From the NCBI GenBank assembly GCA_902801465.1, contig CADCIH010000010.1, positions 1-64,000 of the forward strand: 64,000 nucleotides of DNA. Direction: 5' to 3'. The number at the start of each line of letters is the position of its first letter. Position 1 is the stretch's first letter. This stretch comes from an uncultured Bacteroidia bacterium. Lineage in GTDB: Bacteria; Bacteroidota; Bacteroidia; Bacteroidales; F082. The translations under genes and the position numbers were made by a program. Shown here in pieces: positions 1 through 64,000 of this stretch. The notes below the pieces were generated by a model. The model saw only the letters and a program-made list of their open reading frames with translations, did no database searches and had not been told where the DNA came from.

Positions 1-823
1 TTGGAGGCGATGACATGCTCCAGAGGACCACCTTGGATGCCCGGGAACACGGCGCTGTTGATCAAAGCTGACATCATCTTCGTCTCGCCCTTCGGGGTCT
101 TGCGGCCACGCGGGTCTTCGAAGTCATGACGGATGAGGATCATGCCGCCACGGGGACCGCGGAGGGTCTTGTGGGTCGTGGTGGTGATGATGTGGCAGTA
201 CTCCAGCGGGTCGTTCAGCAGGCCCTTGGCGATGAGGCCAGCGGGGTGGCTGACGTCGGCCATGAGGACGGCGCCCACTTGGTCGGCGATGGCGCGCATG
301 CGCTTGTAGTCCCAGTCACGGCTGTAAGCAGAAGCACCAGCGATGATGAGTTTCGGATGGCATTCGAGGGCGATCTTCTCCATCTCGTCGTAGTCGACGC
401 GACCGGTTTCCTTGGCCACGTGGTAGGCGACGGGCTTGTAGAGCATACCCGAAGCGTTGACCGGGCTGCCGTGTGAGAGGTGACCACCGTGCGACCCATG
501 AAGGTGTCGCCGGGTTCAAGCAAAGCCTGCATCACAGCCATGTTGGCCTGTGCACCCGAGTGGGGCTGCACGTTGGCGAAGGTGGCGTTGAACAGCTGGC
601 AGGCGCGGTCGATGGCGATTTGCTCGCTCTGGTCGACGATCTGGCAGCCGCCATAATAACGTTTGCCGGGATAACCCTCAGCGTACTTGTTGGTCATGAC
701 TGAACCCATGGCTTCCAGCACTTGCTCACTGACAAAGTTCTCCGAAGCGATGAGCTCGATTCCGTGCATCTGACGCTCTTTTTCTTGGCGAATCAGATCA
801 AAGATTTTTTCGTCTCTTTTCAT
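1..823 (-). pseudogene. glyA: serine hydroxymethyltransferase, partial and frameshifted
   Basis: This is the N-terminal part of serine hydroxymethyltransferase, the PLP enzyme that converts serine and tetrahydrofolate to glycine and methylene-tetrahydrofolate. The gene starts at 823 and runs off the left edge. The first about 110 residues are in one frame (ending GDTFMG). The family sequence then resumes in another frame from [12 protein letters not shown], through the PLP-lysine motif [14 protein letters not shown], to EHVIAS at the edge. Family members have Leu-Asn-Leu-Ala/Ser between these blocks, but only two bases (CG, about 491-493) remain where 12 are expected, so about 10 bases are missing. 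Everything either side is well conserved. This fits either a very recent lesion or an assembly error in an intact gene. Confidence 0.88.
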
Positions 824-872
824 TATTGAAAAATTGATATTTAAGATTTGTAATTCGATTCTTTTCCGAATG

Positions 873-880
873 CAAAATTA
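873..880 (-). promoter_or_regulatory. -7 promoter box of glyA
   Basis: TAATTTTG on the minus strand matches the Bacteroidota -7 consensus TAnnTTTG. It lies about 50 bases upstream of the glyA start and abuts the divergent box of the next gene. Confidence 0.6.
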
Positions 881-881
881 G

Positions 882-889
882 TACTTTTG
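882..889 (+). promoter_or_regulatory. -7 promoter box of the DUF3089 lipoprotein gene
   Basis: TACTTTTG matches TAnnTTTG. It overlaps the in-frame ATG at 887, which argues that translation starts at the next ATG (911). Confidence 0.6.
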
Positions 890-910
890 TGCGATAAAAA
901 AAATGATTTT

Positions 911-1894
911 ATGAAAACTGTTGTAAATACTGTTATTGTATTGATACTGAGTTGTTTAATTTGTGTTTCATGTAATAATGGCAAGCCCGTTGAGCCTTCT
1001 CGGATCGATTATTCCGACACCACTTATTGGTATTCCTGCGGCGACGAAAGCCATTCAGCCGATGTCTTTTACGTGTATCCGACAGTGTCCACAATCTCCT
1101 TTGGAGACAACGGATCATCGTGGTTTGCCGACATTACCTTGCCCGAGGTGAGAGGGGAAGCCAACGGCAACCAGCGTTTCAACAAGATGCTGTATGGCGA
1201 GTACAATTTCTACGCGCCTTATTACCGCCAGATGATTTTCGAGGCTTATCAACTGCCTCTAGACACTCTTGAGAAAATCGCCGCCTTCGCCGCTGCTGAC
1301 GTGAACGATGCCTTCCAATACTACATGGACCATTTCAACCATGGCCGTCCCTTCTTCCTAATGGGCCACAGCCAAGGCTCGCAGATGCTGATAGAATTGC
1401 TGAAACACGGCATGACCGAGGAACAACGCCAACAGATGGTTGCCGCCTATTGCATCGGCTATCATGTCACCGCGGAAGAATTGGCCGCCTATCCCGAGGC
1501 TCTGAAACCTGCCACTGACAGCATTTCTAGAGGTTTGGTTCTCTTCAACTCGGTGACGGATACCACCGCCATCGGGAGTGTCTCCAAAGGGGATGTGGTA
1601 GGCATTAATCCTACGACTTGGACCATGACGACAGACACCATCCCCGCTTCGTTTCATCTGGGTATGGCCAAATACAACGACACCCGCGACAGCGTCCTCA
1701 TCGTGCCTTGTCCAACAAAGACTTATCTCTACAGGCACAACACCGTCTGTCCCGACCTCGATCCTGAAATGGTTTTCATCCCTGCCTACGAGCAGATGTT
1801 TCCAAAAGGAAATCTCCACTTCGCTGACTCCTGGCTCTTTGGCGGAAATGTCGTCGAGAATATGCGGTGCCGGTTGAGAAATTGCAAAAAATAA
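911..1894 (+). CDS. DUF3089-type alpha/beta-hydrolase-like lipoprotein
   Basis: A 327-residue exported protein. Residues 1-21 form a lipoprotein signal with lipobox ICVSC (Cys21). The body resembles the DUF3089 family, alpha/beta-hydrolase-like proteins of unknown substrate. The nucleophile elbow GHSQGS is at about 152-157 (Ser154), preceded by the family-typical segment YAPYYRQ. A His near the C terminus (LHFADSWLF) may be part of the active site. An upstream in-frame ATG at 887 lies inside the promoter box, so 911 is preferred. It is a single gene between divergent glyA and tyrS, which has its own promoter. The hydrolase fold is well supported; the substrate is unknown. Confidence 0.8.
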
Positions 1895-1895
1895 C

Positions 1896-1903
1896 TATCT
1901 TTG
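1896..1903 (+). promoter_or_regulatory. -7 promoter box of the tyrS operon
   Basis: TATCTTTG matches TAnnTTTG and sits 22 bases before the tyrS ATG, starting just after the stop codon of the preceding gene. Confidence 0.65.
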
Positions 1904-1925
1904 CACCTCAAAACTAAACCTAACG

Positions 1926-3224
1926 ATGAAGAATTTTGTCGAAGAACTCCGCTGGCGCGGAATGCTGGCCCAAATGATGCCAGGCACTGAAGAACTACTG
2001 CAAAAAGAAATGGTGACGGCTTACCTGGGTACCGACCCGACCGCCGACTCACTGCATATCGGACACCTCTGCGGCATCATGATGCTCCGCCATCTGCAAC
2101 GCTGCGGCCATAAACCCATCATCCTCGTGGGTGGCGCCACCGGCATGATCGGCGACCCCTCGGGCAAGAGCCAGGAACGTAACCTGCTCAACGAAGAGAC
2201 CCTTCGCCATAACCAGGAGTGCATCAAGAAACAAGTGGCCAAGTTCCTCGACTTCGAGTCGACAGAACCCAACGCCGCCGAGATGGTGAACAACTACGAC
2301 TGGATGAAAGACTTCACCTTCCTCGACTTCGCTCGTGAGGTGGGCAAGCATATCACCGTCAACTACATGATGGCCAAGGACAGCGTGCAACAACGCCTCA
2401 ACGGCACCGCCCGCGATGGCCTCAGCTTCACCGAGTTCACCTACCAGCTGCTTCAAGGCTACGACTTCCTCTGGCTCTACCAGCATAAGAACTGCAAACT
2501 GCAATTGGGTGGCAACGACCAGTGGGGCAACATCACCACGGGTACGGAACTGATCCGTCGCACCCTGGGCTTCGAAAACGAGGCCTTCGCCCTGACATGC
2601 CCGCTCATCACCAAAGCCGATGGCAAGAAGTTCGGCAAGACCGAGAGCGGCAACATCTGGCTCGACCCAGTTCGCACAACTCCCTACAAGTTCTACCAGT
2701 TCTGGCTCAACGTCAGCGACGACGATGCCGAGAAGTACATCAAGATCTTCACCTCGCTGGAGAAAGAGACCATCGACGCCCTCATCGAGGAACACAAGAA
2801 AGACCCGGGCATGCGTGTGCTGCAAAAACGCCTCGCCCAGGAAGTCACCGTGATGGTCCACTCACAAGAAGCCCTCGACGCAGCCATCGAAGCCTCCAAC
2901 ATCCTCTTCGGAAAGTCCACCAAGGAAGGCCTTGAGAAACTCGACGAAGCCACCTTCTTGGACATCTTCGACGGCGTGCCGCAAGAACACATCGCAAAGA
3001 CCGCTCTCGAAGCCGGAATCCCGATTGTGGACTTCATGGCGGTCAACACACAGATTTTCCCCTCCAAAGGCGAGGCCCGCAAGATGACCATGGCCAACGG
3101 CGTGAGCGTCAACAAGGAAAAAGTCACCCTCGACAAGGTGATGACATCCGCCGACCTCATCGATGGCAAATACATCCTCGTCCAAAAAGGCAAGAAGAAC
3201 TACTATTTGGTCGTGGTAGAATAA
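1926..3224 (+). CDS. tyrS: tyrosyl-tRNA synthetase
   Basis: A 432-residue class I aminoacyl-tRNA synthetase that charges tRNA-Tyr in the cytoplasm. The HIGH motif is at about residues 44-47 (SLHIGHL), the KMSKS-equivalent is KFGKTESG, and GGNDQWGN is the tyrosine-site signature. A C-terminal S4-like RNA-binding domain begins around SKGEARKM. Length is normal for bacterial TyrS. The stop codon is one base from the start of the sensor-kinase gene, so tyrS probably heads a four-gene transcript. Confidence 0.97.
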
Positions 3225-3225
3225 C

Positions 3226-4302
3226 ATGATCAAGCAAAAAAGCAAACCTGAATTTCTTTCCTTGAAGAGCATATTGTTGCTCTCCTTGGGCATCAGCGTG
3301 GGCTTTCACGTGATCTTTACCATCTCTGCCTTCTTCGGCAACACGCTTTTCTTCCCCGAAATCAAACAAGACCCCCAACGGCACTTCCCTCTATGGAGGA
3401 TCCTCCTTTTTACCGCCTACAACTTCGTGCTGGTCTTCCTGCTGTTTCTCTATAACCGCAAGATGTACAACATCGAATTCAAGAAAAAAGGGGGGCGGGC
3501 CTTCTTCCTGATTTTCGGCTCCATGCTCATCACTACGGCGTTAAGCCTCACGTTCAACCTGGTGCCGGAACTCGTACAGCCCGTTGAGCATCGCCCTGGC
3601 TTCATGGCCCGCGCCATTCGCGACGGACTGATGCGCGACTTTTCATTCATGGTGGTGGTGATGCTGGTGACCAAGCTGCTTCACACCATGTTCGAACGCA
3701 ACAACATCCGGGTGGAAAACGAAGCGCTTCGGGCAGAGAACATCACGACGCACTACGAAGCCTTGAAAAGCCAGATGGATCCACATTTCATGTTCAACTC
3801 GCTGAACACACTTCAGTCACTCATCGGCACCGACTCGGTCCAAGCCCAGGCATACGTTCAGGAACTTTCCCAAGTGCTGCGATCCACCCTCCAAAACAAA
3901 GAGGTGGTCACGCTCGAACAAGAGCTTCAAGGGGTCCGCGCCTATTGCAACCTGATGCAGATACGCTATGGCGACAACCTGAAGTTTGATTTCCAAGTGA
4001 GTCCAGAGTTGCTGTCCTATCTGGTACTGCCACTCTCGGTGCAGGGACTGGTGGAGAACGCCATCAAACACAACGTCATCAGCAGTAAACAGCCCCTTCG
4101 GGTGAGTATTGCGACAACCGAGGAGGCGCTGCTGGAAGTTTCAAACCCCATCCAACCAAAGATCATGGAAGAGTCGGTCAACGGCATCGGACTGGCCAAC
4201 CTGCTGGAACGTTATCGCCTGAAATGGAATGTGGATGTGGGTATCATGGACGACGGAAAGGTTTTTGAAGTGACTTTGCCTCTGATTGACCCCAAACAAT
4301 AA
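3226..4302 (+). CDS. LytS/YehU-type sensor histidine kinase
   Basis: A 358-residue membrane kinase. Four hydrophobic segments occupy about residues 14-140. They are followed by a short coiled linker and the His_kinase core with phospho-acceptor motif PHFMFNSLNTLQ (His187). The C-terminal ATPase domain has an N-box (VENAIKHN) and a G-box (GIGLANLLERY). No periplasmic or PAS sensor domain is seen, so the membrane region is the likely sensor. It starts one base after tyrS and is followed six bases later by its LytTR partner. The signal sensed is unknown. Confidence 0.9.
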   Translation: MIKQKSKPEFLSLKSILLLSLGISVGFHVIFTISAFFGNTLFFPEIKQDPQRHFPLWRILLFTAYNFVLVFLLFLYNRKMYNIEFKKKGGRAFFLIFGSMLITTALSLTFNLVPELVQPVEHRPGFMARAIRDGLMRDFSFMVVVMLVTKLLHTMFERNNIRVENEALRAENITTHYEALKSQMDPHFMFNSLNTLQSLIGTDSVQAQAYVQELSQVLRSTLQNKEVVTLEQELQGVRAYCNLMQIRYGDNLKFDFQVSPELLSYLVLPLSVQGLVENAIKHNVISSKQPLRVSIATTEEALLEVSNPIQPKIMEESVNGIGLANLLERYRLKWNVDVGIMDDGKVFEVTLPLIDPKQ

Positions 4303-4308
4303 ACAGCC

Positions 4309-5064
4309 ATGAAAGCGCTTATCATCGAAGACGAAAGCATTGCGGCACAGGCACTTGAGTTGCTGATTAAGGAAACGAGTCCCGAAGTGGACGTCCTTGC
4401 CGTGCTCCAAACCATCGAGGAAACGGTGGAATGGTTTGATGAAAACCCGATGCCCGACTTGGTGTTTATGGACATCCACTTGGCCGACGGTTCCTCGTTC
4501 GCCATCTTCGACAAGGTGGATATTACATGCCCGGTCATCTTCACTACGGCCTACGACGAATACGCCCTGAAAGCCTTCGAAGTGAATAGCATCGATTATT
4601 TGTTAAAACCTATTAACAAATCGGATTTGGAACGGGCGATGAACAAATACAAGTCGCTGATTGCTTCGCACCAAAGGCCTTCGTTGGATGGGCTGTTGGA
4701 ACAGATGGGTGGGGTGAGAAAAAAGTATAAATCATGCTTCTTAATCCCCGAGCGTGATAAGCTCATTCCGTTGGCTACCAGTAATATAGCATACATTTTT
4801 ATCGATACCAAGACGGTGAAGGCCATCGCCATGGACGGGCATACCTATTACCTCAACCAAACCTTGGACGAGATTATGGCCCAACTCGATCCTGAACAGT
4901 TTTTCCGCGCCAACCGACAGTTTATCATCTCACGTTGGTCGGTTAAGGACATGACCGTGTGGTTTGGAAACAAGTTGGCGGTCAACCTCATTGTCCCTAC
5001 TCCTGAAAAAATCATTGTCAGCAAAGCCCGTGTGGGCGAATTCAAAACTTGGTTTGCACTATGA
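4309..5064 (+). CDS. LytTR-family response regulator
   Basis: A 251-residue DNA-binding response regulator. The N-terminal receiver domain has acidic residues IIEDE near the start, phospho-acceptor Asp55 (LVFMDIHLADG) and the switch Lys in YLLKPI. The C-terminal LytTR domain (about 150-251) includes FFRANRQFIIS and ends KTWF. It pairs with the adjacent LytS-type kinase. The stop codon overlaps the ATG of the dehydrogenase gene (ATGA at 5061), suggesting translational coupling. The target genes cannot be read from the window. Confidence 0.93.
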   Translation: MKALIIEDESIAAQALELLIKETSPEVDVLAVLQTIEETVEWFDENPMPDLVFMDIHLADGSSFAIFDKVDITCPVIFTTAYDEYALKAFEVNSIDYLLKPINKSDLERAMNKYKSLIASHQRPSLDGLLEQMGGVRKKYKSCFLIPERDKLIPLATSNIAYIFIDTKTVKAIAMDGHTYYLNQTLDEIMAQLDPEQFFRANRQFIISRWSVKDMTVWFGNKLAVNLIVPTPEKIIVSKARVGEFKTWFAL

Positions 5065-5978
5065 AAATTGTCTTCCTTGAACCCCTTGGTCTCAAGACCA
5101 ATATTATTGAAGAGGCCTGCAGCGGCCTCAAACAACAAGGCCACGAAGTGGTCATCTATCCCGACCGTAATGAAAACCTCGCTGAACTGATTCGTCGTGC
5201 GCAAGATGCCGAAATCATCATCGAGAGCAACATCCCATTGCGTAAGAACTTCCTCGACGCATGTCCAAAACTGAAGATGCTCTCCATCGCCTTCACGGGC
5301 CTGGACCATATCGATACGGAAGAGTGCCAGCGTCGCGGCATCATCGTGAAGAATGCCGCCGGGTATTCGACTGAAGCTGTAGCGGAACTGGCCATCGCCA
5401 TGATGATCGACGTGTACCGAAAGGTGCTCGAGAACGACCGCATCACCCGAGAATGCCAACGCAAAGGAATCATGCCAGGCCGTGAGATCGGCGGCAAGAC
5501 CGTGGGCATCATCGGGATGGGCAACATCGGCCAACGTGTGGCCAAGATCCTCAACGCCTTCGGCTGCAAGGTGCTTGCCTGGAACCGAACTCCAAAGACG
5601 GTTGAAGGTGTGACCTTTGTGGATAAAGAAACGCTTCTGAAAGAATCGGATATCGTCACGTTGCATATCGCCTTGAACAACGAGACTCGCGACTTCATCA
5701 CAGAGAATGAATTGAAACTGATGAAGCCATCGGCCATCCTTATTAATACAGCACGAGGACCTGTCGTCAACGAACAAGCCCTCGCTGTTGCTTTGAAATC
5801 GGGGATCATTGCCGGTGCCGCCACTGATGTTTATGGCACCGAGCCGCCCTTGAAGCAGGACAACCCCCTGTTCGACGCCCCCAACCTAGTGATGTTGCCT
5901 CACATCGGCTTTGCCACCGAGGAAGCCTTTGTGCTCCGATTGGGGATAGTGATTAAGAATTTAGAATTGATAATTTAG
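5061..5978 (+). CDS. D-isomer-specific 2-hydroxyacid dehydrogenase
   Basis: A 305-residue NAD-dependent 2-hydroxyacid dehydrogenase. The Rossmann motif GMGNIG is at about 152, and the catalytic Arg (NTARGP), Glu (YGTEPP) and His (PHIGFAT) are present. The substrate (phosphoglycerate, lactate or another) is not assignable. The start at 5061 overlaps the regulator stop, although an in-frame ATG exists at 5049. The last dozen or so codons and the stop are made of an AT-rich heptamer array, giving an unusual end (KNLELII). The native C terminus may therefore have been replaced. Confidence 0.88.
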   Translation: MKIVFLEPLGLKTNIIEEACSGLKQQGHEVVIYPDRNENLAELIRRAQDAEIIIESNIPLRKNFLDACPKLKMLSIAFTGLDHIDTEECQRRGIIVKNAAGYSTEAVAELAIAMMIDVYRKVLENDRITRECQRKGIMPGREIGGKTVGIIGMGNIGQRVAKILNAFGCKVLAWNRTPKTVEGVTFVDKETLLKESDIVTLHIALNNETRDFITENELKLMKPSAILINTARGPVVNEQALAVALKSGIIAGAATDVYGTEPPLKQDNPLFDAPNLVMLPHIGFATEEAFVLRLGIVIKNLELII

Positions 5979-6037
5979 AGGGAGACCGTCTATCTCTAAA
6001 TTCTTAATTCCTAATTCTTATTTCTTAATTCTTAATT
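5952..6037. repeat. AT-rich heptamer array, inverted pair between convergent genes
   Basis: Degenerate 7-base units of the TTAGAAT/TAATTCT type run inward from both sides around a GC-richer centre (about 5978-5994). The arms carry AATTTAGAG and CTCTAAATT. The array encodes the end and stop codon of the dehydrogenase (plus strand), and the last Asn codon and stop of the vWA lipoprotein (minus strand). The hairpin could act as a bidirectional terminator. Confidence 0.8.
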
Positions 6038-7123
6038 CCCCTGGTGTGTATTCCCGTTCAGGGTCTCGATGAACTGGCAGGCGGCGCTCTTCACGCTCTG
6101 GAAGTCGCTGCCCAGTGAGCTGGAGCAGTCGAGAACCAGCATGATCATGGCGCTCTTGAACTCTTCTTCGGTCACCACATTGCCCGAAGGAGTGAACTCG
6201 GTGTTCTGCACCCATTGCTGGGCGTTGTCGTCGCGGTTCCACTGCTTGGTGTTGGAGGTGTAAACCTGTTCGCCGTCGGTGGTGAAGAGGTTGCTGAAGG
6301 TGAAGAACACGAAGATGCCTTCGGTGGTGGGGTAGATGACGCTACCGCAGTCTTGGAGCCCGACATAAGTGACGCTGTTGAAGATACAGGTTCCGTTCTG
6401 GTTGAGGAACGTGCCTTCGATGTACCGTTGGGAGTCATCCGCGTTATTGACGTTGTCGAAAGTGAAGCGGATGCGGGTGTGGTGCTCCGGGGCTGGGGTC
6501 TTCAGGGTGACATCCCATGAGGAACTCTGGCTGTAAAGGTTCTGGGCGATGTTACTGAAGGTCTGTGCCACCTGGTTCATGTTGTCCACAAGAAACACGT
6601 TCTGGTGAGGGTTGCTTGACAGTTTCTCCAGGCTTTGACGGAAGTTGGTTTCGTTGACACCTTCGCCCACGACGCCAATCGAATAGGCTGAAACAGGCAC
6701 CATGTTGTCGCCGACTTGGGTGTGGCGGATACGGTTGCTGACGGCGTTCAGATAGGCGTCACCGGTGTTGTAGTTGTCGTTGAGCATGTAGGAGCCCTGG
6801 TCAAGGCCGTCGGTGAAGGTGATGATGGACACATTGATCAGGTCGGAGGGCGGGGTGACGGTCTCGATCTTGTCGAGTGCGGTGTTCACGGCGTGGTACA
6901 GGATGGTGCCATCGTCCATGCCGAGGCCGTTGATGAAGCTCTCCAGGTGGTCCTTGCTCGATGAGTTGAGCAGGGTGAGCTTGTTGTCGGTGATTTCGCT
7001 GTTGAATCCGATGATGCCAACATACAAGCCAGGCTGGGTGGTGTCGGGCTTGTCTTTACCGCAGCTGGTAAACAGCGTGGTAGTCAGCAGCAAAGCGGCC
7101 ATCAGAAAGAGGTGTTTTTTCAT
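6032..7123 (-). CDS. lipoprotein with circularly permuted von Willebrand A domain
   Basis: A 363-residue lipoprotein (lipobox FTSC, Cys at about 21). After the signal it opens with the second strand of a vWA fold (YVGIIGFNSEI). It continues through the MIDAS Thr region (DGTILYHAVNTAL), the MIDAS Asp strand (VSIITFTDGLDQGS) and the last helices (to about 210). A beta-rich insert of about 110 residues follows (IRFTFDNV, YIEGTF). The first strand with its DxSxS motif comes last (MIMLVLDCSSSLGSDF, about 325-340). All three MIDAS loops are present, but in rotated order. It lies downstream of the nifJ terminator with its own promoter. Ligand and role are unknown. Confidence 0.82.
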   Translation of the reverse strand: MKKHLFLMAALLLTTTLFTSCGKDKPDTTQPGLYVGIIGFNSEITDNKLTLLNSSSKDHLESFINGLGMDDGTILYHAVNTALDKIETVTPPSDLINVSIITFTDGLDQGSYMLNDNYNTGDAYLNAVSNRIRHTQVGDNMVPVSAYSIGVVGEGVNETNFRQSLEKLSSNPHQNVFLVDNMNQVAQTFSNIAQNLYSQSSSWDVTLKTPAPEHHTRIRFTFDNVNNADDSQRYIEGTFLNQNGTCIFNSVTYVGLQDCGSVIYPTTEGIFVFFTFSNLFTTDGEQVYTSNTKQWNRDDNAQQWVQNTEFTPSGNVVTEEEFKSAMIMLVLDCSSSLGSDFQSVKSAACQFIETLNGNTHQGN

Positions 7124-7161
7124 GATATCTATGTTTTGAATTTGTTCAATGGTTTAAAACG

Positions 7162-7169
7162 CAAAGATA
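7162..7169 (-). promoter_or_regulatory. -7 promoter box of the vWA lipoprotein gene
   Basis: TATCTTTG on the minus strand, about 40 bases upstream of the start at 7123. Confidence 0.6.
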
Positions 7170-7217
7170 ATAAAATTATTTCAATCGATGCCGAATTACT
7201 CCTTATTCATTTTACCT

Positions 7218-7250
7218 AAAAGGAAACGGCGCATCCTAAGACGCGCCGTT
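7218..7250 (-). terminator. intrinsic terminator of nifJ
   Basis: An 8-base stem, AACGGCGC/GCGCCGTT, with a 10-base loop (7225-7250). On the minus strand it is followed by a T-rich tract. It separates nifJ from the vWA lipoprotein gene. Confidence 0.75.
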
Positions 7251-7270
7251 TTCTGTTGTCCGAAAGGAAA

Positions 7271-7306
7271 TTCTGTATTCTTCTTTCTGTCTTCTGACTT
7301 CTAAAA
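7271..7306. repeat. degenerate TTCTGNC heptamer array
   Basis: About five 7-base units related to TTCTGTC/TTCTGAC/TTCTAAA end immediately before the nifJ stop codon. This is a third sequence flavour of the heptamer arrays in other gaps, and is less regular than the AT-rich ones. Confidence 0.5.
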
Positions 7307-7309
7307 GAA

Positions 7310-10300
7310 TCACTTCCCTTCGCTCAGCTTCTTGTAGCCTTCATAGCGGAGCTTGGCGAATTGTTCGGTCTTGGCGAACAGTTCCTTGGCTTCCTCGGGG
7401 AAGGTCTTCAGCAGTGAGTTGTAACGGACTTCACCCATGATGAACTTCTGGAAGTCGGCCCAGTTGGGTTCCTTGGAATCCAAGTGGAAGCCGTTCTTGC
7501 CTTCCTCTTCCTCAGCGGGGTTGAAGCGCCAGAGGTGCCAGTAACCGCAGTCGACGGCGAGCTTCTCTTCCATCTGGGAGTGACCCATGCCGATCTTGAT
7601 GCCGTGGTTGATGCAAGGGGCGTAGCAGATGATCAGTGACGGGCCCGGATAAGCCTCAGCTTCCTTGATGGCCTTGAAGTACTGGGCTTGCGAAGCACCC
7701 ATGGCGACCTGAGCGACATAGACGTAGCCGTAGCTCTTGGCGATCATGCCGAGGTCTTTCTTGCGGACCTTCTTACCGGAGGCAGCAAACTTGGCGACAG
7801 CGCCAGCAGGCGTAGCCTTTGATGACTGACCACCAGTGTTGGAGTACACCTCGGTGTCGAGGACGAGGACGTTGACATCTTCGCCGCTGGCCAGCACGTG
7901 GTCGAGACCACCGAAACCGATGTCGTAAGCCCAACCGTCACCACCGAAGATCCACTGGCTCTTCTTGACCAGATGATCCTTCAGGTCGATGATCTGCTGG
8001 CAGTAGTCGCAGCCGCACTTCTCGCAGGCCTTCAGGATCTGAGGAGCGAGCTCGGCGGTCTTCACGCCGTCTTCGCGGTTGTCGATCCAAGCCTGGAAGA
8101 GCTTCTTCAACTCACCAGTGCAGCATTCGCACTCAGCAATGGCTTCCTTCATGATACGCTCCACGCGGTCGCGCATCTTGCGGGTAGCGGTGGCCATACC
8201 GAGACCGAACTCGGCGTTGTCCTCAAACAGGGAGTTGGCCCAAGCCACACCCTTGCCGCTGCGGTAGTTCTTGCAGTACGGGGTGGCAGGAGCGGAACCG
8301 CCGTAGATGGAGGAGCAACCTGTGGCGTTGGCGACGAGCATGCGCTCACCGAACAACTGGGTGATGGTCTTGATATAAGGTGTCTCACCGCAACCGGCGC
8401 AGGCACCCGAGAACTCGAACAGCGGCTGTGCGAACTGGCTGTTCTTCACGCTAGCGTACTTGTCGATGAGGTTGTCCTTGTAGGTGACCTTCTTCTGGCC
8501 GTATTCCCAGTTCTTGGCTTCGCCAAGCTGGCTTTCAAGAGGTTTCATCACCAGAGCCTTCTCCTTGGCGGGGCACACGTCGGCGCAGTTGCCGCAACCG
8601 GTGCAGTCGAGGACGGAGACTTGCATTCTGAAATGCATGCCAGCCATTTCCTTCGGCATCTTCACGTCGATGGCAGTCATGCCCTTGGGAGCTTTCTTCA
8701 GCTCGGCGTCGGTCATGACGACGGGACGGATGGCGGCGTGCGGGCAAACCAGCGAGCATTGGTTGCACTGGATACAGTTGGCGGGGTTCCACTCGGGAAC
8801 GACGGTGGCCACACCACGCTTCTCGTAAGCGGTGGTACCAGCCGGGAAGGTGCCGTCGACGATGTCCTTGAAGGCGCTCACAGGCAGGTCGTTACCGCAC
8901 TGGGCGACCATCGGACGCATCACCTTGTTGATGAACTCGGGATCGGCATCGTTGTGCTCGAACACGAAGTCGGTGGTGCAGTCGAGTTTTGCCCAAGCAG
9001 CGGGAATCTCAACCTTCTGAATCTCACCACCGCGGTCAACGGCAGCGTAGTTCATGTTGACGATGTCCTCACCCTTCTTGCCGTAGCTCTTCACGATGAA
9101 CTTCTTCATCTGCTCCACAGCGAGGTCGTAAGGAATGACGCCCGAGATCTTGAAGAAAGCGCTCTGGAGGATGGTGTTGGTGCGGTTGCCCAGACCAATC
9201 TCAGCAGCGATCTTGGTGGCGTCGATGATGTACATGTTGATGTTGTTGAGGGCCAGATACTTCTTCACGAAGTCGGGAAGATGTTTCTTGGTCTCTTCAA
9301 CGCTCCACGGGCTGTTGTAGAGGAACGTGCCGTTCTTCTTCAGGCCACGGAGGCAGTCGTACTTGCGGAGGTAGCTCGGGACGTGGACGGCCACGAAGTC
9401 GGGAGTGCCGACGAGGTAAGGAGCCAAGATGGGCTGGTCGCCGAAACGCAGGTGCGAGCAGGTGTAACCGCCTGACTTCTTGGAGTCGTAGTCGAAGTAA
9501 GCCTGGCTGTATTTGTTGGTGTTGTCGCCAATGATCTTGATGGAGTTCTTGTTGGCACCCACAGTACCATCAGCGCCGAGGCCGTAGAACTTGGCTTCGA
9601 AGGTGCCCTTCGGCAGGATGGAGATCTCTTTTCCGACCTTGAGTGAACGATGGGTGACATCGTCTTTGATACCCACGGTGAACTGGTTCATCGGTTTGTC
9701 GGAAGCGAGGTTCTTATAAACGGCGAGGATCTGGGCGGGGGTGGTGTCTTTTGAAGACAGACCATAACGGCCACCGATGATCATAGGCTGTTTCTTGTCG
9801 CCCTTGTAGGCTTCCACCACATCGAGGTAGAGCGGATCGCCGTTGGCGCCGGGTTCCTTGGTACGGTCGAGCACGCAGACGCGCTTCACGGTCTTCGGCA
9901 TGACAGCCATCAGGTACTTCACGCTGAAAGGACGGTAGAGGTGAACGGTGACGAGGCCGAGCTTCTTGCCGGCCTTGTTTTCCTTGTCGATGACGGTCTT
10001 GATGACGTCGTTGACAGAACCCATGGCGATGATGACGTCGGTGGCGTCTTTGGCGCCGTAGTAGACGAACGGAGCGTATTCACGGCCCGTGATCTTGCTC
10101 ATCTGCTTCATGTACTTTGCCACGATGTCGGGAAGGGCATCGTAATACTTGTTCTGCAGTTCTCTGGTCTGGAAGTAGATGTCGGGGTTTTGGGCGGTAC
10201 CACGGGTGACGGGGTGCTCAGGATTGAGGGCGCGTTCGCGGTATTCCTTCAGAGCCTTCTGGTTGACGAGCTTGCGGAGCTTCTCCATATCGGCAGCCTC

Positions 10301-10852
10301 GACTTTCTGGATCTCGTGGGAGGTGCGGAAACCGTCGAAGAAGTGCACGAAAGGCACGCGGCCTTCGATGGCGGCGAGGTGGGCGACAGGAGCCAGGTCC
10401 ATGATTTCCTGGACGGAGCTGGTGGCCAGCATGGCGAAGCCGGTCTGACGGCAAGCCATCACATCGGCATGGTCACCGAAGATAGACAGGGCCTGGGCGG
10501 CAAGGGCACGGGCGGAGACATGGAAGACACCCGGGAGCAACTCACCGGCGATCTTGTACATGTTGGGGATCATCAGCAGCAAACCCTGCGAAGCGGTATA
10601 GGTGGTGGTCAAAGCACCAGCCTGCAACGAGCCATGAACGGCACCGGAGGCACCAGCCTCGGATTGCATCTCAACCACTTTGACAGTCTCGCCAAAGATG
10701 TTCTTCTGACCTTTAGCGGCCCATTCATCGATATACTCGGCCATCGGGGATGAAGGAGTGATAGGATAAATGGCGGCCACTTCACTGAACATGTAAGCAA
10801 CATGGGCAGCAGCCTGGTTGCCATCGCATGTCAAAAATTTTTTTTCTGCCAT
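7310..10852 (-). CDS. nifJ: pyruvate:ferredoxin (flavodoxin) oxidoreductase
   Basis: A 1180-residue homodimer-type enzyme oxidising pyruvate with CoA to acetyl-CoA, CO2 and reduced ferredoxin, central to anaerobic metabolism. The N-terminal domain has the signature YPITPSSPMAE. Two 4Fe-4S ferredoxin motifs follow at about 694 (CIQCNQCSLVC) and about 752 (CTGCGNCADVC). The C-terminal thiamine-diphosphate domain contains GDGWAYDIGFGGLDHV (about 972) and SNTGGQSSKATP. Length is normal. It is a single gene with its own promoter and terminator. Codon use is strongly C-ending, as expected for high expression. Confidence 0.98.
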   Translation of the reverse strand: MAEKKFLTCDGNQAAAHVAYMFSEVAAIYPITPSSPMAEYIDEWAAKGQKNIFGETVKVVEMQSEAGASGAVHGSLQAGALTTTYTASQGLLLMIPNMYKIAGELLPGVFHVSARALAAQALSIFGDHADVMACRQTGFAMLATSSVQEIMDLAPVAHLAAIEGRVPFVHFFDGFRTSHEIQKVEAADMEKLRKLVNQKALKEYRERALNPEHPVTRGTAQNPDIYFQTRELQNKYYDALPDIVAKYMKQMSKITGREYAPFVYYGAKDATDVIIAMGSVNDVIKTVIDKENKAGKKLGLVTVHLYRPFSVKYLMAVMPKTVKRVCVLDRTKEPGANGDPLYLDVVEAYKGDKKQPMIIGGRYGLSSKDTTPAQILAVYKNLASDKPMNQFTVGIKDDVTHRSLKVGKEISILPKGTFEAKFYGLGADGTVGANKNSIKIIGDNTNKYSQAYFDYDSKKSGGYTCSHLRFGDQPILAPYLVGTPDFVAVHVPSYLRKYDCLRGLKKNGTFLYNSPWSVEETKKHLPDFVKKYLALNNINMYIIDATKIAAEIGLGNRTNTILQSAFFKISGVIPYDLAVEQMKKFIVKSYGKKGEDIVNMNYAAVDRGGEIQKVEIPAAWAKLDCTTDFVFEHNDADPEFINKVMRPMVAQCGNDLPVSAFKDIVDGTFPAGTTAYEKRGVATVVPEWNPANCIQCNQCSLVCPHAAIRPVVMTDAELKKAPKGMTAIDVKMPKEMAGMHFRMQVSVLDCTGCGNCADVCPAKEKALVMKPLESQLGEAKNWEYGQKKVTYKDNLIDKYASVKNSQFAQPLFEFSGACAGCGETPYIKTITQLFGERMLVANATGCSSIYGGSAPATPYCKNYRSGKGVAWANSLFEDNAEFGLGMATATRKMRDRVERIMKEAIAECECCTGELKKLFQAWIDNREDGVKTAELAPQILKACEKCGCDYCQQIIDLKDHLVKKSQWIFGGDGWAYDIGFGGLDHVLASGEDVNVLVLDTEVYSNTGGQSSKATPAGAVAKFAASGKKVRKKDLGMIAKSYGYVYVAQVAMGASQAQYFKAIKEAEAYPGPSLIICYAPCINHGIKIGMGHSQMEEKLAVDCGYWHLWRFNPAEEEEGKNGFHLDSKEPNWADFQKFIMGEVRYNSLLKTFPEEAKELFAKTEQFAKLRYEGYKKLSEGK

Positions 10853-10910
10853 TTCTTAATGTTTTGTGTTAGTTATGAATGATTTAAATATCCTCATGGA
10901 AATTTGGCCG

Positions 10911-10918
10911 CAAAATTA
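10911..10918 (-). promoter_or_regulatory. -7 promoter box of nifJ
   Basis: TAATTTTG on the minus strand, about 60 bases upstream of the nifJ ATG. Confidence 0.6.
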
Positions 10919-10949
10919 AGTTTTTTTTACCACTATTTCAAATTATTTG

Positions 10950-10957
10950 TAATTTTG
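10950..10957 (+). promoter_or_regulatory. -7 promoter box of the Cys/His-rich lipoprotein gene
   Basis: TAATTTTG, about 50 bases upstream of the start at 11007 and divergent from the nifJ box. Confidence 0.6.
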
Positions 10958-11006
10958 CGCGCTCAAAAAGAAGAAAATCCATAAATTAACAATTAAATCA
11001 CTAAAA

Positions 11007-11549
11007 ATGAAAAAGTTATTCTTAATGATGGGTCTTGCTTGCCTTTTCATGGTGGCTTGCAACAACACTCCTAAACAGCAGGAGCAACCCAATGAACCTG
11101 AACAAGAAGTGGTGGCCGTTGAAGAACATCACTGCCCCTTCTGCCCCCTGAAGGCTGAATATGCCAACTGGGACAACATGGACGAAACCGCCAAGGCCGA
11201 ACTGAACAAGAAAGCTTTCGAACTCTTCGCTGAAATGGACGCCAAGAAAGCCGAGTGCGAAGCCAAGTGCGAAGGTGAAGAGCACAAATGCCAACACGAA
11301 ATGGCCGAAATGACCGATGAACAGAAGGCTGAATGCGAAGCCAAATGCGCTGAGATGAAAGCTCAATGTGAACAAATGATGGCCGCTTGGGCTAACTTCG
11401 AAAACCTCACCGTCGATGAGCAGAAGGACCTCGTCCTGGCTCGTATCGCCGCCATGGGCATGGGTGGTGAAAAATGCAACCACGAAGGCGAAGAGCACCA
11501 GTGCCAACACGAAGGCGAAGAAGGCCATCAGTGCCAACACGCTGAATAA
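11007..11549 (+). CDS. Cys/His/Glu-rich lipoprotein, probable metal binder
   Basis: A 180-residue protein with a lipoprotein signal (lipobox MVAC, Cys at about 18). The mature part is highly charged, with many Cys and His residues. It has an N-terminal HHCPFCPLK motif, an internal duplication of ECEAKC (about residues 90-94 and 111-115), and a C-terminal tandem of CNHEGEEH, CQHEGEEGH and CQHAE. The spacing suggests metal coordination, but no family is recognised. It has its own promoter and strong terminator, divergent from nifJ. A role in metal buffering or envelope stress is inference only. Confidence 0.75.
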   Translation: MKKLFLMMGLACLFMVACNNTPKQQEQPNEPEQEVVAVEEHHCPFCPLKAEYANWDNMDETAKAELNKKAFELFAEMDAKKAECEAKCEGEEHKCQHEMAEMTDEQKAECEAKCAEMKAQCEQMMAAWANFENLTVDEQKDLVLARIAAMGMGGEKCNHEGEEHQCQHEGEEGHQCQHAE

Positions 11550-11571
11550 TCCATCATTTCATCGGATTAAG

Positions 11572-11604
11572 TAGGGACGCAATCAAATGCGTCCCTATTT
11601 TTTT
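11572..11604. terminator. bidirectional intrinsic terminator
   Basis: A 10-base perfect stem, TAGGGACGCA/TGCGTCCCTA, with a 6-base loop and a following T-run. It separates the Cys/His lipoprotein gene from the convergent gldD, whose stop codon lies at its right edge. Confidence 0.85.
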
Positions 11605-12205
11605 ATTTCCACTCAAACGTATTGATCATCTTATCAATATCCTGCCGCAGGTAGTCGATGACCGGCTGCATCGAGTCGTTGTTGGGGACGAAATTGAAGT
11701 AAAGGGCGCCGCGGACGAAATTGGCGGTGCTGTCGGTGAGATAGAACTGAAGGGGCGTAGCCACACCTTTTCCATCCATCTCGACGAGCATGCCGTAAAC
11801 CCGCTGCTCCGGGTTGATGATGAGACTGTCGTTCATGCCATTGGCCTTCTGCAAATGCTTGGTGAGCATGGTGTGAACGTCCTCCAGATACTCGCCTAAG
11901 TTGTTGTTTACCACCTTGTGTGTCAAGTGAATGGAGGCCTTGAAACGAGGCATCACCACATTAATCCAGTTCTTTTCGTCGGGCGACAAAGGGTCGTTGG
12001 TAATCACTGCATAATCGGGGGCTTCGAAAGCGTACCGCTCAATGGTATCTACCTTCACATAGTTCTTTTCGGGTAAATCGATCCGGAAATACCCTTTGGG
12101 TTTGGGCAAAGGACGCTCGCCTTCACTACAGGAAACCAATAGCAAAAGCGTCATTACGAGTGAAGCGTAGCACACCAACCTGAACCGTTTTTGTCTCAAT
12201 TCCAT
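11603..12205 (-). CDS. gldD: gliding motility lipoprotein GldD
   Basis: A 200-residue lipoprotein of the GldD family, required for gliding and type IX secretion in Flavobacterium. It has a signal peptide with lipobox LLVSC and the family-typical opening PKPKGYFRIDLPE just after the lipidated Cys. The start is taken at ATG 12205; a TTG nine bases upstream is possible. It is the last gene of mutY-ssb-gldE-gldD, an order common in Bacteroidota. The gap to gldE is filled by a heptamer array. Confidence 0.9.
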   Translation of the reverse strand: MELRQKRFRLVCYASLVMTLLLLVSCSEGERPLPKPKGYFRIDLPEKNYVKVDTIERYAFEAPDYAVITNDPLSPDEKNWINVVMPRFKASIHLTHKVVNNNLGEYLEDVHTMLTKHLQKANGMNDSLIINPEQRVYGMLVEMDGKGVATPLQFYLTDSTANFVRGALYFNFVPNNDSMQPVIDYLRQDIDKMINTFEWK

Positions 12206-12211
12206 CACTCT

Positions 12212-12261
12212 CAAAATTCCTAATTCTTAATTCCTAATTCTTAATTCCTAATTCCTAATTC
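12212..12261. repeat. AT-rich heptamer array between gldE and gldD
   Basis: Six to seven units of TTAATTC/CTAATTC. On the minus strand the array contains the last Asn codon and TAG stop of gldE (12255-12260) and ends next to the gldD start. Confidence 0.85.
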
Positions 12262-13559
12262 ACCTTCACCTTAATCTGAATAATCTTCCTCGAATCGGCA
12301 TCGGTGATCTCGAAGTTGAATTTTTCGACGTTGAAGCTGAAACCGACCTCGGGGATGCGGCCTTCGATTTCCAGCACCAATCCGGCCAATGTGTCGGCCT
12401 CGCCCTGCTGTTCCTCAAAATAATCCTCGTCGAGGTTGAACACCTTGCAGAAGTCCACGATGCTGGTCTGGGCCTTGAATAGATACGTGGAATCGTCGAT
12501 TTTAGTATAATGCTGTTCTTGTTTCACGTTGTCGAACTCGTCGTTGATCTCGCCGACGATCTCTTCGATGACGTCCTCCATGGTGATCAGGCCTGAGGTG
12601 CCGCCATACTCATCCACCACGATGGCGATGTGAATCTTCTTCTCGCGGAAGTCCTGAAACAGGTCGTTGATCTTGCGGTTCTCGGGGACGAAGAAGGCGG
12701 GACGAAGGAGCATGCGCCACTCGAAGGTCTGCGCGTCGAGATAGGGGAGGAGGTCTTTCACGTAAAGGATGCCGCTCACCTTGTCGAGGCTTTCCTCATA
12801 GACGGGGATGCGTGAGAATCCGCTCTGGATGACGGATTCGAGCATCTCGCGGAACGGTACGCTCTGTTCCACGGCGACGATGTCGATGCGGGGTTTCATC
12901 ACGCTGCTGACTTCCTTCTCGGTGAAGGTGGCGATGCCTTTCAGCATGTTCTTCTCCTCCAGGGGTGTGGAAGCCTCTGTGGCGATGTCAACAGCAGCGC
13001 TGAGGTCGTCAGTGGAAATGTCGGCCTTTTTCTTCTCCAAGTGCTTGTCCATGAACGAAGTGGAGTTGACGAGCAGCTTGCTCAAGGGAGAGAATACCGC
13101 CATCAGCACTTGTAGTGGACGGGCCATAAACCGGGCGAATTTCACGGGACGTTTGGCAGCGAGAACTTTCGGTGTGATCTCGCCGATGATTAATACCAAC
13201 GAGGTGATGACGATGACCTCCATCACGAAGGCGGCGACGGGATGGTTGACCATGTCGAACATCTCGCTGACGATGTAGGTGGCCAGCAAGGTGATGGTGA
13301 CGTTGACGAAGTTGTTGCCGATGAGGATGGTCGCCAAAAGCATTTTGGGGTTCTCACGAAGTTTCAACACCGTGAGGCTCTTCGAGTCGGTACGCGACTC
13401 CAAATCCTCAATGTCGGCAGGCTTGAGCGAGAAAAACGACGTCTCACTGCTCGAAATCAAAGCCGATGCAACGAGCAGCAAGCAAAGCACTACCAAGCCG
13501 ATTACCGCATTGACGGTGAAGCCGGTATAAAACGCACTTAATAAGATAGGAGTCGCCAC
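12255..13559 (-). CDS. gldE: GldE, CNNM/CBS-pair membrane protein
   Basis: A 434-residue hemolysin/CorC-like protein. N-terminal membrane segments (about 1-150) of the CNNM type are followed by two CBS domains (about 210-335, with SRIPVYEE and VVDEYGGTSGLITMED) and a C-terminal transporter-associated (CorC_HlyC) domain. In Flavobacterium GldE acts with the neighbouring GldD lipoprotein. The start appears to be GTG at 13559, directly beside a heptamer array. The stop codon lies in another array. Confidence 0.9.
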   Translation of the reverse strand: MATPILLSAFYTGFTVNAVIGLVVLCLLLVASALISSSETSFFSLKPADIEDLESRTDSKSLTVLKLRENPKMLLATILIGNNFVNVTITLLATYIVSEMFDMVNHPVAAFVMEVIVITSLVLIIGEITPKVLAAKRPVKFARFMARPLQVLMAVFSPLSKLLVNSTSFMDKHLEKKKADISTDDLSAAVDIATEASTPLEEKNMLKGIATFTEKEVSSVMKPRIDIVAVEQSVPFREMLESVIQSGFSRIPVYEESLDKVSGILYVKDLLPYLDAQTFEWRMLLRPAFFVPENRKINDLFQDFREKKIHIAIVVDEYGGTSGLITMEDVIEEIVGEINDEFDNVKQEQHYTKIDDSTYLFKAQTSIVDFCKVFNLDEDYFEEQQGEADTLAGLVLEIEGRIPEVGFSFNVEKFNFEITDADSRKIIQIKVKVN

Positions 13560-13600
13560 TTTAACTTTTATCTCTTATCTTTTATCTTTTATCTTTTATC
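13560..13600. repeat. CTTTTAT heptamer array between ssb and gldE
   Basis: Tandem units CTTTTAA, CTTTTAT, CTCTTAT and three CTTTTAT. They fill the whole gap between the ssb stop codon, whose TGA overlaps the array edge, and the gldE GTG start. Confidence 0.85.
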
Positions 13601-14051
13601 AAAATGGAAGGTCATCCTGTGGCATCGATGTCGCTGCCAGCGGATCGTGAGCGGCTGCGGGAGCCTGATAAACCTGCTCTTGAGGAGCGTTTGACGATTG
13701 CGAGGGCTGACGTGCCGACATCAACTGCATGAGTTTGTCTACCTGAATCTCGGTAACAAACCTGTTGATTCCTTGATTGTCAGTGTATTGGCGGGTGCGA
13801 AGGCGGCCTTCCACATACATCATGTCGCCTTTGGCATAGTTGCGGCGCTTGTCGGCAATGTCGTTGGCCAGGTTGCCCCATGCAACCAAGTTGTGCCACT
13901 CGGTCTGGTCGACCCAGTTGTTGTCGCGGTCGCGATAACGTTCCGTGGTGGCCAGAGTGACCGACATTTTACGGTTTCCGCTCTCAAATGTGGTGATCTC
14001 AGGGTCCTTCCCGAGACGGCCAATGAGGATGACTTTGTTTAAGCTTGCCAT
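13599..14051 (-). CDS. ssb: single-stranded DNA-binding protein
   Basis: A 150-residue SSB that coats single-stranded DNA in replication and repair. The OB fold covers about 1-105 (NKVILIGRLGKDPEI, WHNLVAWG, YVEGRLRTRQY). A flexible Gln/Pro/Ala linker leads to the acidic tip DDLPF, the partner-recruiting tail. It sits between mutY and gldE in a leftward operon. Confidence 0.96.
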   Translation of the reverse strand: MASLNKVILIGRLGKDPEITTFESGNRKMSVTLATTERYRDRDNNWVDQTEWHNLVAWGNLANDIADKRRNYAKGDMMYVEGRLRTRQYTDNQGINRFVTEIQVDKLMQLMSARQPSQSSNAPQEQVYQAPAAAHDPLAATSMPQDDLPF

Positions 14052-14074
14052 AGTTTTCAGTTAGCAGTTTATGA

Positions 14075-15127
14075 TTAAAGGTTTAAATAGTTTTCGATGA
14101 GTTTGGGGACGGGATAGTTTCCCAATTCATTTTCAGGGACCAAAAGTATATTGTTTTCCTGAAATACAGGTAAAAAATCTAAAATTTTTATTTCGAAAAA
14201 GGTGGCGACAAGTGTCTGATGCGTGAGCTTATGCGTAAATGGGGATGTGATTCGGTTGATCTGGAAATCCTTATGTTGGATGAGCCGTGCGAATTCAGGG
14301 CTATCTGCCAGCTCATCGGCAGTGAAGCAGTGGTCGCCTTCCAGACATGGAAAGTCGTAAAGATTCTTCCAGATGTCCTTGTCTTGGCGTTTCCTTAAAT
14401 ACCGGTTGTTGTTTTTGTCGCTGATAACCAAATAGTTGAGATATCTCGTCCTCACCTTGGCTTTGGGGATTTTCACGGGCCTGGCCGCTATGGTTCCGTT
14501 GGCGAACGCCAGGCAATGGGATTGAAGGGGGCAAAACAGACAGTCGGGGTTGCTTGGAAGGCATTGTAAGGCTCCGAACTCCATCATGGCTTGGTTGTGC
14601 TGTCCAGGATGGTCGCGGTCGAGCAACGCATCGGCAATTTTGGCGAAGCTTTTGGCACCTTCTTCCGAATTAATAGGTGTGTCCATGTCGAACAACCTTG
14701 AAAGGACGCGGTACACATTGCCATCGACCACGGCGTGGGGTTGGCCGAAAGCGATGGAGGCTATGGCAGCGGCGGTGTAAGGACCGATGCCGGGCAGTTT
14801 CAAAAGCTGTTGGTAATCATCAGGTAACTCTCCGTTGTAGCGTTTGACCACTTCCTTGGCGCATTTGTGCAGGTTGCGGGCCCGGGAATAATAGCCCAAG
14901 CCTTGCCATTCTTTTAACACCTCCTCCTCGCTGGCCTCGGCGAGGTCGCGCAACGAGGGCCAGCGCTCCACGAAGCGATTGAAATAGTCGAGTCCCTGAC
15001 TTACACGGGTTTGCTGCAAAATCACCTCCGAAAGCCATACATAATAAGGTGTTGGATGAGTCCTCCAAGGAAGCTCGCGTTGGTGTTTTTCAAACCATTG
15101 GATCAGTTCAGTATGCATCTCGGCCAT
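14075..15127 (-). CDS. mutY: A/G-specific adenine glycosylase MutY
   Basis: A 350-residue DNA glycosylase that removes adenine mispaired with 8-oxoguanine. It has the helix-hairpin-helix LPGIGPYTAAAI, the catalytic Asp in HAVVDGNV, a 4Fe-4S cluster motif with C-x6-C-x2-C-x5-C spacing (CLPSNPDCLFCPLQSHC), and a C-terminal NUDIX-like recognition domain. The start is set at ATG 15127, since 15130 is TTG. It heads the mutY-ssb-gldE-gldD operon. Confidence 0.96.
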   Translation of the reverse strand: MAEMHTELIQWFEKHQRELPWRTHPTPYYVWLSEVILQQTRVSQGLDYFNRFVERWPSLRDLAEASEEEVLKEWQGLGYYSRARNLHKCAKEVVKRYNGELPDDYQQLLKLPGIGPYTAAAIASIAFGQPHAVVDGNVYRVLSRLFDMDTPINSEEGAKSFAKIADALLDRDHPGQHNQAMMEFGALQCLPSNPDCLFCPLQSHCLAFANGTIAARPVKIPKAKVRTRYLNYLVISDKNNNRYLRKRQDKDIWKNLYDFPCLEGDHCFTADELADSPEFARLIQHKDFQINRITSPFTHKLTHQTLVATFFEIKILDFLPVFQENNILLVPENELGNYPVPKLIENYLNL

Positions 15128-15169
15128 CAAAAAAAATCATTTTCTTTGTCGAGGTATGAAAAATGTTCG

Positions 15170-15177
15170 TACCTTTG
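15170..15177 (+). promoter_or_regulatory. -7 promoter box of the HU operon
   Basis: TACCTTTG, 53 bases upstream of the HU start. It lies beside a divergent TAAATTTG box for mutY at 15182-15189. Confidence 0.6.
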
Positions 15178-15181
15178 CCGG

Positions 15182-15189
15182 CAAATTTA
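15182..15189 (-). promoter_or_regulatory. -7 promoter box of the mutY operon
   Basis: TAAATTTG on the minus strand, about 54 bases upstream of the mutY ATG. Confidence 0.5.
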
Positions 15190-15230
15190 CACAAACCTAA
15201 TAATAAACCACTTAAATTTTTTGTAAAGAA

Positions 15231-15503
15231 ATGACAAAAGCAGAAATCGTAGCTGAGATCGCCGCCAAAACCGGTATCGAGAAAGGTGCTGTTCAGACTG
15301 TTGTTGAGAATTTTATGGAAGTTGTCAAGTCTTCGATGGCCAATGGCAACAATGTCTATCTGAGAGGTTTCGGTAGCTTCATCATCAAGACTCGCGCTGA
15401 AAAGACCGGTAGAAATATGTCACAGAACATCTCCATCACCATCCCCGCCCACAAGATCCCCGCTTTCAAGCCTGCCAAGGTTTTCATGAATGCTGTTAAA
15501 TAA
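15231..15503 (+). CDS. HU family DNA-binding protein
   Basis: A 90-residue histone-like protein of the HU/IHF family that bends and packs DNA. The whole length fits the family: N-terminal helices (MTKAEIVAEIAAKTGI), the turn LRGFGSFIIKTR, and the arm and C-terminal segment ending KIPAFKPAKVFMNAVK. It is followed 35 bases later by a 29-residue basic protein and then rng, probably on one transcript. Confidence 0.95.
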   Translation: MTKAEIVAEIAAKTGIEKGAVQTVVENFMEVVKSSMANGNNVYLRGFGSFIIKTRAEKTGRNMSQNISITIPAHKIPAFKPAKVFMNAVK

Positions 15504-15538
15504 AAATAGAATATAAACCAATATAAATATATAATATT

Positions 15539-15628
15539 ATGCCAAACGGTAAAAAACACAAGAGACATAAAATGTCCACCCACAAGCGCAAAAAACGCTT
15601 GAGAAAGGATAGACACAAGAAGAAATAA
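15539..15628 (+). CDS. 29-residue basic protein, possible bS22/mS38-like ribosomal protein
   Basis: The 30-codon frame reads MPNGKKHKRHKMSTHKRKKR and ends RKDRHKKK. It is almost wholly Lys, Arg and His. The stretch RHKMSTHKRKKRLRKDR aligns by eye with the AURKAIP1/COX24 (mS38, mycobacterial bS22) core, matching the Arg-x-Lys/Arg-Met-Ser start and the later Leu-Arg-x-x-Arg. It begins just after a TA-rich stretch, 35 bases past HU and 42 bases before rng, and has no promoter box of its own. The frame is too short for routine gene callers. Coding status is likely; the ribosomal role is inference. Confidence 0.72.
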   Translation: MPNGKKHKRHKMSTHKRKKRLRKDRHKKK

Positions 15629-15670
15629 TCTTTTTGTGTAGTTAGTCAACCCTCCAAAACAACACTGAAA

Positions 15671-17260
15671 ATGGCTGAAGAAGAAATTCAAGAAATCCAA
15701 GTCAAGACGGTGGAGCGGGAGCTGGTTATCAATGCTCGCGCTTCGGAGGTTGACATCGCCCTGTTGGAAGACAAGATTCTTGTCGAGCTTCATAAAGAGA
15801 AGACCAACAACCAGTTTGCGGTCGGAGACGTGTATCTCGGACGAGTGAAAAAGATCCTTCCTGGATTAAACGCGGCTTTTGTCGACGTTGGCTACGAGAA
15901 GGAAGCGTTTTTGCACTATCTTGACCTCGGTCCGCAGTTCCGTTCCCTGCTCAAATTCAAGAACATGCTCACCTCGGGTAACAATCCGGAGGTGACGATG
16001 GACAAGTTCAAACTCGAGCCCGACATTGAGAAGAATGGCAAGATTGCCAACATGCTCAATGTCGGTGACCTTATTCCTGTCCAGATTGCCAAAGAGCCCA
16101 TCTCCACCAAAGGGCCGCGCATCTCGGCGGAAGTGTCGTTCGCAGGTCGCTACATCGTGCTTGTCCCGTTCTCAAACCGCATCTCGGTATCCCAAAAAAT
16201 CCGCAGCGGCGAGGAACGCAGCCGCTTGAAACGCCTGATCCAAAGCATCAAGCCCGCCAACTATGGCGTCATCATCCGCACCGTGGCCGAAAACAAAAAA
16301 GTTGCCGACCTCGATGCTGATCTCAAAGCCCTCGTTGAAAAATGGGAGCACTGCATCGCAGAGATGAGCAAGATGACCTCGTCAGGCCGCATGGTCAGCG
16401 AACAAGACCAAACCATGGTCATGCTCCGCGACCTCCTCAACGAGTCGTTTAACAATATCCATGTGAACGACGAGACTCTTTATGAAGACATCAAGAGCTA
16501 CATCCAGACCATCGCACCCCAAAAGGCCGAAATCGTCAAACTCTACAAGGGAAAAGAACCCATCTTCGACACTTTCGGCGTGTCCCGGCAAATCAAAGGA
16601 CTCTTCGGTAAAGTGGTCACCATCAGAAACGGTGTTTACCTCATCATCGAACACACCGAGGCCATGCACGTCATCGACGTCAACAGCGGCCATCGCGTGA
16701 ACAAGGAAAACACTCAGGAAGAAAACGCCCTGATTGTCAACATCGAAGCAGCCAAGGAAATCGCCCGCCAACTTCGCCTTCGCGACATGGGCGGAATCAT
16801 TATCGTCGACTTCATCGACATGCGCGAGGCAGCCCATCGCAAACAACTGTTCGATGTGCTCTGCCAAGAAATGGCACTCGACCGCGCCAAGCACACCATC
16901 CTGCCAGCCACCAAGTTCGGCCTCATCCAAATCACCCGTCAACGTGTGCGCCCTGCCACCGAAGTGCAGGTCCAGGAAAAATGCCCCGTGTGCGACGGCG
17001 AAGGCAAGATCCGCCCCGCCATCCTCTACATCGACGAGATCGAAAACAACCTCAAGTACCTGCTGCTCGATCAAAACGAGAACCACATCACCCTCCAAGT
17101 GCACCCCTTCATCGGCGCATACCTTACCAAAGGCTGGTTCTCCATCCGGCGCAAGTGGATGAAAAAGTACGGAAAATCCTTCCAGGTGCAATCCATGCCC
17201 GATTTCCACATGCTCCAGTACAACTTCCAGAACGCCAACGGCGACGACATCAAGATTTGA
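15671..17260 (+). CDS. rng: ribonuclease E/G family endoribonuclease
   Basis: A 529-residue RNase G-type enzyme for RNA processing and decay. It has an N-terminal S1 domain (about 40-135, VGDVYLGRVKKILPGLNAAFVDVG), an RNase H-like region, and the catalytic DNase I-like part with metal ligands in IIIVDFIDM and the upstream HVIDVNSG. The Zn-link motif CPVCDGEG follows. The length fits RNase G, with no long RNase E tail. An intrinsic terminator follows directly. Confidence 0.95.
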   Translation: MAEEEIQEIQVKTVERELVINARASEVDIALLEDKILVELHKEKTNNQFAVGDVYLGRVKKILPGLNAAFVDVGYEKEAFLHYLDLGPQFRSLLKFKNMLTSGNNPEVTMDKFKLEPDIEKNGKIANMLNVGDLIPVQIAKEPISTKGPRISAEVSFAGRYIVLVPFSNRISVSQKIRSGEERSRLKRLIQSIKPANYGVIIRTVAENKKVADLDADLKALVEKWEHCIAEMSKMTSSGRMVSEQDQTMVMLRDLLNESFNNIHVNDETLYEDIKSYIQTIAPQKAEIVKLYKGKEPIFDTFGVSRQIKGLFGKVVTIRNGVYLIIEHTEAMHVIDVNSGHRVNKENTQEENALIVNIEAAKEIARQLRLRDMGGIIIVDFIDMREAAHRKQLFDVLCQEMALDRAKHTILPATKFGLIQITRQRVRPATEVQVQEKCPVCDGEGKIRPAILYIDEIENNLKYLLLDQNENHITLQVHPFIGAYLTKGWFSIRRKWMKKYGKSFQVQSMPDFHMLQYNFQNANGDDIKI

Positions 17261-17281
17261 TCTGAAAGTTGAAAAAAACTC

Positions 17282-17311
17282 AAAAGCCCGCCGTATAAGC
17301 GGGCTTTTTTT
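17282..17311 (+). terminator. intrinsic terminator after rng
   Basis: Stem AAAAGCCCGC/GCGGGCTTTT around CGTATAA, followed by a T-run. The trpS promoter box begins three bases after it. Confidence 0.9.
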
Positions 17312-17313
17312 AT

Positions 17314-17321
17314 TACCTTTG
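17314..17321 (+). promoter_or_regulatory. -7 promoter box of trpS
   Basis: TACCTTTG, 29 bases upstream of the trpS ATG and just past the rng terminator. Confidence 0.6.
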
Positions 17322-17350
17322 CCCCCAAATATTCAAACTTCTAACTTCTT

Positions 17351-18343
17351 ATGAAAGATATCGTCCTCAGCGGCATCCGCCCCACCGGCAACCTCCATCT
17401 CGGCAACTACTACGGCGCCGTCCGTAGCTTCGTGAAAATGCAAGAAGAATATAACTGCTACTTCTTCATCGCCGACTGGCACTCGCTGACCACCCACCCC
17501 AAACCCGAAAACATCCAACGGTCCGCCCGTACCATACTCGCCGAATACCTGGCCTGCGGCATCGACCCCGAAAAGGCCACCATCTATATCCAAAGCGATG
17601 TGCCAGAAACCATCGAACTCTACCTCTATTTCAACATGAACGCCTATATCGGCGAACTCGGCCGCGTCACCACCTTCAAGGAAAAAGCCCGACAACAGCC
17701 CGATAACGTCAACGCGGGACTGTTTACCTACCCGACCCTGATGGCAGCCGACATCCTTCAACACCGCGCCAAATGGGTGCCCGTGGGCAAGGACCAGGAA
17801 CAGAATATGGAGATGGCCCGTAAATGCGCCCGCCGGTTCAACAACATCTACGGCGTCGAATTCTTCCCCGAGCCGCAAAACTACTACTTCGGCGGCGACG
17901 CCATCAAGGTGCCGGGTTTAGACGGCTCAGGTAAGATGGGCAAGAGCGATGGCAACTGCATTTACCTCTATGAGGATGAAAAGACCGTGCGCAAGAAAGT
18001 GATGCGCGCCGTCACCGACAACGGCCCCCAAGAGCCCAACAGCCCTAAGCCCGAAGTCATCCAGAACCTCTTCACCATGATGAGCATCGTGAGCGCCCCT
18101 GAAACAGTGAAGTTCTTCGAGGAGAAATGGAACGACTGCACCCTGCGCTATGGCGACATGAAGAAACAACTCGCCGAGGATATGGTGCAGACCCTCAACC
18201 CCATCCGTGAGCGCATCCAAGAGTTCTCGTCCGACACCGAACGCCTCGACCGCATCGCCCGCCTCGGCGCCGAAAAAGCCCGCGAAAGCGCCTCAAAAAC
18301 ATTGTCAGAAGTAAGAAAAATCATCGGCTTCCACCCATATTAA
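17351..18343 (+). CDS. trpS: tryptophanyl-tRNA synthetase
   Basis: A 330-residue class I synthetase that charges tRNA-Trp. It has the HIGH-like motif HLGNYYGAVR near the N terminus (after SGIRPTGN), the active-site region ADWHSLT, and a KMSKS-type loop GSGKMGKSDGN. Length is normal. It is followed by a heptamer array and hflX. Confidence 0.97.
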   Translation: MKDIVLSGIRPTGNLHLGNYYGAVRSFVKMQEEYNCYFFIADWHSLTTHPKPENIQRSARTILAEYLACGIDPEKATIYIQSDVPETIELYLYFNMNAYIGELGRVTTFKEKARQQPDNVNAGLFTYPTLMAADILQHRAKWVPVGKDQEQNMEMARKCARRFNNIYGVEFFPEPQNYYFGGDAIKVPGLDGSGKMGKSDGNCIYLYEDEKTVRKKVMRAVTDNGPQEPNSPKPEVIQNLFTMMSIVSAPETVKFFEEKWNDCTLRYGDMKKQLAEDMVQTLNPIRERIQEFSSDTERLDRIARLGAEKARESASKTLSEVRKIIGFHPY

Positions 18344-18346
18344 TTA

Positions 18347-18384
18347 GTTTTCCGTTTTCCGTTTTCCGTTTTCCACTTTCCACT
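18347..18384. repeat. GTTTTCC heptamer array between trpS and hflX
   Basis: Four units of GTTTTCC, then ACTTTCC and a partial unit. They fill the gap from just past the trpS stop to three bases before the hflX ATG. A reverse-complement form occurs at 28205-28243. Confidence 0.85.
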
Positions 18385-18387
18385 CCC

Positions 18388-19581
18388 ATGGGCGATTTCA
18401 TCACATACGAAAAAATACCAGAACGCGCTGTCCTGATTGCGGTAGCCTCCAAAAAGCAAAGCCGTGAACGCACCGAAGAATATCTCGACGAACTAGCCTT
18501 CCTCCTGGAGACCGCCGGCGGCGTGCCCGTGGCGCGCTTCGTTCAAGCCATGGAACACCCCTCGAGCGTGAGCTACCTCGGCTCCGGCAAACTCGAAGAG
18601 ATACACCAATATATCAAAGCGGAAAACATTGAGATCGCCGTCATCGACGACGAGTTAAGCGCCACCCAAGCCCGTAACATGGAACAGGCACTCGAATGCC
18701 GAGTGCTCGACCGTACCAGCTTGATCTTGGATATCTTCGCCTCCAATGCCCACACCGCACACGCCAAGGCGCAGGTGGAATTGGCACAATACCAATACCT
18801 GCTGCCCCGCCTGACCCGTATGTGGACCCACTTGGAACGTCAACGGGGTGGTATCGGCATGCGCGGACCTGGTGAGACCCAGATTGAGACCGACCGCCGT
18901 TTGATCCTCGATCGTATCTCGGTGCTGAAAGAGAAGCTCAAGGAGATCGACATGCAAAAGACCGTGCAACGCAAGAACCGCGGCAAGCTGGTGCGTGTGG
19001 CCCTCGTGGGCTATACCAACGTGGGTAAGTCGACCATCATGAACCTGCTGAGCAAGTCGGAAGTCTATACAGAAAACAAACTCTTCGCCACCCTTGACAC
19101 CACCGTGCGCAAAGTGGTGGTCGAAAACCTGCCTTTCCTGCTTTCTGATACTGTGGGCTTTATCCGCAAACTGCCGCATCATCTCGTCGAATCGTTCAAA
19201 TCAACCCTCGACGAAGTGCGCGAGTCCGATATCCTGCTGCATGTGGTCGACATCTCCCATCCCGACTTCGAATCGCAAATCGAGGTGGTCAACCAAACCC
19301 TCTCCGAACTGGGCTGCGCCGACAAAAAGACCATCATGGTGTTCAACAAGATCGATGCCTATACCTGGGAGGAAAAGGACCCCACCGACCTCACGCCGCC
19401 TACCAAGCGCAACGTCTCGTATGAGGAACTGAAAAAAACCTGGATGGCCAAGATGAACGACAACTGCATCTTCATCTCTGCCAAAAATCGCGATAACTAT
19501 CAAGAATTCAGAGATTTGCTTTATAAGGAAATCCGTGACATGCACGCTATCCGCTATCCTTACGATAGCTTCCTTTATTAA
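18388..19581 (+). CDS. hflX: ribosome-associated GTPase HflX
   Basis: A 397-residue GTPase that binds the 50S subunit and splits stalled ribosomes in studied bacteria. The N-terminal HflX domain (about 1-190) contains IDDELSATQARNME and the linker GMRGPGETQIETDRR. The G domain has P-loop GYTNVGKST, DTVGF (G3) and NKID (G4). Length fits the short HflX form. It probably shares the trpS promoter. Confidence 0.95.
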   Translation: MGDFITYEKIPERAVLIAVASKKQSRERTEEYLDELAFLLETAGGVPVARFVQAMEHPSSVSYLGSGKLEEIHQYIKAENIEIAVIDDELSATQARNMEQALECRVLDRTSLILDIFASNAHTAHAKAQVELAQYQYLLPRLTRMWTHLERQRGGIGMRGPGETQIETDRRLILDRISVLKEKLKEIDMQKTVQRKNRGKLVRVALVGYTNVGKSTIMNLLSKSEVYTENKLFATLDTTVRKVVVENLPFLLSDTVGFIRKLPHHLVESFKSTLDEVRESDILLHVVDISHPDFESQIEVVNQTLSELGCADKKTIMVFNKIDAYTWEEKDPTDLTPPTKRNVSYEELKKTWMAKMNDNCIFISAKNRDNYQEFRDLLYKEIRDMHAIRYPYDSFLY

Positions 19582-19607
19582 TTATTACGGAATTCCCAAT
19601 ACCTAAT

Positions 19608-20657
19608 CTATTCCCCCAAGTGTCCCCCTACATACTTGAATCCATATTTGGTTTCTTCCACCAGTTCGGGGACTGTGGTCCCGCCTAAACGCATCTCACC
19701 CACTATGGTCTTTGTCGTGGAGACCACCCCATAACCACCCTTGACGTTGGTTTGGTAGTTTTCACCGGTGGTATTGTGGGGGTTCATGTTGTGATAGTAT
19801 ACGTATTCCTCGATGTTCCGGTCTCCCGCAGTCACAGTAACCTGGATGGGATAGTCGTCAAGGTAACGCCTCAAGCCTGGAACCAAGGTGTCGTCACCGA
19901 TGAACTCGTACAAATGCTTATAAAGATCGTAAGGATAATATCTGATTACAAAAGCGTCGCCATGCAAATATTGGGGAAGGAAAAACTGATAGAAAGTACC
20001 CATGTGCCAAGTGAAGGTGCGTGGAATGGTGTCGGAGGTCCAATCGCGCCGTTCGTAATAGGTAAACGACATATAGACGTCATAAAGCCCTCCGTTTAAG
20101 GCGGCAAGGAACCAAATCTCATGTGTCGCTTTGGTTTCGTCGAGAAAGTGATATCCGCCAGAAAAATCTGCGACAGTGGTCTGAATTCGGAAATCCTCAG
20201 ACCCCACCGCCAGGGCGTCGGCAGTCACAACACGGTCGGGGAGGACCACATAAAGTCGGTAGCTGTAGTTCTTTCCTGGCGTGTTCTTGCTTAAATGCTC
20301 AGTAGTGTAATAGAGTTTCTGGGCAGGCGAATAAAAGAGACCGCCCTCCTTGTTGTGGATGGTGATGGTGTCAAAGATGAACTGACGGATGGAATCGCCG
20401 TTGCAGAATTCGGTCATCCTCACGTCAAGCTTGCCTGGATAATTGGCAAGATCAGGGTTGTTGGCGTTGATGGCGGTCCCGTTGGCATTCATCGTATGGG
20501 TGATCTTCACATAGTTGGTGTCGGCATCGAGGTCGAGCAAGGAATATACGATGGGCACATCTGCACCATCGGCCAACAAGTCCACATCGGTAGAGCAGGA
20601 GGGGAGGGCCGCAAGAAGCGCTCCCAAGACAAATGCTATTCCTAGATACTTTTTCAT
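19608..20657 (-). CDS. lipoprotein of unknown function, DUF4249-like
   Basis: A 349-residue exported lipoprotein (lipobox LPSC, Cys at about 21). The N-terminal part, with VPIVYSLLDLDADTNYVKI followed by TMNANGTA, resembles Bacteroidota DUF4249-type surface lipoproteins, often found near TonB-dependent receptors. That match is by eye. The rest is aromatic-rich with no motif recognised. The start is placed at ATG 20657, because the upstream extension crosses the promoter box. Only five bases separate that box from the ATG, so the mRNA may be leaderless. Confidence 0.72.
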   Translation of the reverse strand: MKKYLGIAFVLGALLAALPSCSTDVDLLADGADVPIVYSLLDLDADTNYVKITHTMNANGTAINANNPDLANYPGKLDVRMTEFCNGDSIRQFIFDTITIHNKEGGLFYSPAQKLYYTTEHLSKNTPGKNYSYRLYVVLPDRVVTADALAVGSEDFRIQTTVADFSGGYHFLDETKATHEIWFLAALNGGLYDVYMSFTYYERRDWTSDTIPRTFTWHMGTFYQFFLPQYLHGDAFVIRYYPYDLYKHLYEFIGDDTLVPGLRRYLDDYPIQVTVTAGDRNIEEYVYYHNMNPHNTTGENYQTNVKGGYGVVSTTKTIVGEMRLGGTTVPELVEETKYGFKYVGGHLGE

Positions 20658-20662
20658 TGGCG

Positions 20663-20670
20663 CAAATTTA
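20663..20670 (-). promoter_or_regulatory. -7 promoter box five bases from the ATG of the 20657 lipoprotein gene
   Basis: TAAATTTG on the minus strand, with only CGCCA between it and the ATG. This predicts a leaderless or nearly leaderless mRNA. Confidence 0.55.
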
Positions 20671-20681
20671 TAAATTATTTT

Positions 20682-20689
20682 TATTTTTG
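20682..20689 (+). promoter_or_regulatory. -7 promoter box of tatD
   Basis: TATTTTTG, 18 bases upstream of the tatD start at 20708. It is divergent from the lipoprotein promoter 12 bases away. Confidence 0.55.
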
Positions 20690-20707
20690 CAAACTTTTTG
20701 TGCATGT

Positions 20708-21475
20708 ATGTTATTTGTAGATACCCATACTCATATCTATGACCGTGACTTTGACGCCGACCGTACCGAAGTGGTGCAGCGCGCGCTCGACAACGGCGTG
20801 GGTGTGATGCTCCTACCAAATGTGGATGCATCGACCATGGAGCCCATGATGGAAACGCATGAGCAATTCCCCGAATGCACCCGAGTGATGATGGGCCTTC
20901 AACCCGAAGAGGTGAAGGGCGACTATAAACAGGTGCTCGCCGTCATGGAGAAGGAACTCGAAAAAGATATATTTATAGGTGTAGGGGAGGTGGGACTCGA
21001 TTTCTATTGGGACACAACCTTCGAAAAGGAACAGATTGACGCTTTTGAGACCCAACTCGACTGGGCCAAACAGCTGAGTCTGCCCCTTTCCATCCATTGC
21101 CGCAACGCTTTTAGCTTCATGGCTCGCATTCTCGAAAAGCATCAGGACGGCGGCCTCCACGGGGTGATGCACTGCTTCACCGGCACCGAAGAGGAAGCAA
21201 GAGTATATCTCGAACTGGGATTCCATCTCGGTCTGGGCGGCGTGACCACCTATAAAAACTGTAGTGTGAGGGACTATCTGCACAATATTCCGCTCGACCG
21301 CATCGTTTTGGAAACCGACGCGCCGTACCTCTCACCTGTGCCACACCGCGGCCAACGCAACGAGCCGGCCTTCCTGGTGGATACGGCAAAAAAAATCGCG
21401 GAAATCTATGAAATGTCCGTAGAAGAAATCGCTGAAACAACCACAAACAACGCCAAGACGCTATTCGGAATCTAA
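20708..21475 (+). CDS. tatD: TatD family metal-dependent hydrolase
   Basis: A 255-residue TIM-barrel metal-dependent nuclease/hydrolase. It has the metal motif DTHTHIYD at residues 5-12, the metal Glu in GEVGLDFYW, His in SIHCRNA and MHCFTG, and the closing motif LETDAPYLSP. The start at 20708 gives the normal family N terminus. Longer frames upstream would lie across the promoter. The exact substrate is uncertain for this family. Confidence 0.93.
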   Translation: MLFVDTHTHIYDRDFDADRTEVVQRALDNGVGVMLLPNVDASTMEPMMETHEQFPECTRVMMGLQPEEVKGDYKQVLAVMEKELEKDIFIGVGEVGLDFYWDTTFEKEQIDAFETQLDWAKQLSLPLSIHCRNAFSFMARILEKHQDGGLHGVMHCFTGTEEEARVYLELGFHLGLGGVTTYKNCSVRDYLHNIPLDRIVLETDAPYLSPVPHRGQRNEPAFLVDTAKKIAEIYEMSVEEIAETTTNNAKTLFGI

Positions 21476-21495
21476 AAATGCGTATCTTTGCCCCC

Positions 21496-21527
21496 CTCTA
21501 AATTCTAAATTCTAAATTCTAAATTAT
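21496..21527. repeat. AT-rich heptamer array between tatD and ansA
   Basis: Four units of TAAATTC beginning with CTCTAAATT and ending eight bases before the ansA GTG start. It carries the right-arm sequence seen in the hairpins at 5952-6037 and 49194-49298. Confidence 0.85.
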
Positions 21528-21534
21528 AAGAAGC

Positions 21535-22569
21535 GTGACCCAAAAAGAAGAAACCTCGATCCTCGTGCTTTACACGGGTGGAACCATCGGCATGATGCAG
21601 GACCCCAAGACAGGTGCCCTGGTGCCGTTCGACTTCGACAATATCTACAAGCATCTGCCGGTGCTGCAAAACTTCGGCTACCAAATCGACTTCTATTCGT
21701 TTGACCCCTTGATCGACTCGTCGAACATGTCGCCCGACTTCTGGGCCAAGCTGGCCGCCAAGATCACTGAGAACTATGAACAGTACGACGGCTTCGTGGT
21801 GCTGCATGGTTCCGACACCATGGCCTATACTGCCTCGGCACTCAGCTTCATGCTCGAGAACCTTAACAAGCCGGTGGTGCTTACGGGTTCACAGCTGCCG
21901 ATGGGTGTGGTGCGTACCGACGGACGCGAGAACTTCCTCGCTGCCATCGAGATCGCTGCCGCCAGGGAAGACGATACAGCCATCGTCCCCGAGGTTTGCA
22001 TCTTTTTCCAGGACCAGCTGCTGCGCGGCAACCGCTCCACCAAGTTCAACGCCGAGAACTTCAACGCCTTCGTGTCGACCAACTTCCCAGCCCTCGCCGA
22101 GGTGGGCGTGCATATCAAATACAACAAGGACCGTATCATCAAGCCCAACTTCAAGAAGCTGAAACTCCACACAGAGATGGACCGCCATGTGGGCATCCTC
22201 AAACTGTTCCCAGGCATCTCCGAGGAGTTTGTGCGCCATACTTTAGCCACACCAGGCCTGAAGGCTATGGTGCTTGAGACTTACGGCTCAGGCAACGCCA
22301 CCACCGAGAAATGGTTCCTTGATGCCCTCAAGGAAGCCATCGACAAGGGACTCGTCGTGCTTAACATCACCCAATGCAAGGGAGGCTCCGTCGAAATGGG
22401 ACGCTATGAGACCAGTCTCGACATGCTCCGCATCGGCGTGGTGAGTGGCTACGACTTAACCACCGAAGCTGCAGTGACCAAACTGATGTACCTCCTCGGC
22501 CATGGCCTTTCTCGCGACAAAGTGGTTGAGTTGCTGGGCGTTTCCATCCGGGGAGAGATGACGAAATAG
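21535..22569 (+). CDS. ansA: type I (cytoplasmic) L-asparaginase
   Basis: A 344-residue asparaginase that hydrolyses asparagine to aspartate and ammonia. Both catalytic blocks are present: YTGGTIGM (first Thr) near residue 14 and VLHGSDTMAYTASAL (Thr-Asp pair) at about 90. There is no signal peptide, so it is cytoplasmic. The best start is GTG at 21535, immediately after a heptamer array. No promoter box is visible between it and tatD. Confidence 0.94.
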   Translation: MTQKEETSILVLYTGGTIGMMQDPKTGALVPFDFDNIYKHLPVLQNFGYQIDFYSFDPLIDSSNMSPDFWAKLAAKITENYEQYDGFVVLHGSDTMAYTASALSFMLENLNKPVVLTGSQLPMGVVRTDGRENFLAAIEIAAAREDDTAIVPEVCIFFQDQLLRGNRSTKFNAENFNAFVSTNFPALAEVGVHIKYNKDRIIKPNFKKLKLHTEMDRHVGILKLFPGISEEFVRHTLATPGLKAMVLETYGSGNATTEKWFLDALKEAIDKGLVVLNITQCKGGSVEMGRYETSLDMLRIGVVSGYDLTTEAAVTKLMYLLGHGLSRDKVVELLGVSIRGEMTK

Positions 22570-22622
22570 CTTTTTTTGAAAAAAATGTGTTGCCATTTGC
22601 TTTTTTGAAAGGAAAAGTTTTG

Positions 22623-22630
22623 TAATTTTG
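22623..22630 (+). promoter_or_regulatory. -7 promoter box of tRNA-Ser and possibly the exb operon
   Basis: TAATTTTG, 16 bases upstream of the tRNA. No second box is visible between the tRNA and exbB. Confidence 0.6.
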
Positions 22631-22646
22631 GCATCGATTTTTTCTT

Positions 22647-22734
22647 GGAGAGATGTCCGAGTGGTTTAAGGAGCACGCCTGGAAAGTGTGTGTACTCCAA
22701 AAGGGTACCGCGGGTTCGAATCCCGCTCTCTCCG
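22647..22734 (+). tRNA. tRNA-Ser (anticodon GGA)
   Basis: An 88-base cloverleaf with a 7-bp acceptor stem (GGAGAGA/TCTCTCC), a long serine-type variable arm, T-arm GGTTCGAAT, and anticodon GGA at 22681-22683. The CCA end is not encoded. The exbB gene begins 43 bases after it. Confidence 0.95.
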
Positions 22735-22777
22735 CAGAGGAACGAAAACAATTGATAAACACAACATTAACTAAATC

Positions 22778-23596
22778 ATGAAAAAATTAATTGCACTACT
22801 CACGATTGTTGGTTTCATGACATTTGGCATCAGCAATCTCTTTGCTCAGGAAGAGCAAACTCAACCGGAAGAAAATGCAACCGAGCAGGTCGTTGAACCT
22901 CAGACTCCTGCTGTTGTAGAGGAAGCCGCTACCACCGACCTCACTCCCACCGAAGCTCCCACCACTTTCCGTGAATCCATCAAGAAGCAATTCATCGATG
23001 GTGGTCCGGCGTTCATGGGTATCGTTTTGGTCATCTTGTTACTCGGTATGGCTATCTCCATCGAGAGAATCATCTATCTGACCATGGCCGATGGCAACTC
23101 CACCAAGCTCCTCGCTGGCATCGAACAAAAGATGCAGGCTGGTGACGTCGAAGGCGCAAAGCAACTCTGCAAGGACACCCGCGGTCCTGTTGCCAGCATC
23201 TTCACTCAAGGCCTCATCCGCTACCAGGACGGCCAGTCACTCGAAGAGGTTGAGAAGTCTCTCGTCTCCTACGGCGCCGTTGCCGCTGGCAAACTTGAAA
23301 GCGGTCTGAGCTGGGTCGGCCTCTGCATCAGCTTGGCTCCTATGTTCGGATTCATGGGTACCGTTATCGGTATGATCAAGGCCTTCGACGATATCGCCGC
23401 TGCTGGTGATATGAGCCCAACAGTTGTTGCCTCCGGTATGAAGGTCGCTCTGTTGACCACCGTGTTCGGTCTGATCGCCGCCATCATCCTTCAGATTTTC
23501 TTCAACTTCATCGCATCAAAAATCGAAAAGATCACAAGCGACATGGAGAATGCCTCCATCAGCTTCATGGATATCCTCGTCAAGTACAACAAATAA
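22778..23596 (+). CDS. exbB: ExbB/TolQ/MotA-type proton channel protein
   Basis: A 272-residue inner-membrane subunit of the proton channel that powers TonB. It has an N-terminal signal-like segment (to about residue 23), an acidic Gln/Glu/Pro-rich stretch (about 24-60), one transmembrane segment (about 75-98), a cytoplasmic domain and two C-terminal transmembrane helices with the family motif (LAPMFGFMGTVIGMIKAFD, about 188). The N-terminal extension is usual in Bacteroidota ExbB. It is first in exbB-141aa-exbD-exbD. Confidence 0.94.
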   Translation: MKKLIALLTIVGFMTFGISNLFAQEEQTQPEENATEQVVEPQTPAVVEEAATTDLTPTEAPTTFRESIKKQFIDGGPAFMGIVLVILLLGMAISIERIIYLTMADGNSTKLLAGIEQKMQAGDVEGAKQLCKDTRGPVASIFTQGLIRYQDGQSLEEVEKSLVSYGAVAAGKLESGLSWVGLCISLAPMFGFMGTVIGMIKAFDDIAAAGDMSPTVVASGMKVALLTTVFGLIAAIILQIFFNFIASKIEKITSDMENASISFMDILVKYNK

Positions 23597-23608
23597 TTAA
23601 TAATAATC

Positions 23609-24034
23609 ATGAACGGTAAGCTTTCAAACATCAGTAAGTGGGTCTTTGGCGCACTGGCTCTCATCACCGTCGTCCTGGCAGTTTTCTTCTACCTGGATCT
23701 CAAAAGTGAGGCTCGCACCAACTTGATCCTCAATTGGGGCTACATCTTGATTATTCTGGGCATCGTGATGATTGTCTGTTCTGCTATCGTTGCCGCTATC
23801 GTCAAAGGCGTCAACGTGAAGACCATTCTCGTTGTTATTGGTGCCATAGTTGTTATTGGACTTGTAGCATTCCTAATGTCAAGAGGCAGCTTCGGAGTTG
23901 AATACCCGACCGGCGAACACGTCTATTCGGGTACGACCCACGGTCTCGTCGAATGGGGCCTCAATTTCTTCTACATCACCCTCGGAGTTAGCATTCTTTG
24001 CATTCTCTATTCAGTTATCAGATCAGGAAAATAA
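23609..24034 (+). CDS. small multi-pass membrane protein in the exb operon
   Basis: A 141-residue protein with four predicted transmembrane segments (about 10-30, 43-67, 70-90 and 115-137). A short periplasm-like loop between the last two contains GVEYPTGEHVYSG. No family is recognised. It lies 12 bases after exbB and 12 bases before exbD, so it is co-transcribed with the energy-transducing complex and may be an accessory subunit. That role is inferred from position alone. Confidence 0.8.
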   Translation: MNGKLSNISKWVFGALALITVVLAVFFYLDLKSEARTNLILNWGYILIILGIVMIVCSAIVAAIVKGVNVKTILVVIGAIVVIGLVAFLMSRGSFGVEYPTGEHVYSGTTHGLVEWGLNFFYITLGVSILCILYSVIRSGK

Positions 24035-24046
24035 AAACACTTCATC

Positions 24047-24610
24047 ATGGCCAAGAAAGTTCCAGAAATCAACTCGAGTTCGCAGGCTGACATAGCATTC
24101 TTGCTATTGTGTTTCTTCCTGATGACGACCTCCATGGACGTCGACTACGGTATCACCCGTCGTCTTCCCCCTCCGGTGGAACAAAACGTCGATGACGTCA
24201 AAGTCAAAGAAAGAAACGTGATGAATGTTCTGATTAACAAGAATAACAAGCTGATGGTCAACGGCCGTCCTTCAGATATTTCAACACTGAAGGAAGACGC
24301 CAAATACTTCATGACCCCTCGCCCGTATGACGAGACCGCCCCGGAAGTCGAACCTAAACAAATCGAACTCCTCGGTGAAATCATGATGTCGAAAGGCGTT
24401 ATCTCACTGCAGAACGACCGCGGTACATCATACGCTATGTATATCAGTGTGCAAAATGAGCTGGCACGCGCCTTCAATGAGTTGAAGGAAGAGATGGCTT
24501 GGAAACACTTCCATAAACACCTCGACCAGCTCAATGAAGACCAAGCCAAAGCAATCGGCGAAGCTGTTCCTGTCCGTGTCAGTGAGGCTGAACCCGTTGA
24601 AGTACAATAA
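24047..24610 (+). CDS. exbD: ExbD/TolR family protein (first copy)
   Basis: A 187-residue ExbD-type protein. The N-terminal transmembrane helix carries the proton-relay Asp (SSQADIAFLLLCFFLMTTSM, Asp15), followed by a periplasmic domain. It has a longer central insert (PRPYDETAPEVEPKQ) and a C-terminal acidic tail compared with the second copy. It pairs with ExbB and the following ExbD, an arrangement common in Bacteroidota. Confidence 0.92.
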   Translation: MAKKVPEINSSSQADIAFLLLCFFLMTTSMDVDYGITRRLPPPVEQNVDDVKVKERNVMNVLINKNNKLMVNGRPSDISTLKEDAKYFMTPRPYDETAPEVEPKQIELLGEIMMSKGVISLQNDRGTSYAMYISVQNELARAFNELKEEMAWKHFHKHLDQLNEDQAKAIGEAVPVRVSEAEPVEVQ

Positions 24611-24627
24611 TCAAGGAGGAAAGAACT

Positions 24628-25095
24628 ATGGGTAAATTTAGAAAAGAAGGTAAAAAAGAAGTGCCACAGGTGAGCACCTCGTCACTGCCTGACATCGTTT
24701 ACATGCTGATCTTCTTCTTCATGATCACCACTTCAATGCGTGACGTCGAACTCCGTGTCAAGACAGCCCTGCCTAAGGCAACTGAAATCGCCAAGCTCGA
24801 AAAGAAAGCTTTGGTAAGCTCCATCTACATCGGCCCCCCGCGCGACGCCAAACTCGGTACCGAGTCGCGTATCCAGCTGAACGACCAGTTTGCCCGCCCC
24901 GACGATATCGCCGACTGGGTGCTCCAGGAACGTGAAGCTCGCAACGAGGCCGACCGTCCTTTCCTTACCACCGCCCTCAAGGTGCATAAAGAAACCCGTA
25001 TGGGTATCGTCACCGACGTGAAACAGGAACTCCGTAAAGTTGGTGCCTTCCGTATCAACTATACGACCCTCAAAGGAAGCGCGCTGGAAAACTAA
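24628..25095 (+). CDS. exbD: ExbD/TolR family protein (second copy)
   Basis: A 155-residue ExbD-type protein. The N-terminal helix has the conserved Asp (STSSLPDIVYMLIFFFMITT, Asp22) and a periplasmic domain ends KVGAFRINY. It is clearly diverged from the first ExbD 17 bases upstream, suggesting a hetero-oligomeric channel with distinct ExbD subunits. An AGGAGG-like element (AAGGAGGAAAG, 24613-24623) precedes the start, rare in this window. A terminator follows. Confidence 0.92.
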   Translation: MGKFRKEGKKEVPQVSTSSLPDIVYMLIFFFMITTSMRDVELRVKTALPKATEIAKLEKKALVSSIYIGPPRDAKLGTESRIQLNDQFARPDDIADWVLQEREARNEADRPFLTTALKVHKETRMGIVTDVKQELRKVGAFRINYTTLKGSALEN

Positions 25096-25114
25096 AGGAT
25101 GGATCATCCTAACG

Positions 25115-25148
25115 AAAAAGAGCGACTCAACCGAGCCGCTCTTTTTTT
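25115..25148 (+). terminator. intrinsic terminator of the exb operon
   Basis: A stem pairs AAAAAGAGCG with CGCTCTTTTT, with an inner CTC/GAG stem around loop AACC. It is followed by T residues and abuts the 3' end of the convergent tRNA. Confidence 0.88.
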
Positions 25149-25149
25149 G

Positions 25150-25223
25150 TGGTCCCACTAGGGCTTGAACCTAGGACCTACTGATTATGAGTCAGTTGCT
25201 CTAACCAACTGCGCTATGGGACC
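25150..25223 (-). tRNA. tRNA with CAU anticodon (Met or Ile2)
   Basis: A 74-base cloverleaf on the minus strand: acceptor GGTCCCA/TGGGACC, D-arm AGCGCAGTTGGTTAGAGC, anticodon CAT at 25187-25189, T-arm GGTTCAAGC. CCA is not encoded. It is not initiator-like, since the anticodon stem lacks three G:C pairs. Whether it is elongator Met or lysidine-modified Ile2 cannot be decided by eye. Confidence 0.92.
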
Positions 25224-25278
25224 GCAATATCCTTACGGAATTGCCCTGCAAAGATATGAATTTTTGTGAAATGAAAGT

Positions 25279-26259
25279 TCAATTAAAATAGAAATCCTCG
25301 ATTTCTTCAAGAATAGTGATTACCTCATCGGCGGTCTTGGCTTCCATCAACCGCATCTTGAAAGGCTTGAAGTTCGGATATCCCTTGAAATATGCCGACC
25401 AGTGCTTCCGAATCTCCATCACGGCAACCCGCTCGCCCTTCCAGTCCACCGAACGCTCCAATTGCAACCTTGCAACCCTCACCCGTTCCTGAAGGTCAGG
25501 CTTTCCTAGCTCCTCACCCGTCTCTAAATAATGACGAATCTCCCTGAATATCCAAGGATTGCCGTAAGTTGCCCTCCCAATCATCAGACCATCAACACCA
25601 TAAACGTCCCTGAAATGCTTGGCTGAAGGACCGTCAATTATATCGCCGTTGCCGATGATAGGTATGCGCATCCTTGGGTTGTTCTTCACCTCGCCAATCA
25701 AAGTCCAATCAGCGGGCTCGCCATATTTGGTGGTGCGTAAACGCCCATGGATGGTCAAAGCGGCAATGCCCACGTCCTGTAAACGCTCGGCAATGTCCAC
25801 GATCTCCTTGTGCTCCTCGTCATAACCTAACCTGGTCTTTACTGTCACAGGAATGTCAACGGCCTTCACCACCGCCTCGGTGATGGCAACCATCTTCGGG
25901 ATGTCGTTCATGATACCTGACCCCGCTCCCTTTGAAGCTACCTTTTTCACGGGACATCCAAAATTGATATCAATCAAATCGGGATGTGCCGTCGCAGCAT
26001 ACTTCGCCGCTTCCACCATGGGCTCCACCGCATTGCCGAATATCTGCACCCCGAAAGGACGCTCGAACTCGTCGAAATCCAACTTCTTGATGCTTTTCAC
26101 ACTGTCACGGATCAAGCCGTCTGACGAGATGAACTCGGAATACACCAAATCCGCCCCAAACATCTTGCATACATAGCGGAACGGAGGGTCCGAAACGTCC
26201 TCCATCGGCGCCAAAAGCAAGGGATAATGCTCAAATTCGAGTCCGGCAATCTTATACAT
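25279..26259 (-). CDS. dusB: tRNA-dihydrouridine synthase (DusB type)
   Basis: A 326-residue flavoenzyme that reduces uridine in tRNA D-loops. It has the N-terminal motif LAPMEDVSDPPFR, the catalytic Cys in INFGCPVKKV, and the FMN-phosphate region IGRATYGNPWIF. The start at 26259 gives the usual N terminus; an upstream in-frame ATG at 26304 lies beyond the promoter box. Confidence 0.94.
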   Translation of the reverse strand: MYKIAGLEFEHYPLLLAPMEDVSDPPFRYVCKMFGADLVYSEFISSDGLIRDSVKSIKKLDFDEFERPFGVQIFGNAVEPMVEAAKYAATAHPDLIDINFGCPVKKVASKGAGSGIMNDIPKMVAITEAVVKAVDIPVTVKTRLGYDEEHKEIVDIAERLQDVGIAALTIHGRLRTTKYGEPADWTLIGEVKNNPRMRIPIIGNGDIIDGPSAKHFRDVYGVDGLMIGRATYGNPWIFREIRHYLETGEELGKPDLQERVRVARLQLERSVDWKGERVAVMEIRKHWSAYFKGYPNFKPFKMRLMEAKTADEVITILEEIEDFYFN

Positions 26260-26274
26260 GATGCATATTTCCCG

Positions 26275-26282
26275 CAAAAATA
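26275..26282 (-). promoter_or_regulatory. -7 promoter box of dusB
   Basis: TATTTTTG on the minus strand, 15 bases before the dusB ATG and directly beside the divergent CPBP-protease box. Confidence 0.55.
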
Positions 26283-26283
26283 C

Positions 26284-26291
26284 TACATTTG
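26284..26291 (+). promoter_or_regulatory. -7 promoter box of the CPBP protease gene
   Basis: TACATTTG, 22 bases before the start at 26314. Confidence 0.55.
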
Positions 26292-26313
26292 CATTTCCTA
26301 ACATAACTTTTCA

Positions 26314-27174
26314 ATGAACGAATTCACAAAAAGCCTGAAACACTCAACGGGAATGCGTGTCTTCATCTACCTGGTGGCATTGCTCGTATGCGCCTTGGTG
26401 GGTGAAGCCATCGCCGGCTTGTTTACTTTAGGTAACGACATCGTTAGAATAAAAATCGGCCAAGGCCTCAGCTCAGCACTGATATTCATCCTCCCCCCAA
26501 TCATTCTTTATGTCCTTACACGTAATGAGCCCCTGCGCCAAATCGGCTTCCGCAAACCAGCTCACTGGTGGATGCTTCTTGTCGGTGTCGCCCTGATGTT
26601 CGTCTCGCTCCCACTGACCAATATTCTAGGTGCCTGGAACGAGAAAGCTAACTTCGGAGCGTTTTTGGAGTCTTTTCTTAAGATGCTGGAAGACGTGGCA
26701 GGTGACCTTACGCAGCGTATGCTGGAAGTCGATACCATTTGGGGACTCCTAGGCAACCTCCTTGTCATCGCCTTGATCCCCGCCATCGGCGAAGAACTGA
26801 CATTCCGAAGCGTTTTGCAACAAGCCCTGACAAGAAAAATTAATAACGTCCATGTGGCAGTGTTCCTCAGCGCCTTCATCTTCTCCTTCATACATTTCCA
26901 GTTCTATGGATTCCTTCCAAGGTTCTTCATCGGCCTCCTCCTCGGATATATGTTCTACTATTCAGGTTCCATCTGGACTACCATCCTCATGCATTTCATC
27001 AACAATGCCACCGCCGTGGTGGTGGCCTATCTCGAATACCACAACCTCACCAGTGCCGATTGGGAACACTTTGGAAGTACCTCCAACATTGCCGTGTTGG
27101 TCACCAGCCTTGTGCTTACCGTCGGATTAATTGTTTTAGTTGCAAGAAATCAATATAAATATGGAAGAAAATAA
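26314..27174 (+). CDS. CPBP family intramembrane glutamic protease
   Basis: A 286-residue polytopic membrane protein of the CPBP/ABI (CAAX-protease-like) family. The active-site motifs are IGEELTFRSVLQ (paired Glu and Arg), HFQFYGFLPRFFIGLLLGY and LMHFINN. About seven or eight hydrophobic segments span the protein. Its last 14 bases overlap the thiL start, so the two genes are likely co-translated. The substrate is unknown. Confidence 0.9.
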   Translation: MNEFTKSLKHSTGMRVFIYLVALLVCALVGEAIAGLFTLGNDIVRIKIGQGLSSALIFILPPIILYVLTRNEPLRQIGFRKPAHWWMLLVGVALMFVSLPLTNILGAWNEKANFGAFLESFLKMLEDVAGDLTQRMLEVDTIWGLLGNLLVIALIPAIGEELTFRSVLQQALTRKINNVHVAVFLSAFIFSFIHFQFYGFLPRFFIGLLLGYMFYYSGSIWTTILMHFINNATAVVVAYLEYHNLTSADWEHFGSTSNIAVLVTSLVLTVGLIVLVARNQYKYGRK

Positions 27175-28216
27175 CGATATTACCCGCACAGAACTTGATG
27201 AACTGGGCGAATTCGGACTGATCGATCGTCTGACCCAGGACTTTCCCCTGCGTAACCCATCCAGCTTGAAAGGGGTGGGCGACGATGCAGCCGTCATCAA
27301 CCACGAAGGTTACCGCACCTTGGTCTCCGTTGACTTGCTCGTCGAAGGCATCCATTTCGACATGACCTACACCCCCTTGCGCCATCTGGGCTACAAGTCG
27401 GCCGTGGTCAACTTCTCCGATATCTATGCCATGAACGGGACTCCCACCCAGATTGTGGTGGGATTGGGCATCTCCAACCGTTATTCCGCCGAAGCGCTCG
27501 ACGAACTGTACTCGGGTATCCGCCTGGCATGTGAGGAATACCATGTTGACATGGTCGGAGGCGACACCACCTCGAGCAAGTCTGGCCTGGTGATTTCCAT
27601 CACCGTCATCGGCATGGCCAAAGAAGAAGATGTGGTGTATCGCAGCGGAGCCAAACCCAACGACTTGCTCTGTGTGAGTGGCGACTTGGGTGGTGCCTAT
27701 ATGGGACTGCTCGTCCTCGAGAGGGAGAAGGCTGAATTCCTCGCCAATCCCAACATGCAACCTCAGCTCCAAGGCTTCGACTATGTGCTTCAACGTCAGC
27801 TGAAACCCGAAGCCCGTAGGGATATCGTCGCCCGGTTCAAGGAACTGGGCATCAAACCCACCTCCATGATCGACATCTCCGACGGTCTGGCCTCTGAAGT
27901 GCTTCACCTCTGCAAGGAGTCGGGCGTGGGATGCCAACTCTTCGAAGGTAAGATACCCCAAGATCCGACTACGGTGAAGATTGCGAAGGACTTCCAAATC
28001 GTGCCGAGCATCGCCGCTTTGAATGGGGGAGAGGACTATGAACTGCTCTTCACCATCGACCAAAATGACTATGAGAAGATTCAGAAGATGTCGGAAGACG
28101 TCTCCATCATTGGCTATATGACCCCCGACAAAGGCATCGCCGAACTGATTACCCCCGACAATCATGCCATCCCGTTGAAAGCCCAGGGGTGGAACCATTT
28201 TAAAACGGAAAGCTGA
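27161..28216 (+). CDS. thiL: thiamine-monophosphate kinase
   Basis: A 351-residue ATP-dependent kinase that makes thiamine diphosphate from the monophosphate. The key motifs are GVGDDAAVI near residue 40, the Mg-binding VSVDLLVEGIHFD, the segment DIYAMNGTP, VGGDTTSS, and a C-terminal ISDGLASE block. ATG 27161 is preferred over the in-frame ATG at 27140 because the family N terminus is short. No other thiamine genes are nearby. Confidence 0.93.
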   Translation: MEENNDITRTELDELGEFGLIDRLTQDFPLRNPSSLKGVGDDAAVINHEGYRTLVSVDLLVEGIHFDMTYTPLRHLGYKSAVVNFSDIYAMNGTPTQIVVGLGISNRYSAEALDELYSGIRLACEEYHVDMVGGDTTSSKSGLVISITVIGMAKEEDVVYRSGAKPNDLLCVSGDLGGAYMGLLVLEREKAEFLANPNMQPQLQGFDYVLQRQLKPEARRDIVARFKELGIKPTSMIDISDGLASEVLHLCKESGVGCQLFEGKIPQDPTTVKIAKDFQIVPSIAALNGGEDYELLFTIDQNDYEKIQKMSEDVSIIGYMTPDKGIAELITPDNHAIPLKAQGWNHFKTES

Positions 28217-28243
28217 AAGTGGAAAGTGGAAAACTGAAACCGA
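28205..28243. repeat. GTGGAAA heptamer array at the thiL/uvrC junction
   Basis: Units CGGAAAG, CTGAAAG, TGGAAAG, TGGAAAA and CTGAAAC. This is the reverse-complement flavour of the array at 18347-18384. It covers the thiL stop codon and supplies the GTG start and first seven or so codons of uvrC. Confidence 0.8.
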
Positions 28244-30033
28244 TATTATCCACCATTCCCAATAAGCCAGGGGTTTACCGTTATTATGACAAGGACGGTA
28301 CCATCATCTATGTGGGCAAGGCGAAGAACCTGAAACGCCGTGTGTCGTCCTATTTCAATAAGGAACAGACGGGCAAGACCCGGGTACTGGTCAGCAAAAT
28401 AGCCGACATCAAGTTCATCGTGGTGGAGTCGGAGTCAGAAGCGCTGTTGCTTGAGAACAACCTCATCAAACAGTTTAAGCCGCGATACAACATCATGCTC
28501 AAGGACGACAAGACCTATCCTTGGATCTGTATCAAGAAAGAGCCATTCCCGAGGGTGTTCCTAACGCGGCGCAAACTCAACGACGGGTCGGATTACTTCG
28601 GCCCCTATCCCTCGGTGCGGACCGCCCACGTGCTGCTCGACCTGTTGGGACAAGTGTATCAGATACGCTCCTGCAAGACCACCCTTACCGAGGCTAATAT
28701 CGCCAAAGGCAAATACCGGGTGTGTCTCGACTATCATATCCACAAGTGTCAAGGCCCCTGCCAGGGTTATGTCAACAAAGAGGATTACTGCCGGATGATC
28801 GCCGAGGTCAAAGAGGTGATCAAGGGCAATCTGGCGGGAGTGCTAAAAGAGATGAAAGCCCAGATGATGGACCATGCCTCTCGCATGGAGTTTGAGGAAG
28901 CGCAATCCATCAAGGAGAAATACGAGTTGTTGGAAAACTACCGGAGCCGTTCCACCGTGGTCAGTACGACCATTCACAATGTTGACGTGTTCTCGTACGT
29001 GGATGCCGAGAGCCTCTTCTATGTGAACTACATGAAGGTGAATGAAGGCGCTGTGGTACAGTCGCATACCATCGAAATCAAGCGTAAACTCGATGAAACG
29101 GCGGAAGAACTTCTGTCGTTGGCAGTGACGGAACTCAGGCAACAGTTTGAGAGCGTCTCCAAGGAAGTGGTGCTACCCGTTGAACTCGATTTCGACCTGG
29201 GCGATGTTGAAGTCACCGTTCCCCAGAGAGGCGACAAGGCGAAGTTACTGGAACTGTCGCGCCGTAACGCGGTCCAATACAAGATGGATCTTGAGAAACA
29301 ACGCACCTTGGTAGACCCCGAACGCCATCAGAAGCGTGTGCTCAACCAACTCAAGGAGATGTTGCATCTGCCTGTGACGCCTGAGGTGATAGAGAGTTTC
29401 GACAACTCCAACTTCCAGGGTGACTATCCGGTGGCTGCCATGGTCCAGTTCGTCAACGGCAAGCCCAACAAGAGTGCCTACCGGCATTTTAACATCAAGA
29501 CGGTGGAGGGTCCCGACGACTACGCCTCGATGAAAGAAGTGGTGCGTCGCCGTTATTCTCGTCTCCTCGAAGAGGAGAAGCGACTGCCCGACCTGATTAT
29601 CACCGATGGTGGCAAAGGCCAAATGGAGGTGGTAAGGCAGGTGGTCGAGGACGAGTTGCATGTTGACATCGCCATTGCCGGTTTGGTGAAGGACGACCGT
29701 CACCGCACCCGTGAGCTGTTGTATGGCTTCCCACCGAAAGCAGTGGGCATCAAGCCTGATTCGGAGATCTTCAGGCTGATGACCCAGATTCAGGATGAGG
29801 TGCACCGTTTCGCCATCACCCATCACCGGAAGAAGTTCGAGAAAGGCTTCATGCACTCGGAGCTGTCAGAGATCAAAGGCATCGGGAAGACAACCGCCGA
29901 GAAGCTTTTGTTGGAACTGAAGTCCGTAAAAGCAATCAAGGAAGCCCCGCTCGAAAGCTTGGCCTCCTTGATTGGACCTTCAAAGGCTCAGTTGGTCTAC
30001 GACCACTTTCACCCTGTTGTTACTGAAGCTTGA
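28219..30033 (+). CDS. uvrC: excinuclease ABC subunit C
   Basis: A 604-residue nucleotide-excision-repair nuclease. It has an N-terminal GIY-YIG domain (NKPGVYRYYDKDGTIIYVGKA), a UVR segment (MEFEEAQSIKEKYELL), a C-terminal RNase H-like nuclease with Asp in LIITDGGKGQ, and an HhH tail (IKGIGKTTAEKLL). The only upstream start in frame is GTG 28219, which lies inside a heptamer array, so the first seven or so residues are repeat-encoded. The 3' end overlaps the convergent tonB by 14 bases. Confidence 0.95.
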   Translation: MESGKLKPILSTIPNKPGVYRYYDKDGTIIYVGKAKNLKRRVSSYFNKEQTGKTRVLVSKIADIKFIVVESESEALLLENNLIKQFKPRYNIMLKDDKTYPWICIKKEPFPRVFLTRRKLNDGSDYFGPYPSVRTAHVLLDLLGQVYQIRSCKTTLTEANIAKGKYRVCLDYHIHKCQGPCQGYVNKEDYCRMIAEVKEVIKGNLAGVLKEMKAQMMDHASRMEFEEAQSIKEKYELLENYRSRSTVVSTTIHNVDVFSYVDAESLFYVNYMKVNEGAVVQSHTIEIKRKLDETAEELLSLAVTELRQQFESVSKEVVLPVELDFDLGDVEVTVPQRGDKAKLLELSRRNAVQYKMDLEKQRTLVDPERHQKRVLNQLKEMLHLPVTPEVIESFDNSNFQGDYPVAAMVQFVNGKPNKSAYRHFNIKTVEGPDDYASMKEVVRRRYSRLLEEEKRLPDLIITDGGKGQMEVVRQVVEDELHVDIAIAGLVKDDRHRTRELLYGFPPKAVGIKPDSEIFRLMTQIQDEVHRFAITHHRKKFEKGFMHSELSEIKGIGKTTAEKLLLELKSVKAIKEAPLESLASLIGPSKAQLVYDHFHPVVTEA

Positions 30034-30694
30034 AGTTGACAGGCAGGATGTAGCTCACACGCACCGGTTTGCCACGTTGTTTGCCGGCCTTCCATTTAGG
30101 CATCGACTTCACGACGCGGATAGCTTCCTCGTCGCAGCCGCCGCCCAATGAACGCATTACAGCGACGTTTGAGACAGAACCGTCGGGCTCGACCACGAAC
30201 TGGACGAACACACGGCCTTGAATGCCGCTTTCACGTGCCATCTGGGGATACTTGATGTTTTTGCCCAGATACTCGGCAAGTTTGTTCATGCCGCCAGGGA
30301 ACTCAGGCATCTCTTCCACGATGGTGAAGATCTCTGCTTCCTGAATCTCTTCTTCTTCGACTTCGACAGGAACGTACTCTTCGATCTGTTCGTTCTGGTC
30401 GACTTCGGCGTTGATTTCCACATCGTCAACTTCCACGTCGTCTTCCACAACTTGAATCTGAGTGGTCTGCTTGGGGACTTCCACAGGCTGCGGTTTTTGC
30501 TCCTGCTTGGTGATCTCAACCATTTCCTCTTCCACGACTTCCACGGTTCTGCCGAGGTCGACAACCTCGCGTTTGTCGTAACTCTTGATTTCGAAAACGG
30601 CCCATGCTACAGCCAAACTGATGATCAGACCGATCTGGATGAACATCAGTTTCTTGTTCTCAAGATTCGCTTTTGGTGATTTTTTCTCTTCCAT
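30020..30694 (-). CDS. tonB: TonB energy-transducer protein
   Basis: A 224-residue TonB-like protein. It has a cytoplasmic N terminus, one transmembrane helix (about 17-36), a periplasm-spanning stretch rich in Glu, Val, Pro and Gln (about 45-125), and the C-terminal TonB domain (about 145-224) with GRVFVQFVVEPDGSVSNV and the closing PVRVSYILPVNFKL. The spacer is dominated by Glu rather than the Pro/Lys repeats of classical TonB. It is monocistronic. Only a weak promoter match (TAATTTCG, 30731-30738) is seen. Confidence 0.93.
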   Translation of the reverse strand: MEEKKSPKANLENKKLMFIQIGLIISLAVAWAVFEIKSYDKREVVDLGRTVEVVEEEMVEITKQEQKPQPVEVPKQTTQIQVVEDDVEVDDVEINAEVDQNEQIEEYVPVEVEEEEIQEAEIFTIVEEMPEFPGGMNKLAEYLGKNIKYPQMARESGIQGRVFVQFVVEPDGSVSNVAVMRSLGGGCDEEAIRVVKSMPKWKAGKQRGKPVRVSYILPVNFKLQ

Positions 30695-30762
30695 GATTAT
30701 AGCTTTTTTGATAATTCAAATTTTCCGTTGCGAAATTACTAATTATTTATTTATCCAACGCC

Positions 30763-31161
30763 TTATTTTATCAATTTATTTCTGCCATAAAGAAAAAAAT
30801 AAGCAATTATCGCGCCAAGGACACTTCCGATGAGGTCGGCAATCCAGTCATAAATGCTTCCAGTGCGTGACGGGATGAGGGTTTCTTGCATGATTTCGGT
30901 CAAGGCACCATAGGCGATGCCGATGAGCATTACGATCCAAACAGCCTTTTTCCGATAGTCCTTCCCCCTTTCGCGGAATGGTTCCCGATAACCCCACAGT
31001 GTGATGAATGTGAATCCCGCATACATCAACAGATGCGCCAATTTGTCTAACCCGATGACGGGCTTGACGTGCGGAAAATAAGAACCCGGAAGCCCTGTCA
31101 GCAGCAGGATGACCGCTGCACACAAGATTCCCGGGTAACTATTTTTAGTGAGTCGGTTCAA
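30763..31161 (-). CDS. VanZ-like membrane protein
   Basis: A 132-residue VanZ-family protein with four hydrophobic segments and typical motifs: LDKLAHLLMYAGFTF, ALTEIMQE and SIYDWIADLIGSVLGA. No ATG lies near the natural N terminus. TTG 31161 is proposed, ten bases after the gcvH stop. A longer frame from 31227 would overlap gcvH by 56 bases in another phase. It probably shares the gcvH transcript. Function is unknown outside glycopeptide-resistance homologues. Confidence 0.8.
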   Translation of the reverse strand: MNRLTKNSYPGILCAAVILLLTGLPGSYFPHVKPVIGLDKLAHLLMYAGFTFITLWGYREPFRERGKDYRKKAVWIVMLIGIAYGALTEIMQETLIPSRTGSIYDWIADLIGSVLGAIIAYFFLYGRNKLIK

Positions 31162-31171
31162 ACGATGAGGC

Positions 31172-31561
31172 TTACTTGATTTTTTCCTCGTAAGCGGCAG
31201 CGTCGAGCAAGTTGTCCATCTCGGCAACGTCGTTCACCTTGATCTTGATCATCCAGCCTTCGCCGTAAGGATCGGTGTTGACCAGCTTGGCATTCTCCTC
31301 GTCGGCCAGGGTCTCGTTGACTTCGAGAATCTCGCCGCCAACGGGCATCAGCAACTCGGCGGTGGTCTTCACTGCCTCGACAGCGCCAAACTCTTCCTCG
31401 GCTTCGAGAGTCTCGCCTACGAGGTCGGGATCGATGTCAACAAAGGTGATCTCACCAAGTTCATGTTGTGCGTAATCAGTGATGCCGATGTAGGCAAATT
31501 CGCCTTCCAGGCGGATCCACTCATCGTCTTTCGTGTACTTTAAGTTTGATGGAATGTTCAT
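31172..31561 (-). CDS. gcvH: glycine cleavage system H protein
   Basis: A 129-residue lipoyl-carrier protein that shuttles the aminomethyl group between the P, T and L proteins. The lipoyl-Lys motif is FGAVEAVKTTAELLMPVGG (Lys at about 65), preceded by ITDYAQHELGEITFVDI. Length is normal. The other glycine-cleavage genes are not in the window. It sits downstream of sprA but has its own promoter. Confidence 0.96.
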   Translation of the reverse strand: MNIPSNLKYTKDDEWIRLEGEFAYIGITDYAQHELGEITFVDIDPDLVGETLEAEEEFGAVEAVKTTAELLMPVGGEILEVNETLADEENAKLVNTDPYGEGWMIKIKVNDVAEMDNLLDAAAYEEKIK

Positions 31562-31599
31562 TTTATTGATTGTTAAACTGTGAATGATTATCTAGTGCG

Positions 31600-31607
31600 C
31601 AAAATTA
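31600..31607 (-). promoter_or_regulatory. -7 promoter box of gcvH
   Basis: TAATTTTG on the minus strand, 38 bases upstream of the gcvH ATG. Confidence 0.55.
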
Positions 31608-31647
31608 CATAATAATATGTTTGCTTCGCATTTTCATTGAAAAAACT

Positions 31648-34600
31648 TTATTGGGCCAAATTGAACCTGATCATCATGCCCGCGAACGTGGTAGCGGTCG
31701 GGAATGTGGTTGAGACAAACGGCGTGTTCATGTCGCGCTTGAAGAACACCTGGGCACTCAAACGGGTGCTGAACTGATAGTCGCCCGTGATGTAGATGTT
31801 GACCTTGTTTTGACCGGCAGACACCTGGCTGTTGTTCTCATCGACACGGCGCAACGTGGTCTTGTCCTTCTTGAAGCCAAGGTCAACCTTCAACACCAAG
31901 TCGTTGCTGACAGTCTTCTTGTTGCCGCCGCCACTGATCGACATGATGTTGAACTTCAACCCCTTGATGCGGTATCCCGCACCCACCACGATCTCCCTGC
32001 CAACCACCTCGGTAAGCTGGTTGTTGGAGAAACTCATGGTCAACGAACGCGACTGCTTGTATTGAATATTCGCGGTCAACGAGTTCTGGAAGCCGACATC
32101 GATGCCCAACAAAGGCGCAAACTGCTCGTTGAGGACAATCTGGTTGATGTCGATCTTGGGGATGATATTGTTGCTGTTTTCGTAGGTCTGAATGGGATTG
32201 TTATCGTCGTAATACACGTTGCTCGCCCAACTGCTGATGGCGGTGGTGGAGCGATAGGCATGAGTGATGTTGACAGTCTTGAAGATGGCGCCGATGGCCG
32301 GGATGTTGGTTAGTCCGTTGTAGGTCAAGCTCCAGTTGGGGAAGGGGATCTTTTGGAACGGGTTGAGCTTGATGTTGGAGGCGTCTTGTCCCGAATAGGC
32401 CGAGAGGAAAGAATAGAGCAACACCTGGTTCGAGGAAGCACCGTAGCCCTTCGGGAAATACTCGTTGGCTATGGTGTCAAAGACATATTCGTTGACATTG
32501 GCAATCCATATTGGGTTGTCTTTGGCAATACGGTCGGCGATGACGGAACGGTTCGCCAGCATCTGGTCGAAGAGCGGCGACCCCTCGTTGCTGTCACCAT
32601 AGTCGCCTACAAAAGCGGTCTTGATCAACAGTGATGAGGCCGAGTAACTGCCGGCGGTAGTCGGGGTGAACACCTCGAAGATTCCGTACGGGTTAGCCCT
32701 GAAGTATTGTTGGAAGTTCTCGGTATAGGTGGTGTTGCCTTGGATGTCGATCTTGAAACCGAAGAAGGGTTCACAGTTCACCCGATAGCTGAGGTTCTCT
32801 GTGTTGCGCCTGATGTAGGGGTCGCTTAGGATGGAGTCGGTGGTGATCCAGCCGCTACTGATGGCTTTGTCGAAGATGTCGCCTGGGACACCCAAAGCGA
32901 AGTCCCAACCAGGGGCTCCGTTGGTCCCGAAGATGCCTAGATAGCCTGGCTCAGGCATGAATCCGGGTAACACCTGACCACCGTTCTTGGAGTAAGTGAA
33001 CGATGCGCGCTTCACCATGGTGACAAGCTTCAAGGATCCGTCAAGCAACACCTTCCCGAAGTTGTGATCGGATTTCGGTTTCATGGTGGTGCTGTCGGAG
33101 GTCTGGCCTTTCTGAACGCCTTGTTGCTTCCTGTTGTTGCTGCTGCTTCTCCTTGAGGCAGGGGTGTTGAGGTTCTTCAGATAAGGAATGCTGTTGTAGA
33201 TCTTGGTGAAGTCGAGGTTTCCACTGCCTTGGATGGAGTGGGAGCTCTCGATGGTGTTGCCCAGTCTGTTCTGGATCGAGAGTGCCGAGGCAGTCCAGAA
33301 ATATTGGCCGTTGTAGCTGGCGTTGGCAGTGACCCAGCTCAGCAAGGGCAGCTTGTTGATCGGGATGGTGTAGTTGACGTTGACCGTCTGGTGGAACCTT
33401 TGCATGGTGCCGAGGTGCATCAGCTCGTTCTTGATGGTGTCACGGTTGAGTTTCCATTCCTCGGTGCCCTTGTCGGGATTGCCTGCCGGCTCATACACGT
33501 AAGCCTGCGCTTCTGCCTGGTAGTCGAGGTTCAATCCCTTGGTAAGGTCGTAACGGAATTGGAAGTTGCGGTTCCAGTCCCATTGTTTTGAATACGTTGG
33601 GTTGATGATGATGTCGCCGCCGCTCTTGTTGCGCAACAGGCGCTCCGAGTAGTTGCGGTTCATCTCGGTGTTGAAGGTGATGGACTTGGGCAGGTAATAG
33701 AAGTTGATGTCCTTGATCAAGGCCAGATAGGACTTCGATGCCCATTTTGCCTTGCCGAAGGGAGTGACATTCTTCGGGTTGCCTACATAGTTGTAGCCCA
33801 AGTTACCGCGATAGATCTTTGTGTTGTAGTATTGGATGTCGGGGTTCTCCTGGTTTGTCTCGCTGTAGGAGAAGGAGAAGTTGAAGTTCTCGATGTCGTA
33901 GATATGGACGGTGGGCATGCTGGAGCCTCGGTTGCCCCTGTTGTTCGGGTCTCTCGGGTTGGTCTTGTTTTGGCCTTCCGTTCCGGTGGTTCTCTTGTTT
34001 CTGTTGGCGGTACGTTCCTTTCTGACGTTCATCAGGTTGATGTTCTTGTATTGCGTCATGCTGTGGACGATGCTGGTCAGCGAGTCGCGTTGATGCTGGT
34101 TGTCCATGAGCGAAAGGGCGTCGTTGAGTTTGACGTCAGGGTCGTATGGGTTGTACATCGGGGTGGTCACGTTCTTTCCGTAGTCGATGTGCAGCGGCAC
34201 TTTCAGGCCGGTGTTCTCGACGAACTTTCCGAGTTCGAGGTCGGTGGAGACGCTGAACTGAGAGTTGGCTTCAAAAGTGTTGTCGATGATGTCGCTGTCG
34301 AGGGCGCCGAAGCCTCCTGAGCTATACGACCCTGTGGCGACGAAACGGCCAAGGTCGGCCAGCGTGGCTTCTATTCGTCCAGTGCCTGCAAAGCCGCCGT
34401 TGCTGCTCAATTCGGTGAGGCGCAACTCATTAATCCAAACCACCACGCTCTTGGTCAAGCCGTCATCGTTGTTGTTGTCGAGGCTCTGGCGCTTCGGGTT
34501 GCGGACGCCGACCATCATGGCTTTCACGTCGCTGATGCTGGGGTTGCCTATCACTTTAATGGTATGGTAGTAGTCCATCCCGTCAACGGTGCCTTTCTTG

Positions 34601-37600
34601 AAACGCTCGGAATAGAGAAGGTTCAGCCTCACGTTGCTGCCGGGTTGGTTCATGGCGGAGTTGCGGTTCGACTTCACCGTGACGAGGTCCTCGAGCAAGA
34701 TGTCGATGTTGTTGATCTCGGGCCAGATGCCTTCCTTGTTGGTGTAAGGCGTGTCCCAAGGAGTCACTCGTAGCGGAATTTCATATTCGTAGTAGTTCTC
34801 CGTGAAGTCGGTGCCCAGACGCATGAACACCGTGAGGTCCTGGTCGTACAACGGGTCGTCTTCCTTGGCCTGTTCGGCATGGACGAACATCTTCAGGTAT
34901 TTATACTGCCTCAAGTCGAAGTCGGCGGTCTTGTATATGGCGCGACCGTCACCGTCAACAAGGTTTTGGATGGTGATTTGAAGCGACTGTTCGTTGAGTT
35001 TGGTCACTGCGGTGGTTCCCACGATCTGTTCCTGCACGATGCCTGGTGGGATGACGTAAGGGACGGGGCTGCGTTTGCCGTTCTCCTCAATGTTGACCGC
35101 GGAGATGTCGAGGGTGGTGCCGTTGGCGATGTCGTTGGGCTGGTATTCGCCTGGAGCTTGAATGCTCTGGGTGTAAGTCCTCCACTCGCCCTTCACCAGG
35201 TCGAGGGTGGCGAAACGCAACACGACGGGGCGTTGGAACTCGCGAACGAACATTCTCATGAAACGGATGGAAGAGTAGTCCTCGATGTGGCCGACGACCT
35301 TGTCGGGTTGCTTGATGGGAACCCTGAACTGATACCATTTCACCGTGCCGCTCTCGCCGTTGGCCAGTTTGATGTTGGTGGCTTCGAAGATGTCAGCGAT
35401 GTGGTTCTTTCCGACAACCATGTTCTCGGGTGTGAGGTCGATTTCGTACTGATAGTAGCGTTCCGACTCACTCAGGGTGTTGTCGTTGTTCATGTCCTCT
35501 CCGTCAGGCAGTGTGGTGTTGCTGGTGGTGTAGCTCTCAGTGCGTTGCGACTCCGAGGGGGAGTTGCCTTCCGGTCCGTTATAATGCCTGTAACGTTCGA
35601 TGATGCTGCTGTGCTCCAAGTCGTCGTTCCATTCCGTTGACCTGAAGTAATGGTAGTTGTCCGACGACGGGTCGGCGTATGCCTTACGGTATGCGTCGGA
35701 GCTTTCTCCATATTGTTCGCGGATGGCAGCCAGATAGTTTCCTTCAAAGAAGGTCCGTTCGTCAACGTCGCGCAGACCGTCGAAACCGATGTCTTGGTAT
35801 TGACGGGCGTCGGCATTGGTGCTGAAGGTGCCTACCAAGTCTTGCATGATGGGGACACGGCCCCAGATGGTGGTGTCGACGTTCACGACTTCCTCGCTGT
35901 CGGGCATGCCGTTCTCGTAGAACTTGCGGCCGTCGCGCAGCACGTCTTCGGAGATGTCGCCCAAGTTGATGTAGAGCTTGCCTGGGTTGTTCTGGTATTC
36001 CGGGTCGGCAAAGGGATCCATGAGCCAGAACTCGATGTATTCGATGTTGGTGGCTTCAAAGTCGGTGGTCTCCATCTTTCTCATGATACCGGCCCAACGC
36101 GATTGCGGGTCGTAGAGGTCGCCGTTCTCATTCACGCCGGCGGAGTATTGAGAGGGTGTCACGTCATAGTTGTAGGGGCCTCTGTCGGAAGGGAAGTAGG
36201 CCAGGTTGAGCACCGAAACATTGGTGGGTGTGCCTGCGGCAATGTCCTTGGTGGGGAAGAGCTCGGTCTCCAACACCTGACGCACGCTGTGCTTCGACAA
36301 CTCGTCGGCGGTGATGTTCTTCGGACGTATGGTGGTGGCGCGGTCGTAGAAGACGTTGTGGTCGATGGTGAACCACGACAGCTTGGCGCGGTTCTTGCCG
36401 TACGCCAACCCCGTGTTGGCTGCCGCTTCAGGGAAGAGGTCGGTTTGGTGTTGGGGGGTGCTGGCCAGATGCCATTGGCTGTGCAGTCTCAAGTCGATGG
36501 TTGACTTGGCGCCTTCAAAGTCATCGATATAGGAGGTGCCTTTCTCACTGGCTGATTTCGACAGGCCAGGGATGAAGCGTGCCACCTCACCGTCGAAGTG
36601 GATGCGCGAGGGGGCCTTGGTGCTGATGCCAGGCAGCCAGTCGATGAAGTTGGTCAGCCATCGCGCTTCGGTGGTGTAACTTACGTCAAAGCCGTAGATG
36701 GTGTTGGCAATGGCTTCCTCGCCATAGTTGATCTTCTGGGTGTAAGAGCGTTCTCCCAGATAAAGCAGGGTTCCTCCCAAGCGGAAGTCCTCGTTGAACT
36801 CGTGCTCGATACGTGTTCCCAAGAAGGTCTTCTTCAAGGCGCTGAATCCGGAATTGCTCTCCAAGGAGATGTTGATAGGGGTGCCGGAGTTGAGGATGCC
36901 CTCGTTGATGATGGTCACGCGACCCAGGGTGTAGTCAACGGTGTAATCGACATTCTCGACCAGGGTCCTGCCGCCTGCCGTCACGGTCACCGAGCCCTGA
37001 GCCACATTCATGGCGTTCAGGCTGATCTCGCTGCCCGACTGTGATGAATAAAAGCCGCGCAAGGTGAACTTGTTCTTCTCAGAGTACTGCTCGGCAGAGG
37101 TCTTGGTCATCGTATAAAGCGAGTCGTAGGCGTATTTGTTGGCCAGATCGACATTGTCGGCGAACACTTGGCGTAGATGGCTGCCGAAAGGTTCCAACAC
37201 GGGGAAGTAGATGCGGCCGTTGGCAGCGTTGATGGTACCGCCTGTGGTCTGTGCCCCATTAATGAAGTCGAACTCACCGTCACCACCGGGGATGGGGTTG
37301 TTCTGTTGGGTCAGGTTATCGAGACCGAGCAAGTGAAGTAGCGACACGCCCTTCACGCCTTCGGGACCTTCGTTGAAATAACCCATCGGGGTGCTGCTCG
37401 AACTGCTGTTATAGAAGATGTTGAGCATGAAGTCGCTCGCGCTGATTTGGTATGCCCTGATGTTATACACGTTTTTCATCATCAGGTTCCAGATAGGCAT
37501 GGAGGTGTTCACCGTGGTGCCTCTCAACAATTTAGCTGTCAACACATTGGGGGTGTTGATGCCTTGGTCGGAGAACTCACCGACTTGATACACGGCGTCG

Positions 37601-38937
37601 CTGCCGACAATGGTGTATTGGTAAGCGACGGCGAGTGACTGGTTGGAGTTCAGGTTGATGTTCAACGAGATGAAACCCAGTTTTGGGTTGAGGGAGTATT
37701 CGGAGGAACTCAGACGGCGTGCGTTCTCGATCTTCTCGAAGTCGCGGCCTGCGACCATGTAGCCGTATTTGCCCAAACGCATCGGGTCGCCTGACATGTA
37801 GTTGGTCACTGAGCTGATGTTGCGGATTTGGGAGGTGTCGATGCGTGTGAGCATGTTGTTGGCGCCGTTGCGGGGATACACCGTCGTGGTGTTGGCCGGG
37901 TGCACTTCGGGGTTGTAGATCCAGTTTTCCTTTCCTTCGCCCAGGTCGGTTAAAGCCAAGATGTTACGGGTGTCGATGGTGGTCGAGTTGGTGTTGGTGA
38001 CCCAGACCTCGATACGGGTGATGTTGATGCTTGAGGTGACGGTGGGCAGGGTCGACAAGGCGGCTTCGTATTGTTCCCTGAAGTATTGGCTCAGGAAGAA
38101 GTGGCGGTTTTCTTCATAGTCGAGACAGCTGATGTTGAACTCGTTGGTTTGGGCGCCGCCCTGGACCGAGATGTTTCTCGACTCGCTTTCTTGGTAGGAT
38201 ACCACCGAGGTGATGGAGGTCTTGCCGAACTTCAATTTCGACTTCAAGCCGAAAAGCCGCTGGGTACCGGTGATGAGGGTGCTGTTGAGCGGGAAGCTCA
38301 CGTCGCCAGCCTCGAGCAGCTGTATGATCTCATCTTCCTTGCCTTCGTACTTCAACTTCATCAAGTCCTCGTAATTGAAAGTGGCCTTGGTGTTCTTGTT
38401 GATGTTGAAGTTGATCTTGTCGCCGATCTTGGCGATGACATTGAGTTGGATGTCCTGATCGAAGTCGAAGTTGGTGGTGTGCTGTCGGGTGATGGACGGG
38501 TCGCCACGGTAGTTGTGCTTGATGCCGAAGGTCAGGTCGACGGAACCTTGTGGCCTGATGTCAATGGTGTTGCTTCCGAAGATGAGGTCGAATGCCTCGC
38601 CGCCAATATACAGCGGAGGAATGATGGAGTTGCCGTCGTTGGCAGACTTGGTGTTTTGCTGGCGACGTGACTTCCAGTAATCGGCCACACCTTGGCGCTC
38701 TTTGTAGCGGAAATAGTCTTTTTGTGAGAGCGTGGTAGGAGTGGTGTACTCGAAGTCGCCTACTTTGTGCTTAAATGTATATTGGCCGGTGGCTGGGTCG
38801 TAAAACACCTCGTGGGTGATGTTCGGTGGCTCGTGAAGATCCAATGCTGACTGATGGTAGTCTGGTTGCTGGGCGTACATCGGGAGGATCGCCACAAGCA
38901 TGAAAAACAGGATGATATGTCGTTTCATAGGGTTCAT
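31648..38937 (-). CDS. sprA: type IX secretion outer-membrane translocon SprA (Sov)
   Basis: A 2429-residue SprA/Sov protein, the giant 36-stranded barrel through which type IX cargo crosses the outer membrane. It has an N-terminal signal peptide (MYAQQ cleavage region), long strand-rich repeats of alternating aromatic residues, and a closing strand TTFAGMMIRFNLAQ ending in an amphipathic motif. Length matches Sov/SprA of other Bacteroidota. Its ATG overlaps the ruvA stop (ATGA at 38934-38937); a second ATG three codons in is possible. The ruvA-sprA order is typical of the phylum. Confidence 0.95.
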   Translation of the reverse strand: MNPMKRHIILFFMLVAILPMYAQQPDYHQSALDLHEPPNITHEVFYDPATGQYTFKHKVGDFEYTTPTTLSQKDYFRYKERQGVADYWKSRRQQNTKSANDGNSIIPPLYIGGEAFDLIFGSNTIDIRPQGSVDLTFGIKHNYRGDPSITRQHTTNFDFDQDIQLNVIAKIGDKINFNINKNTKATFNYEDLMKLKYEGKEDEIIQLLEAGDVSFPLNSTLITGTQRLFGLKSKLKFGKTSITSVVSYQESESRNISVQGGAQTNEFNISCLDYEENRHFFLSQYFREQYEAALSTLPTVTSSINITRIEVWVTNTNSTTIDTRNILALTDLGEGKENWIYNPEVHPANTTTVYPRNGANNMLTRIDTSQIRNISSVTNYMSGDPMRLGKYGYMVAGRDFEKIENARRLSSSEYSLNPKLGFISLNINLNSNQSLAVAYQYTIVGSDAVYQVGEFSDQGINTPNVLTAKLLRGTTVNTSMPIWNLMMKNVYNIRAYQISASDFMLNIFYNSSSSSTPMGYFNEGPEGVKGVSLLHLLGLDNLTQQNNPIPGGDGEFDFINGAQTTGGTINAANGRIYFPVLEPFGSHLRQVFADNVDLANKYAYDSLYTMTKTSAEQYSEKNKFTLRGFYSSQSGSEISLNAMNVAQGSVTVTAGGRTLVENVDYTVDYTLGRVTIINEGILNSGTPINISLESNSGFSALKKTFLGTRIEHEFNEDFRLGGTLLYLGERSYTQKINYGEEAIANTIYGFDVSYTTEARWLTNFIDWLPGISTKAPSRIHFDGEVARFIPGLSKSASEKGTSYIDDFEGAKSTIDLRLHSQWHLASTPQHQTDLFPEAAANTGLAYGKNRAKLSWFTIDHNVFYDRATTIRPKNITADELSKHSVRQVLETELFPTKDIAAGTPTNVSVLNLAYFPSDRGPYNYDVTPSQYSAGVNENGDLYDPQSRWAGIMRKMETTDFEATNIEYIEFWLMDPFADPEYQNNPGKLYINLGDISEDVLRDGRKFYENGMPDSEEVVNVDTTIWGRVPIMQDLVGTFSTNADARQYQDIGFDGLRDVDERTFFEGNYLAAIREQYGESSDAYRKAYADPSSDNYHYFRSTEWNDDLEHSSIIERYRHYNGPEGNSPSESQRTESYTTSNTTLPDGEDMNNDNTLSESERYYQYEIDLTPENMVVGKNHIADIFEATNIKLANGESGTVKWYQFRVPIKQPDKVVGHIEDYSSIRFMRMFVREFQRPVVLRFATLDLVKGEWRTYTQSIQAPGEYQPNDIANGTTLDISAVNIEENGKRSPVPYVIPPGIVQEQIVGTTAVTKLNEQSLQITIQNLVDGDGRAIYKTADFDLRQYKYLKMFVHAEQAKEDDPLYDQDLTVFMRLGTDFTENYYEYEIPLRVTPWDTPYTNKEGIWPEINNIDILLEDLVTVKSNRNSAMNQPGSNVRLNLLYSERFKKGTVDGMDYYHTIKVIGNPSISDVKAMMVGVRNPKRQSLDNNNDDGLTKSVVVWINELRLTELSSNGGFAGTGRIEATLADLGRFVATGSYSSGGFGALDSDIIDNTFEANSQFSVSTDLELGKFVENTGLKVPLHIDYGKNVTTPMYNPYDPDVKLNDALSLMDNQHQRDSLTSIVHSMTQYKNINLMNVRKERTANRNKRTTGTEGQNKTNPRDPNNRGNRGSSMPTVHIYDIENFNFSFSYSETNQENPDIQYYNTKIYRGNLGYNYVGNPKNVTPFGKAKWASKSYLALIKDINFYYLPKSITFNTEMNRNYSERLLRNKSGGDIIINPTYSKQWDWNRNFQFRYDLTKGLNLDYQAEAQAYVYEPAGNPDKGTEEWKLNRDTIKNELMHLGTMQRFHQTVNVNYTIPINKLPLLSWVTANASYNGQYFWTASALSIQNRLGNTIESSHSIQGSGNLDFTKIYNSIPYLKNLNTPASRRSSSNNRKQQGVQKGQTSDSTTMKPKSDHNFGKVLLDGSLKLVTMVKRASFTYSKNGGQVLPGFMPEPGYLGIFGTNGAPGWDFALGVPGDIFDKAISSGWITTDSILSDPYIRRNTENLSYRVNCEPFFGFKIDIQGNTTYTENFQQYFRANPYGIFEVFTPTTAGSYSASSLLIKTAFVGDYGDSNEGSPLFDQMLANRSVIADRIAKDNPIWIANVNEYVFDTIANEYFPKGYGASSNQVLLYSFLSAYSGQDASNIKLNPFQKIPFPNWSLTYNGLTNIPAIGAIFKTVNITHAYRSTTAISSWASNVYYDDNNPIQTYENSNNIIPKIDINQIVLNEQFAPLLGIDVGFQNSLTANIQYKQSRSLTMSFSNNQLTEVVGREIVVGAGYRIKGLKFNIMSISGGGNKKTVSNDLVLKVDLGFKKDKTTLRRVDENNSQVSAGQNKVNIYITGDYQFSTRLSAQVFFKRDMNTPFVSTTFPTATTFAGMMIRFNLAQ

Positions 38938-39515
38938 AATAACTTGAGGGCTTCACGTATTAATACCTCCACGGAGGCATCGGGCGATTGTTTCAACAGT
39001 TTGTCGAGCGCCTTGCTGGCAGCGTTCTTGCTGAAGCCCAAAATCACTAATGCAGATAACGCTTCATTCTTCAATGTATTGTCCACAGAGCCAACAACTT
39101 CCTCGGTAAACTCGGTCTTCTTGACCTTGTCCTTGAGGTCGACGATGAGGCGTTGCGCCGTCTTTCCGCCAATGCCTTTCACGGCTTGGATGGTGCGGGT
39201 GTCCTCGTTGGCGATGGCGGTGCTGAGCTCGTTGACGGTCAGCGACGACAGGATGAGCCGCGCCGTGTTGCAACCCACTCCGCTCACGCTGATCAGCAAC
39301 TCGAACATGTCGCGCTCCTTCACCGTGTAGAAACCAAAAAGGTTATGGGCGTCCTCCAATACCTGAAGATGTGTGTAAAGCCTCACTTCCGTCTGCTCAC
39401 CAATGGCAGTGAACGTGTTCAGTGTGATGTTGATGAAATAGCCTACGCCGTGATTGTCGACAATGGCATAAGCGGGTGTGATTTCGGCGATTCTTCCGGA
39501 AATATAGGCGTACAT
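38934..39515 (-). CDS. ruvA: Holliday junction branch-migration protein RuvA
   Basis: A 193-residue DNA-binding subunit that holds the Holliday junction for RuvB. It has an N-terminal OB domain (MYAYISGRIAEITPAYAIVD), the HhH pair (LISVSGVGCNTARLILSS and IQAVKGIGGKTAQRLIVD) and a short C-terminal domain III. The start at 39515 is chosen over 39551 because it begins at the canonical domain. The partner ruvB lies about 9 kb away in this window. It is likely translationally coupled to sprA. Confidence 0.95.
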   Translation of the reverse strand: MYAYISGRIAEITPAYAIVDNHGVGYFINITLNTFTAIGEQTEVRLYTHLQVLEDAHNLFGFYTVKERDMFELLISVSGVGCNTARLILSSLTVNELSTAIANEDTRTIQAVKGIGGKTAQRLIVDLKDKVKKTEFTEEVVGSVDNTLKNEALSALVILGFSKNAASKALDKLLKQSPDASVEVLIREALKLL

Positions 39516-39539
39516 TTTGCGCTGTTTGAAAATAATTTG

Positions 39540-39547
39540 CAAATATA
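39540..39547 (-). promoter_or_regulatory. -7 promoter box of ruvA-sprA
   Basis: TATATTTG on the minus strand, 24 bases before the ruvA ATG. Confidence 0.55.
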
Positions 39548-39570
39548 GCAACTTTTTAATGTTTTTTGTT

Positions 39571-39578
39571 TAGTTTTG
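39571..39578 (+). promoter_or_regulatory. -7 promoter box of corA
   Basis: TAGTTTTG, 29 bases upstream of the corA ATG. A purine-rich GGGGAGGG element (39594-39601) precedes the ATG, unusual in this phylum. Confidence 0.55.
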
Positions 39579-39607
39579 CAGCGAAATTTTTTTGGGGAGG
39601 GAAAGAA

Positions 39608-40525
39608 ATGATCAACAGCTTGAAAATCGGCGATATCACATGGCGTCATCTCAACAACCCGAGCGATGAGGACTTCGAGTTCCTCAAGGACCGCTTTCAT
39701 TTCCATCCCCTTGATATCGAGGACTGTAAATCGGTCAACCAGCGTCCGAAAATCGATATTTACGACGACTACTACTTCCTGATTCTCCATTTTCCAAACT
39801 TCGATCGCCAAAATCGATTCGTAAAGATTAAGGAAGTTAAATTATTCTGGGGTAAGGAATATATTATTTCTATCGAAAAAAATCCTTGGGGAGTATCGCA
39901 GTTGTTTAGTGAATACGAGGAACGGATCCAAAACAATGAGGAGGTCAACATTGAGAGTTCCGACAAGCTGCTCTACCGCATTCTCGAAAAACTCATCACT
40001 GAGTCAGTGTACCTGCTTCGTAAGGTGGGACTGGATGTGGAACTCATCAACCGGGAGCTGCTTCAGGAGAAACAAGATAAGATCATCGAACGCATCTCGA
40101 TCACCCGTAAAAACCTCATCCTTATCAACACCATTTTCAAACCCCAACTGCGTCTCTTCCAGATGTTCGAAAACGGTAAGATCCGGGGCTTCACTGAAGA
40201 CGTGGAGTACATGGAAGACTACTGGGGCAACATCTTGGACTACTACCAGAAGGTATGGGATATGACCGAAGACTACGAGGAGTTGATTGAAGGCCTCTCG
40301 CAGACGTTCGACTCGATGCAGACCAACAAGACCAACGAAACGATGAAGATCCTCACCATCATTTCGTCCATCATCCTGCCTTTGACCTTTATCACAGGCC
40401 TTTACGGTATGAACGTGGAACTGCCTTTCCAGAACAAGGCTTGGGCGTTTTACGGAATAATGGGTCTGATGGTGGTGGTCGCCGTCGTGTTCATCATCGT
40501 CTTTAAAAAGAGAAAGTGGATGTAA
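39608..40525 (+). CDS. corA: CorA family magnesium/divalent-cation transporter
   Basis: A 305-residue ion channel. The cytoplasmic N-terminal funnel (PLDIEDC, ILHFPNF) is followed by long helices and two C-terminal transmembrane segments, with the selectivity motif YGMN (about 276) after the first. The C terminus is basic (KKRKWM). ATG 39608 is the family-like start. The last 23 bases overlap the convergent kdtA end. Confidence 0.93.
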   Translation: MINSLKIGDITWRHLNNPSDEDFEFLKDRFHFHPLDIEDCKSVNQRPKIDIYDDYYFLILHFPNFDRQNRFVKIKEVKLFWGKEYIISIEKNPWGVSQLFSEYEERIQNNEEVNIESSDKLLYRILEKLITESVYLLRKVGLDVELINRELLQEKQDKIIERISITRKNLILINTIFKPQLRLFQMFENGKIRGFTEDVEYMEDYWGNILDYYQKVWDMTEDYEELIEGLSQTFDSMQTNKTNETMKILTIISSIILPLTFITGLYGMNVELPFQNKAWAFYGIMGLMVVVAVVFIIVFKKRKWM

Positions 40526-41693
40526 TCTCTTTCATGATGATCTCAGTGGCCCCTAGCTGCTTGGAGAGGTAGTCCCTGCAAATCCTTGACGCTTCCTGAC
40601 GAAATGCCTCATCGTGGATGAGCTTGTCGAAGATACGATACAACTCTGCCTGGTCCTTGATGGAAAAAGCTCCTCCCAGCGCTGTCAAATCGACGGCTTC
40701 CTTGAAACTCTTGTGCTTGGGGCCAAAAACCACGGGGCAACCGAAGGTGACCGGTTCTTGAATGTTATGGATGTTGACCCCGAACCCACCACCGATATAT
40801 ACGAAACTGGCATATTGATAAAGCTGCGACAATATCCCGACGGTGTCAATCAAATAGACTTTTTCCGCCTTGACTTCCTTGAGCGCCTCGCGAATCTGCT
40901 TGATGTGCTTCTCGGAAATGTCGTGCGGAGCGATGATCATGCAATAATGCTCAGGGAGACTATTAATGTAAGGGATGAGTAGCTTCTCGTCGGGCGGCCA
41001 CGTGCTGCCGGCGATGATACATTTTCGTCCATTGATGAATTCTTCAATCTCAGGGAAACGCCTGGCAGTCCTGGCGATGGCTGCCACACGGTCGAAACGG
41101 GTGTCGCCGCAAAGGGTAGCGTTGCCGAAGTTCCTCAACAGGTTCAAGGTGGTCTCGTCTTGAACGAAAAAATGAGTGACGTTGCCCAGTTGTTTCCTGA
41201 ACCACCTGCCGTACCATTTGAAGAAGTATTGGTTAGGTCTCAGAATCAACGAGATGTAGTATAACGGAATGCCTTTGTCGGCCAGGGCCTTCATATAGTT
41301 GAACCAGAATTCGTATTTGATGAAGAAGGCGGCTACAAAATGATGCCTTTCGACCCACCTCCGAGCGTTTCCCAACGTGTCGATAGGTAGATATAGCACC
41401 TCGTCGGCAAGTGGATAGTCTTTCCTGACCTCGTAACCAGAAGGGGAGAAGAAGGTCAAAGAGACTTTTAAATGAGGATATTGTTGCTTGAGGGCTTCAA
41501 TCAAAGGCCTTCCTTGCTCGAACTCACCCAACGAGGCGGCATGAAACCATACCCAAGGCTCGTCGCTATCGCTTTGCGGCAATGGCTTTTTCCTGCCTTC
41601 CACCCACAGCTTTGCCTTGGCGTTTCCGAGCCATGCCGCCAGCTTAACGGCGGCAGCGTATGCGCGAATCCCGAAGGTGTAGAGTCCCCTCAT
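40503..41693 (-). CDS. kdtA: 3-deoxy-D-manno-octulosonic acid (Kdo) transferase
   Basis: A 396-residue inner-membrane GT-B glycosyltransferase that adds Kdo to lipid A precursor. The N-terminal region has HAASLGEFEQGRPLIEAL and LTFFSPSGYEV; the C-terminal half has IAGSTWPPDE and the sugar-nucleotide motif GGGFGVNIHNIQEP with FGPKHKSFKEA. It starts six bases after the outer-membrane protein gene and is probably co-transcribed with it. Confidence 0.94.
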   Translation of the reverse strand: MRGLYTFGIRAYAAAVKLAAWLGNAKAKLWVEGRKKPLPQSDSDEPWVWFHAASLGEFEQGRPLIEALKQQYPHLKVSLTFFSPSGYEVRKDYPLADEVLYLPIDTLGNARRWVERHHFVAAFFIKYEFWFNYMKALADKGIPLYYISLILRPNQYFFKWYGRWFRKQLGNVTHFFVQDETTLNLLRNFGNATLCGDTRFDRVAAIARTARRFPEIEEFINGRKCIIAGSTWPPDEKLLIPYINSLPEHYCMIIAPHDISEKHIKQIREALKEVKAEKVYLIDTVGILSQLYQYASFVYIGGGFGVNIHNIQEPVTFGCPVVFGPKHKSFKEAVDLTALGGAFSIKDQAELYRIFDKLIHDEAFRQEASRICRDYLSKQLGATEIIMKEITSTFSF

Positions 41694-41699
41694 GAGTTA

Positions 41700-42509
41700 T
41701 TAATAATAGTAATACTCGTCGGGCTGGCGTTGATAGACCGGAATCATCCAACTGACACGGATGCCATAGTAGAAGTCGTTGAACCGATGGCTTTTGTCGT
41801 TGTAACCCATGATATGGGGCTCGCCGTTTTCATCGTAGAAAACCCGGAAGTCGTAGTCTCTGAGTGACTTGGTTCGGGCATAGGTGGCCTCAAGGGAAAC
41901 GGAGAGGTTGTACACCCTGGTGTTGCTTAGAATGAGGTAGCCGGCTTCGGCATGAAGGGCAAAGCCTCCTCTCATCTTGTCATAACCATATTGGTAGTCG
42001 TCCATCAGCGGTAGGGGCGGGTTCTGGGTCTCAATCTGATAGTCGATTCTTAGGCGGTTCCAAAGGTAACCGGCACCCAGTTGAACGAAGATGCCGCTGT
42101 TGGGGTTGGGCGCCAAAGGAAATAACTTTCCGACCTCTGCTTGGAAATGCAGTCCCCGCTGGAAGAAAGCCAGAGAGGTGGGGATTCCGCCTCCTCCGAT
42201 TACCTCTCCATAAAGGGTGGTGATGCTCTCTCCCAAAAGATCGATTCGCGAGCCTTTGATCTTGTTGCCGAAGATGAAGTTCCCGTTGCCGGTGAAGAGC
42301 CAGTTCCCTTGTGTCTTGTGGATGAAACTGCCTCCTATGGTGTTGGTGAAACCGTAGTCGCTCTTGGTGTCAAGCGCGGGGAATTGCGCGGCATAGGTCA
42401 CCTGAAACATGCTGACGGGGATGGCTTCCTTGGCGATGTTACGGGGCGTCTGGGCAAATGTCGAGACGGCTGCCAGGGCCAAAACGAGAGTAAAGACTGT
42501 TTTTCTCAT
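41700..42509 (-). CDS. predicted outer-membrane beta-barrel protein
   Basis: A 269-residue exported protein with a signal peptide cleaved after STFAQ (about 20). The mature part alternates short aromatic strands (GNWLFTGNGNFIFGN, IFVQLGAGYLWNRLRIDYQ, FALHAEAGYLI, NLSVSLEATYA) typical of an outer-membrane barrel, and ends YGIRVSWMIPVYQ plus a Tyr-rich tail. No named family is recognised. It is the first gene of a two-gene unit with kdtA, so a link to envelope assembly is possible but unproven. Confidence 0.78.
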   Translation of the reverse strand: MRKTVFTLVLALAAVSTFAQTPRNIAKEAIPVSMFQVTYAAQFPALDTKSDYGFTNTIGGSFIHKTQGNWLFTGNGNFIFGNKIKGSRIDLLGESITTLYGEVIGGGGIPTSLAFFQRGLHFQAEVGKLFPLAPNPNSGIFVQLGAGYLWNRLRIDYQIETQNPPLPLMDDYQYGYDKMRGGFALHAEAGYLILSNTRVYNLSVSLEATYARTKSLRDYDFRVFYDENGEPHIMGYNDKSHRFNDFYYGIRVSWMIPVYQRQPDEYYYY

Positions 42510-42528
42510 GGTTTGTTTTTGTACTCGG

Positions 42529-42536
42529 CAAATTTA
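42529..42536 (-). promoter_or_regulatory. -7 promoter box of the barrel protein-kdtA operon
   Basis: TAAATTTG on the minus strand, 19 bases before the ATG at 42509. Confidence 0.55.
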
Positions 42537-42557
42537 ACGTTTTTCGCAATAACTTAT

Positions 42558-42565
42558 TACCTTTG
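42558..42565 (+). promoter_or_regulatory. -7 promoter box of the M16 peptidase gene
   Basis: TACCTTTG, 20 bases before the start at 42586. Confidence 0.6.
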
Positions 42566-42585
42566 CAGCCGATTTTATTTTCATC

Positions 42586-43824
42586 ATGGAAACCGAACAA
42601 TACAACATAGCCACCCTTCCTAACGGCATCCGCTTGCTGCATCGTCGCAAGCCGGGTGAGATTGCGCATCTGGTGCTCGTGGTTGGCACCGGCTCCCGCG
42701 ACGAGTTGGAGTCGCAGAACGGCATGGCCCACTTCATCGAACACACCGTGTTCAAAGGCACTCAATCTCGCAAGCCCTACCATATCCTCAGCTGCCTCGA
42801 CAACGTCGGGGGCGACCTCAATGCCTTTACCACCAAGGAGGAGACGTGCTTCCAGGCCTCTTTCCTCAATGCGTATTACAAGCGGGCCATGGACCTGCTG
42901 TCCGACCTCGCCTTCCAAGCCACTTTCCCTGAACACGAGCTTGAGAAGGAGAAAGAGGTGGTGCTTGACGAGATCAACTCGTACCTCGACATGCCTTCGG
43001 AAGAAATTTACGACGTGTTCGAGGATACCGTGTTCAAAGGTCACCCGCTTGGGCGTAATATATTGGGCACTAACGATTTGGTAAAAGGATTCACTCGTGA
43101 GGACGTGTTGGCTTTCCGGGAGGGCAATTATGCCACCGACAACATGGTGTTGGCCACCATCGGTGATATCGGTTTCGCCGAATTCGAGAAGCTGGCGCAG
43201 CAGTTCTTCGGCAGTCGCGACGCCCATCTGGTGCCAAGCCATCGCGAGCCTTTCAAGGCTTATGAGCCTCGCAAGGTGACTATGGAGCGTCGCAACCATC
43301 TCAGCCATTGTATGATCGGGGGACTGGCACCCAGTTTCAGCCATCCGCGGAAACGCACCATGGTACTCCTTAATAATATCTTAGGTGGTCCGGCCATGAA
43401 CTCACGCCTCAGCCTGAACATCCGTGAGAAGTACGGCTTTGCCTACACCATCGAGTCGCAATACAACGCCTATTCCGATGTGGGTCTTTTTAGTGTGTAT
43501 ATGGGAGTGGATCCCGAATCGCTTGAAAGAGCTATCAGTTTGGTGTATAAGGAGTTGGATAAGCTTTGTAACCAAAAGCTAGGTACCATGCAGTTGCATC
43601 ACGCCAAGCAGCAGCTCATCGGTCAATTGGCGCTCGGCCGCGAGTCGGGCATGAGCGAACTGCTCGCCCTCACCCGTTCCATGTTGATGAACGAGCCCAT
43701 CGAGTCGATTCCTGAGATTATTCATACCATCGATGTCATCACGGCTGATGATCTCATGGCCGAAGCCAATGAAGTTTTCGACCGCAATCGATTGACAACC
43801 TTAGTCTTCAGAGGATCCAAATAG
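42586..43824 (+). CDS. M16 family zinc metallopeptidase
   Basis: A 412-residue insulinase/processing-peptidase-like protein. The inverted zinc motif HFIEH (about residues 48-52, in MAHFIEHTVFKGT) and the downstream Glu in the EKEVVLDEINSY region complete an active site. The second half is the inactive M16_C domain (FAYTIESQYNAYSDVGLF). No signal peptide is seen, so it may be cytoplasmic. A three-copy repeat fills the whole gap to the convergent purE. Confidence 0.92.
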   Translation: METEQYNIATLPNGIRLLHRRKPGEIAHLVLVVGTGSRDELESQNGMAHFIEHTVFKGTQSRKPYHILSCLDNVGGDLNAFTTKEETCFQASFLNAYYKRAMDLLSDLAFQATFPEHELEKEKEVVLDEINSYLDMPSEEIYDVFEDTVFKGHPLGRNILGTNDLVKGFTREDVLAFREGNYATDNMVLATIGDIGFAEFEKLAQQFFGSRDAHLVPSHREPFKAYEPRKVTMERRNHLSHCMIGGLAPSFSHPRKRTMVLLNNILGGPAMNSRLSLNIREKYGFAYTIESQYNAYSDVGLFSVYMGVDPESLERAISLVYKELDKLCNQKLGTMQLHHAKQQLIGQLALGRESGMSELLALTRSMLMNEPIESIPEIIHTIDVITADDLMAEANEVFDRNRLTTLVFRGSK

Positions 43825-43831
43825 CGTCTCT

Positions 43832-43987
43832 CCCATAACCATCCGCACTCCATCGGGGTGCCACATCGGTAGGATTGATTTGTTGTTTCCCATAACCATC
43901 CGCACCCCATCGGGGTGCCACATCGGTAGGATTGATTTGTTGTTTCCCATAACCGTCCGCACCCCATCGGGGTGCCACATCGGTAGG
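43832..43987. repeat. 57-bp tandem repeat, 2.7 copies, each with a palindrome
   Basis: Units start at 43832, 43889 and 43946 (the last truncated at 43987). They are nearly identical, with only one or two substitutions. Each contains the hairpin GCACCCC-ATC-GGGGTGC and ends with CATCGGTAGG plus a T/G-rich spacer. The array occupies essentially the entire gap between the M16 gene and purE. A further single core copy is at 44517-44548. It resembles a REP-like dispersed palindrome. Confidence 0.9.
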
Positions 43988-43990
43988 GAA

Positions 43991-44497
43991 TTAATTGGTT
44001 TTGAATTTATATTGAATCCCTCTCAATTCCTCGTTGGCCTTTTTGATTTTATTCTTCAGATTCTCCTTATAATCTGCGACTTTCTTAGCGATGCCTTCAT
44101 CTGACAATGCCAACATTTCGGCGGCGAGGATGGCGGCATTCAACCCCCCGTTGACTCCAACGGTGGCCACGGGGATGCCTGGGGGCATCTGGATGATGGA
44201 GAGCATGGCATCGAGGCCGTCCAACATGCCTTTCACGGGCACGCCGATGACGGGCAGGGTGGTGTTGGCTGCGATGACACCGGGCAGTGCGGCGGCCATG
44301 CCTGCGGCGGCGATGATGACCTTCACCCCACGGCCTTTGGCTTCACGGGCGAACTGTTCCACTTCTTGAGGCGTACGATGGGCGCTTAGGGCATTCATCT
44401 CGAACGGGATTTCCATCTCGTCGAAAAACTGTGCGGCTTTCTCTAGTACGGGAAGGTCTGAGGTGCTTCCCATGATGATGCTGACAATCGGATTCAT
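43991..44497 (-). CDS. purE: 5-(carboxyamino)imidazole ribonucleotide mutase
   Basis: A 168-residue class I PurE of de novo purine synthesis that converts N5-CAIR to CAIR. It has the substrate loops IIMGSTSDLPVL near the start, SAHRTP (catalytic His), AAAGMAAALPGV, and the C-terminal MPPGIPVATVGVNGG. ATG 44497 is the natural start; the longer frame upstream reads through the repeat at 44517-44548. Repeats of the 57-bp family lie on both sides of the gene. Confidence 0.95.
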   Translation of the reverse strand: MNPIVSIIMGSTSDLPVLEKAAQFFDEMEIPFEMNALSAHRTPQEVEQFAREAKGRGVKVIIAAAGMAAALPGVIAANTTLPVIGVPVKGMLDGLDAMLSIIQMPPGIPVATVGVNGGLNAAILAAEMLALSDEGIAKKVADYKENLKNKIKKANEELRGIQYKFKTN

Positions 44498-44516
44498 CTG
44501 CGTATTTTCTTGTGGT

Positions 44517-44548
44517 ATCCGCACCCCATCGGGGTGCCATATCGGTAG
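44517..44548. repeat. single core copy of the 57-bp repeat in the purE leader
   Basis: A 32-base core with the same GCACCCC/GGGGTGC hairpin and ATCGGTAG end as the array at 43832-43987, in the same orientation. It lies between the purE promoter box and start codon. Confidence 0.88.
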
Positions 44549-44556
44549 CAAAAATA
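44549..44556 (-). promoter_or_regulatory. -7 promoter box of purE
   Basis: TATTTTTG on the minus strand directly abuts the repeat core, so the purE transcript should begin inside the repeat. Confidence 0.55.
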
Positions 44557-44590
44557 GTTTTTTTTCCGTTTCAACAATCAATGTTTTTCG

Positions 44591-44598
44591 TATTTTTG
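44591..44598 (+). promoter_or_regulatory. -7 promoter box of hpt-adk
   Basis: TATTTTTG, 19 bases before the hpt ATG. Confidence 0.55.
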
Positions 44599-44617
44599 TA
44601 TTTCCAATTTTAATAAT

Positions 44618-45151
44618 ATGAAAACCGTCAAAGTCTTAGACAAGGAATTCTCCCTCTACATTCCGCAGGAGAAGATCGAAACTGCCATCCAAACCGTTGC
44701 TGACCAACTCAACAAGGACATGGACGGCAAGAACCCGCTCTTTTTGGTGGTGCTCAATGGCGCCTTTATGTTCGCCTCCGAGCTTTTCAAGCGCCTGACC
44801 ATCCCTTGCGAGGTCTCTTTTGTGAAATTGAGTTCCTATTCAGGCACGGCAACCACCAATGTGGTGCGTGAACTCATCGGCCTCGACCACTCGTTGGAAG
44901 GCCGGAATGTGGTCATCGTGGAAGACATTGTCGACACGGGCCATACCATGAAATATACCATCGAGAAACTGCACAACTTGAATGCAGCTGATGTTCGTAT
45001 CGCCACCTTGTTCTTCAAGCCCAAGTCGTTCCAATACGACTATCCCATCAACTACAAGGCAATGGATATTTCCAATGAGTTCATTGTGGGTTACGGCTTG
45101 GATTACGACCAACAAGGCCGCAACCTTCCTGACATTTATAAGGTGATTTAA
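44618..45151 (+). CDS. hpt: hypoxanthine phosphoribosyltransferase
   Basis: A 177-residue purine-salvage enzyme that transfers phosphoribose to hypoxanthine or guanine. It has the flexible-loop region SFVKLSSYSGT, the PRPP-binding motif VVIVEDIVDTGHTM (about 105-118), and the late VGYGLDYDQQGRNLPDIY block. Length is normal. It is followed by a heptamer array and adk, both nucleotide-metabolism genes on one probable transcript. Confidence 0.96.
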   Translation: MKTVKVLDKEFSLYIPQEKIETAIQTVADQLNKDMDGKNPLFLVVLNGAFMFASELFKRLTIPCEVSFVKLSSYSGTATTNVVRELIGLDHSLEGRNVVIVEDIVDTGHTMKYTIEKLHNLNAADVRIATLFFKPKSFQYDYPINYKAMDISNEFIVGYGLDYDQQGRNLPDIYKVI

Positions 45152-45187
45152 CTTTTATCTTTTATCTTTTAACTTTTAACTTTTAAC
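45151..45187. repeat. CTTTTAT/CTTTTAA heptamer array between hpt and adk
   Basis: Two CTTTTAT and three CTTTTAA units bridge the hpt stop codon and the adk ATG completely. It is the same flavour as the ssb/gldE gap. Confidence 0.88.
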
Positions 45188-45188
45188 T

Positions 45189-45758
45189 ATGCTCAACCTC
45201 ATTCTTTTTGGCCCTCCTGGGGCAGGCAAGGGAACCCAATCGCAGTTCCTTCGCGAAAAATACCAATTGACCTATATCTCCACTGGCGAAATCCTCCGTG
45301 AAGAAATCGCCGCCGAGACCGATCTGGGCCTCCAAGTGAAAGGCATCATCAGTCAGGGTGGCCTGGTCTCCGACGAAATCGTCGCCGCCATCATTGAGAA
45401 GAAACTCTCCGAGAACATCAGCTCGCCAGGCTTCCTTTTCGACGGCTATCCGCGTACTGTGAAACAGGCGGAAATCCTCGACGAGATGATGAAGAAATAC
45501 GGTATCGCCCTCACTGGCGTGCTGAGTCTTGAAGTGCCCGAGAACCTCCTCATCGAGCGTATGCTCGAACGTGGCAAGGTCGGCGGCCGAGCCGACGACA
45601 ACATCGACTCCATCAAGCACCGGTTCGTGGAATACGAAGCCAAGACCAAACCCGTGCTGGACTATTATAAAGACAGCGGTAAACTCTATGCCGTGAACGG
45701 CGTGGGGGAAATTCCCGAGATCTTCAAGAAACTCTGCGAGGTTATTGATTCCATCTGA
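45189..45758 (+). CDS. adk: adenylate kinase
   Basis: A 189-residue kinase that interconverts AMP, ADP and ATP. The P-loop GPPGAGKGTQ is at residues 8-17. It also has the AMP-binding STGEILREE, FDGYPRTVKQAE and a short LID (LERGKVGGRADDN). This is the short-LID form without the zinc-finger insert. The 3' end overlaps the convergent acyltransferase gene by 17 bases. Confidence 0.96.
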   Translation: MLNLILFGPPGAGKGTQSQFLREKYQLTYISTGEILREEIAAETDLGLQVKGIISQGGLVSDEIVAAIIEKKLSENISSPGFLFDGYPRTVKQAEILDEMMKKYGIALTGVLSLEVPENLLIERMLERGKVGGRADDNIDSIKHRFVEYEAKTKPVLDYYKDSGKLYAVNGVGEIPEIFKKLCEVIDSI

Positions 45759-46404
45759 CTTCTCGTTTGAGAATCGATGGGGGATTGCCTCCGATAATCT
45801 GTTCCTCGCCGTGGAATGCCGACCGTAAGTCGGTGCCTGCGGCGAGGACTGTGTTGTCGGGCAACTCAGCGCCCTTCAGCAACATGCACTTGCAACCAAT
45901 CCACACGTGATTGCCCACGACGATGGGGCGGTCGTCGTTGATACGCTCCCCTTCATTATTATAGATGGGGTGCTCGTCGGTATCCATCACCAGTATGTCC
46001 CAACTCAAGAGACAGTCTTCGCCAAAACGGATTTCCTTGGCGCACACGATGGTGCTCTCCGCCGTGATGTTGAATCTGTCACCCAACTCCAACTTGCCCC
46101 TCACCGAGATCTTCGAACCATGGCCGATGGAAGCCTTTCCTTTGAAATCCACCTCGCCGCTAACCTGCCATATCGAACGCGAACGTTTGCGGTCGTAGTG
46201 CCCCACATCGCCGAAACCTATCTTGATGCAGGCAGTGTCGGCATCTTCAGGAATCGTCACCTTGCCGTGAAGCTCTCTCAGATAAACCCTTCGGGAAACC
46301 ATCACGGGACATTTGACGGCCGTCTTGAAGGGAAAGTAATGGAAGTTGAAGCGCAAGGTCTTCGGAATGGAGCAGAGTACGTGCAGTTTCTCGCTGAAAG
46401 TCAT
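45742..46404 (-). CDS. left-handed beta-helix (hexapeptide) acyltransferase
   Basis: A 220-residue protein with hexapeptide-repeat character from about residue 80: GKASIGHGSKISV, GDRFNITAEST, then the DTDEHPIY catalytic-His region and GNHVWIGCKCMLLKGAELPDNTVLAAGT. It resembles maltose/serine-type or capsule/LPS O-acetyltransferases. Acceptor and acyl donor are not identifiable. It is monocistronic with its own promoter. Confidence 0.88.
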   Translation of the reverse strand: MTFSEKLHVLCSIPKTLRFNFHYFPFKTAVKCPVMVSRRVYLRELHGKVTIPEDADTACIKIGFGDVGHYDRKRSRSIWQVSGEVDFKGKASIGHGSKISVRGKLELGDRFNITAESTIVCAKEIRFGEDCLLSWDILVMDTDEHPIYNNEGERINDDRPIVVGNHVWIGCKCMLLKGAELPDNTVLAAGTDLRSAFHGEEQIIGGNPPSILKREVRWNQ

Positions 46405-46427
46405 GGGACATCAAGGTTTTCTCATTG

Positions 46428-46435
46428 CAAAAATA
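46428..46435 (-). promoter_or_regulatory. -7 promoter box of the acyltransferase gene
   Basis: TATTTTTG on the minus strand, 23 bases before the ATG, and divergent from the box at 46448-46455. Confidence 0.5.
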
Positions 46436-46447
46436 AGAAATTGTTTC

Positions 46448-46455
46448 TATCTTTG
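46448..46455 (+). promoter_or_regulatory. -7 promoter box of the 83-residue protein gene
   Basis: TATCTTTG, 25 bases before the start at 46481. Confidence 0.6.
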
Positions 46456-46480
46456 CAACGATAACTAAATATAAAGAATC

Positions 46481-46732
46481 ATGGCTGCTAATGAAATTGG
46501 CTGGTTTGCGCTTCGTTATTGGGCGGAAAAGCTTCAGAAAAAATATCCGGGGACGAACTTTGTTACCTTGACCGATGAGAAATTGGCCAAGATGCTTCTG
46601 TCGTTGAAAGAAGCGGAAGGAATGCCTCCATTGCCGAGGGATGGGAGTTATTTTTCCGCATTGGTGGATGCATGGATTGAGGTGAAGTGGGGAAGAGATG
46701 ACTCCAGTGACATGCCAGACGCATATAAATGA
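46481..46732 (+). CDS. 83-residue acidic protein, possible IscX-like
   Basis: A small soluble protein with no signal peptide. The order of features (NEIGWFALRYW, KKYPG, VTLTDEKL, LLSLKEAEGMPP, ALVDAWIEVKWG) recalls IscX, which has an Ile-Gly start, Tyr-Pro, Thr-Asp and a closing Trp-Leu/Ile-Glu helix. The match is faint and was made by eye. It has its own promoter and is followed by deoC, which also has its own. The gene is likely real; the family is uncertain. Confidence 0.7.
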   Translation: MAANEIGWFALRYWAEKLQKKYPGTNFVTLTDEKLAKMLLSLKEAEGMPPLPRDGSYFSALVDAWIEVKWGRDDSSDMPDAYK

Positions 46733-46754
46733 GTTTGCTTTAAGAAAAAACACA

Positions 46755-46762
46755 TATCTTTG
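46755..46762 (+). promoter_or_regulatory. -7 promoter box of deoC
   Basis: TATCTTTG, 20 bases before the deoC ATG. Confidence 0.6.
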
Positions 46763-46782
46763 AAGGCTAAATCCAAACTGTC

Positions 46783-47622
46783 ATGAAATTCAACCCTTAC
46801 ACCCATAGCGAAGCCGCCCTCGAGGAGCGCATCGCTCAAATCATCGACATTGAGAAGAAACAAGGTAATGAAAAGGACGCCCTGAAGACTGTCTTCCAAA
46901 GCATCGACTTCACGACCCTTGAGGCTTTCGACAATGAAGAGAAGATCAATGACTTCTGCGCCAAGGCGCTGGCTTTCCCAAAACAGAATCCGCATCTCTC
47001 GGTGCCAGCCATCTGCATCTATAGTCCCTTCGTGCGTCAAGCCAAGCAACTGCTCGCTGGCAGTGGTATCCGCGTGGCTACGGTGGCCTGCTGCTTCCCC
47101 TCGGGTCAGATGCCCTTCGACCTAAAGGTGAAAGAGGTGGAATATTGTGTGAACGAGGGCGCCGATGAGGTGGACATGGTCATCTCGCGCGGCACCTTCC
47201 TCGCTGGGCGCTACGACGAGGTGTTCGGTGAAATCAAGACCATCAAGGCAACCTGTGGCGAGAAAGCCCATCTGAAAGTGATTCTCGAAACGGGTGAACT
47301 CAAGACGGTAGAGAACATCCGCAAAGCTTCGGAACTTGCCATCCTTGCCGGTGCCGACTTCATCAAGACTTCCACAGGCAAGGTTCCGGTGGCCGCCACG
47401 CCTCTGGCTGCCATCATTATGATCGATACCATCAAGGAATACTATGAAGCTACGGGCAAGAAAGTCGGTTTCAAACCTGCCGGTGGCATGAAGACCCCCG
47501 AAGACGCACTCACCTATTATTATCTGGTGAAACACATCCTTGGCGAACAATGGCTCAACCCGACACTCTTCCGCGTGGGCACCAGCCGCCTCGCCGGACT
47601 GATCTTGGATTTGCTTCAATAA
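46783..47622 (+). CDS. deoC: deoxyribose-phosphate aldolase
   Basis: A 279-residue class I aldolase that splits 2-deoxyribose-5-phosphate into glyceraldehyde-3-phosphate and acetaldehyde. The Schiff-base Lys is in ADFIKTSTGKVP, the catalytic Asp in EGADEVDMVIS, and the second Lys in VGFKPAGGM. It is slightly longer at the N terminus than E. coli DeoC. It ends two bases from the convergent SPOR gene. Confidence 0.95.
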   Translation: MKFNPYTHSEAALEERIAQIIDIEKKQGNEKDALKTVFQSIDFTTLEAFDNEEKINDFCAKALAFPKQNPHLSVPAICIYSPFVRQAKQLLAGSGIRVATVACCFPSGQMPFDLKVKEVEYCVNEGADEVDMVISRGTFLAGRYDEVFGEIKTIKATCGEKAHLKVILETGELKTVENIRKASELAILAGADFIKTSTGKVPVAATPLAAIIMIDTIKEYYEATGKKVGFKPAGGMKTPEDALTYYYLVKHILGEQWLNPTLFRVGTSRLAGLILDLLQ

Positions 47623-47624
47623 GA

Positions 47625-48092
47625 CTATTCAGAATAACTCTCCCCGGTCTCTTCTCCGGTAATATCCGTTTCTTCCACCTCGATTGCCTCGATCCTCGCC
47701 GGAGGATTGATGATGTCGGCAGTGACGAATGCCACGCCGTATCGGGGCTTTAAGATGCGAAGATACTTCTCGGCCTCCACGCGATTGCGGAAGTCGCCTA
47801 CCCTTAAGCGGTAATAAGGCTGTTCGTAGGAGAGATAGATGGGCAACTCGGGGAACTGCTCCTCGAATTCCTTTTTCACCACTTTGGCGTGGTCCACGGC
47901 TTCGTTGCCGATTTCCATGAATATCTGTACCCTGAAACCACTCATCGTGTTGTTTGCGGCATACACGTCGCGCTGTTTCTGCATCAGTCGTGCGATGCGG
48001 CTGTCTTGGCTGACATGTAACGAGCCTTTGTGCTGGGCAAAGCCAGTGGTGACGAGGAATGCGGATATGATGAACAGCAAAAATCTTCTCAT
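47625..48092 (-). CDS. exported SPOR-domain protein
   Basis: A 155-residue protein with a signal peptide (cleavage near GFAQ, about 20). A SPOR domain spans about 50-120 ([34 protein letters not shown]), a fold that binds denuded peptidoglycan, often at division sites. The tail is acidic ([14 protein letters not shown]). ATG 48092 is chosen because the longer frame lies across the promoter. Confidence 0.85.
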
Positions 48093-48117
48093 TTTTATTA
48101 TCTCTGGTTTCGTCCGG

Positions 48118-48125
48118 CAAAAATA
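48118..48125 (-). promoter_or_regulatory. -7 promoter box of the SPOR gene
   Basis: TATTTTTG on the minus strand, 25 bases before the ATG. Confidence 0.5.
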
Positions 48126-48139
48126 CAACATTTTTTTAT

Positions 48140-48147
48140 TATCTTTG
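48140..48147 (+). promoter_or_regulatory. -7 promoter box of ruvB
   Basis: TATCTTTG, 19 bases before the ruvB ATG. Confidence 0.6.
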
Positions 48148-48166
48148 TAGCCTGATACAAAATGCG

Positions 48167-49198
48167 ATGAACAGCAATCTGGATCCTTCTGGTTCCCATC
48201 TGTCCAAGGCTGAAAAAGACCTTGAGAACGTCCTTCGCCCCGACGCCTTCAGCAGCTTCGCGGGACAGGAGAAGGTCGTGGAGAACCTGCGTGTCTTTGT
48301 GAAGGCCGCCGCACAGCGTGGCGAAGCACTCGACCATACGCTTCTGTATGGCCCCCCGGGATTGGGCAAGACAACGCTCTCGCACATCATCGCACACGAA
48401 TTGGGAGTCAACATGAAGATGACTTCGGGTCCAGTGCTCGACAAGCCAGGCAACCTTGCAGGTCTGCTCACCAGCTTGGAACCCAACGACGTGCTTTTCA
48501 TCGATGAGATACATCGCCTCAGCCCCGTGGTGGAAGAATACCTCTATTCAGCCATGGAGGACTATCGCATCGACATCATGATTGAGACGGGTCCCAACGC
48601 CCGTAGCATCCAGATCGCCTTGAATCCCTTCACCTTGATTGGCGCGACCACCCGCTCGGGCCTGCTTACGGCACCCTTGCGCTCCCGTTTCGGCATCAAG
48701 CAACGTCTTGAATATTACGATGCCAAGACCCTCATGGGCATCGTGAAACGCTCGGCCAGTATCCTACAAGTGCCTATCGACGATACCGCCGCTTACGAGA
48801 TAGCCCGTCGTAGCCGTGGCACACCTCGTATTGCCAATTTATTGCTCCGTCGTATCCGTGACTTCGCCCAGATCAAAGGCGATGGCAACATCAATGTGGA
48901 GATAGCCCGCTTCGGTCTGTCGGCACTCAACGTGGATGAGCATGGTCTTGATGACATGGATAACAGGATACTCAACACAATTATAGAAAAATTTAAAGGT
49001 GGCCCCGTGGGTGTCAAGACCATCGCCACGGCAGTGGGGGAGGACGCTGGCACCATCGAAGAGGTTTATGAGCCCTTCCTCATTCAGGAAGGCTACCTGA
49101 TGCGCACACCGAGAGGCCGTGAATGTACGGACCTCGCCTACAAACATTTAGGGAAAAAACGCTTTTCCAAAACCGGAGAAATGGAACTGTTTAATTAA
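48167..49198 (+). CDS. ruvB: Holliday junction branch-migration ATPase RuvB
   Basis: A 343-residue AAA+ motor that works with RuvA. It has the N-terminal [14 protein letters not shown], Walker [10 protein letters not shown], Walker B FIDEIHRL, sensor [16 protein letters not shown], and a C-terminal winged helix ending [13 protein letters not shown]. Length is normal. The stop codon lies at the first base of an AT-rich heptamer array shared with the convergent rpoN end. Confidence 0.97.
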
Positions 49199-49298
49199 GA
49201 ATTAAGAATTAGGAATTCGGAATTCGGAATTTAGAGGGAGCGGGGTAGACATCTCTAAATTCTAAATTCTTAATTCTTAATTCCGCATTCCTAATTCT
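49194..49298. repeat. AT-rich heptamer array, long inverted pair between ruvB and rpoN
   Basis: Units of TTAAGAA/TTAGGAA/TTCGGAA run rightward for about 45 bases to TTTAGAG. A GC-richer centre (about 49235-49251) follows, then CTCTAAATT and units TAAATTC/TTAATTC/CTAATTC. The two arms are imperfect reverse complements of about 45 bases each. The left end overlaps the ruvB stop, and the right end touches the rpoN stop. The layout matches the array at 5952-6037. Confidence 0.88.
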
Positions 49299-50830
49299 CA
49301 AAGCTCTTTCCTGAGTCTCGCTACGGGAATCCCCAGTTGTTCTCTGTATTTTGCCACGGTGCGACGGGCAATGGGGTAGCCCTTCTCTTTCAGGATGTTC
49401 ATCAACTCCTCGTCGGTGAGAGGCTTCGACTTGTCCTCTTCCTCCACACAGTCCGTCAAAATCTTCTTGATCTCGCGGGTGGAGACTTCCTCGCCCTCTT
49501 CGTTGGTGATACCCTCGCTAAAGAAGGTCTTCAATAAGAAGGTGCCGTAAGGAGTCTGCACGTATTTGCTGTTGGCCACGCGCGAGATGGTAGAGATGTC
49601 CAACCCGACTTTCTCGGCGATGTCCTTCAAGATCATGGGCTTCAGCTTGGTGTCGTCGCCAGTGAGGAAATACTCGCGCTGCATGTCCATGATGGCCTTC
49701 ATGGTGATATATAAGGTGTGCTGACGCTGCTTGATGGCGTCGATGAACCACTTGGCGCTGTCGATCTTCTGGCGAACGAAGGTGGCTGCCTCCTGCATGC
49801 TGCGTGACTCTTTCCCTTTTGAGAAATCTTCAAGCATCTTGACGTACTGCTTGCTGATCTTTAACTCGGGGTTGTTGCGTCCATCCAGTGAGAGTTCCAA
49901 ATCACTATCCTTGATAGTGATGAAGAAATCAGGCGTGATATAATGGCTGACCACGGCGCCAGAGGTCGAGGTGTCGCCCGGCTTGGGGTTCAGCTTCAGG
50001 ATCTCGTCCAAAGCGGCCTTGAGGTCGCGGTTGGAGGCGCCAGTCTTCTTTGCTATCTTGTCGTAGTGCTTCTTGGTAAACTCATCGAAACAGTCCTTGA
50101 TGATGGTGATGCAGAGCTTGTAGTCATTGTAGGGGTTTTCCTCTTGCAGGCGCTCCAGTTGGATCAACAGGCATTCCTGAAGGTCGGTGGCTCCGATGCC
50201 AGGTGGATCGAGATGTTGAACCACTTTGAGCACTTTCTTCACTTCTTCTTCGGTGGTCTCCACGTTCATCGTAAACAGCAGGTCATCGACCAAGTTGGCG
50301 ATGGGACGGCTCAGGTATCCGTTGTCGTCGAGGTTGCCGATGATGACTTCGCCGATGATCTCCTCTTCCTCGGTCAGGTCGTGATAGCCCAACTGTTGGA
50401 TGAGATAGTCTTGGAACGAATCCTGATGGACGATGGGGGCCTGGTAGTCCTCATCGTCGGCACTGTGGTTGTTGATGTGCGACTTGTAAGCGTAGTCGTA
50501 TTCGTCCTCGTCAGGCAGATAGTCGGTCAGGTCAAAGTCGTCATCCTTGCTGCGGATGGGGTCGTCGTCGTTGTAATCGTCGTTCTCGCCATTGTCGCCG
50601 CCATCACCTTCATCCTCGTAGCCGTTGTCGTCAAGACTCTCGCTATCGTTGGTGGACTCGTTGTCTTCTTCGCCTACGGTGTCTTCCAATGCGGGGTTGG
50701 CCTCGATCTCCTCTTTGATGCGTTGCTCGAGTTCAATTAATGGCAGTTGCAGCAGCTTCATCAGCTGAATCTGCTGTGGCGAGAGCTTCAGCTCTTGTCT
50801 TTGTACCTGTGTTAACCTCTGATCCGACAT
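49298..50830 (-). CDS. rpoN: RNA polymerase sigma-54 factor
   Basis: A 510-residue sigma-54. It has the N-terminal activator-contact region QIQLMKLLQLPLIELEQRI, a very long acidic Asp/Asn/Glu tract (about 50-110), the core-binding domain (YHDLTEEEEIIGEVIIGNLDDNGYL), an HTH region and the RpoN box ARRTVAKYRE near the C terminus. No matching -24/-12 promoter was recognised in the window. It follows asnS across a heptamer array. Confidence 0.95.
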   Translation of the reverse strand: MSDQRLTQVQRQELKLSPQQIQLMKLLQLPLIELEQRIKEEIEANPALEDTVGEEDNESTNDSESLDDNGYEDEGDGGDNGENDDYNDDDPIRSKDDDFDLTDYLPDEDEYDYAYKSHINNHSADDEDYQAPIVHQDSFQDYLIQQLGYHDLTEEEEIIGEVIIGNLDDNGYLSRPIANLVDDLLFTMNVETTEEEVKKVLKVVQHLDPPGIGATDLQECLLIQLERLQEENPYNDYKLCITIIKDCFDEFTKKHYDKIAKKTGASNRDLKAALDEILKLNPKPGDTSTSGAVVSHYITPDFFITIKDSDLELSLDGRNNPELKISKQYVKMLEDFSKGKESRSMQEAATFVRQKIDSAKWFIDAIKQRQHTLYITMKAIMDMQREYFLTGDDTKLKPMILKDIAEKVGLDISTISRVANSKYVQTPYGTFLLKTFFSEGITNEEGEEVSTREIKKILTDCVEEEDKSKPLTDEELMNILKEKGYPIARRTVAKYREQLGIPVARLRKEL

Positions 50831-50861
50831 CTCTAAATTCTAAATTCTAAATTCTAAATTA
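50831..50861. repeat. AT-rich heptamer array between asnS and rpoN
   Basis: Four TAAATTC units fill the 28-base gap. The asnS TAA stop (50859-50861) is formed by the array end, and the rpoN ATG abuts the other end. The first about 20 bases match part of the right arm at 49194-49298. Confidence 0.88.
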
Positions 50862-52298
50862 GTAAAGACAGTTCTTGGGTGTTCTCGGGAACGGAATGAC
50901 GTCCCTGATGTTCGTCATTCCTGTGACGAAGAGCAGCAGGCGCTCAAAGCCGAGTCCGTAACCGGAGTGCGGCACGGAACCGAAGCGACGGCTGTCGAGA
51001 TACCAGTTCATCGACTCCTCGGGGATGCCCACCTCGTGCATGCGGTCGAGCAACTTGTTGATGTCGGTCTCGCGCTCCGAGCCGCCGATGATCTCGCCGA
51101 TGCCGGGGAAGAGCACGTCCATGGCACGGACGGTCTTGCCGTCTTCGTTTTGTTTCATATAGAAAGCCTTGATCTCCTTCGGATAGTCGGTCAGGATGAC
51201 AGGTTTCTTGAAGTGCTTCTCCACGAGGTAACGCTCGTGCTCCGACTGAAGGTCGATGCCCCAGCCTGTGACGGGATACTGGAACTTGCCCTTCTTGTTG
51301 TAGTTCGAGTTGTGCAGGATGTCGATGGCCTCGGTGTAGGTGAGGCGGACGAACTCATGCTCGAGCACGAAGTGAAGCTTGCTGATGAGTTCCATAGACT
51401 TCTCCTCCTCTTTCTTGCCCTTCTCCTCGTCTTGCAGACGCTTGCTGAGGAACTGGAGGTCATCCATGTTGTTGTCCAAAGCGTATTGGATCAAGTATTT
51501 CAGCATTTCCTCGGCGAGGTCCATGTTGTCAGTGATGTCGTAGAAAGCCATCTCCGGCTCGATCATCCAGAACTCGGCCAGGTGGCGTGTGGTGTTGGAG
51601 TTCTCGGCACGGAAGGTGGGACCGAAGGTGTAGATCTTACCCAAAGCCGTGGCTGCCAACTCGCCTTCGAGCTGGCCCGATACGGTGAGGTTGGTCGACT
51701 TGCCGAAGAAGTCTTGCTTGTAGTCGATGTTGCCTTGCTCATCGCGGGGCGGGTTGTTGAGGTCCAAAGTGGTCACCTGGAACATCTCGCCGGCACCTTC
51801 GGCGTCCGAAGCGGTGATCAAAGGCGTATGGATGTTGTAGAAACCTCTTTCGGTGAAGAACTTGTGGATGGCGAAAACCATGGCGTGGCGCAGGCGCATC
51901 ACGGCACCGAAGGTGTTGGTGCGGAAACGCAGATGGGCGATGTCGCGCAGGAACTCCAAGGAGTGTTTCTTGGGTTGCAACGGATACTCATCAGGGTTGG
52001 CAGGACCGAACAGGCCGATTTCCTTCACGGAGAGTTCCACGGCCTGACCGCTTCCCATGGAGGCGACCAAGACGCCTTTAGCCCAAAGCGAGGCACCGGC
52101 ATGCATCAATGCCAGATTCTCCTCGGGGATGACGTTCAGGTCGATGACCAGTTGGAGGTTGTTGATGGTGGAGCCGTCGTTCAAGGCGATGAAAGCCACA
52201 TTCTTGCTGCCGCGTTTGTTACGCACCCAGCCCATTACGGTAATCTCTTCTTCCGAAGCCTGCATCTGCAAGGCTTGCTTGATTTCTACTCTTTTCAC
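50859..52298 (-). CDS. asnS: asparaginyl-tRNA synthetase
   Basis: A 479-residue class II synthetase that charges tRNA-Asn. The N-terminal OB domain ([22 protein letters not shown]) is followed by the catalytic core with [21 protein letters not shown] and a C-terminal [13 protein letters not shown] motif. The start is taken as GTG 52298, the only candidate giving a family-like N terminus behind the promoter box. A much longer frame to 52823 is not supported. rpoN probably shares its transcript. Confidence 0.95.
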
Positions 52299-52321
52299 AG
52301 TATTAAGTTTTAAACAAAGTG

Positions 52322-52329
52322 CAAAGTTA
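52322..52329 (-). promoter_or_regulatory. -7 promoter box of asnS-rpoN
   Basis: TAACTTTG on the minus strand, 23 bases before the GTG start at 52298. Confidence 0.55.
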
Positions 52330-52361
52330 TGAAAAAAACGTGAATTCGGATTAAAATGTTG

Positions 52362-52369
52362 TACTTTTG
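52362..52369 (+). promoter_or_regulatory. -7 promoter box five bases from the DAHP synthase ATG
   Basis: TACTTTTG is followed by CAACC and then the ATG. With the usual distance from box to transcription start, the mRNA would be leaderless or nearly so. Confidence 0.55.
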
Positions 52370-52374
52370 CAACC

Positions 52375-53391
52375 ATGAAAAAACCAATCATCATCGCGGG
52401 CCCTTGTAGCGTTGAAAACGAGGAACAAATGCTCCTCACCGCCCGAGCCTTGGCCAAGATCCCAGGCTTGTCGTTCCTTCGTGGCGGAGTCTGGAAACCA
52501 CGCACCCGTCCTGAAGCCTTTGAGGGCAGGGGAGAAGAGGGCCTGAAATGGCTGCGTGAAGCCAAACTTGAAACAGGCTTGCCCATCGTCACCGAAGTGG
52601 CTACCCCCGAACATGTTGAACTGGCTTTGCGATATGAGGTGGATGCGCTCTGGATTGGTGCGCGCACCGTGGTTAACCCCTTCTCCGTGCAACAGTTGGC
52701 CGATGCTTTGAATGGCCTCGACATCCCTGTGTTCATCAAAAACCCCGTCTCTCCCGACTTGAACCTGTGGATAGGGGCCTTTGAACGTTTCCAAAAAGCG
52801 GGGCTGACACGGCTGTCAGCCATACATCGAGGCTTCTCATATTATAAGGAGTCGCCTTACCGCAATTTCCCGATGTGGGAGATCGCCATCGAACTCAAAC
52901 GTTTGCTCGACGTGCCTGTCATAACCGATATCAGCCATATCTGCGGCAATCGGGTGTTGCTCCGCGACACCGCCCAAAAGTCGTTGGACCTGGCTTTCGA
53001 CGGTCTGATGGTGGAATGTCATCACGACCCCGACCATGCGCTTACCGATGCTGCCCAACAGATCACCCCATCGGCGCTGCAAGACATGCTTGAGTCGTTG
53101 ACACCCCGCACCCAGCATGCCGATAGCGACGATCCGGTGCTGGCCGCCCTTCGAAGCGAGATCGACGATATTGACGATGAACTGCTTCAGTTGTTGGCCC
53201 GACGGATGAACGTCTCAAGCCAGATAGGGGAGTACAAGCGGCAACATGGCTTGACCGTGGTTCAAATGGACCGCTGGAAACGGATTCTGTCAGAACATCT
53301 TGAGACAGGGTCACGACTTGGCCTGTCAAAGGAACTGATAGAAAAAGTGTTTGAGGATATTCACCAAGCCTCCATCAAGCGTCAATTATAG
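52375..53391 (+). CDS. bifunctional DAHP synthase / chorismate mutase
   Basis: A 338-residue aromatic-pathway enzyme. Residues 1-245 form a type I-beta (KDO8P-synthase-like) DAHP synthase ([50 protein letters not shown]). After a short linker, residues about 255-338 form an AroQ-type chorismate mutase ([29 protein letters not shown]). The fusion suggests feedback or channelling between the first and branch-point steps. The 3' end overlaps the convergent lipoprotein gene by 10 bases. No other aro genes are nearby. Confidence 0.94.
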
Positions 53392-53870
53392 ATGCGCAAC
53401 GCGGTCCCGTCAAATACCGTGTGGTATTGGATCAGAGGATAAATGGTTGTTTCTGTGGAGAATGTGGGAACCATCCCGTGGGCCTCGTCGATGATGATGT
53501 CGCCATTTAAGATATTGTAGAAGGCGTTGTTGCAATGGTCCACCACAAAGATGCCGTCCTCGACCACCAAACGGGTGCAGTTGCCATCGTCGTCACAACA
53601 GGCGTTCGGGTAGTTGGGTGGGAGTCGGTCGTAAGCCAAGAACTCGTCCATTGATTTCCGGTATACGATGATCCCGCGGCTGGTGCTCAAGGGGTCGGAA
53701 GTGTAATACTTGACGCCACTCACCGTATTCAGCTCATACTCATGCATGGAGTTGGGGTAGATGGTGAAATTGATGATGGCGTTGGGATAGTAGGGGTTTA
53801 CCGGATATTTCCTGCATCCTTGGAAAACCATGGCGGAAAGGAGAATCGATAAAAAGATGGCTTTTTTCAT
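53382..53870 (-). CDS. degenerate Rieske-like lipoprotein
   Basis: A 162-residue lipoprotein (lipobox VFQGC, Cys19). The layout fits the Rieske fold: GVKYYTSDP, RGIIVYRKSMDEFLAYDR, a Cys-rich block (NACCDDDGNCTRLVV), VVDHCNNAFYNILNG, and the closing [19 protein letters not shown] standard Rieske cluster needs Cys-x-His and Cys-x2-His. The His ligands are absent or displaced here, so a [2Fe-2S] cluster is doubtful, although several Cys remain. The promoter box lies four bases from the ATG. Confidence 0.72.
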   Translation of the reverse strand: MKKAIFLSILLSAMVFQGCRKYPVNPYYPNAIINFTIYPNSMHEYELNTVSGVKYYTSDPLSTSRGIIVYRKSMDEFLAYDRLPPNYPNACCDDDGNCTRLVVEDGIFVVDHCNNAFYNILNGDIIIDEAHGMVPTFSTETTIYPLIQYHTVFDGTALRIYN

Positions 53871-53874
53871 GCAG

Positions 53875-53882
53875 CAAAGTTA
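53875..53882 (-). promoter_or_regulatory. -7 promoter box four bases from the ATG of the Rieske-like gene
   Basis: TAACTTTG on the minus strand, followed by CTGC and the ATG. A leaderless transcript is predicted. Confidence 0.55.
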
Positions 53883-53903
53883 CTTGTTTTTCCTAAAATA
53901 ACG

Positions 53904-53911
53904 TATCTTTG
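53904..53911 (+). promoter_or_regulatory. -7 promoter box of the small basic lipoprotein gene
   Basis: TATCTTTG, 21 bases before the start at 53933. Confidence 0.6.
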
Positions 53912-53932
53912 TAAGTTGATAATCGTCCAACA

Positions 53933-54178
53933 ATGAAAAGAATCACTGTTTTTTTGATGATATTGGTGCTGTTGTGTGCCGTTTCGTGTGCTTCCAGCCG
54001 CTCGAGTAGGGCCATGCGCAAGGCTGAGCGGATGATGGAGAAGCAGGAGCGGCAGGCCCAGAAGGAGTATGAGGACGCCAAGACGGCCCATTATAAGCAC
54101 CAGGCACCCAAGACCAAGAAAATGATTCGAGAGGACCGTCGCAGGGCTCGGCGTCTCAACCGCAATCTCCGCCATTGA
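53933..54178 (+). CDS. small basic lipoprotein
   Basis: An 81-residue lipoprotein (lipobox CAVSC, Cys19). The mature part is helical and strongly basic: RKAERMMEKQERQAQKEYED, then YKHQAPKTKKMI and an Arg-rich end (RRRARRLNRNLRH). The segment KHQxxKTKKM is reminiscent of small envelope lipoproteins in other Bacteroidota, but no named family is assigned. It is monocistronic, followed by a 240-base gap before the surface operon. Confidence 0.75.
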   Translation: MKRITVFLMILVLLCAVSCASSRSSRAMRKAERMMEKQERQAQKEYEDAKTAHYKHQAPKTKKMIREDRRRARRLNRNLRH

Positions 54179-54421
54179 CTTATATTAATATAAATAGGTG
54201 TAAGGGCCTCTGGAGGCAATTCAAAATTCCTTCAAAAACTTTTTCGTCAATCTCATAGTGTAAACCCTTAATTTTCATTGATTTCTAGAAATGTTAAAAA
54301 TTTTATGATTAAAAAAATAGCAGTAAAAAACAATTTTTCTTGTGTGCTTGGTAAAAAGTTTATAATTTTGATGGCTTTTTAGTGCAAATTAAATAGGAAG
54401 TATAACATAAAATCACAAGGT
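54179..54421. other. AT-rich leader region of the surface operon
   Basis: This 243-base gap has no gene. It contains the promoter box at 54363-54370 and a roughly 50-base leader. Upstream is AT-rich sequence with a possible weak hairpin around 54205-54216. No clear operator is visible. Confidence 0.5.
54363..54370 (+). promoter_or_regulatory. -7 promoter box of the surface operon
   Basis: TAATTTTG, 51 bases before the receptor ATG. Confidence 0.55.
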
Positions 54422-57400
54422 ATGTTTAGAAATTTACTAATGACCCTTGCAATTGTGATGGCTACATGCACTTTGGCTTTCGCGCAGCAAGGACGACTCA
54501 AAGGAAAGGTTACCGATGAAACGGGTGAGCCCGTATCGTTCGCAAACATCGTCCTCGAAAAAGGAGGAACGTTGATTGGCGGTGCGACTTCGGATTTCGA
54601 CGGTAACTACGACATCAACCCCATTCCTCCGGGAACGTATGATTTGAAGGCAACCTTCGTTGGTTACAACAATTATGTCCTGAATGGCATTATTATTCCG
54701 GCCAACAAGATTACCGATTGGAACATCAAGATGCAGAGTGGAGCCATCAGCCTTTCGGAGGTCACGGTCATCGACTATGAGGTGCCGTTGATCTCGAAGG
54801 ATAACACCACTTCAGGTGCGTCCATCACCGCTGAGGAAATCGCCAAACTGCCTAACCGTTCCGCAACGGGTGTCGCATCCACCGTTGGTGGTGTGTTCTC
54901 CGCTGACGGTGAGGTCGGTAGCATCCGTGGTTCCCGTGAAGGTGCTGTGACCTACATCGACGGTGTGAAGGTTATCGGTAGCGGTAGCGTGCCTCAAAGC
55001 GCTATCGACCAGGTGGACGTTATCTTGGGTGGTACCCCTGCCATGTACGGCGACGCCATGGGTGGTATCATCAACGTGACCACCAAAGGCCCCAGCCGTA
55101 AATTCGGTGCCGGTCTCGAACTCGAGACCTCAGTCGAAGGCTATGGCCGCAACCGTTTGGGCTTCAGTATCCAAGGTCCGTTGATCAAGGGTAAGAACGC
55201 TGAGACCGCCCTCCTGGGCTTCTTCCTCGCTGGTGACTTGGCCTACAATAAAGTAAGCTATCTCTCCGCCACTGGTTACTATACCGCCAAGGAAGATTGG
55301 CAACAGACCATCGAGAATAACCCGCTCGTCCCCACCGGCATCGGCTCAGGTACCTATCAACAGGCTTCATTCACCAAGAAAGACGACCTGGTGTTTTCAA
55401 AGAACTCCACCAATACGAGCAGCTACTCCGTGAACCTTTCCGGCAATATCAACGTCCGTACCACCGAGACCATCAACCTGACCTTCGGCGGATCCTACGT
55501 GCGTAGCCACGGCCACAACTTCTCTCGTAGCTTCTCGTACTTCAATACAGCCAAGAACAGCCTCTATACCAACGAGACCATGCGTGGTTACGTCCGCTTC
55601 ACCCAACGTTTCCCCACGGACCCCGAAAGCACCTCGCTGATTCGTAACTTCTACTACCAGATCCAAGCCGACTATACCAGATATGGCAGCGAAGACGGCG
55701 ACCCCGACCTGTGGGACAACCTCTTCGCATACGGTAACTTGGGTAAGTTCACCACCTATAAGACCCCGACCTACCAACTCGGTAACGCCAACCACGTCTT
55801 CATGGGTGTTGACCAACAAGGCGACTCCATCTTCAGAAACTTCACCAACGTGATGGTGCTGAACTCATGGGACTATGACACCCTGGTGGAATTCCAAGCC
55901 TCCCAGTTCAACCCGCTGCTGGCCAAGTATACCTCCTCCGTGTATGACCTCTATAACACCTACGGAGCACAAGGCTATTTCGACAACTTCACCAACCTCC
56001 AACTCAACGGCGGTCTGCTGAACGGTCGTAACCCCAACTTAATCTATGGTATGTACGCCGTCCCCGGACGTATCATGTCGAACTACAGCAAATATGTCAG
56101 CGACCAGGTCTCACTCAACGTCAACGCCTCCATGACCATCGGTAACGGCGAGAGCTCACACGAAGTGAAACTCGGTTTCCAATACGAACAACAGAACTCC
56201 AGCGGCATGAGCTACAGCACCGACTACTGGACCCTCATGCGCGGCCTCGTGAACTCACATATCCAAGAGCTGGATATGGCCAACCCCTACGCCACCAGCT
56301 ACGACGGCTTCGTGGATACCGTCAGATACCACAGATTCTACGACGGCGACAACCAGTTCGTGTTCGATATCAACCTGCGTAAAGCCATCGGCCTCGATGT
56401 GACAGGTACCGACTATATCCTCATCGACTCCTATGACTTCAACGACAACTCCATCCTTTATTACGATGAAGATGGTGTGATGCATAAAGGCTATGTCAAA
56501 GGCGGCCTCGATATCAGCATGTTCGCTCCCGATGAACTGACCCGCGACGGTAACCTCTATGTCTCCTACTACGGTTATAGCTACGACGGTAAAAAACATG
56601 GCTGGGGCAACCGTCCTACCCTCGATGACTTCTTCACCGAGACCATGACCGACGACAATGGCAATACCTTCTTCTCACGCCCCGTCGCCTCTAGCCAACC
56701 GATCTACACCGCTGGTTATATCCAAGACAAGTTCGCATTCAAAGACCTGATCTTCCAGATCGGTATCCGTGCCGACCGCTTCGATGCCAACCAGAAAGTG
56801 CTGAAAGACCCGTTCATCCTTTACGACTATAACACTGTCGGTGATCTGCGTACCAATGGTCAAATCGCACTTCCTACCGGCGAAAGCGTCGCCATCCCGA
56901 GCAATATCGGTGACGATTACGCAATCTATATCAATAGCCTCAACGACATCAACGAGATCACCGGTTTCCGTAGCGGTACCACCTGGTACAACGCCGAAGG
57001 CGCCATCGTGACTTCACCGACCGCTCTGGCCAGAGGCGGCACCAACCCCACCCCGTGGGTCAAACATGCCGACCAACAGAGAGTCACCACCGAGTCATTC
57101 GAAGACTACAAACCTTCTTGGACCTTCATGCCTCGTATCTCGTTCTCATTCCCGATTTCCGACGAAGCCCTGTTCTTCGCTCACTATGACGTTCTGACTC
57201 AACGTCCCTCGAGCTCCTACTTCGTCACCCCGCTCGACTACTACTACTTCAATGAAGGATCCGGCTCCATCGCCAACCCGAACCTGAAGCCCATGCAGAC
57301 CGTCGACTATGAACTCGGTTTCACCCAGAAGATCAACAACACCTCTTCGTTCACCATCACGGCCTACTACCGCGAAATCCGCAATATGATTCAGATGTAC

Positions 57401-58201
57401 CGCCTCAACGGTGCCTATCCGAAGCCCTACACTTCCTATAGCAACCTCGACTTCGGTACCACCAAGGGTCTCACCGCCGAATACGACCTGCGTAGAACCA
57501 AGAACGTCCGTGTCCGTGCCAACTACACCTTGCAGTATGCAAGCATGACCGGCGCCTCTTCTTCCACCGCTTCCGCTCTGATCGCCGCTGGTGTGCCTAA
57601 CCTGAGATCAACCTTCCCGACCGGCTTCGACCGCCGTCACGCCATCAGCCTTACCGTTGACTATCGCTTCGGCCGCGGCAAGAAGTATGACGGTCCCGTC
57701 ATCAACCGTGAGAAGTCAGGCAAGTCACCCATCCAGCTGCTCGCCGATGCCGGTGTCTCCATGACCGTGACTGGTGGTTCCGGTGCTCCTTACACCGCCG
57801 CCCGTGAGGTCATCTCCCCGCTCTCCGGTGGTAACAGCCTGCTCGAAGGTACTTACTTCGGCTCCAGAATGCCCGCCTCCTTCAAGATCGACCTCCGTGC
57901 CGACAAGGACTTCGCTGTCACCCTCGGTGGTAAGAAAGAAGGACAGACTGGTCATGAGGCTTACTTCAATGTCTATGTCAATGTGACCAACCTCCTCAAC
58001 GCCAAGAACATCCTGGGCGTCTACAACGCAACCGGCGATCCTGACGACGATGGTTACCTCACTTCTTCGAAGTATCAACAGGAAATCCTCAACCAGTTGG
58101 ATCCCGAAGCATTCATCCAGATGTACCAGATCTACGTCAACAACGGCGGCCACTACTCAACGCCTCGTCAGATTAAGATCGGTGCCAGCTTTAACTTCTA
58201 A
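54422..58201 (+). CDS. TonB-dependent receptor with CarboxypepD_reg-like domain
   Basis: A 1259-residue outer-membrane transporter. It has a signal peptide to about residue 22 (LAFAQ), a CarboxypepD_reg-like domain (about 24-110, GRLKGKVTDETGEPVSFAN), a plug domain (about 130-230, with SIRGSREGAVTYIDGVKVIG and MYGDAMGGIINVTTKG), then a large barrel ending in RQIKIGASFNF with the terminal Phe. No SusD partner follows. Instead the next genes encode a 1521-residue exported protein and a PorV/PorQ-like barrel. The ligand is unknown. Preferred-codon use suggests high expression. Confidence 0.92.
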   Translation: MFRNLLMTLAIVMATCTLAFAQQGRLKGKVTDETGEPVSFANIVLEKGGTLIGGATSDFDGNYDINPIPPGTYDLKATFVGYNNYVLNGIIIPANKITDWNIKMQSGAISLSEVTVIDYEVPLISKDNTTSGASITAEEIAKLPNRSATGVASTVGGVFSADGEVGSIRGSREGAVTYIDGVKVIGSGSVPQSAIDQVDVILGGTPAMYGDAMGGIINVTTKGPSRKFGAGLELETSVEGYGRNRLGFSIQGPLIKGKNAETALLGFFLAGDLAYNKVSYLSATGYYTAKEDWQQTIENNPLVPTGIGSGTYQQASFTKKDDLVFSKNSTNTSSYSVNLSGNINVRTTETINLTFGGSYVRSHGHNFSRSFSYFNTAKNSLYTNETMRGYVRFTQRFPTDPESTSLIRNFYYQIQADYTRYGSEDGDPDLWDNLFAYGNLGKFTTYKTPTYQLGNANHVFMGVDQQGDSIFRNFTNVMVLNSWDYDTLVEFQASQFNPLLAKYTSSVYDLYNTYGAQGYFDNFTNLQLNGGLLNGRNPNLIYGMYAVPGRIMSNYSKYVSDQVSLNVNASMTIGNGESSHEVKLGFQYEQQNSSGMSYSTDYWTLMRGLVNSHIQELDMANPYATSYDGFVDTVRYHRFYDGDNQFVFDINLRKAIGLDVTGTDYILIDSYDFNDNSILYYDEDGVMHKGYVKGGLDISMFAPDELTRDGNLYVSYYGYSYDGKKHGWGNRPTLDDFFTETMTDDNGNTFFSRPVASSQPIYTAGYIQDKFAFKDLIFQIGIRADRFDANQKVLKDPFILYDYNTVGDLRTNGQIALPTGESVAIPSNIGDDYAIYINSLNDINEITGFRSGTTWYNAEGAIVTSPTALARGGTNPTPWVKHADQQRVTTESFEDYKPSWTFMPRISFSFPISDEALFFAHYDVLTQRPSSSYFVTPLDYYYFNEGSGSIANPNLKPMQTVDYELGFTQKINNTSSFTITAYYREIRNMIQMYRLNGAYPKPYTSYSNLDFGTTKGLTAEYDLRRTKNVRVRANYTLQYASMTGASSSTASALIAAGVPNLRSTFPTGFDRRHAISLTVDYRFGRGKKYDGPVINREKSGKSPIQLLADAGVSMTVTGGSGAPYTAAREVISPLSGGNSLLEGTYFGSRMPASFKIDLRADKDFAVTLGGKKEGQTGHEAYFNVYVNVTNLLNAKNILGVYNATGDPDDDGYLTSSKYQQEILNQLDPEAFIQMYQIYVNNGGHYSTPRQIKIGASFNF

Positions 58202-58243
58202 TGAAAGATGATGGTTGAATTTAATAGAATAATATCAGATAAT

Positions 58244-61200
58244 ATGAAGAATATAGCACGTTTATTATTTGTCGCGCTCTTTATGATGGGCGTTACAATT
58301 CCCGGAAAGGCTCACGTCTGGGTAGGCGACGGCAACCCCTCCAAAGGTACCCGTGACCTGAAACAGACCACAGCCGGCTGTTCACCGTCATCCGCTTTCG
58401 AATGGCTGAACATCAACAACGTCAGAACCCGTTACAACGCTGGTGGTGACATGTGGTGGGACCTGCCTGGTGGCATCGGAGCCCAGTACTTCATCCCCGC
58501 CAATGGTTCCGCTACCTCTTTGTTTGCCGGTTCTCTTTGGATCGCCGGTGTTGATATCAACAACCAGCTGAAATGCGCCGCTGTGCGTTTCCGTCAAGGC
58601 CCCGATGTCAGCAGTGGTGGTAACGACTTCTGGACAGGCCCCCTCACCCTTGAAGGTGCCAACATCTCAGAACTCACTTGCGCCAAGTGGGACCAAGTGT
58701 GGAAAATCTCCCGCGCCGAAGTTGATGAGTTCATGAACTTCCTTTCCGGTCCAACTCCAACCGCCAATGCCAGATATGGTATTTTTAACACTGAAGCAGC
58801 CCTTGAGGCGGGTTATCAAATCCCCAAAATCATCCAAGAATGGCCTGCCCATCCTGAAACAGTCGGCGGCGATATCGAAGGTGTCAGCATGTACATGGCT
58901 CCTTTCTATGATAACGATGGTAATGGTAGATACGAACCTGAAAACGGCGACTTCCCGTATTATGACATCACCAACGAACTCTGCCATACCAAGATTCCGA
59001 CCTTGGATGAACAGTATCATCCCGATTACGTCCATGGTTCCATCCTTGCTGACCAAGTGCTGAAAGGTGACCAAACCCTTTGGTGGGTGTTCAATGATAA
59101 AGGTAACTCACACACCGAATCCATGGGTGCTTCCATCGGTCTCGAAATCCGTGCCCAAGCCTTCGGCTTCGCAACCAACGACGAAATCAACAACATGTCG
59201 TTCTGCTCCTACGAAATCATCAACCGCTCCACATACGAACTCACTGGCACCTACTTCTGCCCTTGGACTGACGTGGACCTCGGTTTCGCCAAGGACGACT
59301 ACGTGGGCTGCGACGTCCAACGTGGTCTCGGCTACGGCTATAACGGTAAACAAATCGATGGTAGCGGTGAACCTGAAGCCTATGGTGACCAACCTCCGGC
59401 GGTGGGTATCGACTTCTTCCAGGGTCCTTACATGGATGCAGATAACATCGATAACCCCAAGTACGTCTTCACCGTTAACGCAACCTTCGTCAACCTTGAC
59501 CCTGTGACAGGCGACTCTATCTTCCAATATGATACCGTCAACGCCACTCCTCTTTGCGATGAATCCATCAATGGTGTGAACTTTGGTAACGGCATCGTCG
59601 ATGACGAACGTTTCGGTATGCGCCGTTTCCTCTATCACAACAACGATAACTCCAACACTGGTGACCCGAAATACGCTGCCGACTACTACAACCTGCTGCG
59701 TGGTATCTGGAAAGACGGTAACCGCATGCTCTATGGTGGCAATGCCTATCCTGGCGTCAACGGCGTTGTGGGTCCTGCCTGCGACTTCATGTTCCCTGGC
59801 GATACCGACCCGTGCAACTGGGGTACTGGTGGCGTCGTTCCTGGTGGTGGCTACAACCAAAATGGTAAATACTGGACCGACTCCGAAGCTGGCAATGAGC
59901 CTGCCGACCGTCGTTTCATGCAGTCTGCCGGCCCCTTCACTCTGAAACCCGGTGCTGTCAACTACATCACCTTCGGTGTGCCGTGGGCTCGCGCTACCTC
60001 TGGCGGTCCTCTGGCCTCTGTTGAACTTCTCCGCGTCACCGATGATAAGTGCCAAGCCTTGTTCGACAACTGCTTCAAGGTGATCGACGGCCCCAGCGCT
60101 CCCGATCTTACCATCCGCGAACTTGACCAGAAACTCATCATCTATCTGTCATACGCACCTACTTCAAACAACTACAAGGAAGGTTACGTTGAACTCGACC
60201 CGGAAATTCCGGAGTATCGTCCTGATGACTCAACCCAACTGGCCGACCGTTACTACCGCTTCGAGGGATACAAAGTGTATCAGCTCGTCGATGACCAAGT
60301 CGGTGCTGATGAACTTAGCAACAATGCCAAGGCCCGCCTGGTGTTCCAATGCGACGTCCACAACGGTGTCTCTCGCCTTGTCAACTTTGAGTATGACAAC
60401 TCCATCCAAGCCCTCGTTCCTTCGCTGAAGGTGGACGGCGCCGATGGCGGCATCACTCACAGCTTCGTCGTGACCGAAGATAAATTCGCTACTACCGACA
60501 ACCCGACCCTGATCAACCATAAGACCTATTATTATATGGCTGTCGCCTATGCCTATAATAACTACTTGGATTATGCTCAGGATCCCGCCGAACCGATTCT
60601 TCTCTCCGGTCAGCAGAAGCCTTATCTCGAAGGCCGTAAAGACATTCGCTGCTATTCCGCCGTCCCGCACAAAATCGTCAACGGTACCGTGATGCAGTGC
60701 GAATATGGCCAGAAACCCGCCATCACCCGTATCGTCGGTCAAGGCAACGGCGGTAACGAACTTGAACTCTCACAAGAGTCCATCGATGAACTCTTCACCA
60801 AGAAACTCGCCAATACCTACGACGAGAACGGCAACAAGATCGTCTTCGGTCACCCCGACTACCCGATCATCTATCATCCTCAGTATAAGATTGGCTATGG
60901 TCCTCTCGATGTGAAGGTCATCGACCCGCTGAATGTGAAGACCACAAGCTATGAACTCTGGTTCGACTCCTTGTTCGAAGTGACTTCTTACAACGTCTCC
61001 AACAATACATCTATTCATATTCTTGATGAGGACGGCAACTACGTTCAAGGCAGTAAGGCCACGCGTATGGGTTCGCACTGGTATCTGAAAGACCTCGAGT
61101 CTGATGAAGGCCCGATCAAGAGCGACACCATCACCACTTACGCTGATGAAAAGATGTTCATCGACAGAGGTATCTCCATCACTATTGAACAGCCTTACAA

Positions 61201-62809
61201 GATCGGTCCCTCCTCGGTTGGTTACCTCTATGATAACCAAGCCTCTGGTGACCCGTGGTATGCTACCTATGAAGCTCTTGCCAAGAACAGCGGTATGATT
61301 ACCTCATCGCTCTCCTTCCAAGACAGCACCAACAAGTGGCTGGACGGTATCCGCGACAAGGATATGCCTGGTACCGAACTTGACTGGATTCGTGCTGGTT
61401 CCTACTACGACTACGAGAATAAAGACAACAGCGACTATAACATGAACGCCAAGATGGTGTCGTACGACCCCAACGAGGCCTTCGAAAAGATCGCCAACAG
61501 AACTTGGGCTCCTCTGACCCTGTGCGCTCAACAGAAGAACTCAGTCTATCCTGTTCCTGTTGCCGCAGCTCGTTCGGATAAGTATTTCGCCAAGACCAAC
61601 AGTGTTGATATCGTGCTGACTGCCGATAGGTCCAAGTGGACCCGTTGCCCTGTCGTCGAATTGTGTGGTGATGAAAAACTGTCACAAGGCGGTGTCAAGC
61701 AGTTTGGTATGAGAAAAGCCGCTTCTATCGACAAGGATGGTAATCCCTACATTGATCCTGCCACTGGCGAGCCCTTCTGCGATTGGGCCAACGACACTGC
61801 AGCCATGCATATCAGCGACAATCCTGAAGATCCTAACTACATCTCGCCTCAGGGTATGGGTTGGTTCCCAGGCTACGTCATCGATATCGAGAGTGGCGCT
61901 CGTCTGAACATTGTCTATGGTGAGGACTCTTATCTTGAAGACCTCAACGGCCGTGACATGATGTTCAATCCTCCGGCGCTGCTGAAGAACACCGTGGACG
62001 AAGTCTATGGTGAAAACTCACAGTACTACGACCCGGCCATCTTCCGTCAGGTTGACCGTGAACCGGTCTTCGGTGGTAAACACTATGTCTATATCATTGG
62101 CATGGATAAACCTACCGACATCCCGTCATCCTCACCGTTGCCGGCAACCCAGTTCTACGCACCCGCCTATGACGCTGGCCAGTACTTCTTCAATATGTTG
62201 TATGTGTTCCAAAACAACTCCAACTACGAAAAGACCCTGAACCGCTTCTTGTGGCGTCAAGCCATGTACATCGGTATGCCTATGGGCGTCGAGGGTACTC
62301 AATGGCTGCCTGAAGGCAACGATGCCAAGATCCGTATCCGTGTCGCCAAACCTTATGACATGGGCTATTCAAACGTGGCTCTTGACTCGGTCTATCCTGA
62401 ATTGGACATCAACAACCAATATCCTAAGTACTCATTCGTTATCGATGGTCTCGACCCGATTATGAACGATCCTGCGAAGACCGAGAGCGACCTTGACCTC
62501 ATCAATGTTGTTCCGAATCCTTACTACGCATTCTCGCAGTATGAGAACAATGCCTTGAACAACAGGGTGAAGATCACCAACCTGCCGAACAATTGTACGG
62601 TGACAATCTACAACCTGAGCGGTACCAAGATTCGCCAGTTCAAGAAGGATAACGAATTACCCTCCATTGAGTGGGATCTCACCAACTTCGCCAACACCCC
62701 CGTTGCTTCCGGATTCTACCTGATTCACGTGAAAGACAACGTCAGCGGTGGCGAACGGACCATCAAGTTCTTCGGTGCAATGCGTCTTATCGACTTGAAT
62801 ACGTTCTAA
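58244..62809 (+). CDS. large exported protein with C-terminal sorting-like domain
   Basis: A 1521-residue protein with an N-terminal signal peptide (to about 23, PGKA). The body is rich in Asp, Asn, Gly, Tyr and Trp (for example SLWIAGVDINNQLKCAAVRF near residue 100). No enzyme family is recognised. The last about 100 residues (VVPNPYYAFSQYENNALNNR, KITNLPNNCTVTIYNLSGTK, ASGFYLIHVKD) look like the FlgD/type A sorting-type beta domain of type IX cargo, but with an extra tail (FFGAMRLIDLNTF). ATG 58244 is preferred over 58208. It lies 42 bases after the receptor. Confidence 0.82.
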   Translation: MKNIARLLFVALFMMGVTIPGKAHVWVGDGNPSKGTRDLKQTTAGCSPSSAFEWLNINNVRTRYNAGGDMWWDLPGGIGAQYFIPANGSATSLFAGSLWIAGVDINNQLKCAAVRFRQGPDVSSGGNDFWTGPLTLEGANISELTCAKWDQVWKISRAEVDEFMNFLSGPTPTANARYGIFNTEAALEAGYQIPKIIQEWPAHPETVGGDIEGVSMYMAPFYDNDGNGRYEPENGDFPYYDITNELCHTKIPTLDEQYHPDYVHGSILADQVLKGDQTLWWVFNDKGNSHTESMGASIGLEIRAQAFGFATNDEINNMSFCSYEIINRSTYELTGTYFCPWTDVDLGFAKDDYVGCDVQRGLGYGYNGKQIDGSGEPEAYGDQPPAVGIDFFQGPYMDADNIDNPKYVFTVNATFVNLDPVTGDSIFQYDTVNATPLCDESINGVNFGNGIVDDERFGMRRFLYHNNDNSNTGDPKYAADYYNLLRGIWKDGNRMLYGGNAYPGVNGVVGPACDFMFPGDTDPCNWGTGGVVPGGGYNQNGKYWTDSEAGNEPADRRFMQSAGPFTLKPGAVNYITFGVPWARATSGGPLASVELLRVTDDKCQALFDNCFKVIDGPSAPDLTIRELDQKLIIYLSYAPTSNNYKEGYVELDPEIPEYRPDDSTQLADRYYRFEGYKVYQLVDDQVGADELSNNAKARLVFQCDVHNGVSRLVNFEYDNSIQALVPSLKVDGADGGITHSFVVTEDKFATTDNPTLINHKTYYYMAVAYAYNNYLDYAQDPAEPILLSGQQKPYLEGRKDIRCYSAVPHKIVNGTVMQCEYGQKPAITRIVGQGNGGNELELSQESIDELFTKKLANTYDENGNKIVFGHPDYPIIYHPQYKIGYGPLDVKVIDPLNVKTTSYELWFDSLFEVTSYNVSNNTSIHILDEDGNYVQGSKATRMGSHWYLKDLESDEGPIKSDTITTYADEKMFIDRGISITIEQPYKIGPSSVGYLYDNQASGDPWYATYEALAKNSGMITSSLSFQDSTNKWLDGIRDKDMPGTELDWIRAGSYYDYENKDNSDYNMNAKMVSYDPNEAFEKIANRTWAPLTLCAQQKNSVYPVPVAAARSDKYFAKTNSVDIVLTADRSKWTRCPVVELCGDEKLSQGGVKQFGMRKAASIDKDGNPYIDPATGEPFCDWANDTAAMHISDNPEDPNYISPQGMGWFPGYVIDIESGARLNIVYGEDSYLEDLNGRDMMFNPPALLKNTVDEVYGENSQYYDPAIFRQVDREPVFGGKHYVYIIGMDKPTDIPSSSPLPATQFYAPAYDAGQYFFNMLYVFQNNSNYEKTLNRFLWRQAMYIGMPMGVEGTQWLPEGNDAKIRIRVAKPYDMGYSNVALDSVYPELDINNQYPKYSFVIDGLDPIMNDPAKTESDLDLINVVPNPYYAFSQYENNALNNRVKITNLPNNCTVTIYNLSGTKIRQFKKDNELPSIEWDLTNFANTPVASGFYLIHVKDNVSGGERTIKFFGAMRLIDLNTF

Positions 62810-62848
62810 TTTATCGAGAAAATGCTTAACTTTAAAAATATCAGAATC

Positions 62849-63922
62849 ATGAAGAAATCATTTAGATATATAGTAATGAGCCTCGCACTCCTCCTCGGAG
62901 TCAGCGCTCCTAAGGCATTTGCAGGTAATGAGGACCGTTCAGGTCAAGCCGGTGCTCCTGAGTTACTGATTAACCCATACGCTGCTTCGGCAGGATGGGG
63001 TAACGCAGGCATGTCGTTTGTGAAAGGCGTCGAAGCCATGTTCGGCAACGTCGCTGGCCTCTCTGGTGTCAGATCACTTGATGTCAACTTCTCACATACC
63101 GACTGGCTGAAAGGTTCCGATGTGAAGATCTCGGCATTCGGCCTCGCTGCCCGTGTGGGCGAATCGAGCGTCCTCGGCCTTTCGTTCTTCACACTCAACC
63201 CGGGAACAATCCAAGAAACCACCGAAGTCAGCCCTGACGGACAAGGCTTGGGTACCTTCAAACCCAGCTTGATGAACATCAACATCGCTTTTGCGAAGTC
63301 GTTCTCCAACAGCATCAGCGGCGGTTTCAACTTGAAGATCATCAGCGAGTCAATCGCTAACATGGGCGCCATCGGTGTTGCCCTCGATGCCGGTATCCAA
63401 TATGTTACCGGTCCGTTCGACAACATCCACTTCGGCATCACCCTGAAGAACATCGGACCCACCATGACCATGTCGGGCGACGGTCTTTCATTCAAGGCCT
63501 ACTTCTACCCGAACAGCTCTCTGCAATGGACCGTCATCCAACGCGCCGACCAGTTCGAGCTTCCCACTCAACTGAGCATCGCCGCCGCCTATGACTGGCA
63601 CTTCGCCGAAGAACAACGTATCACCTTTGCCGGTAACTTCATCTCCAACTCCTTCACCAAAGACCAATACGTGATTGGTGCTGAATACGGCTGGAGAGAA
63701 TGGTTCCTCATCCGTGGCGGCTACGTGTTCGAAAGCGGCATCTTCAAGGGTATCCTTGATGACAATTGCATGAACCTTAACAAAGGCCTCCATGCAGGTG
63801 CCTCCGTACAGGTCCCGATCTCAAAGGGCGACAACGCTCCTGTCCTCGCTGTCGACTATGCCTTCCGTAACACCTACAGCTACAAAGGCACCCACAGCAT
63901 CGGCGTGAGACTTATTTTCTAA
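62849..63922 (+). CDS. PorV/PorQ-family outer-membrane protein
   Basis: A 357-residue barrel protein with a signal peptide ending AFAG (about 26). The early segment LLINPYAASAGWGNAGMSFV and the following MFGNVAGLSG match the conserved start of PorV/PorQ proteins (FadL-like barrels of type IX secretion), with the usual NPAGLA altered to GNVAGLS. The last strand ends GTHSIGVRLIF. ATG 62849 is preferred; 62822 is an in-frame alternative. In type IX secretion PorV binds cargo C-terminal domains and carries them from SprA, so it may serve the upstream exported protein. Confidence 0.87.
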   Translation: MKKSFRYIVMSLALLLGVSAPKAFAGNEDRSGQAGAPELLINPYAASAGWGNAGMSFVKGVEAMFGNVAGLSGVRSLDVNFSHTDWLKGSDVKISAFGLAARVGESSVLGLSFFTLNPGTIQETTEVSPDGQGLGTFKPSLMNINIAFAKSFSNSISGGFNLKIISESIANMGAIGVALDAGIQYVTGPFDNIHFGITLKNIGPTMTMSGDGLSFKAYFYPNSSLQWTVIQRADQFELPTQLSIAAAYDWHFAEEQRITFAGNFISNSFTKDQYVIGAEYGWREWFLIRGGYVFESGIFKGILDDNCMNLNKGLHAGASVQVPISKGDNAPVLAVDYAFRNTYSYKGTHSIGVRLIF

Positions 63923-63953
63923 AAATGTTTTGCGACATTTGAAAGAAAATTAG

Positions 63954-63961
63954 TATCTTTG
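63954..63961 (+). promoter_or_regulatory. promoter-like TATCTTTG near the right edge
   Basis: TATCTTTG matches the -7 consensus and is followed 16 bases later by a hairpin. Any gene it serves lies beyond the window. Confidence 0.45.
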
Positions 63962-63977
63962 CACATCGAAAAAAGAA

Positions 63978-63999
63978 GACCCTTATTCTGTAAGGGTCT
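63978..63999 (+). terminator. hairpin at the right edge, probable terminator
   Basis: Nine-base arms AGACCCTTA and TAAGGGTCT around a short TTCT/G loop, preceded by an A-rich run. This resembles the terminators at 17282 and 25115. The T-run that would confirm it lies beyond the window. Confidence 0.55.
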
Positions 64000-64000
64000 C

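Follow-up and report, generated by a model that had tools for sequence, protein, structure and literature searches.

The von Willebrand A (vWA) domain is among the commonest metal-dependent binding folds, and its strand 1 forms the central strand of the sheet. To our knowledge, the canonical order of elements, with strand 1 first, is the rule for vWA domains. In the integrin beta chain, a vWA-type domain is inserted in a beta-sandwich which is built from both its flanks. ITGB3 has been compared in this respect with the inter-alpha-inhibitor chain HC1, whose vWFA domain is described as having a functional metal site and as sitting in a loop of a hybrid domain like that of integrins (PMC7170535). 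A natural circular permutant is known from a different fold, the cpRAS GTPase, in which the motifs of an alpha/beta domain occur in rotated order in one protein group; the accessible part of that text is silent on the order inside the accompanying vWA domain (PMC2430557). A literature search on permuted vWA domains and on Bacteroidota vWA lipoproteins, which covered subscription journals thinly, found no permuted vWA. The fold and circular permutation are already known, and what we rate as new is their combination, together with an unusually complete evolutionary record.

The protein described here (363 amino acids) is encoded in a stretch of 64,000 nucleotides from an uncultured Bacteroidia bacterium, referred to as the window, and its features are collected in Table 1. 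Read along the chain, the lipobox FTSC (Cys21) is followed after a short linker by YVGIIGFNSE (strand 2, residues 34-43), Thr73, FTDG with Asp105, a beta-rich stretch of about 120 residues (201-322), MIMLVLDCSSS (strand 1) and helix 1, which runs to residue 357. The preliminary description of the window had read this rotated order from the sequence, with strand 2 first, the Thr and Asp loops and a beta stretch in the middle and the DCSSS strand and helix 1 at the end, and had noted that all the metal-site loops were present; the order is confirmed, and the site residues are invariant in the aligned permuted members as given below. At 5991-6039 of the window, three AT-rich repeats of 21 nucleotides, in direct orientation and spaced 14, overlap the 3' end of the gene and run past it. 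The hairpin upstream of the gene is a weak candidate, as three terminator-like sites were found against 2.0 expected. Elsewhere in the window, an ORF on the forward strand at 11007-11549 encodes a lipoprotein-like product of 180 amino acids, very rich in Cys, His and Glu with HQCQH and EAKC repeats, which looks metal-binding, and two adjoining forward-strand ORFs at 3226-5064 resemble a sensor kinase paired with a response regulator of the LytTR type.

Table 1. Features of the permuted vWA gene and its upstream region (nucleotide positions in the window; residue numbers in brackets).
Feature	Position	Strand	Basis
Complete gene for the permuted vWA lipoprotein (363 aa)	6032..7123	-	Intact ORF
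Signal peptide ending in the lipobox FTSC (Cys21); mature protein begins CGKDKPD, Lys at +3	7061..7123	-	Sequence
vWA strand 2 to helix 7 (31-200)	6524..7033	-	Pfam VWA and AlphaFold2 elements
Metal-site loop 2, DGTILY, Thr73	6896..6913	-	Thr73 invariant, 66/66
Metal-site loop 3, TDG, Asp105	6806..6814	-	Asp105 invariant, 66/66; motif in 100/100 ORFs
Two beta strands (201-223), canonical C-terminal vWA flank	6455..6523	-	Inside hhalign block to template 161-360
Linker fusing the two ancestral termini (224-231, NVNNADDS)	6431..6454	-	Boundary of blocks 34-224 and 228-362
Beta domain (232-322), canonical N-terminal vWA flank	6158..6430	-	Inside hhalign block to template 22-162
vWA strand 1 with DCSSS (324-336): Asp332, Ser334, Ser336	6116..6154	-	Pfam VWA profile 2-34 and conservation
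vWA helix 1 (337-357), C terminus	6053..6115	-	AlphaFold2 helix 335-357
Terminator-like hairpin, 12-pair stem, between upstream oxidoreductase gene and vWA gene	7224..7251	-	Weak

In the whole protein, Pfam VWA (PF00092) was reported at 45.6 bits against a gathering cut-off of 23.8, with residues 31-189 on profile positions 36-172; the protein thus passes the score of the family and carries the DxSxS/Thr/Asp site, in a chain which does not begin with strand 1. A copy rotated in silico scored 55.7 bits over profile positions 2-172 of 174. Residues 32-201 given alone were not reported by Pfam as VWA, although the domain is reported within the whole protein; this result runs counter to a simple reading and is probably an effect of the HMMER filters. 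No Pfam match was obtained for residues 199-323 (the beta domain) alone and no NCBIfam match for the 363-residue protein. With an HMM of canonical-order relatives, the native protein was matched in two blocks, profile 142-339 at residues 34-224 (95.8 bits) and profile 2-139 at residues 228-362 (57.9 bits), and the rotated protein in a single block over profile 2-339 of 344 (164.0 bits). When the alignment of 66 permuted proteins was compared by hhalign with that of 11 canonical-order proteins, permuted columns 3-193 matched canonical columns 161-360 (E 5e-30) and columns 196-334 matched 22-162 (E 8e-24) in the unrotated form; after rotation, one colinear alignment of 1-325 to 23-360 was obtained with a score of 380.8 (E 5e-54). 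In both comparisons, then, rotation yields the single colinear alignment to a homologue by which a circular permutant is recognized. Because the swapped blocks merge on rotation, the breakpoints can be placed between helix 1 and strand 2, in the loop that now carries the new termini, and at about residues 224-231, where the old termini have been joined. The permutation of this protein is shown by these results.

A truncated or decayed vWA domain that later gained an unrelated C-terminal segment resembling DxSxS would give a similar appearance, and it could draw on the low score of the strand 1/helix 1 piece, since the C-terminal 50 residues alone match Pfam VWA profile 2-34 at 18.8 bits (E 0.002), under the cut-off of 23.8. 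The C-terminal 138 residues, which include the beta domain, are nevertheless homologous to the N-terminal half of the canonical proteins, with 61.9 bits against 9.4 for the best shuffle and an hhalign E-value of 1.9e-26, and none of the four invariant metal-site residues varies in 66/66 aligned members; together these leave such an origin with a probability close to nil. In this control, the C-terminal part and the strand 1/helix 1 piece were each shuffled 2000 times; any score was reported for 1742 and 1291 shuffles respectively, and the best for the shorter piece was 6.8 bits. The preliminary description had foreseen as a counter-case an upstream DxSxS strand kept by homologues and lost here, and the result was the opposite, as the strand 1 segment sits C-terminally in this protein together with the beta domain. 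Homologues also keep the rotated order: the fetched loci include 100 distinct permuted ORFs, which rules out an assembly artefact.

The canonical relatives explain the beta-rich stretch. They hold about 100 residues of beta structure before strand 1 and two strands after helix 7, with the motif W..L.CYVP....GKVRW in these two strands in several of them, so that their order is N-terminal part of the beta domain, strand 1, helix 1, strands 2-6 and C-terminal part of the beta domain. In the window protein, the pieces corresponding to the canonical C- and N-terminal flanks (201-223 and 232-322) adjoin. The stretch had been described as an insert of about 110 residues, and this has to be given up, as hhalign shows it to be an ancestral domain homologous to both flanks of the canonical vWA. 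Since both canonical flanks adjoin here, it is the whole two-domain unit which has been rotated and not the vWA domain alone. The integrin-beta-like arrangement, in which the vWA interrupts a beta domain formed by its two flanks, is seen in the sequence order of the canonical relatives; the window protein has these flanks fused.

Seventeen canonical ORFs from Bacteroidales (L027, L028, L121-L125, L134 and L200-L208) have the beta domain and the vWA in common with the window protein, with 26% identity over 318 columns of the rotated profile alignment. They differ from it in having 142-240 residues past the last matched block, which look like an outer-membrane barrel by eye; a Pfam barrel match was absent from this C-terminal region in the six ORFs scanned (L121, L123, L134, L201, L203 and L028). 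Four of the 21 canonical ORFs (L126-L128 and L147) look by eye like N-terminal lipoproteins instead of having the barrel-like tail. In two further loci, L135 (G193 C120) and L026 (G051 C135), canonical-order relatives are split over two ORFs and are apparently broken or frame-shifted.

Searches found matches in 28 of 60 related genomes and in 21 of 392 genomes of the order, in both cases including proteins with the opposite order of the pieces. Among 392 genomes of the phylum, 6 matched the permuted profile, at full length only in the window's own genome. Across 84,980 species genomes, 303 of 377 pattern-matching stretches were confirmed as relatives, and the best 80 of the 303 carry the labels Bacteroidales or Bacteroidia, Prevotellaceae, Tannerella, Muribaculaceae, Paludibacteraceae, Rikenellaceae, Barnesiella, Bacteroidaceae and Salinivirgaceae. 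Within the genus of the window, a match is present in 49 of 81 genomes that are at least 80% complete. A full-length permuted copy is found in 39 of these 49 and a copy cut by the contig end in one (G014); four (G005, G011, G015 and G861) have a copy lacking the beta domain and no full-length one, in G005 and G011 beside a canonical copy, and five (G017, G025, G822, G830 and G855) have a canonical copy only. Full-length permuted and canonical copies occur together in G834, G844, G853 and G856 of the genus, in G002 and, outside the genus, in G332. A search of the window's own genome with the canonical profile found no canonical copy. Among the fetched loci, 155 ORFs match the permuted profile, of which 100 are permuted, 21 are canonical in two blocks and 34 have one block or too little to assign; by this block classification, none of the 155 holds both arrangements.

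The 64 permuted rows of a 92-row tree are separated from all the others by a branch with support 99/98. In a tree of 99 rows which includes five degenerate rows lacking the beta domain, these and the permuted rows (69 together) form one side with support 90/85. The permuted and canonical arrangements are sister groups in the trees, and because the permuted proteins form one side of a supported branch, a single origin in Bacteroidales is probable for the rotated form, which is widespread in related bacteria. Both trees were midpoint-rooted for drawing only, and with two sister groups the rotated order might be taken as ancestral, the canonical relatives having been rotated back. As an outgroup, 12/12 rows from elsewhere in Bacteroidota show the canonical order (with domain E-values up to 7 for the weaker piece), which agrees with the general rule for vWA domains and makes an ancestral rotated order highly improbable.

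Three other accounts of the locus were considered and rejected. A mobile origin was dismissed as no match was found in phages, plasmids or viral contigs. An operon partner was also dismissed: the neighbours of 62 permuted loci cluster by local synteny only, the most frequent neighbour recurs at 16/62, and no function among these neighbours explains the vWA protein. For a diversity-generating retroelement, the C-terminal 400 nucleotides of 40 loci with long extensions gave 145 repeat windows, which came from only 7 of these loci, and in this coarse test at most 65% of the mismatches were at adenine; the proposal was rejected for lack of a clear adenine-specific signature in the 40 loci.

Five relatives (L023, L024, L025, L133 and L209) have a permuted vWA without the beta domain and with a C-terminal extension. 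These rows, though on long branches, group together (100/97) within a larger permuted branch (100/97), and the subgroup is a derived one. They keep strands 2-6 and then strand 1, with about 7 residues from helix 7 to strand 1 (by eye), and the Asp of TDG is missing in 4/5. Their alignment to the permuted profile extends over strands 2-6 only; strand 1 is weak by HMM (domain E-values of at least 1), is absent from the profile comparison and was read by eye.

An extension of at least 40 residues past the domain is present in 38/100 permuted ORFs. Nine more distant members, eight of them permuted with extensions and one lacking the beta domain, were scanned with Pfam; FGE-sulfatase was matched in 3/9, DUF5689 in two, leucine-rich repeats in one and fn3 in two (one under the cut-off), and one member had no match at E 0.01. 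VWA was listed in one and reached its cut-off in none of the nine. A protein of 1575 amino acids (L104:5710-10434) contains the permuted vWA twice, along with two FGE-sulfatase stretches and a match to dockerin type I, and resembles a duplicated vWA-FGE unit.

Structural models of single chains were obtained with AlphaFold2 for the window protein from 66 sequences (mean pLDDT 86.4, pTM 0.68) and for a second member, L096, from 45 sequences (mean pLDDT 85.9, pTM 0.73). The two members are 42% identical and their models share the expected order of elements, namely strand 2, strand 3, helices, strand 4, helix, strand 5, helix, helix 7, beta domain, strand 1 and helix 1; strand 6 is listed in the window model and not in that of L096. 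The window model has E33-40, E44-51, H54-65, H75-88, E95-104, H121-134, E142-151, H158-167, E176-179 and H182-200. The C-terminal strand 1 spans 9 residues in both (324-332 in the window protein, 359-367 in L096) and is followed by a helix, and the ten-residue blocks containing strand 1 and helix 1 have mean pLDDT values of 87, 93, 94 and 74 in the window model and 88, 96, 95 and 96 in that of L096. Parallel pairing of strands 1 and 4 did not stand out in mean-field coupling analysis, with z 2.9, ninth of the listed windows with eight higher (102 sequences, effective number 57).

In Foldseek, the integrin beta3 headpiece (betaI and hybrid domain, for example 6bxf) was the top match of the window model and HC1 that of the L096 model. 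Superposition over the whole length is poor in these comparisons (query TM about 0.3, rmsd about 17-18), so that the likeness of the beta domain to a hybrid domain is suggestive only. Neither of the known proteins is permuted; sequence kinship of the integrin with the window protein is not shown, and HC1 is a human protein with an extra large beta-sandwich domain. Among the 50 matches listed for the window model, integrin I domains align over 156-174 columns with target TM 0.48-0.58, and among the 50 listed for L096 there is one named single I domain, 3bn3_A, with target TM 0.47. A search of solved structures gave no match for the 363-residue protein and, with the profile, seven weak matches (E 0.23-0.86) including strand 1 of von Willebrand factor; a viral fold library gave two matches with E < 0.001, one of them named VWFA-domain protein.

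The C-terminal position of strand 1 after the beta domain would in principle allow strand 1 and helix 1 to complete the vWA of a neighbouring molecule, giving dimers or polymers by strand exchange, and models of single chains represent one molecule. Exchange of the central strand of a sheet should nevertheless be costly, the short distance from helix 7 to strand 1 in the relatives lacking the beta domain favours local closure, and both models show strand 1 as a strand at good confidence. Domain swapping is accordingly rated as improbable, and the chain most likely closes intramolecularly, the C-terminal strand 1 filling the centre of the sheet and completing a putative divalent-metal site.

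This site would comprise DxSxS, Thr73 and Asp105. T73, D105, D332 and S336 are invariant in 66/66 aligned permuted members and S334 is present in at least 90% of them; the metal-site motifs are likewise invariant in all 11 aligned canonical rows, which are 8 of the 17 Bacteroidales relatives and L126-L128. A scripted count of the Thr motif (98/100) includes false N-terminal matches, and the invariance in the 66-row alignment was used instead. As in other vWA domains with the site, the protein may bind an extracellular or periplasmic ligand in a metal-site-dependent manner. An extracellular binding role is suggested because FGE-sulfatase-like, leucine-rich repeat, fn3 and dockerin regions accompany the domain in relatives.

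An N-terminal lipid anchor had also been described. It holds for the window protein, which has a lipobox, and is not universal in the group, as a lipobox-like motif is found in 76/100 permuted ORFs. Lys occupies position +3 after the Cys in 69/73 permuted ORFs having both a lipobox-like motif and a recognisable start of strand 2. The export signal of Capnocytophaga canimorsus lipoproteins is described as C-X-K-(D/E)2-X, and the CGKDKPD of the window protein matches C-X-K-(D/E) and not the second acidic position (PMC5080379). Surface exposure of the lipoprotein is a plausible prediction from this signal. In the canonical relatives the anchor would be on the beta domain, by a C-terminal barrel-like region in 17/21 and by an N-terminal lipobox in 4/21 (by eye). 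Because these four look like N-terminal lipoproteins, the change of anchor was not simply from barrel to lipid. The lipid was previously placed beside the middle of the fold; we take the new N terminus of the permuted vWA to lie on the face opposite the metal site, and the earlier placement is not retained.

Taken as a whole, the protein is very probably a circular permutant of a vWA and beta unit which closes on itself and is anchored at the base of the vWA. The ancestral unit would have been a vWA set into a beta domain made of both its flanks. A break in the loop that links helix 1 to strand 2 would have created the new termini, while the old ones became connected within the beta domain. 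The simplest route may be tandem duplication of the two-domain unit followed by trimming at both ends; no such tandem intermediate was seen among the relatives. With the lipid on the new N terminus, the membrane would attach at the vWA base, near the junction with the beta domain, and the metal face should still point away from the membrane, judging from the general topology of the fold. The product would be a metal-dependent binding module that folds as a single chain and is anchored through a tether at the vWA base.

A further reading, which we put forward tentatively and consider rather doubtful, is that of a permuted integrin-beta-like vWA/hybrid head whose tether has moved from the hybrid-like domain to the vWA base, with a mechanical consequence. 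If this is true, the hybrid-like domain would swing freely, and the metal-dependent switch would be uncoupled from the membrane or coupled to it in a new way. Because Pfam sees only part of the domain (its match starts at profile position 36, and the nine distant members miss the cut-off), other permuted vWA domains may have been overlooked. A permutant that is present across a whole group, has canonical paralogues within its genus and includes a sub-branch lacking the beta domain offers a natural experiment on the chain connections needed by the vWA fold and by its metal-driven switch.
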